Source: Acidimicrobiales bacterium (GTDB lineage: Bacteria; Actinomycetota; Acidimicrobiia; Acidimicrobiales; MedAcidi-G1). Taken from it: a stretch of 49,334 bases of DNA. A program made the position numbers and the translations under genes. The stretch's first letter is position 1, and the number at the start of each line of letters is the position of its first letter. The DNA lies in contig JASMLT010000007.1 in assembly GCA_030748555.1 (NCBI GenBank), forward strand, positions 1 to 49,334, read 5' to 3'. Below are positions 1 through 49,334 of the stretch, piece by piece. The notes below the pieces were generated by a model. The model saw only the letters and a list, made by a program, of their open reading frames with translations, ran no database searches and was not told the DNA's origin.

Positions 1-622
1 CGCCGATGACCATCTCGTCAACAGAGTCCCCCATCTTTTCGATTAAGGCTAATTTGTCGCTAACTTTCGCTCCGCCTAGAACCATTAGAAAAGGTCGCTT
101 TGGTTTATCCAGAATCTTTTGAACAACGTCAACTTCTTTAAGCAACAAAGACCCCGCTGCAGATGGAAGGTGTTTCGGCGGTCCCACAATTGACGCATGT
201 TCGCGATGTGATGCACCGAAAGCATCGTTCACATATCCATCGAAAGGTTCCCCACCAGCTCCTGAAATTAAATACTCGACGAAAGATTCTTCGTTAGCTT
301 TTTCCCCAGGGTTGAATCGAAGATTTTCTAATACTTCTAAATTCGGCAGGCTTTCCAAGAGCTTTGCTTTCACAGGCTCAATTGAATACTTGTCGTCTTC
401 CCGACCCGCAGGCCTGCCCAAATGACTGCAGACAACCACAGAAGCCTTTCTTTCCACTAGCCACTCTAAGGTGCTCAAACTGCCTTTGATCCTTAGGTCG
501 TCATCAATCGAGCCGTCTGTTATTGGAACGTTCAAATCAGATCTGACAAGAATTCTTTTAGCTTCAAACCCCTCTAGTTCGACCTCTAAATCTTCAAGAG
601 TGGGAAGTTTTTGAGTTTCCAA
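1..622 (-). CDS. pgk: phosphoglycerate kinase, 3' part cut by window edge; TTG start proposed
   Basis: Reverse-strand reading from TTG at 622 gives METQKLPTLEDLEVELEGFEAKRILVRSDLNVPITDG..., the PGK N-terminal signature; lies directly downstream of gap. Confidence 0.9.
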   Translation of the reverse strand, partial: METQKLPTLEDLEVELEGFEAKRILVRSDLNVPITDGSIDDDLRIKGSLSTLEWLVERKASVVVCSHLGRPAGREDDKYSIEPVKAKLLESLPNLEVLENLRFNPGEKANEESFVEYLISGAGGEPFDGYVNDAFGASHREHASIVGPPKHLPSAAGSLLLKEVDVVQKILDKPKRPFLMVLGGAKVSDKLALIEKMGDSVDEMVIG

Positions 623-639
623 ATCGTTCAACTGCTAAT

Positions 640-1641
640 TCAAGAAGTGGTGATAGAGACGAGATCCACAAGCCTGTTTGAGTATCCCCACTCGTTGTCA
701 TACCAGCCGCTTATTTTCACAAGATTGTCCATGGTCATTGTCAAACCAGAATCAAATACACAGCTCGCAGGATTACCCACGATGTCTGAGCTGACAAGTG
801 GTCGGTCGCTGTAGTCAAGCACATTTGCTAAAGCTCCTTCAGTAGAAGCTTTTTTAAACACAGCATTGATTTCATCAACGCTCGGCGCACTGTTCAACAA
901 AGCCGTGAAGTCTGTTATTGAACCATCTGGAATGGGAACCCGAAGTGAAATGCCGTCTAATTTCCCGTTCATCGCTTGCAGAACCAGACCTGTTGCACGC
1001 GCTGCACCTGTTGAAGTGGGAATAATGTTTATAGCTGAAGCTCGAGCCCTGCGAAGATCGCTGTGTGGCCCATCCACTAATGACTGGTCCCCTGTGTAAG
1101 CATGAACTGTGGTCATTAGTCCTTTTTCCACACCGAAGGCATCGTCGAGGACTTGGACCATCGGAACAAAACAATTTGTGGTGCAACTAGCATTGGATAT
1201 CACGGTGTGTTCGGCTTTATTGAAGTCAGAATCATTAACTCCGACAACAAATGTCGCATCAGCTCCATTAGCTGGAGCTGAGACGATGACTAAAGGAGCG
1301 CCTGCCTCTAGGTGCATGGCGGCTTTTTCACGATCTGTGAAAATTCCTGTGGACTCTATCACTACGTCTACACCTAAATCCCCCCATGGAAGGTCTTGAG
1401 GGTTTCGTTCCGAAAGGACCTGAAGCAGTTGCCCATCGATCATAATGCCGTCATCTGCAGCGTTTATTTCATTGTCAAGATTTCCAAGTACTGAATCGTA
1501 TTTAAGCAAGTGAGCCATAGTGGCGGTGTCACCAAGATCGTTAACTGCCACTATCTCCATATCAGCACCCTGTTTTGCAACTGCGCGGTAGAAGTTTCTT
1601 CCAATACGTCCAAAACCGTTGATGCCGATCTTTATTGGCAT
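640..1641 (-). CDS. gap: glyceraldehyde-3-phosphate dehydrogenase
   Basis: INGFGRIGRNFYRA start and active-site SNASCTTNCFVPM. Confidence 0.98.
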   Translation of the reverse strand: MPIKIGINGFGRIGRNFYRAVAKQGADMEIVAVNDLGDTATMAHLLKYDSVLGNLDNEINAADDGIMIDGQLLQVLSERNPQDLPWGDLGVDVVIESTGIFTDREKAAMHLEAGAPLVIVSAPANGADATFVVGVNDSDFNKAEHTVISNASCTTNCFVPMVQVLDDAFGVEKGLMTTVHAYTGDQSLVDGPHSDLRRARASAINIIPTSTGAARATGLVLQAMNGKLDGISLRVPIPDGSITDFTALLNSAPSVDEINAVFKKASTEGALANVLDYSDRPLVSSDIVGNPASCVFDSGLTMTMDNLVKISGWYDNEWGYSNRLVDLVSITTS

Positions 1642-1718
1642 TTATTTCTCCTTCGAATATTCGATCACGTCAATTATTACTACCTCAACTAAACCCTAAT
1701 GTGGTGCTTTTGCTCCAT

Positions 1719-2567
1719 TTACCTATCTATATCGCGGTGGAAAGTAGCTATGTCTATTTCTTGATTTTTGAGAATTCTCGCGAGCTCTTCTGCAATTGCA
1801 ACTGATCGATGTTTGCCGCCTGTGCAACCAAAAGCTACAGACAAGTATGACTTTCCTTCATTTTCATAAGCTGGAATCAGATAACTCAATAAAGAAGAAA
1901 TATCTTTTAAGAAAGGTTCTGAGCTTTCTTGGCTCAATACATAATCCTGGACATCACTACTCAAACCATTTTTCTCCCTGAGTTCCTCTACCCAGTGAGG
2001 ATTGGGCAAGAACCGGCAATCAAGTTGTATGTCCACATCACGAGGGACTCCATATTTGAATCCGAATGAGGAGACAGATATTTGCATTCCGCGGTCACCT
2101 TCTGCCCCGTACAAACGGGCAACTGTTTCACGCAGATCGTGCACACTCAATTCTGAAGTGTCTAATATCAGGTCTGCCTCTGCGCGTGTGGAAGCCATCA
2201 TTACCCGTTCTGCTTCTATAGCTTCCTCTATTGTTGAAATATTTGAAAGTGGATGAGGTCGCCTGCTGTCTTTGTAACGACGTACAAGCGTTTCCGTGGA
2301 ACAGTCCAAGAAGACTAGGGTTGCTGTTTCTTTCTTTTCGCGAAGTTCGCTAACTGCAGCCAGGGTCTCCCCTTCAGCTGTGTCGGCCTTGGCGATAAAT
2401 GCGACTCGATTCCAACTTGAATCAGTAACACTCGCCAATTCCGAGACTCGACCCATTATCTCCGCGGGTAACCGATCGATTACGAACCATCCGAGGTCTT
2501 CGAGGTTGCTCGCGAAATGAGACCGGCCAGCCCCCGATAATCCTGCTATGACCAATAATTCTGCCAT
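1719..2567 (-). CDS. rapZ: RapZ/YvcJ-family RNase adapter / nucleotide-binding protein
   Basis: GLSGAGRSHFASNLEDLGWFVIDRLP N-terminus, C-terminal FGCTGGKHRSVAIAEEL. Confidence 0.93.
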   Translation of the reverse strand: MAELLVIAGLSGAGRSHFASNLEDLGWFVIDRLPAEIMGRVSELASVTDSSWNRVAFIAKADTAEGETLAAVSELREKKETATLVFLDCSTETLVRRYKDSRRPHPLSNISTIEEAIEAERVMMASTRAEADLILDTSELSVHDLRETVARLYGAEGDRGMQISVSSFGFKYGVPRDVDIQLDCRFLPNPHWVEELREKNGLSSDVQDYVLSQESSEPFLKDISSLLSYLIPAYENEGKSYLSVAFGCTGGKHRSVAIAEELARILKNQEIDIATFHRDIDR

Positions 2568-2589
2568 AGGTCAATACTACTTGCAGCGT

Positions 2590-3330
2590 TCACTTACTTC
2601 CAGAGGACTTTTCGCAAACAAGCAGTAGAAGTCGAGGGATGAAAGCGATTTCATTTTTCCACTTCAAATCTTCTTCCTGGATGGGAAATGGTTGTGGTTC
2701 GAGCATTCGAGTTGTTACAAAACCGGAATCATTTAAAGCATTCAAATACCTGCTTAAAGGACGGTGTGTAAAAGGGATGCTTACACCATCGCCGAAATGT
2801 TCTTCGCTTGTCTCCTCACGTAAATACGAACCGACCCTCCAATACTTTTCGGGTGGGTCGGTAGTCCAGTCTTCGACCCAAGAACTGCCAGGCGATTGGA
2901 GTAAAGGATGATTCATAGCTAGAACAAATCTCCCTCCACGTTTAACGACTCTTGAAACTTCACGGAAAGATTCTTCGAATTGTTCAATGTGTTCCACCAC
3001 TAAACAGGCAATTGCAGCATCAAAAAAAGAATCGCGAAACGGCAGGTGTTCCGCTAAAGATCTGATTAAAACAGAAGAAGGGTCGGTCTTCTTCCCATGT
3101 CGGATCTGTTTATCAGACTGGTCGATCCCAACAGCATTAATCGACGTTTCGCTCAAAGCACGAACAATTTGCCCTTCACCTGTCCCGATTTCTAAAACTT
3201 TCTGGAACCCATTCATTAATTCAACGAGTAAAGGGAGAAGTTGTTCAGAGTATTCAGCGTTTGCACCATTCGTGAAAGAGTTTTGCCACCATTCTGCATT
3301 CGATTCCCAAGCGTTTTTCTTTTGATCCAT
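2590..3330 (-). CDS. class I SAM-dependent methyltransferase
   Basis: VLEIGTGEGQIVRAL motif I and later methyltransferase motifs; start placed at MDQKKNAWES (ATG at 3330) to avoid overlap with the divergent gene. Confidence 0.85.
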   Translation of the reverse strand: MDQKKNAWESNAEWWQNSFTNGANAEYSEQLLPLLVELMNGFQKVLEIGTGEGQIVRALSETSINAVGIDQSDKQIRHGKKTDPSSVLIRSLAEHLPFRDSFFDAAIACLVVEHIEQFEESFREVSRVVKRGGRFVLAMNHPLLQSPGSSWVEDWTTDPPEKYWRVGSYLREETSEEHFGDGVSIPFTHRPLSRYLNALNDSGFVTTRMLEPQPFPIQEEDLKWKNEIAFIPRLLLLVCEKSSGSK

Positions 3331-3353
3331 ACTCTGATCGTTCCATATTTTGA

Positions 3354-4217
3354 GTGGAATTGCTGAACTCGCTTTATGCTCCGAAGGTGGCCATTTTCTT
3401 CGCTTTTCTTCCAAGTATCTTCTGGGGTTTTGGAGGTTTCTTCGCGGGTCAAGCTTCCAGACGCGGCTCGCTGATACCCACCTTGACTCTCGACATATTC
3501 ATTGGCTTGTTCGTAGTGGTCCCTTTAGCCTTTTCCATAGCGGACACTTTTACATGGCGTGACTTCCTGATAGGTGGCCTTGCTGGGCTTTTCGGAATGT
3601 CAGGAGCAGCCTTTCTGTACGCTGGAATGAAAAAAGCAGCCTATGTGACTGTTATACCTGTTTCTGGAGTTGCTGGAGCATTGTTTCCTGTCTTATGGGG
3701 TCTTGTTGGTGGCGACTCCCTGTCTGCTCTCCAGATAGTGGGAATTCTCGTTGGTCTTATTTCAATAGCTCTCGCTTCTGGCGTCTCACTGCAGACGTTT
3801 AAAGGCCCAATTGCTGGTTTAAGGGATGGAATTCTAGCCGGACTAGGTTTCGGGGGCTTCTACATCGTTATTGAAAATACATCCAACGAAACAGAACCAT
3901 GGGGTGCCGTCGCGAGTCGACTTTTCCCACTTCTCATTCTTTTGCTCATTTTGTGTTTAATTAGCGACAAAGCAAAGCCCTCTAAACAAGCTTTCCCCTT
4001 TATTGTTGGTTCCGGTTTAAGCAACGCTTGCGCTAGCACCTGTTTTCTACTAGCTGTCAATAGAGGACTTCTCAGCATAACTTCGCTTTTAAGCGCTCTT
4101 TATCCGGCTATTACCGTAGTTCTAGCTCATTTCCTGATTAAGGAGAAAATGACCCGCACACAGGTTTTCGGTGTTCTTGCGGCTATTTTTTCCATGGCTT
4201 CAATAACAGTCAGTTGA
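3354..4217 (+). CDS. EamA/DMT-family transporter, GTG start
   Basis: Multiple hydrophobic helices, two EamA-like halves, LSALYPAITVVLAHFLIKEKMTRTQVFGVLAAIFSM. Confidence 0.85.
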   Translation: MELLNSLYAPKVAIFFAFLPSIFWGFGGFFAGQASRRGSLIPTLTLDIFIGLFVVVPLAFSIADTFTWRDFLIGGLAGLFGMSGAAFLYAGMKKAAYVTVIPVSGVAGALFPVLWGLVGGDSLSALQIVGILVGLISIALASGVSLQTFKGPIAGLRDGILAGLGFGGFYIVIENTSNETEPWGAVASRLFPLLILLLILCLISDKAKPSKQAFPFIVGSGLSNACASTCFLLAVNRGLLSITSLLSALYPAITVVLAHFLIKEKMTRTQVFGVLAAIFSMASITVS

Positions 4218-6123
4218 GGTCTAGGTCTAATTTTTTTGCAACTTCACTAGCGACATTTTCGGGCAACCATTTTATTTCGTTCAGTTCTTTGAAAGTGCTT
4301 TCCTTTACTTTCTTCAAGCTTCCGTATTCTTCAAGTAGTCTATTTTTACGCTTTTCCCCTAAACCTGGAATCCCATCTAAAACTGATTCGGTCATACGCT
4401 TCCCTCTAAGTTTCCGATGGTACTCAACTGCGAATCTGTGAGATTCATCTCTAAGGCGTTGCAACATATACAACGCTTCAGAATTTCGCGGAATGACTAC
4501 GGGGTCTCTACGACCCGAGATAAAAACCTCTTCAAACTGCTTGGCAAGTGATGCGACAAAAATAAGGTCAGATAAGCCAAGTTCGGATACTACGGCCTCA
4601 GCTACCGAAAGTTGACCTTTGCCCCCATCCACTAATAGCAACTGAGGCGGGTATGCAAACTTCTTGCTTCCCCCCTCTACAGTGTCTTTACTTTCTTTCA
4701 GGTAAGCGGCTAAACGTCGGGAAATCACTTCTTTCATTGCTGCATAATCGTCGTTGCCTTGAAAACTGTTGACACGGAAGCGTCTGTAATCACTCTTTTT
4801 TAATAGACCGTCTTCCATCACGACCATAGAACCAACGTAATCTGTTCCTTGCAGATGGCTCATGTCGTAACATTCAATTCGCAATGGAGCGCTTCTCATC
4901 CCTAGTGCTTCTTGAAGTTCGTTAATTGCTTTTGACCGCGCATTGTGGTCTTTTGCTCGTTTAAGTCGGTGGCGTATCAACTCCTCGTTTGCATTGTTGA
5001 CGACTGTTTCAAGTAAAGATTTTTTTTCACCACGCTTCGGGACGCGTATTTCTACTATTGAATCTCTTTCTTCACTCAACCATCTCTCCATCAACTTCAT
5101 GTCCTCTGGGATCACTTCAGTTAATATTTGGCGTGGTACTCCTCTTGGCGGATCAGAATTGTAATGCTCTACGAGTAAATGCTTAAGTAGTTCTGAATTT
5201 TCTATCCCGTCAACTCGATCTACGACGTATCCTTTACGTCCCACAACACGCCCTTTCCTAATGTAGAAAACTTGCACAGAGGCTTCGATTTCGTCAGCGG
5301 AAAATCCGAAAACATCAATGTTTTCCGTTTCGTTAAGAACCATTTGTTGTCGTTCAAGTACTTTTTCAATATTGCGTATCTTGTCACGACTACGCGCGGC
5401 ATTTTCATACTCCTGATTACCCGCCCAGATCGACATTTCTGCACGCAACTCATCAACAATAGACTTGCTGTTTCCGTCTAGAAAACTTAAAAGATCATCC
5501 ACCAAGTCGTCATAATCTTCCTTCACTATTTCCCCTACACAAGGTGCCGAACATTTTTCAATGTGAAACAACAGACAGGGCTTGCCAGTTTTCTCATGCT
5601 CGTTGAATTTCGTATTTGAGCATGTCCGGAGAGGAAAGCTTTTAATCAGCAGATCTAAAGTTTCACGTATAGCTTTCACATTCCCATAAGGGCCGAAATA
5701 TCTAACACCTTTCTTACGTTTCCCGCGAGTGATAGTTGGTCGTGGCCATTCCTCATTAAGCGTCACTGACAGATAGGGATAGCTTTTATTATCTTTCAGG
5801 TCGATATTAAATCGGGGTTTGTGTTCTTTAATCAGACTGAATTCAAGCATTAACGCTTCAAGTTCATTCCGAACCTGTATCCATTCAAGATGAGATGCCT
5901 CTTCCATCATTCTCTGTGTTCGCAAAGCCATGGTTTTTTTATTTCCAAAATAACTGTTCACGCGGCTACGGAGATTTTTGGCCTTTCCTACATAAATGAT
6001 TGTTCCTGTATCGTCGAAAAACTGGTATGACCCTGGTTTGGTAGGAATTGTTCCTTGCTCTGGTTGTTTTAGCACTCTTTCAGAATAAAGGGCGTAACGG
6101 CTCTTTTCTAACCTTGACCCCAT
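4210..6123 (-). CDS. uvrC: excinuclease ABC subunit C
   Basis: KPGSYQFFDDTGTIIYVGKAKNLRSRVNSYF GIY-YIG domain, UVR motif, C-terminal HhH LDGIPGLGEKRKNRLLEEYGS. Confidence 0.98.
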   Translation of the reverse strand: MGSRLEKSRYALYSERVLKQPEQGTIPTKPGSYQFFDDTGTIIYVGKAKNLRSRVNSYFGNKKTMALRTQRMMEEASHLEWIQVRNELEALMLEFSLIKEHKPRFNIDLKDNKSYPYLSVTLNEEWPRPTITRGKRKKGVRYFGPYGNVKAIRETLDLLIKSFPLRTCSNTKFNEHEKTGKPCLLFHIEKCSAPCVGEIVKEDYDDLVDDLLSFLDGNSKSIVDELRAEMSIWAGNQEYENAARSRDKIRNIEKVLERQQMVLNETENIDVFGFSADEIEASVQVFYIRKGRVVGRKGYVVDRVDGIENSELLKHLLVEHYNSDPPRGVPRQILTEVIPEDMKLMERWLSEERDSIVEIRVPKRGEKKSLLETVVNNANEELIRHRLKRAKDHNARSKAINELQEALGMRSAPLRIECYDMSHLQGTDYVGSMVVMEDGLLKKSDYRRFRVNSFQGNDDYAAMKEVISRRLAAYLKESKDTVEGGSKKFAYPPQLLLVDGGKGQLSVAEAVVSELGLSDLIFVASLAKQFEEVFISGRRDPVVIPRNSEALYMLQRLRDESHRFAVEYHRKLRGKRMTESVLDGIPGLGEKRKNRLLEEYGSLKKVKESTFKELNEIKWLPENVASEVAKKLDLDLN

Positions 6124-6129
6124 GTATCT

Positions 6130-8964
6130 CTAGGTAAGAAGCGGTTTGAGAAATTTTCCTGTGTGACTAGTTTTGAGTTTTGTAATATTTTCCGGCGTGT
6201 CGCTTGCTACGATCTCCCCTCCGCCTTCTCCCCCTTCAGGGCCTAAGTCAATAATCCAGTCGGCTGTTTTCACTACATCTAAATTGTGCTCAATCACTAT
6301 TACAGTATTTCCATTGTCAACCAGGCGCGTTAGCACGTTTAACAGTTTCCTTACGTCTTCAAAATGCAATCCTGTCGTCGGTTCATCCAAGAGGTAAAGG
6401 GTGTGTCCTGTGGGTCTCTTTGCTAGTTCAGTTGCGAGTTTGACTCTTTGTGCCTCGCCTCCGGACAGAGTAGGAGCGGATTGGCCTAGTCTTATATATC
6501 CAAGTCCAACATCTACCAGAGTTTGCATGTGACGTGTGATTGACGGTTGCTTTTCGAAAAAAGTTAGAGCCTCTTCGCATGGCATTTCTAGAACATCAGC
6601 AATGTTTTTGCCCCGGTACATTATTTCAAGAGTGTCCCGATTGTACCTTTTGCCTAGACACACTTCGCATGGAACATAGACATCTGGCAGGAAATGCATT
6701 TCTATACGTAATGTTCCATCACCGGAACAAGCTTCGCAGCGTCCTCCTTTAACGTTGAAGCTGAATCTCCCCGGTTGATATCCTCGAAGACGCGATTCTT
6801 CAGTTTTTGCGAATAATTTCCGTATGTGGTCGAATACGCCTGTGTAAGTAGCCGCGTTTGATCGGGGGGTTCTGCCAATTGGTGCTTGGTCTATATTTAT
6901 GACTTTGTCTACTTGATCGGCTCCTTTTATTGCTTTGTGTAGTCCTGGTGGTGTTTTAGATTTGTATATTGACTGCATTAATCCTTTTAACAGTATTTCG
7001 TTAACCAGAGTTGACTTGCCTGACCCTGAAACTCCAGTTACTGCGACAAAACAACCAAGTGGAAAATCGATATCGATATTTTTTAAGTTATTTTCGCGTG
7101 CTCCTAAAATACTGATGAAAGAGCCGTTTGTTTCGCGGCGTTGCTTTGGAATCGGTAAAAGCTTGCTCCCTGATAGGTACTGTCCAGTTAGTGACTTCTT
7201 GCATCCGACGAGGCCTTTTACATTGCCTGTATAAACAATATCTCCTCCGTGTTCGCCCGCACCTGGACCTATATCAACGACATGATCAGCAGCGCGAATG
7301 GTTTCTTCGTCGTGTTCAACAACAATTACGGTGTTGCCAATATCTCTTAAGTGAGACAAAGTTTCGATCAAACGTTGATTGTCTCTTTGATGTAAACCTA
7401 TGGAAGGCTCATCTAAAACGTAAAGCACTCCGACTAATCCACTTCCAATTTGAGAAGCAAGTCTGATTCGTTGTGCCTCACCTCCGGCTAATGTTGCGGC
7501 AGATCGAGACAACGTCAGATATTCAAGTCCTACATCAAGCAAGAAACGGAGCCGTGAGTTAATTTCTTTCACAACCTGCTCAGCGATCATTTCCTCCCTG
7601 TCGTTCAGTTTTAGATTTGAAAGAACTTCAAAAGCTTTATCTATAGAAAGACGGCAAATGTCATCCAACGAATGTTTGTCGACTGTCACTGCAAGGGAAA
7701 GAGGATTGAGCCTCGCTCCCCCACATTCATGACAGTCGACTTGTCTCATGTAGCCTTCAATCTGTTCTCGTTGAGTGTCACTTTCTGCCTCTTGGTGTCG
7801 TCGTCTCAGGTAAGGGATCGCTCCCTCGAATCGCGCATTGTGCACTCGAGCCCTGCCGAATCGGTTGTGGTATCTGACTTTGACTCTTTCCTTTAATCCT
7901 TTATCCAGTAAAATTTTTTGATGTTTTTTGGATAGTTTTTCCCATGGGGTTTCTAGGTCGATTCCTTCGTGCCCAGCGACTGCTTCAATAAGTCTTTTGA
8001 AATATCGACTCCTGCCGCCAGACCATGGTGCAATGGCTCCTTCTGCGAGGGTTAGTTCTGGATTGGGAACCACTAATTGAGGATCCACTTCATAGACTGT
8101 TCCTAAGCCGTCACAATATGAACATGCGCCGTACGGGCTGTTGAAAGAAAAATTTCGAGGAGCGAGATCTTCGAATGACTTTCCGTCACTGGGGCGCGAC
8201 AAGTGTTGACTGAATACAATCAGTTCATTTTCCTTAGCATCTTCCCGAGCGACTATCTCTATCTCTGCGACACCTTCACTTAGAGACAATGCAGTTTCCA
8301 TGGACTCTGTTAACCGTCTCTCAATTCCTTTCTTCATCACTAACCGGTCAACTACTACTTTTATTGTGTGCTGTTCATATCGAGCTAAATCTGTTGATTC
8401 ACCAAATTCATGAATTTCTCCATCGATAAGCACTCGACTGAATCCTTGTGTTGCTAAATCGTCAAGGAGGGCTTCGTAAGTACCTTTTCTACCTCTGACA
8501 ACTGGCGCTAATACCTGGAACCTGGTGTCGTCCTCTAAATCCATTATTCGATCCACTATTTGCTGGGGTGTTTGCCTTGTCAATTTCTCCCCTGTTTCAG
8601 GGTCATGTGGGACACCTATACGAGCGAAAAGCAGTCTTAAATAGTCGTATACCTCAGTGACTGTTCCAACGGTTGATCGTGGGTTTCTAGAAGAGCTTTT
8701 TTGGTCAATAGAAATTGCTGGAGACAATCCTTCAATAAAGTCAACATCCGGCTTGTCCATCTGACCTAAGAATTGACGAGCATAAGCGGATAAAGATTCG
8801 ACGTACCGTCTTTGTCCTTCTGCGTAAATGGTGTCGAAAGCTAAGGATGATTTACCGGATCCTGAAATACCTGTGAAAACTATGAGTTTTTCTCGTGGGA
8901 GGTCAAGGTCAACAGATTGCAAGTTGTGTTCCCTAGCTCCTTGAATTACTAACCTTTCTGGCAT
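6130..8964 (-). CDS. uvrA: excinuclease ABC subunit A
   Basis: [58 protein letters not shown]; two ABC modules, CXXC zinc motifs. Confidence 0.99.
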
Positions 8965-9010
8965 TCAACGATCCTAGACATATGGAAGACACTTCACATT
9001 TGATTTTTGT

Positions 9011-11032
9011 TTAAACTTTTTCTGGCATATCACGAATTTCGCGTTTTAATTCTTTTATTTCGTCTCTGAGCCTCGCAGCGTACTCAAATTGAAGTTCTTC
9101 AGCCGCTTCGCTCATTTCTTCTTCAAGGGTGTGGACTAGACGTTTTAGATCCTCTCGTGGCATGTCAGAAAGTTCCTCAGCGAGTTTTACGGCGTTTCTT
9201 TTTTTGTTCTTTGCTTTACTCGAAACAGCTCCAGGTCTAACCATCTCCAGGATGTCGCTTACTGCTTTTCTAATAGTCTGGGGGTCTATTCCATTTTCTT
9301 CGTTGTATTTGGTCTGTAGCTCCCGTCTTCGCTTTGTCTCATTCAGCGCTCTTTTCATTGAACCGGTTACCTTGTCGGCATACATAACTACTTGTCCATC
9401 AACGTTGCGAGCCGCACGTCCAATCGTCTGTATTAGTGAAGTCTCGCTTCTTAAAAACCCTTCCTTGTCGGCGTCTAAAATTGCGACAAGTGATACTTCA
9501 GGCAAGTCAAGACCTTCTCTCAAGAGGTTTATGCCAACTAGTACATCAAACTCACCTAGTCGTAGGTCACGGAGTATTTCGATTCTTTCGATTGTGTCAA
9601 TGTCTGAATGTAGGTACCTAACCCTTACACCCCGTTCCAACAAGTAATCTGTTAAGTCTTCTGCCATTTTTTTCGTAAGCGTTGTCACCAGCACACGTTG
9701 CTCTGAGTCGACTCGTGTTGAAATCATTTCAAGAAGATCGTCAATCTGACCTTCTGTGGGTCGTACAACAACTTCTGGATCTATGAGTCCTGTCGGGCGG
9801 ACTATCTGTTCGACAATTCTTGTACTGTTTTCTTTCTCCCAATTCCCCGGAGTCGCTGACACTAAAACTACTTGTCCTACTCTGTTTATGAACTCGTCAA
9901 ACCTAAGAGGTCTGTTGTCTGCCGCTGAGGGGAGTCTGAATCCATGCTCGATAAGAGTTAGTTTTCGACTTCTGTCTCCTTCATGTTGTCCGTGGAGTTG
10001 TGGGATGGCCACATGTGATTCATCAAGGACTACAAGGAAGTCTTCTGGGAAATAGTCAAGCAGGGTGAAGGGTCTTTCACCTGGTGATCTGCCGTCTATA
10101 TGTGCACTGTAGTTTTCGATACCGCTACAAAATCCAAGCTCGGACATCATTTCTAGGTCATACTCGGTTCTCATCCGTAGACGTTGAGACTCTAGGAGTT
10201 TGTTTTCCTTCTCGAATGTGTTTAAGGATCGTTGCAGTTCTGTCTCTATGCCTTTGATAGCACGATTCATTACTGCAGTGTCTGCCATGTAGTGAGTTGC
10301 CGGAAATATAATCAATTCATCCAGCTCCTTTATATGGTCTCCCGTGATGGGGTCGACTTCAGTGATCTTTTCGATTTCATCTCCGAATAAAGACACCTTG
10401 AATATGGTTTCTTCATACGCTGGGTGAATTTCAATTGTGTCCCCTTTAACTCGAAATTTGCCACGACTCAGTGCCATGTCATTTCGCTCGTACTGCATGT
10501 CTATTAGACGACTCAGTGCTTCGCGTTGGTTGATTTCATTCTCAGTGCGCAACACCAATAGTTGACCTTCATACTGAGCAGGTGAACCCAGTCCATAAAT
10601 ACAGGAAACAGAGGCAACTACAATCGTGTCTCTTCGCGTTAGTAGTGCTGATGTAGCTGAATGCCTTAATCGATCTATTTCATCATTTACCGATGAGTCC
10701 TTTTCGATAAAAGTGTCTGAACTTGGGACATAGGCCTCTGGTTGGTAGTAGTCGTAATAAGATACGAAATACTCAACTTTATTCTCTGGGAAGAAGGACC
10801 GGAATTCATTTGCTAATTGTGCCGCCAGAGCTTTATTGGGAGCAATTACCAAGGTCGGTCTCTGAACCTCTTCGATCGTCCACGCAACAGTAGCACTTTT
10901 ACCGCTTCCAGTAATTCCTAAAAGCGTTTGAAATCTTTCTCCGCCATTAAGACCGTCTGTTAATTCTTCAATTGCCTTTGGCTGGTCTCCTGCTGGTTGA
11001 AAAGGCGCATGAACCTTGAACTTCCGTTCCAC
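9011..11032 (-). CDS. uvrB: excinuclease ABC subunit B
   Basis: [35 protein letters not shown]-terminal UVR domain. Confidence 0.99.
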
Positions 11033-11074
11033 ATAAAGATGATACTGATCTATAGACGATGAAGCATGTTGAAC

Positions 11075-11713
11075 TTATTGTTTACCAATTAGAGGGGGCA
11101 ACTCTCGACTAATTTCAGGCCTTTCAATAGATTCAATCCATTCCCAGCATTTATTGATTTCTTTTTCAAAATTTTCAATTGAGGTATTGTTCTCAATAAC
11201 GTAATCAGCTATTTCCGTTCTTGACTCGCGTGATACTTGTTTTTCTATTCTTTTTCGGGCGTCCTCTTCTTCGAAGGATCGGTACTCCACTAAGCGTTTA
11301 ACAGCGATCTCTGTGTCAACGTCCACCACTACAATTGCATCGAAGTTTCGGTATCCAGATTCAACGAGTAGTGGGATTTCTAAAATCACAGTGTTATCGG
11401 TATCTAAATGGACTTGCCGCCTATTTGTCATTTCTTCTCGCACCGCAGGGTGAACAATTTCGTTTAACACTGACAGTTCTTCGGGGTTTGAAAAAACAAT
11501 ATTCGCTATCAGTTGACGATCAAGCTGACCATCTGCCGTCAAGATATCTGGGCCCCATTTTAAGAGCATTTCCTCGAACACTTTCTCACCTGGTTGTTGC
11601 AGGTCTCTGACAATTTGATCTGCATCAATTAAAGCGGCTCCATGCTTGACGAAACCGGTAGCTGCAGTGGATTTTCCAGAGCCGATTCCACCTGTTAATC
11701 CTATTTCAAGCAA
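11075..11713 (-). CDS. coaE: dephospho-CoA kinase
   Basis: MLEIGLTGGIGSGKSTAATGFVKHGAALIDADQIVRDL. Confidence 0.97.
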   Translation of the reverse strand: MLEIGLTGGIGSGKSTAATGFVKHGAALIDADQIVRDLQQPGEKVFEEMLLKWGPDILTADGQLDRQLIANIVFSNPEELSVLNEIVHPAVREEMTNRRQVHLDTDNTVILEIPLLVESGYRNFDAIVVVDVDTEIAVKRLVEYRSFEEEDARKRIEKQVSRESRTEIADYVIENNTSIENFEKEINKCWEWIESIERPEISRELPPLIGKQ

Positions 11714-11735
11714 TTTTTGACCAGCTTAAATATTT

Positions 11736-13271
11736 CTATTCCTGTGACTCTGTTTTTTCTTCGTCGGATTCTTCTTGAGCCTCGTCTTCAGTAGCGTCAA
11801 CTTCATCCTCATTTATACCGTCTTTAGCATCTTCCTCAAGTTTGGCATCTTCTGCTAATTCTTCTTCTTTAGTATGCTCTTCCACCTCTTCAGAAGGTTC
11901 TGTTTCTCCTGTTTCTGATACTGCTGGTTCAGCTGGGTCGTGCTCGTTGTAGTACTCCGCCCAAGCTTCTTGACCTTCAGATGACTCAACACCTACGTAG
12001 TTTCCTTCTTCGTCATAGTTATGTTCACCAAAGTGTTCTTGGTATTCTGCTGCTACCACACCACCCTCAGCTGCTTGCTTGATCGAAAGGCTTATTCTTC
12101 TTCTTTCAAGATCGAGATCAATAATTTTCACCCATAATTCTTCACCAGGAGTTACTACTTGTTCTGGTAATTCAACGTGGTGAGCAGACATTTCCGAAAT
12201 ATGGACCAAACCCTCAATTCCTTCGCCTACCTGAACGAAAGAACCGAATTGTATAAGTTTTGTAACTCGACCGTAAACCAGCTCGCCGACTTGATGACTA
12301 TCCGCAAACTCCTGCCAAGGGTCTTTTTGAGTTGCTTTTAAGGAAAGGCTGATTCTTTCTCGGCTCATATCGATATCTAAAACTTGTACCTCTATTTCAT
12401 CACCTACTGAAACCACTGACCCGGGATGATCAACATGCTTCCAAGACAGTTCTGAAACGTGTATCAATCCATCCATGCCACCAAGGTCGACGAATGCTCC
12501 GAAATTAACAACACTTGAGACCACACCTGACCTAACTTCACCCGACTTCAGGTTTGTTAGGAAGTCTTCGCGTTCATCCTTTTGACTTTCTTCAAGCCAG
12601 GCTCTGCGAGAAAGAACAACATTGTTCCTGTTTCGGTCAAGCTCAATGATTTTTGTATCGACAGTAGTCCCGATTAGAGGTTGAAGATCTCTAACCCTTC
12701 TAAGGTCAACAAGCGACGCTGGGAGAAAACCTCTAAGTCCAATGTCGACGATGAGACCACCTTTGACGACTTCGATAACTGTTCCAGAGACCATTCCATC
12801 AGCTTCTTTTACTGCTTCTATGTCTCCCCACGCTTTTTCATACAAAGCACGTTTTCGCGAAAGCAGTAACCGACCTTCTGCATCTTCACGTTGTAAGACT
12901 AATGCCTCGACTTTTTCACCCATTTCCACCACTTCATTTGGGTGAAGATTATTTCGAATTGACAACTCTTTTTGAGGGATGACACCTTCAGATTTATATC
13001 CAATGTCCAGCAAAACTTCATCTTTGTCGATTCTTACAACAGTTCCTTCTACCATTTGACCGTTTTCAATATCGACCATTGTTGCTGTATAGGCATCTTC
13101 TAAAGAAAGCGACCCAAGGTCATTTTCGGTTATTTCACGAGGTGTATATTCACCATCGTTATCGAAAGATCCCATCGGCTGGGATTCTATTAAGGGAATT
13201 GTGGAAATCGGATCGGACACGTTGTTCTCATTGTTAGCGGATATGGAAGGGAATTTCCCTTTCTTTTTCAA
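11736..13271 (-). CDS. rpsA: 30S ribosomal protein S1, four S1 repeats and long acidic C-terminal tail
   Basis: Repeated S1 domains (GTVVRIDKDEVLLDIGYKSEG, GVVSSVVNFGAFVDLGGMDGLIHVSELSW, etc.); adjacent to coaE and polA as in other actinobacteria. Confidence 0.97.
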   Translation of the reverse strand: MKKKGKFPSISANNENNVSDPISTIPLIESQPMGSFDNDGEYTPREITENDLGSLSLEDAYTATMVDIENGQMVEGTVVRIDKDEVLLDIGYKSEGVIPQKELSIRNNLHPNEVVEMGEKVEALVLQREDAEGRLLLSRKRALYEKAWGDIEAVKEADGMVSGTVIEVVKGGLIVDIGLRGFLPASLVDLRRVRDLQPLIGTTVDTKIIELDRNRNNVVLSRRAWLEESQKDEREDFLTNLKSGEVRSGVVSSVVNFGAFVDLGGMDGLIHVSELSWKHVDHPGSVVSVGDEIEVQVLDIDMSRERISLSLKATQKDPWQEFADSHQVGELVYGRVTKLIQFGSFVQVGEGIEGLVHISEMSAHHVELPEQVVTPGEELWVKIIDLDLERRRISLSIKQAAEGGVVAAEYQEHFGEHNYDEEGNYVGVESSEGQEAWAEYYNEHDPAEPAVSETGETEPSEEVEEHTKEEELAEDAKLEEDAKDGINEDEVDATEDEAQEESDEEKTESQE

Positions 13272-13315
13272 GACGGATAAAGCCTATCGGAGACCTATGG
13301 CATCGTCACCGATTA

Positions 13316-14086
13316 TTAAGTTGCTTTTTCTGCCAACATTAAAAACTCAGGATTTTTTATGTCGCAGGGTAATAATTTGTAGTCAATTGGTGTAACTGAC
13401 CAAATATTTTTTACCAGTAATCCAACTTTCTCACTCATTAAACGTAATTCTCTAGGTGTGAAGCATGTAGTCCATGTAACTGCTTCTTTTTTTTCGCCTT
13501 CCGTGTTCATAATTTCTATTTCTTCCCTATTGACACCGGTTAATGAGTCAAAATGATCGTTATCACTCAAGTACTGGACTTGAAAATATGAGGAAAAAGC
13601 TGACAAAGCCAGCTTTCCTCCGGGTTTCAATGCGCGAACCATATTTTCGAGAGCCTTCAAATCCATATCCGGATTCTGAATCGAAGACTCCGGGTCACAT
13701 AGCAAACCAAAACCTCCTTGACACATTGAAACAACAGCATCAAATTCCTCTTTAAAATCCATCTCACGAACATCCTGTCTCAAAAAATTGGCTTTACTTT
13801 TTTTCTTATTCGCAAGTTTTATGAATTCATTTGAAATATCTACTCCCAGTACATCAATTCCTCGTTCTGCGAAAAGATGTGAATGCCTACCCGGACCACA
13901 GCCCACGTCTAACAATCGATCGCCCGGGCGAAGTCCAAGAATGTCATACAGGCAACTAACTTCATTTTCTGTCCCATATGTGAATGAATAACGAAGATAC
14001 GCCTCACTCAAATGATCAGCAATAGGTTCAAACCAGTGTGAGTAATTTCCTTTATTATTCAATTTCAACCTTTTGCTTCTGCCCAA
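13316..14086 (-). CDS. class I SAM-dependent methyltransferase
   Basis: LLDVGCGPGRHSHLFAERGIDVLGVDIS; overlaps polA 3' end by about 22 nt, so the start is uncertain. Confidence 0.87.
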   Translation of the reverse strand: MGRSKRLKLNNKGNYSHWFEPIADHLSEAYLRYSFTYGTENEVSCLYDILGLRPGDRLLDVGCGPGRHSHLFAERGIDVLGVDISNEFIKLANKKKSKANFLRQDVREMDFKEEFDAVVSMCQGGFGLLCDPESSIQNPDMDLKALENMVRALKPGGKLALSAFSSYFQVQYLSDNDHFDSLTGVNREEIEIMNTEGEKKEAVTWTTCFTPRELRLMSEKVGLLVKNIWSVTPIDYKLLPCDIKNPEFLMLAEKAT

Positions 14087-16731
14087 CTTTTTCCTGTTGC
14101 AATATCAACTTTTAGTTCAACAGAGAGGTCGTAAGCATTTTCCATCTTTTTTTCAACCATTTTTTTGATATCTCCCATCTCGCCGTTGGCAACTTCAAGA
14201 ATCACTTCATCATGGACTTGTAGAACTAAGGCCGATTTATAAGACTCTTTTTGGAGCTCTTGGTCGATAGTGACCAACGCAATCTTGAAAATATCAGCGG
14301 CTAAACCTTGTATCGGCGCATTCATCGCTTGCCTTTCACCAGCTTGCCGTACGTTGAAATTAGTTGACAATAATTCCGGTATTTTCCGACGCCTACCTAA
14401 AAGAGTCTCCGTATATCCTTTTTTTCTTGCTTTCTCAATTGATTCGTTCATGTAATCTTTAACACCAGGGAATGCATTAAAAAACGCTTTAAGTATTTCT
14501 GATGCTTCATCGACGGGGATGTCTAATCTTTGAGCGAGACCATAAGCCTCCATACCATATGCAAGTCCATATGAGACCATTTTCGCACGGTTCCTCAGCG
14601 TCGAATCAATTTCCTCAGGTTTTATTCCCCATGTTCGTGATGCGACAGCAGTATGAATATCTTGACCGCTATTAAAGGCCGATTTTAGCTCTTTCTCATC
14701 CGCTAGGTGAGCGATACAACGAAGTTCAATTTGGTTGTAGTCAGCTACTAATAATGAATGCTTTTCAGCAGGAATGAAAGCTTTACGAAATGCTTTACCT
14801 GTCTCAGTCCGCACTGGAATATTGTGTAAATTTGGTGCGTCAGAACTTAGGCGTCCAGTTCTTGTAACTGTCTGATGGAATGTAGCGCGTATTCTATTGT
14901 CTTCATCCACGCAAGAAAGCAGACCTTCTCCATATGTCGATCTGAGTTTTTCCACTTCTCGGTAAGAAAGTAGTTTTTCGACGATGGGATGCGAATCTCT
15001 AAGTTTCTCCAACGTCGCAGCGTCAGTTGAGTACCCTGTTTTTGTTTTTTTCCCCGGTGCCAAAGAAAGTTTTTCAAAGAGTATCTCTCTAAGTTGTTTT
15101 GTTGAATTCACATTAAATTCTTCACCCGCTAGGTTGTGAATTTCTGTTCTGAAGCCTTCGCACTGGTTAGTGAATTCGTCTCGTAGTCTCTGCAATTCAG
15201 CAACATCAACAGCTATTCCTCGAGTTTCCATTTCTGCAAGGACGCTCACTAACGGGATTTCCACATCTTCATTTAGTTGCTCTAATCCGTTCGCTTTGAG
15301 AGCCGCTTTCAATGGTTCGTGCAGTTTCACTATTGCTTTCGCATTGACTACCGCTTCATTCAGCTGATCATTTTCCGAATCGAAATTCAGTTGCCCTTCT
15401 TTCTCAATTTCAGAGGGGAAATATAGATTAGTATGTTTGGACAAAATTTCAGAAAGAGGCTCTAAAGAATCAGAAGGTTCAAGAAGATACTGAGCGAGAG
15501 TGACGTCCAGGGTTATGTTTTGAAGAGATACCCCACATCGCGATAATTGTCGGTAGGTTTTCTTTCCGTCGTGAACAGCCACTCCGGGTCCTTTGCTTGA
15601 CAGTAGTTTGTTTAGTCCAGTTGCTACTTTCGAGTTTTGTATCACATCAGCACTGAACCAATAGCAGTTTTCGCTATCACCTACTGCCAAGCCCGTTAAG
15701 TTTCCTTCTTGAGTACTTGATTCCGCTATTGAGACTGTTTCACCTTTAATAAGTTCTTCGATTTTCTTATGAGCTGTTAGCGCATCGGTGCAATTCTCAT
15801 ATTCGAGATCAAGTACCGACTCTTTCGAAGTTTTTTTTGCCTCTTTTTCATTTACTTCAAAACCAACAGCTTCGGAAAGTCGCTTTTTTAAAGTATTAAG
15901 TTCGAGTGCATCCAGGAAATCGTTTATTTCAGTTTCATTTATTTCACTATTTTCAAGTTCTTCTAATTTAACTTCAAGTGGCACGTCTCGGATAAGTGTC
16001 ATTAACTCTGCGTTAAGGTGCGCCAACCCTTCGTTTTCTTCAAGATTTTGTTTCAACTTGGGCGTTTGCTCGGATGTCGCGGAAAAAATTCCTTCTAAAT
16101 TCCCGTAGGTATTTATGAGTTTTGCTGCAGTTTTTTCTCCCACTCCCGGGACACCCGGAAGGTTGTCAGAAGTGTCCCCTCTTAATGCGGCATAATTTAC
16201 ATAATTTTCTGGAGTTACTCCGGTTCTTTCAAAGATTCCCTCTTCGTCGTAAAGAGCATAATCAGAGACACCTTTTTTATTGTAAAGAACTTTCACATGG
16301 GGATCTTCGACTAGTTGAAAAACATCCCTATCCCCTGTCACTACCACGACGTCTTCGCCAGCGTCACGGCCTATTGTCGCCAAGGTTGCGATTATGTCAT
16401 CTGCTTCAAAACCTTTTATGTCGATAACTGTGTACCCAAGTAGTGAAACCATTTCTTTTACTAATGGAATTTGTTCATACAAAATGTCAGGTTGTTTATC
16501 TCGATTCGCTTTGTAACTAACGTGCTTTTTATGTCGGAAAGTCTTTTCCGGCCTATCAAAAGCGACCACGATTTTTTTTGGTTGTTGTTCTTTAATTAGA
16601 TTTACAAGCATTGAGGCAAAGCCGTATATGGCATTTGTCGTCTGTCCTTTACTGGTTGCCATGTCGGGAGGCAGTGCAAAAAAGGCTCTGTAGGTGAGCG
16701 AGTTTCCGTCAATGATCATTAAATCGGGCAC
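14065..16731 (-). CDS. polA: DNA polymerase I
   Basis: 5' nuclease domain (IIDGNSLTYRAFFALP), family A polymerase motifs DYNQIELRCIAHLADE, RAKMVSYGLAYGM, LQVHDEV. Confidence 0.98.
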   Translation of the reverse strand: MPDLMIIDGNSLTYRAFFALPPDMATSKGQTTNAIYGFASMLVNLIKEQQPKKIVVAFDRPEKTFRHKKHVSYKANRDKQPDILYEQIPLVKEMVSLLGYTVIDIKGFEADDIIATLATIGRDAGEDVVVVTGDRDVFQLVEDPHVKVLYNKKGVSDYALYDEEGIFERTGVTPENYVNYAALRGDTSDNLPGVPGVGEKTAAKLINTYGNLEGIFSATSEQTPKLKQNLEENEGLAHLNAELMTLIRDVPLEVKLEELENSEINETEINDFLDALELNTLKKRLSEAVGFEVNEKEAKKTSKESVLDLEYENCTDALTAHKKIEELIKGETVSIAESSTQEGNLTGLAVGDSENCYWFSADVIQNSKVATGLNKLLSSKGPGVAVHDGKKTYRQLSRCGVSLQNITLDVTLAQYLLEPSDSLEPLSEILSKHTNLYFPSEIEKEGQLNFDSENDQLNEAVVNAKAIVKLHEPLKAALKANGLEQLNEDVEIPLVSVLAEMETRGIAVDVAELQRLRDEFTNQCEGFRTEIHNLAGEEFNVNSTKQLREILFEKLSLAPGKKTKTGYSTDAATLEKLRDSHPIVEKLLSYREVEKLRSTYGEGLLSCVDEDNRIRATFHQTVTRTGRLSSDAPNLHNIPVRTETGKAFRKAFIPAEKHSLLVADYNQIELRCIAHLADEKELKSAFNSGQDIHTAVASRTWGIKPEEIDSTLRNRAKMVSYGLAYGMEAYGLAQRLDIPVDEASEILKAFFNAFPGVKDYMNESIEKARKKGYTETLLGRRRKIPELLSTNFNVRQAGERQAMNAPIQGLAADIFKIALVTIDQELQKESYKSALVLQVHDEVILEVANGEMGDIKKMVEKKMENAYDLSVELKVDIATGKSWAEAKG

Positions 16732-16770
16732 GTTTTGACACTAGTCCCAACGGATTACAAATGCTTAATA

Positions 16771-17349
16771 TTAAGGCCGAAGACCCTCTGAAATTATTTT
16801 CTCTGCTATTTCAACCATTGTTTTTCGATCTGACATTGCCGTCGTCTGAATGAACTTGAAAGCTTCATCTTCGGTAAAAGAGGAAGTGTCAATAAGCAAC
16901 CCTTTAGCTTTTTCAATGATTTTCCGCGCTTTGAGACGATCTTCAAGTGTCTTTGCTTGGTCGGTTAAGTCCCGCATTTCTTCATGTCGCCGTCTCGCTA
17001 TTTCGATAGCAGGCACTAAATCACTCTGCTGGTATGGCTTTACAAGATAAGCCAGAGCTCCGGCATCTACCGCCTCATCGATGAGTTCCCGTTGGCTAAA
17101 AGCAGTGAGTATCACAACAGCCGTATCTTCTGTTGTGGCTATTTCACGTGCTGCTTGGATTCCATCCATACCGGGCATTTTTACATCCAAAATCACTACT
17201 TCTGGTTTATGTTTTCGGACTAGTCGCACTGCTTCATCACCTCTTCCGGTATCAGCCAAAACCATGTATCCAGCATTTTCTAAAGTCTCGCGAAGATCCA
17301 AGCGAATTATTGCTTCATCTTCAGCTATTACCACTCGAATTTTTTCCAT
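16771..17349 (-). CDS. pdtaR: response regulator with ANTAR RNA-binding output domain (PdtaR-like)
   Basis: Receiver domain VVIAEDEAIIRLDLRE / VVILDVKMPGMDG / LVKPY followed by ANTAR-like ARKIIEKAKGLLIDTSSFTEDEAFKFIQTTAMSDRKTMVEIAEKII. Confidence 0.92.
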   Translation of the reverse strand: MEKIRVVIAEDEAIIRLDLRETLENAGYMVLADTGRGDEAVRLVRKHKPEVVILDVKMPGMDGIQAAREIATTEDTAVVILTAFSQRELIDEAVDAGALAYLVKPYQQSDLVPAIEIARRRHEEMRDLTDQAKTLEDRLKARKIIEKAKGLLIDTSSFTEDEAFKFIQTTAMSDRKTMVEIAEKIISEGLRP

Positions 17350-17651
17350 TAAATGTTTTCTACGTTCAATTTGTCCAATAACCCATCTTGGATTTCTTCC
17401 AGTCGGTGTATTTCGTTTCGTATTTTTTGACAGTATTTTTCCATATTTTCCGATTGTCTAGCTGAATCTCTCCGATCGTTGTCAGAAATTGCAGTTTCGG
17501 AAACTAGCGACCTTATACGCGCTTCGTCAGCATCGTTTATAAGACTAATAAGTTGTTCTTCAGCTACAAGAAGATCTTCTTTTTCTTTTTTTATGCGACG
17601 CGAAATTTCCATTAATCGCTTTTCTAAAGATTTTCCAAACATCATTACCAT
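17349..17651 (-). CDS. small charged, probably coiled-coil protein of unknown function
   Basis: 100-aa ORF whose stop overlaps the pdtaR start (TAATG arrangement); heptad-like charged sequence. Confidence 0.65.
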   Translation of the reverse strand: MVMMFGKSLEKRLMEISRRIKKEKEDLLVAEEQLISLINDADEARIRSLVSETAISDNDRRDSARQSENMEKYCQKIRNEIHRLEEIQDGLLDKLNVENI

Positions 17652-17663
17652 TCTAGAGGAAGA

Positions 17664-18197
17664 ATGCGATTCTATTTATTAAGGAAAAATCTGACATTTC
17701 TGGCATATTGCTATGTGAGGAAAATCTGTTTAGTTTTGCCGCTGTGTGCCATTTTGATTACTGCATCGGCATGTTCGCGTGAAACCGGCTGTGACCTCCC
17801 GCGTCAAGAACCGTTAAGTTCCTCTTCCAGCCTCCATTTGCTGGGAAATGTTGAAGTTGTATGGGAAACCAATCCACCTACTTCAGGGCCTCACTATCCC
17901 GTGCCACCAAAAGGTGGCGAGTATGACTACACGCTAAGCAATCTCGAACAGGTTTCTTTTCTTGAATCTGGTGGAGTGATAATCCAATATCGTCCATCCA
18001 TCAAAGATATCGACCAAAAAAAGCTCACCTCTTTTGCCAGTAATTCTGTAATTATTTCACCGAATGAAAAACTGGAATCTCCTCTAGTGGCAACTGCATG
18101 GACCTGGAAACTTTCTTGCAGAAACTATGTGTTTGAGACTTTTCAGAAATTTATAGCCAACCATGAAGGAAAAAATTCACCCAAGCACAAAGAGTGA
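17664..18197 (+). CDS. DUF3105-like putative lipoprotein
   Basis: Signal-like LCLVLPLCAILITASAC (lipobox-like) and ETNPPTSGPHYPVPPKGGEY motif; ends VVATAWTWKLSC...FIANHEG as in DUF3105. Confidence 0.75.
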   Translation: MRFYLLRKNLTFLAYCYVRKICLVLPLCAILITASACSRETGCDLPRQEPLSSSSSLHLLGNVEVVWETNPPTSGPHYPVPPKGGEYDYTLSNLEQVSFLESGGVIIQYRPSIKDIDQKKLTSFASNSVIISPNEKLESPLVATAWTWKLSCRNYVFETFQKFIANHEGKNSPKHKE

Positions 18198-18203
18198 GCT
18201 ATG

Positions 18204-18287
18204 TACCCTGGGTGGGACTTGAACCCACACGACCTTGCGGCCAAAGGATTTTGAATCCTTCGCGTCTGCCAATTCCGCCACCAGGGC
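18204..18287 (-). tRNA. tRNA-Leu (anticodon CAA)
   Basis: Minus strand GCCCTGGTGGCGGAATTGGCAGACGCG AAGGA TTCAAAA TCCTT ... GGGTTCAAGTCCC ... CCAGGGTA; acceptor, anticodon and T arms pair; long variable arm as in tRNA-Leu; 3' CCA not encoded. Confidence 0.95.
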
Positions 18288-18391
18288 AAGAATCCTAAAG
18301 AAACCCTGAACACCTAAACCCTTCAGTGTTGACTTTAGTTCATCTGGATAGCCAGACTAGTTTAACGGATGATCTATTTTCTCGTGCCTAT

Positions 18392-20002
18392 TCAATCCTG
18401 TTCGACTTCTGTGAATTGTGACGGTGGTCTCAATATTCGCGTCTTTCCGAAAATAGAGCCAAAAACAATTCGACCTTCATTGTCTAACTGCACACCAGAT
18501 CCAAGGGTATTGAAACGGCTGCCACCAGTAACCCAATAACCGAGACTTTCACCAGTGGACCAATTTAAGGCTTCGATAGTCCACTTGCCTTCGCGTGTGC
18601 CGCAGGTGTATACAACATTGCTTCCCATGCTCACATAAGGCACAGAATTAGGTGAACTGACCTCGGTATTGACCCATGCCTCAAGAAATTCTGAAGTTTC
18701 AGAGTTCCATTCATACTTATGAAGCCCATACGGTGTGAATGCCGGATAATGACCTAAAAAGAACGAAAGCAACCTGCTAGCACGCTCTGGCAGCCAAGCA
18801 GGTCGACTGCTCGGTTCATTATTGACGGTCATGGCGCCATAACCTGCCACAGTGATTGATTGCTCAGTTTGGATGCTTTCTCTACTGGTATCGCCCATGT
18901 TCGCAGCTCCCAAGCCTGCAATCCTTCGTGAAGGCGCATTTGGCAAGCATTCCCAATCACGAGGAATTTCGTTTCTCCAAAAAAGTGTGATGTTTACAAT
19001 TTCATCACCATCTCCGATGACAACAAAACGATCCTGATCTGGGTCATCCCCCATCAACGAAGGAGTTGTACCTGAACCGGAGCCACTCCCATTTCTATAT
19101 TCTGCACTCCATGCACCATCCTTGTCAGCAAAGGAGAAATTGTTTCCGTTCCAAAGTACGCGATGCAAGTGATCCACTGAGTTGAGATAAATACCCCCTT
19201 CTTCGTCGCAACACATACTTGTTCTTACCCACCCGTAAGCTGTATTGCCTTTCTCAGCTTCCATTCGTTTGCAGTGTTCAGCTGCATCCTTCTCAGCGCC
19301 AGGGATTTGTACAGCCACATAATCCTGAAAATCTCTGGAAAGGCTTACTAGCCAACCGTGATCTGTTGACAATACAAGACGACCATCTGGGGTCATATTT
19401 ATCCCGACGAAAAACCCTTCAATGTGATCTGGTTTATCCCACCTTCCTTTTTCTATTAGAGATGAATTGCGGTCAGTCGGCTCGGTTTCCGCATAGGCAA
19501 CCACTCCTTCCTTTCGCCCCAGATACATCACATGATCCACATCAAGAAGGGAATAAACACCATCAAGCCCTGTCATGAAACGAGCAGCTAACCCGACAGC
19601 ACTGCTGATCAGTTTTTCTTCATTATCAAAGTCATCCAACTCAGCAATTCCCGCTTCCCATTCTGAATTACTGCTAAATACCTCCCCCGTTCTCTCATGC
19701 GAGAGATCAAACGAAGACAATAATTCGAGTGTTTCGTAATCAAGTTTTACTATTTGCTCTCTTCCGTTACTCCAAATAGTTCGTTTTCCGTCTGGATATA
19801 AACCCGATATCAGACCACCGAAATGCCCAGGACCGAGCCACTCGTACTGGTAGTCATTTTTTTGGAGAACCTCCCCATTTTCGAGGGAGACAGGAAGCGG
19901 GCCAGAAAGGTGCGTGCTGTCACGCTGGTCACAAAATCCGTGCGCTATAGGGTTCTCACTGTCAGCCAAAAATGGATTCCGCCATCGTTTATACATGTCC
20001 AC
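18392..20002 (-). CDS. hypothetical protein, probable beta-propeller / PQQ-like repeat fold
   Basis: 536-aa intact ORF with repeated W/G-rich strand-like segments (MTPDGRLVLSTDHGWLVSL, EGGIYLNSVDHLHRVLWNG, LDNEGRIVFGSIFGKTRIL). Confidence 0.6.
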   Translation of the reverse strand: MDMYKRWRNPFLADSENPIAHGFCDQRDSTHLSGPLPVSLENGEVLQKNDYQYEWLGPGHFGGLISGLYPDGKRTIWSNGREQIVKLDYETLELLSSFDLSHERTGEVFSSNSEWEAGIAELDDFDNEEKLISSAVGLAARFMTGLDGVYSLLDVDHVMYLGRKEGVVAYAETEPTDRNSSLIEKGRWDKPDHIEGFFVGINMTPDGRLVLSTDHGWLVSLSRDFQDYVAVQIPGAEKDAAEHCKRMEAEKGNTAYGWVRTSMCCDEEGGIYLNSVDHLHRVLWNGNNFSFADKDGAWSAEYRNGSGSGSGTTPSLMGDDPDQDRFVVIGDGDEIVNITLFWRNEIPRDWECLPNAPSRRIAGLGAANMGDTSRESIQTEQSITVAGYGAMTVNNEPSSRPAWLPERASRLLSFFLGHYPAFTPYGLHKYEWNSETSEFLEAWVNTEVSSPNSVPYVSMGSNVVYTCGTREGKWTIEALNWSTGESLGYWVTGGSRFNTLGSGVQLDNEGRIVFGSIFGKTRILRPPSQFTEVEQD

Positions 20003-20095
20003 AAAACGACATTAACGACCTGCAAAGTCGAAAACAAATAACTTCAGACACAGTTGTTCACCCATACAAAAATATTTTCAATACGATGGTTGGTG

Positions 20096-20686
20096 ATGCC
20101 AATTCAAAAATCTGCAGTACTCGTTTTCACGCGACTTATTTTCGGTTTAGTTCTTTTCGGGTTTGGTTTAGGTTTAGTAGTTTTGGGGGACTTTGGTGTC
20201 TCTCCTTGGGAAGTTTTTCATCAAGGAATTTCGCGACGAACTCCTTTGAGTATCGGAACGACAATTATTTTTGTTGGAATAATTATTCTGATCTTTCTTT
20301 TTCTCCTCAAGGAACCAATGGGAGTAGGCACAATTGCAAATGTTTTGATTATCGGTTTAGTCGTAGACCTTACTTTGTCTCTATTCGGGGAGATATCAAA
20401 TATTTTCCCGCGAATCGTCTCAACGCTTTTCGGTCCAATTTTTGTGGCCTTGGGATCCGGATTCTATATAGGGACGCGTTTGGGCCCAGGGCCTAGAGAT
20501 GGTCTTATGACAGCATTCAATCGTAGAGGTGTGGCAATTTGGAAAGCCAGGACGCTTATAGAGGGTTCGTGTGTTGTCACTGGTTTGATGCTCGGTGGCA
20601 CCATAGGATGGGGAACCGTTTGGTTTCTGCTTTCAGTAGGCCCCTGTGTCCAGTTCTTTCTTCATCGCTTAGAAATAAAAGATTAA
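20096..20686 (+). CDS. YczE/YitT-like integral membrane protein
   Basis: VLFGFGLGLVVLGDFGVSPWEVFHQGISRRTPLSIGT, FYIGTRLGPGPRDGLMTAF; start placed at MPIQKSAVLVF. Confidence 0.82.
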   Translation: MPIQKSAVLVFTRLIFGLVLFGFGLGLVVLGDFGVSPWEVFHQGISRRTPLSIGTTIIFVGIIILIFLFLLKEPMGVGTIANVLIIGLVVDLTLSLFGEISNIFPRIVSTLFGPIFVALGSGFYIGTRLGPGPRDGLMTAFNRRGVAIWKARTLIEGSCVVTGLMLGGTIGWGTVWFLLSVGPCVQFFLHRLEIKD

Positions 20687-20705
20687 ATTCCTAAAAACCC
20701 CGCAA

Positions 20706-21629
20706 CTAGTTTAAGAAAATTTCTGCGGCAAGATCCAAATGTTCAAGGTCACAATCGTCAAGTATTTGCAAGTAAAAGCGTTCACATCCTTGTTGTCTGA
20801 ATTCCTCTATTCGTTCGCTTACTTCGTCTGGAGTTCCAGCCAAACCATTCGAACGCAGTTCATCCACCTCTCTTCCAATAGCAGAAGCGCGCCCACTGAA
20901 AATTTCTTCATTTTCACCGCAGCAAAAAACCTGAGCGCATGAATAGATAAGTTCTTCAGGGTCTCTGCCTAATTTCGCACACGCATCTTTGACGACACTT
21001 ATAAGAGATGCGAAACCTTCAGGCGACACAAAAGGGGTGTTGTATTCGGATGCATATTTAGCGACCAGCTCAGGAGTTCTTCGCTTGCCTATCCCCCCCA
21101 TTATGATCGGTGGGCCCTTTTCTTGTTTCGGTTTTGGCAATCCCATTGAATTCTCGAAGCGGACTGTTTTTCCCTCATAGTTGAACAACTCGCCCTCTTC
21201 TAAATTCCAAATGGCATTCAGAACTTCCAATGAGTCTTCAAGGATGTCGAAACGAGTACCCATATTCGGAAAAGGTAGCCCCTGTGCTTTATGTTCTTCC
21301 TCGTACCAACCTGCTCCTAAACCCAATTCAATCCTGCCACCACTCATTTGGTCGACTTGAGAGACACTTATAGCCAATGAGCCCAAGTGACGAAAAGTGA
21401 TTGGAGTCACTAAAGTCCCCAATCGGATAGCAGTTGTATCGCGAGTTAATCCAGCCAAAGTAGTCCAAGCATCTGTAGGACCGGGCAACCCATCAGAGTC
21501 GCCCATTTTCAGGTAGTGGTCTGAGGTAAAAAATCCGTTGAAACCGAGACTTTCAGCATGAGAAGCTAAGGAGCAAAGTCGATCGTAGTTTGTTCCCTGT
21601 TGTGGTTCTACAAAAATCCTGAAGTCCAT
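20706..21629 (-). CDS. LLM-class (F420-dependent type) oxidoreductase
   Basis: Luciferase-like signature GFNGFFTSDHYL, QMSGGRIELGLGAGWYEEEH. Confidence 0.9.
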   Translation of the reverse strand: MDFRIFVEPQQGTNYDRLCSLASHAESLGFNGFFTSDHYLKMGDSDGLPGPTDAWTTLAGLTRDTTAIRLGTLVTPITFRHLGSLAISVSQVDQMSGGRIELGLGAGWYEEEHKAQGLPFPNMGTRFDILEDSLEVLNAIWNLEEGELFNYEGKTVRFENSMGLPKPKQEKGPPIIMGGIGKRRTPELVAKYASEYNTPFVSPEGFASLISVVKDACAKLGRDPEELIYSCAQVFCCGENEEIFSGRASAIGREVDELRSNGLAGTPDEVSERIEEFRQQGCERFYLQILDDCDLEHLDLAAEIFLN

Positions 21630-21635
21630 GGTTTA

Positions 21636-22460
21636 CTATTTCCTTTCCGGGTAACCGTCCACAGGCAGAGCGGACATCGGGCCTTGCAGTATTAAACCTC
21701 CATCAATGTACAAAACTTCGCCTGTTATAAAACTTGCCCCCGGAGAAACCAGAAAAATCACTCCGTTTGCTATGTCGCTCGCGTCACCGATACTCGGCAG
21801 TGGTTGATCCACATAACCATCACCTACCCCCTCTTCATAAGTCGAATCAAAAGCTTCAGTTCTGAATTGACCTGGCGCCACACAATTAACACGCACTTTA
21901 GATCCCCACTCGAAAGCTAAAGTTCTACTCAGTTCCAGAACTCCCGCCCGTGCACTTGCACTATGAGCTATACCAGGTATCCCACGTCCAACAGTTGCAA
22001 TTATTTGGCATATGGAACCTCCTTCACCTTCAAGCATGTTGTTGCCAAAAGCTTGTGTCATGTTCCAAGTTCCATTCAAATTCAAATCGATCACACTACG
22101 CCAACCGTTTGGACTGAAATCTCGAGCCTTTTGAGGGAATTGCCCTCCGGCATTGTTTACAAGAATGTCTACGTTTTGATGCCTAACCGATAATTGAGCA
22201 ACTGATTCAATATCACGAATATCAACAATGTCATACGAAACTTTTTTTCCGGTCTCATTCGAAATCTGTTTTGCAGCCGCACTCAACACGTCTTCTTGCC
22301 GAGAAACTATCGTCACTTTCGCACCAACCTGAGCCAATCCAACCGCTATAGCCCGACCGAGCCCAGTAGCTCCACCAGTTACAATCGCTTTTCGTCCTTC
22401 AAGTAGTTCTTCGTTATAGATCAAATCACTTCGCATATTGTCTTTCTTATCAATTGCCAA
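21636..22460 (-). CDS. SDR-family oxidoreductase; start TTG at 22460 or ATG at 22436
   Basis: AIVTGGATGLGRAIAVGL, ILVNNAGGQFPQ, C-terminal SFITGEVLYIDGG. Confidence 0.9.
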   Translation of the reverse strand: MAIDKKDNMRSDLIYNEELLEGRKAIVTGGATGLGRAIAVGLAQVGAKVTIVSRQEDVLSAAAKQISNETGKKVSYDIVDIRDIESVAQLSVRHQNVDILVNNAGGQFPQKARDFSPNGWRSVIDLNLNGTWNMTQAFGNNMLEGEGGSICQIIATVGRGIPGIAHSASARAGVLELSRTLAFEWGSKVRVNCVAPGQFRTEAFDSTYEEGVGDGYVDQPLPSIGDASDIANGVIFLVSPGASFITGEVLYIDGGLILQGPMSALPVDGYPERK

Positions 22461-23258
22461 TCACCAAATTACCAAAGCAGCTCCCAGCGCAACAAGAAAT
22501 GAGCCGCTTAAAGCTCTCCGACCTAAAGCCTCCCTAGCGATCAAAGTCCCGAAAATGACTGAAATTTGACGCAAACCAGCGACTTGTCCTGCCTGAGCAC
22601 GCTGAAACGCAAGCAAAATAAGTGAATAAGCTGCACCTTGCAACACACCTATAATTATTCCATTTAAAGCATTTTTTCTAATTTGAAGAAACGACGGTCT
22701 GCGCGCCAACAGGACAATCGAACTACCAAGTAAAACGAGTAGAGACAAATACCCAAGTGCTCCGGCGAAATCCACTGCATGTGCATCTACCAGCGAATAA
22801 CCCACCGTCGACACGCCAGTCACTAAGGCAAACATCACAGCGCGAGTCTCTTTGATGTTTTTTGCTATGACTGCTACCAACATTAATCCACCCGTAAGTA
22901 AAAAAAGACCGATTGTGGTAGTCAATGATGGAGTTTCATCCAGAATTACCCATCCGCCAACACCTACAAGTAAGGGTGCTACTCCTCGTGATATTGGGTA
23001 CACGACGCCAAGACTTCCAATCTGGTAGCCGAATGAAAGCATGCTTATATAAACCGCATGAAACAGTCCGGAAAGTAACGCCCATCCAATTACTTCAGTT
23101 GGAGGGTCAATAAATAAAGCCGGAGAAAGAAAAATGCCAAAACTTAAATAACTAACAACAATCGACATGGATGGATCTTCAGAACGATGCAATAAGGCGT
23201 TCCAACTCGCATGAAATAAAGCTGAGATAAGAATCAGAACTACTACAAAAGCTGGCAT
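22461..23258 (-). CDS. EamA/DMT-family transporter
   Basis: Ten-helix DMT pattern: HASWNALLHRS, VYPISRGVAPLLVGVGGWVILDE. Confidence 0.85.
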   Translation of the reverse strand: MPAFVVVLILISALFHASWNALLHRSEDPSMSIVVSYLSFGIFLSPALFIDPPTEVIGWALLSGLFHAVYISMLSFGYQIGSLGVVYPISRGVAPLLVGVGGWVILDETPSLTTTIGLFLLTGGLMLVAVIAKNIKETRAVMFALVTGVSTVGYSLVDAHAVDFAGALGYLSLLVLLGSSIVLLARRPSFLQIRKNALNGIIIGVLQGAAYSLILLAFQRAQAGQVAGLRQISVIFGTLIAREALGRRALSGSFLVALGAALVIW

Positions 23259-23431
23259 TAAGAGACCGGATAAGCAAAATTTTTGAACAAATCACGAACT
23301 ACGTTCATATTTTTACTCTTTCAAGTATGAGCTAAAAATGACTATCAGATGAGTATTTCACATTTTTTCTGAATTACTATCAGAATCGCCGCCTAAATAG
23401 TAAGGCAGAGTCTCTTCTTTTGAGGTTTTTT

Positions 23432-23461
23432 TTGGTTTTCATCTGCTTTGTGAAGTTATAG
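23432..23461 (+). promoter_or_regulatory. candidate sigma70-type promoter for the fabD cluster
   Basis: TTGGTT - 18 nt - TTATAG upstream of fabD in a divergent intergenic region; by eye only. Confidence 0.3.
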
Positions 23462-23491
23462 GGCAAAATGTTCTGTACAAGAGGAGTGAAA

Positions 23492-24673
23492 ATGATCGTC
23501 TTTACATACCCAGGTCAGGGTTCACAATTTTCTGGCATGGGATCCAGTTGGTTAAATCACCCTTCATGGGAACTTATCGAAGAGGCATCAGACGCTACAC
23601 ATGTGGATCTCTCTGATTTGCTTATTAACGCGGATGATGAAACTTTAAGAGAAACACATAATGCTCAACTCTCCACTTTCGTACTAAGCATGCTAATTCT
23701 TGATGCTGTTGAGCGACTCGGTCTAGATTCGACTGGTCATGCAGGTCACAGTTTAGGTGAATACAGCGCTCTCACTGCTTCAGGAGTTCTCGATTTTTTT
23801 GATGCGGCCAAATTGGTAGATATCAGAGGCAACGCAATGAAAAATGCAATTAAAGAAAGACCCGGGACAATGTCCGCTGTGTTGGGTCTCTCCGATACTG
23901 ATGTTGAACAATTATGCACTGAAATTGAAGGTGATGTTTGGATCGCAAACTATAACTCCCCGGGGCAACTGGTTATAGCTGGTGACAATTCAGCAATTGA
24001 GGAAGCAGGCGATCTCGCACGAAAAATGGGTGCCAAGAAAGTCACTCAACTTTCAGTAGCAGGAGCATTCCACACTCCACTAATGAGTTCGGCACGAGCT
24101 GAATTATCAGAAGCAATAGAAAATACTGATATTAGGCCACCGTCCGGAGTCGTGGTTGCAAATGTCGACGGAATGGCGCACGAAAATCCAGAAACCTGGA
24201 GAGCACTTATGTCTGCTCAGTTATGTAGCCCTGTTAGATGGACACAAACAATGGAGACATTGTTACAAATGAACTTTTCTACATTTATTGAAATCGGGCC
24301 TGGAAAAGTGCTAACTGGCCTCACGAAACGAGCGGAACCAAATACACAACGTTTGAATATAAACGAGCCAAGTGACTTGGATCAACTGCTTGACCTAATT
24401 GCACCTACATCATCAACTGATGGAACTGGAGTGAGCCACGAGGGTGAACATCTTTTCTCAACTGACAGGCTTGTAGTTAGTCCAACCGCTGGACTGTTTA
24501 GGCCTGTGTCGAATTTAGAAGTCGGACAGAAAGTTTCCAACGGTGAGATCCTTGGACATGTCGGAACTGTTGAGATTCATTCCCCTTTTTCGGGTGAGCT
24601 TATGGGTTGGATCGCTATAGCAGAAGAACGCCTGACAGCCAGTCAGCCTGTTGCTTGGCTACGTGTAACATGA
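23492..24673 (+). CDS. fabD: malonyl-CoA:ACP transacylase with C-terminal lipoyl/biotinyl-like domain
   Basis: TYPGQGSQFSGMGSSW, GHSLGEYSALTASG, VAGAFHTPLM; start after AGAGGAG at MIVFTYPGQ; extra C-terminal domain from about 24440. Confidence 0.93.
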   Translation: MIVFTYPGQGSQFSGMGSSWLNHPSWELIEEASDATHVDLSDLLINADDETLRETHNAQLSTFVLSMLILDAVERLGLDSTGHAGHSLGEYSALTASGVLDFFDAAKLVDIRGNAMKNAIKERPGTMSAVLGLSDTDVEQLCTEIEGDVWIANYNSPGQLVIAGDNSAIEEAGDLARKMGAKKVTQLSVAGAFHTPLMSSARAELSEAIENTDIRPPSGVVVANVDGMAHENPETWRALMSAQLCSPVRWTQTMETLLQMNFSTFIEIGPGKVLTGLTKRAEPNTQRLNINEPSDLDQLLDLIAPTSSTDGTGVSHEGEHLFSTDRLVVSPTAGLFRPVSNLEVGQKVSNGEILGHVGTVEIHSPFSGELMGWIAIAEERLTASQPVAWLRVT

Positions 24674-24723
24674 CCAAGAAGTCTTCATAAGCTAATCTTT
24701 CTCTAGAAGAACAAAAGGAAAAA

Positions 24724-25437
24724 ATGGATCGTGTAGTTCTCGTAACCGGTGGAAATAGAGGCATAGGCCTTGCTACTGCCAAAGCTTTTGCTGCAAAAGG
24801 AAACAAAGTAGCAATCACATACCGTGAAGCCCCACCCGACGGAATCGAAGACCTTGACATCCACTCCGTTTCATGTGATGTTACGGATCAAGATCACATA
24901 GACAAAGCATTTAAAGAGGTGGAGGAAACTCTTGGGACTGTGGAAGTTTTGGTTGCAAATGCCGGTATAACTCGAGATGCCCTAACAGCCAGAACGAGTG
25001 ATGTGGACTTTTCTGAAGTTTTAGACACGAATTTGACTGGAGCATTCAGAGTAGCAAAAAAGGCTTTAAGAGGAATGATGAAAAATCGATGGGGACGAGT
25101 AATTTTTGTATCTTCCCTTTCAGGTCGAATCGGTCAAATTGGTCAAAGCAGTTATGCTGCATCAAAATCGGCTCTCGTTGGGCTAAGCCGTTCACTCGCT
25201 AAAGAATATGCCTCCCGTAACATAACCATTAATGTTGTTGCGCCAGGCGCTGTAAAAACGGACATGTTAGAAAAATTGTCGGACGATCAGATAAGTGAAT
25301 ACATCGAGTCCATTCCATTAGGTCGATTAGGAGAACCAGAAGAAATTGGTGAAATCATCGCCTTTTTGTCTTCTGAGCATGCTTCATATATCACAGGCAG
25401 CGTAATCCCGATTGATGGCGGCCTTTACATGGGATAA
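24724..25437 (+). CDS. fabG: 3-oxoacyl-ACP reductase (SDR)
   Basis: VTGGNRGIGLATAKAFAAKG, VANAGITRDAL, S...YAASKSALVGLSRSLAKEY, in fab cluster. Confidence 0.95.
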   Translation: MDRVVLVTGGNRGIGLATAKAFAAKGNKVAITYREAPPDGIEDLDIHSVSCDVTDQDHIDKAFKEVEETLGTVEVLVANAGITRDALTARTSDVDFSEVLDTNLTGAFRVAKKALRGMMKNRWGRVIFVSSLSGRIGQIGQSSYAASKSALVGLSRSLAKEYASRNITINVVAPGAVKTDMLEKLSDDQISEYIESIPLGRLGEPEEIGEIIAFLSSEHASYITGSVIPIDGGLYMG

Positions 25438-25512
25438 ACCTTCTTTAATAAGCTTGGTAGAAGTAAAGTAACCCTCTATTGTTGTGTGGGCAGTTGAATA
25501 TAAGGAGTTCAA

Positions 25513-25749
25513 ATGAGTGACGACAATTTCGCAAGATTTCAGAAATGTGCTGTTGAAGTACTATCAGTTGATGCAGCGCAAGTAACACCTGAAGCCAATT
25601 TTGCCGATGACCTTGACGCCGACAGTCTTGACTTAGTCGAATTAGTCATGGCGCTCGAAGAAGAGTTTGGTGTAACTGTTGAAGAAGAAGAATTAGAAGG
25701 AATCAACACGATCCAAGCGGCATTTGAATTAATCACAAGCAAGCTCTAA
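25513..25749 (+). CDS. acpP: acyl carrier protein
   Basis: [23 protein letters not shown] phosphopantetheine site. Confidence 0.97.
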
Positions 25750-26924
25750 TGACGAACCGAAAGGTCGTCGTTACAGGGTTAGGGGTTGTCGCCTCCTGTG
25801 GTACAGGCATTGAATCCTTTTGGGAAGGACTTTGTGGAAAACCGCCTACCGGTGACAGACGTGTTGAAGATTTTGACCCATCTAACTACTTTGAAAATCC
25901 AAAAGATTCTCGGCGGGCAGATCGTTGTACCCAGTTTGCTATTGCAGCGGCCCATATGGCCATGGATCAAGCTGGTGAGCTAACCGCAAAAGCAGACCGC
26001 TCAGGTGTTTTTATAGGAACAGGTATAGGCGGTATTGAAACCCTCGAAGAACAGATTGGTGTACTGCTCGAAAAAGGTTCACGACGCGTATCCCCTTTTC
26101 TTGTTCCCATGATGATGCCAAATGCCGCCTCAGCTGCAGTTTCGATGAAATACGGTTTTCAGGGTCCAGCTGAAAATACTTGTACTGCATGTGCTGCTGG
26201 TACGCACGCAATCATAAATGCCTCTCGTTTGATCGCTTCAGATCGATGCGATGTTGTAATTGCTGGTGGCACAGAAGCTGCTTTTACTGGAAGTTCAATA
26301 GCAGGGTTCACCAATATGACAGCTTTTTCCTCGGAAGGGATCTCCAGGCCATTTGACCTTGAACGCGACGGTTTCGTCATGGGGGAAGGAGCAGGAATTC
26401 TTGTGCTCGAAGAAAAAGAAATGGCAGAAGCAAGAGGGGCAAAAATCTATGCTGAAATTTTAGGTGGCGCTAGCAATGCCGATGCACATCACATAACGGC
26501 TCCTTCCCCAGGGGGTGCAGGAGCTGAAAAGTGCATAAATTTAGCTTTGGAAGATTCTGGAATAAATCCAGAGACTGTTGGCTATATCAATGCTCATGGA
26601 ACTTCAACACCACTAAATGATTTGGGAGAGGCTCAAGCAATTAATGCAGTTTTTGGTTCCACTGGGCCTCTAGTTTCCTCCACTAAGGGAATCACCGGTC
26701 ATACGCTAGGAGCAGCAGGTGCGATCGAAGCTGTAGCAGTAGTAATATCCATTCAAAAATCTCTCGTACCCCCAACCGCTGGATTCATGAATCCTGACCC
26801 TGAAATGCCTGAAATTAATCTGGTTTACGGTGAACCTGCTACCTGGATCCCAGCACCTTCTATCTCAAATTCCTTTGGCTTTGGCGGACACAACGGTTGC
26901 TTGGTTATCGGCCCTGCGTACTGA
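25749..26924 (+). CDS. fabF: beta-ketoacyl-ACP synthase II
   Basis: VVVTGLGVVASCGTG, active-site ENTCTACAAGTHAI, HGTSTPLND, TKGITGHTLGAAG. Confidence 0.97.
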   Translation: MTNRKVVVTGLGVVASCGTGIESFWEGLCGKPPTGDRRVEDFDPSNYFENPKDSRRADRCTQFAIAAAHMAMDQAGELTAKADRSGVFIGTGIGGIETLEEQIGVLLEKGSRRVSPFLVPMMMPNAASAAVSMKYGFQGPAENTCTACAAGTHAIINASRLIASDRCDVVIAGGTEAAFTGSSIAGFTNMTAFSSEGISRPFDLERDGFVMGEGAGILVLEEKEMAEARGAKIYAEILGGASNADAHHITAPSPGGAGAEKCINLALEDSGINPETVGYINAHGTSTPLNDLGEAQAINAVFGSTGPLVSSTKGITGHTLGAAGAIEAVAVVISIQKSLVPPTAGFMNPDPEMPEINLVYGEPATWIPAPSISNSFGFGGHNGCLVIGPAY

Positions 26925-27350
26925 TTAAACTTTCATAAAGACAAACATTAACTCGCAGCTACAAGCCAACTCGCCGTCAACGAAAGCCTGACCACTGCCC
27001 TTGCCTCCACGTGCAGAAATCCTTGACAGTTCTACCGACAGATCCAATCTCTCACCTGGTGATACCCGACGCCTAAACCTAACATTGTCAATGCCACCGA
27101 ACAGAGGTAACAAGCCGTCAAAAGTTTGATCAGAAAGTAATACATACGCCCCCAATTGGGCTATCGACTCACACATTAAAACACCGGGGAGGGTAGGGAA
27201 ATCAGGAAAATGTCCAGAAAAAAAACTCTCAGACTCTGTTAACTGCCAACAAGCTTCGGCTGATTTAGGAATATCTAATTTTGTTACTTCGGTAAGAAAC
27301 AAAAATGGCTCCCTATGTGGAATGACTTCTTCAGGTTTTGGAAAATTCAT
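26925..27350 (-). CDS. fabZ: 3-hydroxyacyl-ACP dehydratase, FabZ-like; start set at MNFPKPEEVIPHREPFLF
   Basis: IPHREPFLFLTEV, FFSGHFPDFPTLPGVLMCESIAQLGAYV; longer ORF start to 27449 would read through a terminator hairpin. Confidence 0.9.
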   Translation of the reverse strand: MNFPKPEEVIPHREPFLFLTEVTKLDIPKSAEACWQLTESESFFSGHFPDFPTLPGVLMCESIAQLGAYVLLSDQTFDGLLPLFGGIDNVRFRRRVSPGERLDLSVELSRISARGGKGSGQAFVDGELACSCELMFVFMKV

Positions 27351-27367
27351 AACAAGCTCCAAATTCG

Positions 27368-27398
27368 AAAGGCCTGCCGGTAATCCCGGCAGGCCTTT
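27368..27398 (-). terminator. strong hairpin (13-bp stem) downstream of hupB
   Basis: AAAGGCCTGCCGG-TAATC-CCGGCAGGCCTTT perfect inverted repeat between hupB stop and fabZ start. Confidence 0.75.
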
Positions 27399-27423
27399 GA
27401 AAATAATTGAGAAATGTAAAAAA

Positions 27424-27723
27424 TTACATTTCCATTGGAGGCCCACCACTCTTAGCGGCTGCCTTTAGCTTAGACCCTGCAGAAACCTTAACTGCCTTTG
27501 TGGCTGGAATACTAATAGCTTCTCCAGTTTGAGGATTTCTACCCATCCGAGCCTTACGAACTGTCTGCTCAAATGAAATCCAGCCAGGCACTGTGACCTT
27601 CTCATTACCAGCAGCCACTGCATCCGCCACTACGTCGAACATAGCATCGAGGCAAGCTCCAGCATCTTTGTTCGAAACGCCAGCCCTATCAGCCATTGCT
27701 GCGATCAAATCACTCTTGTTCAT
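27424..27723 (-). CDS. hup: HU-family DNA-binding protein
   Basis: MNKSDLIAAMADRAGVSNKDAGACLDAMFDVV...GRNPQTGEAISIPATKAVKVSAGSKLK. Confidence 0.97.
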   Translation of the reverse strand: MNKSDLIAAMADRAGVSNKDAGACLDAMFDVVADAVAAGNEKVTVPGWISFEQTVRKARMGRNPQTGEAISIPATKAVKVSAGSKLKAAAKSGGPPMEM

Positions 27724-27896
27724 CCACCGTCTCCCTTGTGTTATTTACGTACCCACATTGGGTACACAGCCACGCGACACGTTTTTCACAGTAATGTCAA
27801 GCATTTAAGCCTGTTTTGAAGGGGTTTTTTCTGAAAATAACCCTAATTTATGCTTTTTTTCGGGTTTTTCCGGAAAAAACCGAAAAGTCTTGATTT

Positions 27897-28685
27897 TTAG
27901 CAGTTTTTATCTAAAGCATCCCTAAAAGTTGAAACTAGCTCCCCTACCTCTTCTGGAGAAGAACCATTCATCATTTCTTGGACAATGGCAGATCCTACAA
28001 TCACACCGTCGCTAACTTTGCACGCTTCAACAGCTTGTTCTGGGCTCCCGATCCCAACCCCTACTAAAACTGGTTTACTTGTTACATTTTTCAGCCTTGA
28101 TGCAATTTCAGTTGCACTATCTGCAAGTTCTGAACGCATCCCAGTAACTCCAAGCAACCCTACCGCATACACAAATCCAGTACTTCTTGCACATATTTGT
28201 AAAAGTCGCTCATCAGGTGTTGTAGGAGCGGCTAATAAGATTGTTTCAATCTTAGAATTGGCTGCTGATTCCGACCAAATATCCAACTCTTCCAAAGGCA
28301 GGTCAGGAAGTATGCAGCCAGAAATTCCAGCTGAAGCTAGACTCGAGGCGAATCTCTCATGGCCCATTCTGTAAGCGAGATTGTAATACGTCATCACTGC
28401 CAGAGGTGACGCAGGGCTTTCATCCCGTAAATCACTTAAAATTGTTACAGGTGTGGCTCCGGACTCGATTGAAGAATCATTAGCCATTTGGATGATGGGG
28501 CCATCCATCACAGGGTCAGAAAAAGGAATTCCGATTTCTACAACATCTGCTCCAGCATCAATTACTGAGTGCATTGTTTGAATCCAATCGTCTCCCAAAC
28601 CACCAGTTATATAAACCACTAATGCTTTCTTTCCGGAATCTATACGATTTCGAAGTGCCGATTCGATCTGAATATTTTCAGACAT
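27897..28685 (-). CDS. trpA: tryptophan synthase alpha subunit
   Basis: [46 protein letters not shown]. Confidence 0.98.
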
Positions 28686-29835
28686 TCAATATTTCCATCA
28701 TTTGCCCGACGTCTTTGTCGCCTCGTCCAGAAAGATTCAACAAAACCGTTTTACCGGTCAAGTACTTTCGTTCTCGCGAAATCCATGCGAGAGCATGTGC
28801 TGGTTCAAGTGCTGGAATTAAACCCTCCGTTCGGCTCAACAATTGGAAGGCTTCTATTACTTCGTCGTCGGTAACTGATTCGTAACGAGCTCTTCCAGTT
28901 GATGAAAGATAGCTATGCTCAGGACCTACACCCGGATAATCTAATCCTGCACTTATCGACTCTGCCTCTAAAACCTGTCCGAATTCGTCTTGCATCAAAA
29001 ATGATTCCATTCCATGAACGACTCCAGGAACCCCTCTTCCGATTGCTGCTCCCCCAGCGGGTTCAACTCCAATCAATTCCGCGTCACTGTCCACAAAGCC
29101 AGAAAAAATGCCTATCGCATTCGAACCGCCACCGACACAAGCGCAAACAACATCAGGAGTGGTTCCTAAAATTTCTTCACATTGCATTCGTGCCTCTGTT
29201 CCGATTACTTCATGAAAAGTTCTAACCATCCACGGATATGGATGTGGACCCATGACTGAACCCAAGCAATAATAAGATTCCTCAACAGTTGCTACCCAGT
29301 CCCGCATTGCATCATTAACGGCATCTTTTAAAGTCCTACTTCCCGATTCGACACTCCTCACTTCTGCACCTAAAAGTTTCATTCTGAAAACATTCAACTC
29401 TTGCCTTTTCACATCCACTTCGCCCATGTACACACAGCATTCCAGATTCAGAAGAGCAGCTGCCGTTGCTGTAGCTACACCATGCTGGCCAGCCCCTGTT
29501 TCCGCTACCAGTCGTTTTTTCCCCATTCTTTTCGCCAGCAAGGCTTGACCTAATACATTATTGATTTTGTGAGAACCGGTATGGTTAAGATCCTCTCTTT
29601 TTAACAGTAAGCGACAATTAAGTTCATCTGAAAGATTCAAGCATTCTGTAACTGGTGATGGTCTTCCCGCATAGTCAAAAAGGAGGGAATCTAATTCTTC
29701 TCTGAAGGAATCATCCGCCCAGGCTTCTACAAAGGATTCTTCGAGCTCATGGCACGCCGGAACTAACGTTTCAGGAATATACCTTCCTCCGAACGGCCCG
29801 AACCTTCCTTTTTCGTTAGGATTTTTTAAACTCAT
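28678..29835 (-). CDS. trpB: tryptophan synthase beta subunit
   Basis: [54 protein letters not shown]. Confidence 0.99.
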
Positions 29836-29855
29836 ATCACTTCCAGTCTAGAAAA

Positions 29856-30512
29856 CTATTGATCCGTTCTTGCTCTACTTGACTTAGCGTTTTGAATGAA
29901 AAGTTTTAGAAGCTCCGGGTCTTTGCGCCCAGGTTCGGATTCGATTCCGGTCGCAACATCAACACCGTAAGGCGAGAATTTTTCAATACCGGCACTGACA
30001 TTTTCGACATTCAATCCACCAGCCAAAAGTATTTTTTCATCTTTCAAAAAATCGATTGAGAGATTCCAGTCAAACTTCGTTCCCTCACCAGGGGTCTCTG
30101 AATCTAAAAGCAGGAAATCTACGCCGAAATTTGCAAAATTCATCAACTCTGGAGAGTTAGCAGGAAGCGCCTTAATCGTAAAAGGGACTCTACTTGCTAG
30201 CAACTGGCAATCTTCATGAGATTCATTTCCGTGCAACTGCACAGCATTAATACCTGTTTTCCCCACTACTCGAAATACTTCTTCAGGGTTCAAATCACTA
30301 AAAACTCCGACAGTCATAATCTCACTGGGTAGCTTTTTTACAATATTTTCCACGAAATCACTTTCAACTCTTCTTTTTGAAGTTGGCACAAAATTAAATC
30401 CGAGAGCGTCGCAACCTAAATCAATAGCTAAAAATGCATCTTCTGAGTTGGTGATACCGCATATTTTTACAAAAGTATTGTTCTCGTACATATCAGTCAT
30501 CCATTCTTTCAT
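29856..30512 (-). CDS. trpF: phosphoribosylanthranilate isomerase
   Basis: FVKICGITNSEDA, NAVQLHGNES, LLAGGLNVENV; overlaps trpC. Confidence 0.96.
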   Translation of the reverse strand: MKEWMTDMYENNTFVKICGITNSEDAFLAIDLGCDALGFNFVPTSKRRVESDFVENIVKKLPSEIMTVGVFSDLNPEEVFRVVGKTGINAVQLHGNESHEDCQLLASRVPFTIKALPANSPELMNFANFGVDFLLLDSETPGEGTKFDWNLSIDFLKDEKILLAGGLNVENVSAGIEKFSPYGVDVATGIESEPGRKDPELLKLFIQNAKSSRARTDQ

Positions 30513-31293
30513 GAAATGTATTCCTCAGATCAGAAAGTGTTTTTGTTCGATCCGCCGATTTAACTAGCAATTCACCTACTAATAAAGCTGAATATCCCGC
30601 TTCCATCATCTTGCGCGCATTTTCAGCACCATCTATTCCGGACTCTGCAACCGCTGTAACTGATTCAGGGATTTTCGAAATTAAATCTACAGCTCTTAAG
30701 GGATCCACCTCAAATGATTTCAAATCTCTTTGATTAACTCCGATCAATTTTGCCCCAATCGATAAAGCTCGCTCGAGTTCTTTTTCATCGTGTACTTCGA
30801 CTAACGGATCCAAGTTAAGTTCGATTGAAAGGTTAAAAAAATCCTTAAGTTCAAATTCATCAAGAGCAGAAACAATCAACAAAACCGCATCAGCTCCCAT
30901 TATTCTTGCATCACAAATATCGCGTTGGTCAACAGTGAAATCTTTTCTCAATACGGGTATTTTCACATTGCGAGATGCCTCGATTAAATCTTGTTTAGAA
31001 CCACCAAAATGATCCGCATCCGTTAAAACCGAAATTGCAGCCGCACCAGCACTTTCATATTCCATTGCCAATAGCCTTGGGTCAAGTTCTTCAAATAGGT
31101 TGCCTTTTGATGGTGAACGTCTTTTAATCTCAGCTATAACAGCTATTCCTGCCTCAGAATTTTTTATTAGTGATTTTCTGAATTCCCGAACGGGGGGGAG
31201 ATCACTTGCCTGCTTGTATAACGATTCAAAATTCCTGTTGTCATTTTGAGCTTTTTGACGGTGGGAATCTAGAATTTCCTGCAAATAAGTCAT
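30493..31293 (-). CDS. trpC: indole-3-glycerol phosphate synthase
   Basis: AVIAEIKRRSPSKGN, PVLRKDFTVD, LIGVNQRDLKSFEVD, AESGI. Confidence 0.98.
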   Translation of the reverse strand: MTYLQEILDSHRQKAQNDNRNFESLYKQASDLPPVREFRKSLIKNSEAGIAVIAEIKRRSPSKGNLFEELDPRLLAMEYESAGAAAISVLTDADHFGGSKQDLIEASRNVKIPVLRKDFTVDQRDICDARIMGADAVLLIVSALDEFELKDFFNLSIELNLDPLVEVHDEKELERALSIGAKLIGVNQRDLKSFEVDPLRAVDLISKIPESVTAVAESGIDGAENARKMMEAGYSALLVGELLVKSADRTKTLSDLRNTFHERMDD

Positions 31294-31329
31294 TTGGTCA
31301 GTTTTCCGTTACACATACTGAGTTTACTT

Positions 31330-32850
31330 TCAACTGAGTCGTTGTTTCGACATTCTTCGGGCTGCTGGTATTGCCCCCAGTAGCGCACGCGCTTTATTTC
31401 TGCATTCAAGATCTTCAGCCTTCGGATCGCTATCTGCAACTATTCCTGCCCCAGCCTGAACGGACGCAAGTCCATCTTTTACAATCATTGTTCGTATCGT
31501 TATTGCGGTGTCTATATTTCCAGAAAAATCAAAATAACCCACAACCCCTGCATAAGGCCCGCGTTTAGTCGGCTCGAGTTCATCAATTATCTGCATCGCC
31601 CTTACTTTCGGAGCGCCCGATACAGTTCCTGCTGGAAGAGTCGCTCTCAATACATCAATTGGGCCGAGATCCTCTCGGAGATCGCCAGAAACTTGACTGG
31701 TCATATGCATTACATGGCTATATTTTTCTAGCGTCATTGTCTCATCAACTGTCTCAGTCCCAAATTCGACCACGCGTCCCACATCATTTCGTGCTAAATC
31801 AAGGAGCATCACATGTTCCGCCAATTCCTTCGGGTCTTCTTTAAGCTCTGAGGCAAGAAAACGATCTTCCTCATCTGTTTTTCCTCGTTTTCTAGTTCCC
31901 GCTATCGGTCTTGAAAAAACTTTACCTTCGACTAAACGCACCATTGGTTCGGGAGAAGCTCCGACAATTGTCAATTCGTCATAACGAAAGAAATACATAT
32001 ACGGGCTTGGGTTTATCTGTCGCAGTACTCTGTATACATCAAAAGGATCTGCATCTAGCTCAACATCAAATCTTTGCGACAAAACCACTTGAAAGATGTC
32101 TCCGTTGATTATGTGCTCCTTAGCAGCTTCCACAGCTAAACAAAATTGATCCGTTTGGAAGGTTGACCTCACTTCCGGCAGATCTTCATCTGAGGGAGGA
32201 GGAAACATCAATGGCTCCTCTAAACCCGTAGCTCCAGCCGTCGCTAAATCATCCAATCTGATGATCGCATTCTGATATTTTTCCCAGAGGGTATCTTTGC
32301 TCTCTTTCTCATCGATCAAAACATTCGAAATAAGAAAAGCTCTTTGTTTCCAATGGTCGATTGCAACCAGGTCACCTATGACGGAAAGTTTTGCGTCTGG
32401 TAAACTTTTGTCATCAGTTGGCACATGCGGGAGATTTTCCACTTCTCTCACTATGTCGTACCCTAAATATCCCACTACTCCACCATGCAATGGAGGAAAA
32501 TCCTCAATAGGTGGGGTTTCGAATACATCCAACAAATCGGTTAAAAGTTGCAACAACCCCATTTCGGAATCAACTGCAACTGGCAAAGAACCTTCCAAGT
32601 GAATTTCGTTGCTTGCACTAGTAATCGTTGCCAAAGGCTTACCACCTATAAACGACCATCTACCCCAGTGCTCTCCGCGATCAACACTTTCAAGCAAAAA
32701 TCCATCTTTATCACCAATGCAACGATTAAACAGCGCAACAGGAGTTGTGAGGTCAGCAAGGATTTCAGTCCAAACAGGAATCACGTTGTATTTTCTAGCC
32801 ATGCCTTTGAAGTCATCAAAAGATGGTGAGATTGCTAAATCAGTTTTCAT
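31330..32850 (-). CDS. trpE: anthranilate synthase component I; start set at [14 protein letters not shown]
   Basis: [53 protein letters not shown]. Confidence 0.96.
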
Positions 32851-33211
32851 TAGAACCAAAAGGAGTAAAAAAGCAGGTGAACTCACCTGTATGGCAGGCT
32901 CCTTTACCTTCCTGAATTACTGAAAAAAGCAAAGTGTCACGATCACAATCATAAAATGCTTCTTGAACAAATTGCCTGTCCCCAGAGGTTTCACCTTTAC
33001 ACCAATACTCTTGACGACTTCTGCTCCAAAACCATGTTCGCCCAGTGGAAAGAGTTTCTCGAAGAGATTCTTCATTCATCCAGGCCATCATCAAAACTTT
33101 TCCAGAACCCTGTTCTTGAATAATTGCAGGAATCAACCCTTCAGAATTAAACCCGATGCGTGAAATTTCCTCATCATCTAAAGTAAAGGACTTACCTTTT
33201 TCAATTTCCAT
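32840..33211 (-). CDS. hisI: phosphoribosyl-AMP cyclohydrolase
   Basis: [49 protein letters not shown]. Confidence 0.97.
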
Positions 33212-33256
33212 AACTCAAGTCTACGATTCATCGCATGCAAAAATGTAATTAATAAA

Positions 33257-33649
33257 TTATAGATAAAGTCCTGTGCTTCCTTCTTCCAACCGCTTTGAAG
33301 CAACCGCATGGATATCACGCTCACGTAAAATTATGTAGTCAAGACCTCTCACCTCGACTTCGTACCTGTCCTCCGGATTAAAAAGCACCCTGTCAGCAAC
33401 TTCCATCGAGCGTACATTTGGACCCACTGCAACTATCTCTGCCCAGGCCAAACGTTTACCCATCTGAGCAGTAGCTGGTATTAAAATCCCCCCTGTTGAC
33501 CGTCTCTCCCCATCTTCATCATCAATCTGAACCAGAATTCGGTCATTTAACATTTTGATTGGAAGACCGTCATCCTCAGCGGGACCAGGCATTTTTGTTA
33601 CTTTTGAAACATTCACAGAAGTTACGGTATCGGCAACCTGATTAAGCAC
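33257..33649 (-). CDS. GroES/Cpn10-like protein
   Basis: [56 protein letters not shown]; overlaps the hisF stop. Confidence 0.87.
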
Positions 33650-34409
33650 CTCTCACAGTTAAGCCAGCTTTTAACAATTCTTTTCTAACTTCAGGTACTG
33701 TCATTTCACCAAAATGAAATATTGAAGCCGCCAAAAGTGCGTCAGCACCACCTAATAGTGCTCCATCGGCCATGTCTTTCGCTCCTCCTGCACCACCACT
33801 AGCAATCAATGGAACTGACGTCACCTGACTTACTGTTTTGAGCATTTCAATATCGAAACCATCTTTTGTTCCATCTCTATCCATCGATGTCAAAAGAATT
33901 TCACCCGCGCCCTTTTCGACAGCTTTCTGTGCCCACTCAAGGAGACTCAATCCGGTTCCTTCCCTCCCCCCATGCGTAAAGACTTCAAAACCGCAAGAAG
34001 TCGTATCACTTCGCCGCGCATCGATAGCAACAACAACACATTGATTACCGAACTCATTAGCGACATCACTTATCAAATCCGGTCTTAGAACGGCTGCCGT
34101 GTTGAGTGACACCTTGTCTGCCCCAAGTCGTAAGATCTGCCGAGCATCTTCCACAGAACGAATACCTCCACCAACAGTAAAGGGTATAAATATTTCTTCA
34201 GCGGTTCGTCTCACAACTTCATAAAGAGTTTCACGTGAATCAGAAGAAGCAGTGATATCTAAGAAAACTATTTCATCAGCGCCTTGCTGGTTATACACAG
34301 AAGCAAGTTCGACCGGATCTCCTGCGTCTCGTAGGTCAACAAAATTTACACCTTTGACAACGCGACCCTTATCAACATCCAAGCAGGGAATTATACGTAT
34401 TACTCTCAT
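33642..34409 (-). CDS. hisF: imidazole glycerol phosphate synthase cyclase subunit
   Basis: [32 protein letters not shown]. Confidence 0.98.
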
Positions 34410-35140
34410 ATTGATTCGAAAGCCTCAATAGCTTCAGATAAAGAAAATTTACCGTCATAAAAAGCACGTCCGATAATTACACCGCTAAGAGTTCTTCCAT
34501 CAACAGATAATCTACTCAGATCCCTCAAGTCATCAATTGAACCGACACCACCAGAAGCAATTACATCTTTTGTGGTTGATGAAACAAGTTCCTTATAGGC
34601 GTCAATGTCCGGCCCTTCCAGTGTCCCGTCTCTCTCAATATGGGTAACAATGTAAGCATCAATGCCTATTTCTTCAAATCTTTCAAAAAGGTGCGTATAG
34701 GGTAAATCGGTTTCAGTTTTCCAACCATGAATCGCAACCTTTTTGTTCCGCAAATCAATAGCAACAGCCACTCTGCCAATCAAAGTTACCTCCTCGACTA
34801 AAGAGGGAGTGTCAATCGCTGCCGTTCCGATGACCACACGGGTCACACCTGAATCAAAAACTGAACGGGCGGCGTCAAGGCTACGTATTCCACCCCCCAC
34901 TTGAATAGGTATCTCTAATCTCGAAACAATATTTTCTATAACCGAGGCGTTATTCGCAATTCCTGTTCTTGCTGCATCTAGATCAACAACATGTATCCAC
35001 GATGCTCCTTCTTCTTGGAAAGATAACGCTTGAGAAATAGGATCGTCGTTATATTGAGTTTCATTCGAATACTCACCTTGTAAAAGACGAACGCACTTAC
35101 CATCAATCAAATCAATCGCGGGAAACACATTTTTTTTCAT
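34406..35140 (-). CDS. hisA: ProFAR isomerase (HisA type)
   Basis: [50 protein letters not shown]. Confidence 0.96.
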
Positions 35141-35775
35141 GATCTATCACTTTCCAACAAGGAAAGAAAATTTCGCAGAATAGCAATTCCTGTTTCTCCA
35201 GATTTTTCAGGATGAAACTGTGTAGCCCATAAGTTATTCACGGCGACAGCTGCATTGACTTCCGTCCCATAATCGCAGAAAGCTATGCTTTCTTTGGTTT
35301 TTGGTGCTGAATAGCCATGTACGAAATAGACCCAGGGGTTCTTTTCGATTCCCTTTAACATAGGGTGGGTGAAATCGCACTTTAATTCATTCCATTGCAT
35401 TTGAGGGATTTTTACATCCCCCTCTATAGCTTTAACTTGTGAATTGAGAATCCCTAAACCATTCACCCCAACAGACTCATCACTTCCTTTATACAAAAGC
35501 TGCATACCTACACAGATCCCTAAAAACGGTTTACCTCCTGAAGCGGCTTTCTCGGCCATAGATGCCGCTAAAACAAATAAGTCACTTTCTACTAGCGCTT
35601 CAGCACATCTTCCAAATGCTCCGACACCGGGTAGAACAACCCCATCAGCTTCTTCCAAAATCGACTTATCGTCTGTCAGGAATGCTTCCGCACCAGCAAA
35701 TTCAAGGGCTTTTTGCGCTGACCTTAAATTTCCTATTCCGTAATCAAATACTGCGACCGAAGGCCGAAAGGTCAC
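35137..35775 (-). CDS. hisH: imidazole glycerol phosphate synthase glutaminase subunit
   Basis: VAVFDYGIGNLRSAQKALE, GKPFLGICVGMQLLY, WATQFHPEKSG. Confidence 0.98.
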   Translation of the reverse strand: MTFRPSVAVFDYGIGNLRSAQKALEFAGAEAFLTDDKSILEEADGVVLPGVGAFGRCAEALVESDLFVLAASMAEKAASGGKPFLGICVGMQLLYKGSDESVGVNGLGILNSQVKAIEGDVKIPQMQWNELKCDFTHPMLKGIEKNPWVYFVHGYSAPKTKESIAFCDYGTEVNAAVAVNNLWATQFHPEKSGETGIAILRNFLSLLESDRS

Positions 35776-36362
35776 AAGGAGCCTTTCGTCGAAGGAAGAT
35801 CGGTGCTTTCAATCTTTACAGCATCACGTAACGAGCGTGCGACTCCTTTAAATGTGGCTTCAACTATATGGTGTGTATTTTTTCCACGTACCAGCGAAAT
35901 GTGGAGGGTTATTTTAGCTGCAGCGACAAAAGCTCTCCAAAATTCCTCCATTAGTTGGGGGTCAAATGGTGGGTCACCTAAAATTTTTTCTCCTGGAAAA
36001 TCAACTTCATAATTACAAAAAGCTCGGCCTGAGATATCTAGTGCTACGTCGACTAGCGCCTCATCCAACGGAACACTGAATGATGAAAACCTTCTGATTC
36101 CAAGTTTTTCACCAAGCGCACTATTAAAAGCTTCGCCTATCGAAATACCCACATCTTCTACGGTGTGATGAGCGTCAACCTCCAGATCTCCAGCCGATTT
36201 GACCAAAAGACCCATGCCGGAATGTTTAGCTAATTGTTCAAGCATGTGCGTAAAAAAAGGTATTCCGGTCTCAATCGAAGAATTGCCACCATCAAGGTTT
36301 AGTTCCACCTCAATATTTGTTTCTTTCGTTTTTCTCTCAATTGAAGCTTTGCGATCTGTCAT
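35772..36362 (-). CDS. hisB: imidazoleglycerol-phosphate dehydratase
   Basis: GIPFFTHMLEQLAKHSGMGL, DAHHTVEDVGISIGEA. Confidence 0.98.
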   Translation of the reverse strand: MTDRKASIERKTKETNIEVELNLDGGNSSIETGIPFFTHMLEQLAKHSGMGLLVKSAGDLEVDAHHTVEDVGISIGEAFNSALGEKLGIRRFSSFSVPLDEALVDVALDISGRAFCNYEVDFPGEKILGDPPFDPQLMEEFWRAFVAAAKITLHISLVRGKNTHHIVEATFKGVARSLRDAVKIESTDLPSTKGSL

Positions 36363-37432
36363 TTCACTATCTTCCTTACTGCAGTCAAAAAACTATTATT
36401 TTCACTTTTGCTACCAATCGTAACTCTCAAGCAGCCTTTCAAACCTTCCCAAGTAGAACAATCACGGACAAGAACTCCTTCTTCCAGTAATCCTTCCCAT
36501 AATTTATATGCATCAATGGTCTCAGGCTTAAATAACAGGAAATTAGCTTCCGAAGGCCACACCCTTACTGACATAGATGTCAACGCCTCAAAAACTCGTC
36601 TTCTCTCCTCTTTAAGCTCAGTGACTTTTCGAATTATTTCCTTGTCGTGTTTAAGAGCCAAAACACCTGCTTTTTGTTTTACAGAATCAAGGTGATATGG
36701 AAGAGAAACTGCTTGCATCATATTTATGCACCATTCCGGAGCAAGAAGGTAACCGAGACGAATTCCAGCTAAGGACCAAACTTTTGAAAAGGTACGGATA
36801 AAAGCAAGGTTGGATTCCTCGTTCACAGTCAGATCTGATGAACTCTCCGAAAATTCTTTATAAGCCTCATCAAGGACCAACAGTCCACCAGTCGAATTCA
36901 ACTCGGAAAGAATTGCATCGATTAATTCTGGACTTTCGATATTACCTGTCGGATTATTAGGCGAGCAAAGGAAAACTATTTCTGGTTTCTCTCGGTTGAT
37001 TATTTCAAGTGCAGTATCTTTGTCGATCTGGAATTCCTCATCACGGAATCCTTCGATAACCCGAGTTCCTGCGACCTTCGCTATTTTAGAATGCATCGCA
37101 TAAGTCGGTTCGAAAACCAGAGCTGACCTTTCGTTCCCTCCGTACGCTAAGCAAATTGACTGTATTATTTCGTTGGATCCGTTGGCAACAAAAACCTCAC
37201 TCTCCTTTAAAAGTTCTTTATCAGCAATAGACGCGCATAATTCGCTTGCTGAACGACTCGGATAACGATTCAAATCCAATTTTTTGATCTCAGATTCTAA
37301 CTCTTGAATGAACGAGTTGGGAAGAGGAAATGGAGCTTCATTCGTATTGAGTCTCACTGGAACATCAAGTTGTGGCGAATGGTATCCTTCAAGAACATCT
37401 AGATCTTCACGCGGTAGAGGAGTTTTATTCAT
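36359..37432 (-). CDS. hisC: histidinol-phosphate aminotransferase
   Basis: VRLNTNEAPFPLP, LCSPNNPTGN, TFSKVWSLAGIRLGYLL. Confidence 0.97.
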   Translation of the reverse strand: MNKTPLPREDLDVLEGYHSPQLDVPVRLNTNEAPFPLPNSFIQELESEIKKLDLNRYPSRSASELCASIADKELLKESEVFVANGSNEIIQSICLAYGGNERSALVFEPTYAMHSKIAKVAGTRVIEGFRDEEFQIDKDTALEIINREKPEIVFLCSPNNPTGNIESPELIDAILSELNSTGGLLVLDEAYKEFSESSSDLTVNEESNLAFIRTFSKVWSLAGIRLGYLLAPEWCINMMQAVSLPYHLDSVKQKAGVLALKHDKEIIRKVTELKEERRRVFEALTSMSVRVWPSEANFLLFKPETIDAYKLWEGLLEEGVLVRDCSTWEGLKGCLRVTIGSKSENNSFLTAVRKIVK

Positions 37433-38714
37433 TTTCTATTCCTCTCAAACGGATCGAATCTGCATGAGTTTCAAGCCCTTCAGCTTTTGCGAAATTAACG
37501 ATGTGCGGACCTATTCGCTTTAATGCAGTTTCAGAACTTGTAATAATATGAGTATCTCGCATGAAATCTGTTACGGTCAGGGCTCCCGAAAATCTTGCAC
37601 TCCCAGCGGTCGGTAATACATGACTTGGTCCTGCTAAATAATCTCCTAAAGAAGCCGGAGACCAGTTGCCACAAAAAATTGCTCCAGCATTTGATACTTT
37701 CTTAGCCATCTCTTCTGGATTATTTGTCATAATTTGCAAGTGCTCCGGAGCGACCGCATCCGCTATTTGCACTGCAGAATCAAAATCTTCAACAAGGGCA
37801 CAATAGCCTCCAGTCTCTAAAGTTGCTTTGATGTTTTCACCTCGTGAAGACTGTGCAACTAAAATCTCCAGTTCATTTATAACTTCAGAAGCAAAGTCTT
37901 CATCTGTTGTCACTAACCAAGATTTACCTCCCGGACCGTGTTCGGCTTGCACCGCAAGATCAACTGCAACAAATTTCGGAGGCGCAGTCGAATCGGCAAT
38001 AAGCATTATCTCTGATGGTCCAGCAAACGAAGCAGGGATTCCAACCTTCCCAGCGACTTCCTGTTTAGCTAAAGAAACATAGATGTTTCCAGGACCAACT
38101 ATCACATCGACGGGTTTTACAGATTCTGTTCCATAGGCAAGTGCAGCAATCGCTTGTGCCCCTCCGATTGGATGCACATCATCAACTTTTGCAACAAAAG
38201 CAGCAGCCAGAGTCTCAATTGAAATTCCTTTTTCAGTTGCAGGAGGGACAGTTACTACTATTCTTTTCACACCTGCTACTTTGGCAACCAATGCCGTCAT
38301 CAATAAAGTCGATGGATATGAGGCTAAGCCACCAGGAACGTAACATCCGGCACTAGCAACAGGCTTTTGAAGGGTTTCAACAGTTAATCCGTTTTCTTGG
38401 ATCACCCTATGTTCACGTAATTGAGTTCCCTGATACCGTACAATCGCTTCTGCTGAAGCATTAAGGGCATCTTTAAATTCTTCTGAAACTGAATCGTATG
38501 CTTTTTCTATCGTCTTTTCATCCACTCTTAAATCTCCGAGTGAAAAGCCATCGAAGTGTGCAGTCAGATCACGTAATGCTTCGTCACCTGAGTTCCGAAC
38601 TTGATTGATTATGTCTCTTACGGATTCGATAGGCATCTCACCAATCTCAGTTGAAGGAGGTATCAAAGCATTCCAGTCCCCACTTTTTTCCCTGAAATCG
38701 ATTCGTTTGAGCAT
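37425..38714 (-). CDS. hisD: histidinol dehydrogenase
   Basis: CYVPGGLASYPSTLLMTALVAKVAGVKRIVV, AGPSEIMLIAD, EHGPGGKSWLVT, GPSHVLPT. Confidence 0.98.
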   Translation of the reverse strand: MLKRIDFREKSGDWNALIPPSTEIGEMPIESVRDIINQVRNSGDEALRDLTAHFDGFSLGDLRVDEKTIEKAYDSVSEEFKDALNASAEAIVRYQGTQLREHRVIQENGLTVETLQKPVASAGCYVPGGLASYPSTLLMTALVAKVAGVKRIVVTVPPATEKGISIETLAAAFVAKVDDVHPIGGAQAIAALAYGTESVKPVDVIVGPGNIYVSLAKQEVAGKVGIPASFAGPSEIMLIADSTAPPKFVAVDLAVQAEHGPGGKSWLVTTDEDFASEVINELEILVAQSSRGENIKATLETGGYCALVEDFDSAVQIADAVAPEHLQIMTNNPEEMAKKVSNAGAIFCGNWSPASLGDYLAGPSHVLPTAGSARFSGALTVTDFMRDTHIITSSETALKRIGPHIVNFAKAEGLETHADSIRLRGIENE

Positions 38715-38797
38715 TACATAACGCTACCTCGTAGGTGGGTGTGAAATGTAACGAATTATCTTGTTGTAAATTTTTCTTTTGTGAACCAAACTTATGT

Positions 38798-38992
38798 ATG
38801 CAGATAATTTCCAAAGCTGAACTTTCTTCACTGAAAACTCAACTTGAATCTCTAGTGACTGCTCTAATCGAAATAAATGACAAATCTTCTTCTGAAGATG
38901 AAATAGATGCAAGTAATAGAAATCTACTCGAGACTGAACGTCACCTTCGCGGCGCTCTGAGAGAATTAGAGCATCTGTCAAAAGGCATATAA
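38798..38992 (+). CDS. small hypothetical protein, predicted helical
   Basis: 64-aa reading MQIISKAELSSLKTQLESLVTALIEINDKSSSEDEIDASNRNLLETERHLRGALRELEHLSKGI; protein-like composition, but the opposite strand also has an ORF and no strong RBS is seen. Confidence 0.5.
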   Translation: MQIISKAELSSLKTQLESLVTALIEINDKSSSEDEIDASNRNLLETERHLRGALRELEHLSKGI

Positions 38993-39022
38993 AAAGCTCA
39001 GCGCCCCTTAAGGGCGCTGAGC
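38991..39022 (-). terminator. intrinsic terminator, minus strand
   Basis: GCTCAGCGCCC-loop-GGGCGCTGAGC (11-bp stem) followed on the minus strand by TTTTTATATG. Confidence 0.88.
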
Positions 39023-39085
39023 AAGCGAGGCGGGTGGCGGGAACCCGATTCTCGCCAAACCGGGTTGCGGTACCCGGATAATTAA
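38991..39085 (-). ncRNA. candidate structured small RNA or leader between nth and hisD
   Basis: Minus strand: hairpin CCGGGT-ACCGCA-ACCCGG (39060-39077), hairpin GGCGAGA-ATCGGGT-TCCCGCC (39036-39056), then terminator with U-tract; GC-rich island in AT-rich intergenic DNA with no minus-strand ORF noticed by eye (not translated). Confidence 0.5.
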
Positions 39086-39124
39086 AATTACACGCATCGA
39101 AAATTTTTTACCAAATTGAACTTT

Positions 39125-39766
39125 TCAAATTTGTGAACTTAAACAAAAATCACTTAATGAACACTCTTCGCATACAGGTTTCCGACTCGCGCACACTCTC
39201 CTTCCGTGCAAAATCAACCTCAAACTAAACAAACCTCTCTCATGTGCAGGAACCATGGGATTCAGTTCCATTTCCACTTTTACTGGATCCGTCTCTTCAG
39301 TGATCCCAATGCGTCTCGATAAACGTCCTACATGCGTATCTACTGGTAAACCAGGCAGGTCTAAGGCAACACTTCTAACAACATTCGCTGTTTTTCTACC
39401 TACTCCTGGTAATGCGGTTAGCTCTTCCATTGACGATGGAACCACACCACCATGCTTGTCAACTAAACCTTGAGCCATACCCAAAAGACTTTTGGTTTTA
39501 TTAATATAAAATCCAGTTGATCTAACAATCTCCTGAATACTCATTTCATTGGCTACAGCTAAACTCTCGGCATCAGGATATTTCTCAAAAAGTTCTGGAG
39601 TAACCATATTCACTCTTTTATCTGTGCATTGAGCTGACAAGATTGTAGCCGCGAGTAATTCGAACGGATTTTTATGATCTAATTCACATTTAGCATCAGG
39701 ATATTCAAAACCTAATCTTCTGTGAGATTCTTGTGCTCTACCCTTCGGTGATCTCGGTCTCCCCAT
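39125..39766 (-). CDS. nth: endonuclease III; start set at MGRPRSPKGRAQ
   Basis: NPFELLAATILSAQCTDKRVN, LPGVGRKTANVV, VDTHVGRLSRRIG, C-terminal Fe-S type cysteines CASRKPVCEECSLSDFC. Confidence 0.97.
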   Translation of the reverse strand: MGRPRSPKGRAQESHRRLGFEYPDAKCELDHKNPFELLAATILSAQCTDKRVNMVTPELFEKYPDAESLAVANEMSIQEIVRSTGFYINKTKSLLGMAQGLVDKHGGVVPSSMEELTALPGVGRKTANVVRSVALDLPGLPVDTHVGRLSRRIGITEETDPVKVEMELNPMVPAHERGLFSLRLILHGRRVCASRKPVCEECSLSDFCLSSQI

Positions 39767-39812
39767 AATCAAACCGTATCGTCTTTCATTCTCTCCAGTA
39801 GCATTCTGGTTA

Positions 39813-40592
39813 ATGGAACAACTACTTGTTTCCGACGGAACTGACAATGCCACTTTGACAAAAAAGAACGTCCGAGAAACAGAAAAAGAAAACAACACTT
39901 GGCTTCTTGAACTTGAGATCCTTGAAAATAACGAAGAACGAGCCCGTCGAATGCTGGAAGCTGCCGCTCACACCGTTTCTCTTTCTGGAGGCGGCACTAT
40001 TGAATACTGGATAGAAAATGCGAAAAACGAAGACAGTGATCTTCCGGTTTCTGCAGGATATTCACCTTTTCGCGATCTTAAAATACTATCTAGAAGCATC
40101 CCGGCAATTCCAGCTGAAATCGAAACACGTGGATTCGTCACAAGTGACTATAAGGAGATAATCCGGTTAAATAATGCTGCTTTTGACTGGCATCCCGAGC
40201 AAGGCGAAATGACCGAAACAAGCCTAAAGGAAACACAGTCTGAAGCATGGTACACGCATGAGGATTTTAGAATATTCGAGATCGATAGTGAACTAAAAGG
40301 ATTCTGTTGGATGAAAGTTCATGGATCGTTATGCACTTGTTGCGATAAATCAAAATTGTTAAAAGGGGAAATATTTGTGATAGCAGTTGATCCCTCTTTG
40401 CAAGGCCAAGGACTAGGCCGCCAATTAGCTCTTGCAGGACTGGAATGGGTCGCGAAGAAAAAAGTACGAGAAGTTTTCCTATACGTTGAGTCCGACAATA
40501 AACCTGCTCTAAGAACTTATAATTCTCTCGGTTTTAAACATCTTTCAACTAACCGTTGCTTCCAACGAGTGATACGTCAAGGAAACTCATGA
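39813..40592 (+). CDS. mshD: mycothiol synthase-like GNAT acetyltransferase
   Basis: LNNAAFDWHPEQGEMT, GFCWMKVHG, GEIFVIAVDPSLQGQGLGRQLALAGLEW, LYVESDNKPALRTYNSLGF match MshD motifs. Confidence 0.88.
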   Translation: MEQLLVSDGTDNATLTKKNVRETEKENNTWLLELEILENNEERARRMLEAAAHTVSLSGGGTIEYWIENAKNEDSDLPVSAGYSPFRDLKILSRSIPAIPAEIETRGFVTSDYKEIIRLNNAAFDWHPEQGEMTETSLKETQSEAWYTHEDFRIFEIDSELKGFCWMKVHGSLCTCCDKSKLLKGEIFVIAVDPSLQGQGLGRQLALAGLEWVAKKKVREVFLYVESDNKPALRTYNSLGFKHLSTNRCFQRVIRQGNS

Positions 40593-40640
40593 AACAAATA
40601 ACCTGTGCTGGCCACTTAAACGAAATGTCTATAAATAAGG

Positions 40641-40979
40641 ATGAAAATGCAAACTCGACGCTGGGTAAATAGGTACCAAACTCAAACTCTGGTTCTCGGA
40701 AACGTATTGCTCTACATGGAGGGTGTTTTCAACATTGCTAGGGGAACATTTTTCGCTCTTATAGGAGTTGGAATGCTCTTCGCTGGATATGGGATAGCAA
40801 ATGACAAAAAATTTGCCTGGAAGCTTGGAGTGGGCGCATCTGTCCTTTCTATATTGATGCGTCTAACCTCGCAAAGCATTGGTTTTGAGGTATTTTTCTC
40901 ACTCGTCTTCCCCATCGCCCTTTTAATACTACTTGTCCATCCACAGAGCCGTGAGTACCAGAAAATCTGGTTCAGTTAG
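40641..40979 (+). CDS. small hypothetical membrane protein; ATG at 40647 after AAGGA is an alternative start
   Basis: Several hydrophobic helices; stop abuts the menG start. Confidence 0.65.
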   Translation: MKMQTRRWVNRYQTQTLVLGNVLLYMEGVFNIARGTFFALIGVGMLFAGYGIANDKKFAWKLGVGASVLSILMRLTSQSIGFEVFFSLVFPIALLILLVHPQSREYQKIWFS

Positions 40980-41687
40980 ATGAAACAGTCACGGAAGAAA
41001 AAACCTCTTCCAACTTCTTCCGAAAAGGAAATGACTGTGAGAAAAATGTTCGATCGAATAGCTCCACGCTATGACCTCCTAAATCGACTCCTAACCTTTG
41101 GTTTAGATACAAAATGGAGGGAAAAAACCGTCAAACACATTTACGCTTACCCAGGCGCGAAAGTTCTTGATGTCGCCTGTGGCACAGGTGACCTGTGCGA
41201 CTCGTTACACAAAGCTGGAATCAAAGCAATTGGAATGGATTTTTCACGCGGAATGTTGACATCTTTCAATTCGAAAGCCCCATTGATTAATGGTGATGCT
41301 CTAAAAATACCTGTACACGATTCCTCTGTAGACGGAGTCACGTGCGGATTTGCGCTTAGAAACTTTCTTGATATAAACCCGTTCCTGAACGAAGTGTCAA
41401 GAATACTGAAACCAGGCTCGCGAGTAGCACTTCTTGAAGTAGATCAACCAGGGAACCGCTATATCAGAACAGGTCATTCTTTTTATTTCAATAAAATAGT
41501 CCCAATTATCGGAGGACTATTCTCTGATAAAGACGCATACAGCTACCTTCCAAGTTCTGTCATATACCTCCCCGAAGAAAATGAAATGATCAAAATGATT
41601 GAGCGATCCGGACTCAGTAATGTGAAAAAATACCGACTTACTGGTGGAATAGTTCAACTGCTCGTTGCAGAGAAACCAGAAAATTAA
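40980..41687 (+). CDS. menG: demethylmenaquinone methyltransferase
   Basis: VRKMFDRIAPRYDLLNRLLTFGLDTKWREKTV, VLDVACGTGDLCDSL. Confidence 0.95.
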   Translation: MKQSRKKKPLPTSSEKEMTVRKMFDRIAPRYDLLNRLLTFGLDTKWREKTVKHIYAYPGAKVLDVACGTGDLCDSLHKAGIKAIGMDFSRGMLTSFNSKAPLINGDALKIPVHDSSVDGVTCGFALRNFLDINPFLNEVSRILKPGSRVALLEVDQPGNRYIRTGHSFYFNKIVPIIGGLFSDKDAYSYLPSSVIYLPEENEMIKMIERSGLSNVKKYRLTGGIVQLLVAEKPEN

Positions 41688-42550
41688 GAAGGAATCAAGA
41701 GACCCACTGTCAAGAGAACTCCAAACGAAATTTGCAAAGCCCCCACTAACCTCAAAGCATTATTCCAGCCTGTAACGTCATTTGCCTCATAAACAATCTT
41801 TACGCTCCTGTAGAGAAGTGGAACAGCAAGTGAAACTAGCAGTACCCAAATATGCCACAAACAAATCAATAAACTTAAGAGAAGACTTAAAACAACTATC
41901 ACTCCAAATAAATTTCGACTTGCTCTTTCGCCCATCAGAACGGAAAGGGTGCGTTTTTCAACTTTTTTGTCATTTTCGTAATCGCGCAAATTGTTCACAG
42001 TCAAAAGAGCACAAGAAAGCAGTCCAGTAACACAACTTAAGAGAAAAGGTTCAATTGCAAGTCTTTCCGACTGAACAAAGAAACTTCCGTTAGTTGCGAT
42101 TATCCCAAAAAAAATAAATACTGCTATTTCCCCTAGGCCTCTATAGCCATAGGGTTTCGACCCTCCTGTGTAAAACCACGCTCCTAAAATGCAAATGAAG
42201 CCGACTGGAATGAGCCAAAGCGTTGTGATCAGCGACAAATACAAACCTGACAAAGCTGCAATCACAAACATTAGCAACGCTGCTTTCAAAACGTGAGAAG
42301 CTGGAGCTAGTCCTCCACCCACTAGGCGAGTTGGCCCTGTGCGTGCGAATCCATCATTACCTCTTATTCCATCGGAATAATCATTCGCATAATTAACACC
42401 TATCTGTAAAGCAAGAGCGACAATTAAACACAAAATTGCAGGAAACGGAGAGAATCCTTCTTCAAATGAAGCAGCACTTCCCAGTGAAACTGGCACTATC
42501 GCTGCAGGTAAAGTCTTTGGACGTGCTCCCAAAATCCATTTATTGGACAT
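41684..42550 (-). CDS. menA: 1,4-dihydroxy-2-naphthoate polyprenyltransferase
   Basis: ARPKTLPAAIVPVSLGSA, GVNYANDYSDGIRG, LTVNNLRDYENDKKVEKRTLSVLMG. Confidence 0.96.
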   Translation of the reverse strand: MSNKWILGARPKTLPAAIVPVSLGSAASFEEGFSPFPAILCLIVALALQIGVNYANDYSDGIRGNDGFARTGPTRLVGGGLAPASHVLKAALLMFVIAALSGLYLSLITTLWLIPVGFICILGAWFYTGGSKPYGYRGLGEIAVFIFFGIIATNGSFFVQSERLAIEPFLLSCVTGLLSCALLTVNNLRDYENDKKVEKRTLSVLMGERASRNLFGVIVVLSLLLSLLICLWHIWVLLVSLAVPLLYRSVKIVYEANDVTGWNNALRLVGALQISFGVLLTVGLLIPS

Positions 42551-42575
42551 TCTGTTCTGTTGATTCTCTAATTTC

Positions 42576-43793
42576 TCAAGAAGCTTTTTCTAAAATATGG
42601 ATACCACATGAAGAACCAAGACCTATCACATGAGCAAGACCGACTTTAGCTCCTTCAATTTGTCTGTCTCCCGCTTCACCTCGCAGGTGCGTAGTAACTT
42701 CAAATACATTCGCCACTCCAGTTGCGCCTATTGGGTGGCCTTTTGAAATTAAGCCACCAGAGACATTTACCGGCATACTTCCGTCTCTAAACGGCTTACC
42801 AGAATCAATAAAGTCTCCCGCTCCTCCAGGTTCACATAAGCCGAGATTGTCATAATGGATCAACTCAGCCGTAGCGAAACAATCATGCAACTCAACTAAA
42901 TCTAAATCTTCCGGACCCACACCCGCCATTTCATATGCCTGAGAAGCTGCATTTCTAGTAAGAGTGTTAACGTCAGGCTGAACCTGTCCGCTTTCCACAT
43001 ATGGGTCAGATGTCAATACGGAGGCAGAAATCTTTACAGCCCTTTTTTGAGTTTCCGTCGGTAAAGAACGTAGTTTTTCTTCGGAAACAAGTATCACCGC
43101 CGCAGCGCCATCCCCCGTAGGGCAACACATCAATAGTGTGTTTGGATAGCTCTGAACAGGTGCACCCATTACTTCTTCCATCGAAAACTCTTTTTGATAC
43201 TGCGCCAACGGATTAAGAGTCGAATGTTTGTGATTTTTATATGCCACACGTGCGAATTGTTCGAAACCGACTCCATCATTTTCATAGGCATATTGCATGC
43301 CGGCTTGAGCAAAAACACCTGGCATTGTTTCCGTTCCAAGAAAGCCATCTACACCCATAGCTGCGCCATAACGGCCAGAAGGTTCAAATACATTGCGTTC
43401 TGACTTTGTAGCGCCAGACAGCAAGCCCATTTTACCCATCTGCTCTACACCGATAGCAATTCCCATGTCCGCCTCACCAGCTTTTATGGAGAGATAAACA
43501 GTTCGAATTGCTGTAGCTCCAGTAGCACAAGCATTTGAAACGTTATAAGCAGGGATGCCAGTTTGGCCAATCTGTTTTTGAATTCGCTGCCCCATGCTAG
43601 TGCTTGCTTGAAAAAGTGTTCCTGCAGCCAATACATCCATATCATGAATCGAAACACCTGCGTCTGTCATTGCTTCCAGACTTGCCGTGGAGGCTAAATC
43701 AACTGCGTCCTGATCTTCATAACGTGCAAATTTCGTCATACTTGCACCAATTATCCAAATCGAATCACCACTCATTTTATTTCCTCTTTCCAA
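42576..43793 (-). CDS. thiolase-family protein (SCP2/acetyl-CoA acetyltransferase type)
   Basis: IIGASMTKFARYEDQDAVDLA, NVSNACATGATAIRTVYLSIKAGEADMGIAIGVEQMGKMG, GGLISKGHPIGATGV. Confidence 0.92.
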   Translation of the reverse strand: MERGNKMSGDSIWIIGASMTKFARYEDQDAVDLASTASLEAMTDAGVSIHDMDVLAAGTLFQASTSMGQRIQKQIGQTGIPAYNVSNACATGATAIRTVYLSIKAGEADMGIAIGVEQMGKMGLLSGATKSERNVFEPSGRYGAAMGVDGFLGTETMPGVFAQAGMQYAYENDGVGFEQFARVAYKNHKHSTLNPLAQYQKEFSMEEVMGAPVQSYPNTLLMCCPTGDGAAAVILVSEEKLRSLPTETQKRAVKISASVLTSDPYVESGQVQPDVNTLTRNAASQAYEMAGVGPEDLDLVELHDCFATAELIHYDNLGLCEPGGAGDFIDSGKPFRDGSMPVNVSGGLISKGHPIGATGVANVFEVTTHLRGEAGDRQIEGAKVGLAHVIGLGSSCGIHILEKAS

Positions 43794-43801
43794 TCTTCCT
43801 T

Positions 43802-44194
43802 TTAAACAGGCTTATAACCGAACGCTATACATTCTTTTCCATCATCGTCAGTACCGCACGAATAAGTTGTGAGGATCAAATTCATACCGAGTTCCGCATC
43901 CATTGGGTCTTCAAGACCAACTACATTCGAACGCACCGAAGTCCCATCAACTGTTTTCACTATTGCTGATACAAAAGGAACCGGAACAGAAGGAGCCGCT
44001 CTATGGACGATGCTAAACGATGTTAAAACAGCTTCATTTGATATGCGGTTTCTACCAAAATCAGTGCCACCACATGAAGCACATGCATTTCGTCTATCGA
44101 AAAACCTAGCAGAACAGTTATTGCATTCATTTGCCTCCAAATAAGGAGACTCGTCCAATACCAAGTAATCGACAATGGGGAGCTGTTCACTCAT
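43802..44194 (-). CDS. Zn-ribbon/OB-fold protein (DUF35 family)
   Basis: CNNCSARFFDRRNACASCGGTDF then OB-fold-like segment FSIVHRAAPSVPVPFVSAIVKTVDG; adjacent to thiolase. Confidence 0.88.
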   Translation of the reverse strand: MSEQLPIVDYLVLDESPYLEANECNNCSARFFDRRNACASCGGTDFGRNRISNEAVLTSFSIVHRAAPSVPVPFVSAIVKTVDGTSVRSNVVGLEDPMDAELGMNLILTTYSCGTDDDGKECIAFGYKPV

Positions 44195-44264
44195 TTAGAA
44201 ACCACCGAGTCCTTTCTTTAACTCACTGACTAATAAAGATCATATCGAAGATAATCAATATTTT

Positions 44265-44942
44265 TCACTGTGGAGAATGCCAGCTGCCAAGATGGACCAC
44301 TTCACTCAAGGGTCTTCTTTCCCGTTTTTGTGAACGCCCAACTTTCACTTCTTCTGTATCTGGATATCCTAAAATTAATACTCCCAAAGCTTCATAGTTT
44401 TGCGGGATCGAAAAATTTTCTTTTATTCTTTCCTCCCGATCGAACAGACCAATAAAACAAGTTTCTATCTGATTTTCAATAGCCAATAGTTGAAGTGCCA
44501 TAGTCGCGAAGGCAGCATCAGTTAACCAATAAGGGACTTTCCATTCTTTTATGTCTTCACCAAGGTTCGTATAGCTCTTATCGTCTTCTTTGTATCTTTC
44601 GATATACATAGAAGGGATACCAAATGGGATTATCAAAACAGGTGCTCTGAATAAACCCGGGAAGGGAAACTTGCTTTTGTCTTTCCCTGAAAAAGAAACT
44701 TTCCAAAAGTCGTCCACTGCTGACTTATCATCTAGTACTAGAAATTCAACTCCCTGAGAATTACCAGCTGTTGGTGTTCTACGCGCTTTGTCAATCAACT
44801 CAAGAATCAGACCCTTTGGGAGTTTACGCTCGACGAAAGAGCGGCAAGATCTCCTTCTACTCAATGTCGTCGCAACTGAATTTTTAGTAGAGCTGTCAGA
44901 CCAACTTTTCGAGGTCTTCAGCCATCGCCCAACCATACGCAA
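44265..44942 (-). CDS. nitroreductase-family protein; start uncertain
   Basis: SRRRSCRSFVERKLPKGLILELIDKARRTPTAGNSQGVEFLVLDD and ...ALGVLILGYPD. Confidence 0.85.
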   Translation of the reverse strand: MRMVGRWLKTSKSWSDSSTKNSVATTLSRRRSCRSFVERKLPKGLILELIDKARRTPTAGNSQGVEFLVLDDKSAVDDFWKVSFSGKDKSKFPFPGLFRAPVLIIPFGIPSMYIERYKEDDKSYTNLGEDIKEWKVPYWLTDAAFATMALQLLAIENQIETCFIGLFDREERIKENFSIPQNYEALGVLILGYPDTEEVKVGRSQKRERRPLSEVVHLGSWHSPQ

Positions 44943-45564
44943 TTAACACATCTCCACGCTTCAAATTAAGTGGTTTAAAAAAGGCAGCAACATCAGGATC
45001 TAATTTTTCAGGTTTAAGACTTGTGTGATCTACAACACACGCCGTCTCATCAGATCCCTTTGCAATGAATCTATGCTCATCATAAGAAAGAGATGACATG
45101 CCATACCGTTTGACAAGTCTTTTACCCCACGCCCGATCTTCACCAGTCTCTTTACCATTAGGAGCGGGAGCTACTCCAGTTAATGATTTAAATGCCTCGA
45201 AACCTGAAGGGTCGTTTAATCGCGCTCCCATAACAACATCTTCGTCTGGGAATGCCAAAACTGCACGACGAAGATGCTCAGTAACAATGGCTTTTAAAAC
45301 AGTGTCCCTTTTACTAGTCCTACTTATTGAGGAAAGGCCTATGATCACACTTGGAGTTCCACCAATTCTCTCGAGCGTGAAAAAAGAGAAACCTTTCAAA
45401 CGACCATTTTCGCGGGCAGTCGTACACAAAACCCACTCTTCAGTTTGTTTCGAAATTAGTCCTATTCCGAACGGATTCGGTCCCTCAGCGCAAAGTTCCG
45501 TCATTTCTTCAAGTTCAGCATCCCCTAACATGCTGCAGTCTTTTGTTTCGACCTCTATAGTCAT
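44896..45564 (-). CDS. hypothetical protein; start set at MTIEVETKDCS
   Basis: Long intact ORF between dnaE terminator and nitroreductase gene; no family recognised with confidence. Confidence 0.75.
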   Translation of the reverse strand: MTIEVETKDCSMLGDAELEEMTELCAEGPNPFGIGLISKQTEEWVLCTTARENGRLKGFSFFTLERIGGTPSVIIGLSSISRTSKRDTVLKAIVTEHLRRAVLAFPDEDVVMGARLNDPSGFEAFKSLTGVAPAPNGKETGEDRAWGKRLVKRYGMSSLSYDEHRFIAKGSDETACVVDHTSLKPEKLDPDVAAFFKPLNLKRGDVLIAYGWAMAEDLEKLV

Positions 45565-45599
45565 CGAAACCCAGCCCCCGTTTCCAATAAATTTAGTCT

Positions 45600-45642
45600 C
45601 TAAAAACAAGCAACCTGCTGAAAATCTCTCGTATCAGCAGGT
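45600..45642 (-). terminator. intrinsic terminator downstream of dnaE
   Basis: ACCTGCTGA-loop-TCAGCAGGT inverted repeat (45613-45642) followed on the minus strand by TGCTTGTTTTTAG. Confidence 0.7.
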
Positions 45643-45709
45643 CATCCATCCTGCCGGATAGTGGGCATTATCCCAACCCCGGGGAATCACTTCTTATAAC
45701 TCTTATAAG

Positions 45710-48700
45710 TCAAATGAACGAAACTGAATCAACTCCCAGTAAAATACGCAGTTCTGCAATAAGACCATTACTTGGATCAACGGAAAAATCATCAGAAAGT
45801 CTAAGTAATTGTCGATCACCGAGACGGAAAAAAACTTTCACATCTCCGGGATAACTGCTCAAAAGTTTCTTGATCTCCGAAACTGTACTCTCATCTACTC
45901 TTTCCAACGGTAGAGCTACTTGGATTGACTGTCCTAAGTCGGCGCTTGAAGTTTCAAAAGTTTCCAGATCGGAGCAAATCAATTTGGGTGACTCTTCTCT
46001 TGAGTCCAGTCGACCTTTAACAAGAAGCACTGAGTCATCCAGCAACTTATGCCCATGCTCTGCCATTGATTTTGGGAAAACCATCACTTCGATCGAAGAT
46101 GTCAAGTCTTCAAGGTCAAATGTTGCCATTAGATCACCTCGCCGCGTCCACCGTTTTGAAAGATTGGTTACTACCCCACCGGCAGTGAAAACCCCTCCGT
46201 CGTCTACTTCGCGAAGTTCGATAATCTTCGAGTCAGTTTTACGCGCCAATGCATTCTCATACCCTTTCAACGGATGGTCGGAAACATATAAGCCCAGCAT
46301 TTCCTTTTCAAAAATAAGTTTCTGTGGCTTATCAAATTCTGATTCAGGTATTACTGGTCGTTCATCGAAAACTGGTTCGCCTTCCGCATCTCCAAACAAT
46401 GAAAGTACGCCCATGTCGTGTTCCCGGCGGCGTGAAACCGTAAGGCTGATAAGTTCCTCATGCACTTCTAGTAAACCTTGTCGTGGGTGTCCGAAACTGT
46501 CGAAAGCCCCTGCTTTAATAAGTGATTCGACGGTTCTTTTGTTCAATACCGAAGTATCGCAGCGTTCTAGGAAATTGTAGAAGTCCTCAAAAGGTCCATT
46601 TTCATTCCGCTCTTCAACAATTAAATTCACCAACCCTTCCCCCACATTACGAACAGCAGAGAGACCAAAAACGATCTTTCCCTTCTCTCCATCTTTACTC
46701 AAGTTAGGAATTGGGGCGAATGAACTGTATGCCAAATTCACGTCTGGAACAGTTACTTCTATACCAAGTGATCGGCATTCATTCAAATAAATTGCTGCCT
46801 TGTCCAAATTCGATTTAACGCTTGTCAACAAAGCTGCCAGATACTCTACGGGGTAATTTGCCTTCAAAAAAGCAGTTTGAAAAGCAACCAGCCCATAGCC
46901 ATATGCATGACTCTTGTTGAATGCGTAATCTGCGAACTGTTCGATGATTTCAAACAATTCTTCCGCTAAAGAAGTTTCATAACCTGTTCGATTGCAGCCT
47001 GCTAAGAACCCTTCTCTTTCTTTCTTCATCAGAGCGCGGTCTTTTTTGCCACACGCTTTTCTCAAATTGTCAGCTTGTGCAAGTGAATACCCGGCAAATT
47101 TTTGAGCCACTCGCATAACTGACTCTTGATAAATCATTAACCCATATGTGTCGCTTAGAAGAGACTCTGCGTCTTCATGGAAATAAGTGACACTTTTCCT
47201 TCCATTTTTTCTGTCTGCATAATCGTTATGCATGTTTGCTGCCATCGGCCCTGGTCTATACAGAGCGACTAGCGCCGCGACATCATCAAAAGAAGTAGGG
47301 TTCAAAGAGCGCATCAGACTACGTATAGGTCCTGATTCCAATTGGAATACCCCTATCGAATCACCCCGTGAAAGCATTTGGAATGTTTTTTTGTCACTCA
47401 ATTCAATGCCATCAATATCTAACTCGAAATCTCGTGTTGATTTGATTAGATCAACAGTGTCAGTTATTACATCTAGATTTCGTAAACCTAAAAAATCCAT
47501 TTTAAGAAGGCCGAGTGCTTCTACTCCATACATGTCGTATTGGGTGACGATTGGTGCCTCGTCAGGTTCTTGTCCAGATTCTGGTTTCCTCTGAATCGGC
47601 AAATAATCAGTAAGAGGATCCTTCGTAATCACAACCGCTGCTGCGTGAATCCCGTCCTGTCTTCTAAGACCTTCAAGACCGCGAGCGACATCCACTATTT
47701 GCTTAACATCAGGATCCGCAGAATACATACTCCTCAGATCGGCTGCCATTTTGTAGCCATCGCTGTATCCTTCAACTTCTTCCATACAGGCCGATATTGG
47801 AGTACCTCGACCTAACACCAATGGGGGCATTGCTTTGGCGATTCGGTCACCTATTGCATACGGGTGGCCCAACACTCTTGCTGCGTCACGGACTGCTGCT
47901 CTGGCTTTGATTTGAGAAAAGGTAACAATTTGAGCTACATGATCACGACCATATTTATCTGCAGCGTAACGTATCAATTCATCCCTGTATCTAGAATCGA
48001 AATCCATATCTATGTCTGGCATGCTTATTCGATCTGGGTTCAGAAATCTCTCAAAGAGTAAGTCGTGTTTTATTGGATCTAAATCTGTAATACCGAGGCA
48101 AAAGGACACAGCACAGCCAACTGCACTGCCCCTACCAGGACCCACTCTTATTCCCCTTTCGCGTGCGTACCGTATTAAATCCCAAGTGATTAGAAAATAG
48201 GCAGAAAAACCCATATCGCTTATCGTTCGAAGCTCGTAAACTATCCGATCAGAAATTTCATCGGGCAACGTATCTCCCCAACGTTTCTTAGCTCCACTCA
48301 AGGTCAAGTGGGAAAGATAAGAATCAGCAGAATCGAATCCTTCGGGTAGCGGGAAATCAGGTAATTGTGGATTCCCGAATTCAATTTCCACATTGCAGCG
48401 CTCAGCAATCTCAAGTGTGTTATCGCAAGCCTCTGGTATTTCGCTGAAGAGGCGTCTCATCTCATTTGCTGATTTGAGATAATGCTGATCTCCGGTAAAT
48501 TTAAAACGGTCAGGATCACTCATCATGCAGCCAGTTTGGACACACAGCAATGCATCATGTGACTGTGCGTCCTCCTGTTTTACGTAGTGTGAATCGTTAG
48601 TAGCAAGTAGTGGAGCACCTATCTGTTTAGCCAATCTAACTAGATCAGGGTTTGTTTTACTTTGTTCTGGGAGCCCTTGGTCTTGCAGTTCTACAAATAA

Positions 48701-49252
48701 ATTGCCTTTCCCAAATATCTCTTGAAGTCGGCCAGCTTTTCCTAGGGCTCCTTGGAAGTCCTCGCGCAGAAGTGACTGCAAAACGTGACCGCCTAAACAA
48801 CCAGTTGTCGCAATAACTCCTTCGCTGTGATTGTCGAGGACTTCCCAGTCGACTCGGGGTTTATAGTAGTAGCCTTCTAAAAAGGCACGGCTAGCCAACT
48901 GGATCATGTTCTTGTAGCCAACGTTATTTTCGGCTAGAAGAGTTAAGTGGTACATGATTTTCTGTCCTGTATCAGTCACTCCACCGGAATCATCCATACG
49001 GCCTCTACGAGAAAAACGCTCATAGCGAGTTTCGTGTGCCATATAGGCTTCAGTGCCTATTATTGGTTTAACATCGTGATCTTTACAAGCACGGTAAAAA
49101 TCCAAAATTCCGTACATGTTTCCGTGATCAGTTATACCTAAAGCTTTTTGACCATCATCTGATGCAGCTTTAACCAACTCTCCTATGCGGGCTGCTCCGT
49201 CTAGAAGTGAATACTCTGTATGGACATGAAGATGAGTAAAAGATCCAGTCAT
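45710..49252 (-). CDS. dnaE: DNA polymerase III alpha subunit, DnaE1 type
   Basis: FTHLHVHTEYSLLDGAARI PHP domain, PDIDMDFDSRYRDELI catalytic motif, VGPGRGSAVGCAVSFCLGITDLDP. Confidence 0.99.
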   Translation of the reverse strand: MTGSFTHLHVHTEYSLLDGAARIGELVKAASDDGQKALGITDHGNMYGILDFYRACKDHDVKPIIGTEAYMAHETRYERFSRRGRMDDSGGVTDTGQKIMYHLTLLAENNVGYKNMIQLASRAFLEGYYYKPRVDWEVLDNHSEGVIATTGCLGGHVLQSLLREDFQGALGKAGRLQEIFGKGNLFVELQDQGLPEQSKTNPDLVRLAKQIGAPLLATNDSHYVKQEDAQSHDALLCVQTGCMMSDPDRFKFTGDQHYLKSANEMRRLFSEIPEACDNTLEIAERCNVEIEFGNPQLPDFPLPEGFDSADSYLSHLTLSGAKKRWGDTLPDEISDRIVYELRTISDMGFSAYFLITWDLIRYARERGIRVGPGRGSAVGCAVSFCLGITDLDPIKHDLLFERFLNPDRISMPDIDMDFDSRYRDELIRYAADKYGRDHVAQIVTFSQIKARAAVRDAARVLGHPYAIGDRIAKAMPPLVLGRGTPISACMEEVEGYSDGYKMAADLRSMYSADPDVKQIVDVARGLEGLRRQDGIHAAAVVITKDPLTDYLPIQRKPESGQEPDEAPIVTQYDMYGVEALGLLKMDFLGLRNLDVITDTVDLIKSTRDFELDIDGIELSDKKTFQMLSRGDSIGVFQLESGPIRSLMRSLNPTSFDDVAALVALYRPGPMAANMHNDYADRKNGRKSVTYFHEDAESLLSDTYGLMIYQESVMRVAQKFAGYSLAQADNLRKACGKKDRALMKKEREGFLAGCNRTGYETSLAEELFEIIEQFADYAFNKSHAYGYGLVAFQTAFLKANYPVEYLAALLTSVKSNLDKAAIYLNECRSLGIEVTVPDVNLAYSSFAPIPNLSKDGEKGKIVFGLSAVRNVGEGLVNLIVEERNENGPFEDFYNFLERCDTSVLNKRTVESLIKAGAFDSFGHPRQGLLEVHEELISLTVSRRREHDMGVLSLFGDAEGEPVFDERPVIPESEFDKPQKLIFEKEMLGLYVSDHPLKGYENALARKTDSKIIELREVDDGGVFTAGGVVTNLSKRWTRRGDLMATFDLEDLTSSIEVMVFPKSMAEHGHKLLDDSVLLVKGRLDSREESPKLICSDLETFETSSADLGQSIQVALPLERVDESTVSEIKKLLSSYPGDVKVFFRLGDRQLLRLSDDFSVDPSNGLIAELRILLGVDSVSFI

Positions 49253-49257
49253 AAGTT

Positions 49258-49334
49258 CTACAAATAATTCCCTGGCCTATCATCACCGATACCAGATTTG
49301 TCGTCGCCGCCTGAGTTCAACATACCTGGCGCAG
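49258..49334 (-). CDS. possible C-terminal end of an upstream gene cut by the window edge
   Basis: Open minus-strand frame ...APGMLNSGGDDKSGIGDDRPGNYL-stop to the window edge; too short to identify. Confidence 0.3.
   Translation of the reverse strand, partial: APGMLNSGGDDKSGIGDDRPGNYL

Follow-up and report, generated by a model that had tools for sequence, protein, structure and literature searches.

The window analysed in this study is a 49,334-nt stretch of contig JASMLT010000007.1 from a marine actinobacterium of the Acidimicrobiales. On its minus strand, nth (endonuclease III; 39125–39766; TIGR01083, E = 3.1e-70) ends with a stop codon at 39125, and hisD (37425–38714; TIGR00069, E = 4.3e-141) follows as the next gene in that orientation. 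An element comprising two hairpins with C-rich loops and then an intrinsic terminator was located downstream of nth on this strand and outside that gene, occupying 39090–38991 together with its promoter box. Beyond the terminator, and before hisD is reached, the list of open reading frames contains a convergent 64-aa ORF on the plus strand (38798–38992), which had no Pfam or NCBIfam match. The stop codon of this ORF (38992) overlaps the final 2 nt of the U tract of the predicted small RNA (sRNA). A terminator on the ORF's own strand was looked for and none was found; its transcript may therefore cross the sRNA gene in the antisense direction.

Sequence and predicted fold of the element

The original prediction described a structured, GC-rich island of about 90 nt in AT-rich DNA, ending in a terminator with a TTTTT tract, and its sequence and coordinates were correct. 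The GC content was 0.54–0.59 over the element (90-nt windows) versus 0.30–0.37 immediately upstream. The minus-strand 98 nt folded at −51 kcal/mol versus a shuffle mean of −31.2 (z = −5.62), and none of the 200 shuffles was equally stable. Hairpin 1 (39060–39077, minus strand) is CCGGGU-ACCGCA-ACCCGG, with the loop ACCGCA; it is the CCGGGT/ACCCGG helix proposed at the outset, and is indicated by both fold and covariation. Hairpin 2 (39024–39056, minus strand) consists of an outer GGCGAG/CUCGCU stem, an inner CGGGU/ACCCG stem and the loop UCCCGCC (39042–39036). The minimum-energy fold of hairpin 2, GGCGAG AAT CGGGT-UCCCGCC-ACCCG C CUCGCU, is also the covarying one. This arrangement had been offered as an alternative (GCGAG-AAT-CGGGT-TCCCGCC-ACCCG-C-CTCGC), whereas the GGCGAGA/TCCCGCC pairing named ahead of it was unsupported. 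The intrinsic terminator (38991–39022, minus strand), with a 12-bp stem, a 3-nt loop and UUUUU, was recognised from the fold, covariation and a terminator scan of 1.5 kb, in which the single site was 39022–38996 with 12 bp and TTTTT.

The AT-rich box just upstream, suggested earlier as a possible −10, is TAATTT (TGTAATTT) at 39090–39085 of the minus strand. In 49 of 59 relatives, TANNNT lies 11–22 nt ahead of the hairpin-1 anchor; shuffles gave a mean of 9.2 and a maximum of 18, and the flanking 12-nt windows contained the motif in 1–5 loci. The motif is conserved across the order at this fixed distance, as a terminated sRNA gene with a promoter of its own would have it. TTGGTA at 39109–39114 (minus strand), separated from the −10 box by an 18-bp spacer, may be a weak −35; its match to the consensus is poor and the promoter scan did not detect it. 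Judged from the position of the −10 box, the transcript would begin at about 39083–39078. The covariance model R2, described below, matched 38989–39081 of the window (92.9 bits, E = 3e-13), and this match and the terminal U tract delimit a predicted sRNA of about 90 nt at 38991–39083 of the minus strand. At loci L077–L081, L090 and L096 (family f23 and others), TCGACA/TGGACA-like −35 and TGNACT-like −10 boxes were noted by eye, and possibly reflect a different sigma factor preference.

Distribution and conservation

A DNA search recovered the element in 29 of 48 genomes of the family, with an identity of 97–100% within the genus and 71–83% elsewhere. These relatives were used to build the covariance models R1 and then R2. 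Covariance-model searches identified the element in 57 of 395 genomes of the class (all but two of the same order), in 117 of 248 genomes and 85 of 155 genera of the order, and 13 times in a phylum sample of 397 genomes, always inside the same order; searches over 40 genomes were strictly filtered, and these distribution counts are thus lower bounds. A pattern scan of named genomes also matched Streptomyces, Sorangium, Gemmatimonadota and others. Six of these loci (L101, L103, L106, L107, L108 and L114) were rescored and failed the covariance model, and on this basis the pattern matches outside Acidimicrobiales were treated as chance. In each of four genomes (G806, G832, G849 and G853), R2 matched twice, on separate contigs, and the sRNA gene may have a second copy there.

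Among members of the genus, identity was 99.3% over the twin hairpins and 98.1% over the whole element, compared with 58.5% for nth third codon positions and 86% for the spacer. Clean empty sites, at which nth abuts the convergent small ORF, were present in three relatives (L049, L052 and L055); R1 had no match there, and the element was either lost or never gained at these sites.

Covariation and loop motif

Conservation and covariation in relatives, on which the original prediction had been staked, were both found. Among 70 aligned matches (64 distinct), 27 of the 30 pairs changed on both sides and 96.6% of cells were paired, in an alignment fitted to the model's own structure. When the partners were slid by 1–3 columns, paired cells fell to 38–46% (maximum 45.6%), and none of 500 shuffles paired as highly as the alignment. 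Double-sided changes were detected in all 7 model pairs of hairpin 1 (98.7% of cells paired), in 8 of the 11 pairs of hairpin 2 and in 12 of the 12 terminator pairs. The covariance-model alignment was used in place of RNAalifold on a MAFFT alignment, which gave a poor consensus because MAFFT misaligned the 6- and 7-nt loops.

Because the alignment had been fitted to the model, 62 distinct sequences were also folded singly, without alignment. At least three hairpins formed in all 62 and two CCGC-type loops in 61, with a median z of −6.0. The stems vary across relatives while the loops hardly change: of the 62 sequences, 58 have the CCGCC core in hairpin 1 and 59 have it in hairpin 2. The loop forms are ACCGCA/CCCGCC in hairpin 1 and UCCCGCC/AUCCGCCG in hairpin 2, and the genus of the window is one of the exceptions for hairpin 1, carrying ACCGCA instead of the CCGCC core.

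Putative mode of action

The conserved covarying structure, the −10 box and the terminator support well the view that the element is a candidate sRNA, as originally proposed. By analogy with known RNAs, we consider it probable that this is an sRNA gene with its own promoter, whose product acts in trans through loops that pair with G-rich mRNA sites. The RNA would be transcribed from a sigma-70-type promoter of its own in the gap separating nth from the convergent small ORF, and would most likely act in trans, as 6C/B11 does. Either loop would pair with G-rich mRNA segments of the GGCGG type, within or close to the 5′ end, and this pairing would lower the translation or stability of the target. 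Short C-rich motifs are also repeated in the hairpin loops of other trans-acting sRNAs: the NfeR1-type sRNAs of Alphaproteobacteria carry CCUCC anti-Shine-Dalgarno loop motifs. However, these belong to an unrelated phylum, and the CCGCC of the element is not complementary to the standard GGAGG Shine-Dalgarno sequence. B11 (6C) of Mycobacterium abscessus needs only one of its C-rich loops, no matter which, to repress an mRNA via a G tract in the 5′UTR, and repression was restored by compensatory mutations (PMC10470900). If the element follows this precedent, GGCGG-type sites are the expected partners of its CCGCC loops. The pattern GGCGGGA-N(2-16)-ATG had 173 matches in nine genomes of the genus versus 80 for the reversed pattern. 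The window's own genome contained 19 matches of GGCGGGA before a start codon, nearly all within open frames, which probably reflects codon usage rather than targeting, and this screen of the own genome gave no convincing target. The ACCGCA form of loop 1 in the genus makes it less likely that the two loops are equivalent in pairing.

Two hairpins that share a nearly invariant CCGCC core on covarying stems also have the look of a repeated protein site. RsmY, RsmZ and CsrB titrate CsrA through GGA loop motifs, and likewise present the same motif in repeated hairpins. The two loops could accordingly serve as decoys for an RNA-binding protein without pairing to mRNA, a possibility to which the screen for mRNA targets, having found none, lends some weight. 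However, the GGA motif of those RNAs is made for CsrA, whereas CCGCC has no known counterpart, and no protein that binds CCGCC loops specifically is known to us from actinobacteria. In 6C/B11, whose architecture is closest to that of the element, the mechanism is base-pairing (PMC10470900), and we regard a pure decoy function as rather unlikely.

Relationship to 6C RNA

The trans-acting, base-pairing sRNA preferred here shares several properties with 6C (RF01066; B11 or ncRv13660c in mycobacteria), which is an actinobacterial sRNA of about 70–100 nt encoded by its own gene, with two stem-loops whose C-rich loops presumably act on G-rich targets. The element follows the same plan of twin C-rich hairpins and then an intrinsic terminator. 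It probably works like 6C, by analogy. The original prediction stated that the element recalls 6C RNA: this is well supported for the kind of RNA and for its architecture, and is not supported for homology. In Rfam 15 scans of the window and 34 related loci, no family matched at the element. RF01066, against which a scan had been advised, has a gathering cut-off of 47 bits; it had no match in the window, none in the region at E up to 5 and none at the elements of the relatives. The loops differ as well: 6C has six or more consecutive C, and neither loop of the element contains such a run, its CCGCC core being interrupted by G. Unlike 6C, the element is located between mshD/nth and hisD.

The element is also not simply the 6C copy of its host genomes. 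G013, G012 and G018, all of which carry the element, also have 6C-like elements with C6–C8 loops elsewhere in the genome; the genome of the window, about 70% complete, yielded none. 6C-like RNAs at L067, L179, L180, L181 and L182 scored 29–46 bits, all below the Rfam cut-off, and at least four of them show two C6–C8 loops. RF01066 thus seems to under-detect 6C-like RNAs in Acidimicrobiales.

A divergent but true homologue (paralogue) of 6C that lost its pure C6 runs would explain the shared plan of promoter, two C-loop hairpins and terminator, as well as the presence of 6C-like RNAs in the same family. This proposal concerns ancestry only and is compatible with the mode of action favoured above. 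The silence of RF01066, the lack of a match between R1 and the 6C-like locus L067, and the different locus and loop motif argue against it, and we consider it unlikely. The element is not 6C; it resembles 6C in architecture. This RNA was not described in any paper retrieved by the literature searches.

Independence from nth and hisD

Two further alternatives, an nth 3′UTR and a leader of the his operon, accompanied the original prediction, and both were contradicted by the relatives. In most genomes, including that of the window, the element sits 40–210 nt 3′ of a same-strand nth and it ends in a terminator, as would a structured 3′UTR or terminator of nth, or an sRNA processed from the nth mRNA. 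However, a co-directional nth preceded the element in 59 of 70 loci; the element was inverted relative to nth in two (L088 and L128, where it is also inverted relative to hisD) and nth was not found in nine. One of these nine, L071, lies near a contig end and is maybe truncated. In the other eight, a divergent GNAT (mshD-like) gene lies only 270–570 nt from the element, which leaves no room for nth between them. The −10 box travels with the element and is kept in both inversions, and a terminator needs no two hairpins conserved at 99%. The comparison thus largely refutes an origin as the nth 3′UTR, which we regard as very improbable. A homologue of the convergent ORF was found in 32 of 70 loci, 3′ of the element and on the strand opposite to it.

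A role as a cis-acting his-operon leader or riboswitch is hardly credible. Although hisD is the next same-strand gene and comes after the element in 59 of 70 loci, the strong terminator and a gene on the opposite strand lie in between, the two are inverted relative to each other in L088 and L128, and several genomes have no hisD in the locus.

The nth-less loci, the inversions and the empty sites together argue that the element is neither an nth 3′UTR nor a his leader. On this comparative sequence evidence, it is best regarded as a small-RNA gene in its own right, equipped with a predicted promoter and set apart from nth and hisD.

Implications for Acidimicrobiales

Acidimicrobiales abound in sea water, soil and sludge, and their small RNAs appear hardly studied in searchable papers. 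A covariance model is now given for an RNA that roughly half of the order's sampled genomes contain. Tentatively, this RNA may represent an order-wide sRNA family separate from 6C, acting as a global post-transcriptional regulator through a new, repeated CCGCC loop code that would either pair with a regulon of mRNAs bearing GGCGG or titrate an RNA-binding protein. The coexistence of the element and 6C-like RNAs in some genomes implies that twin C-loop sRNAs comprise more than one family, and whether their loops define separate regulons becomes a testable question.
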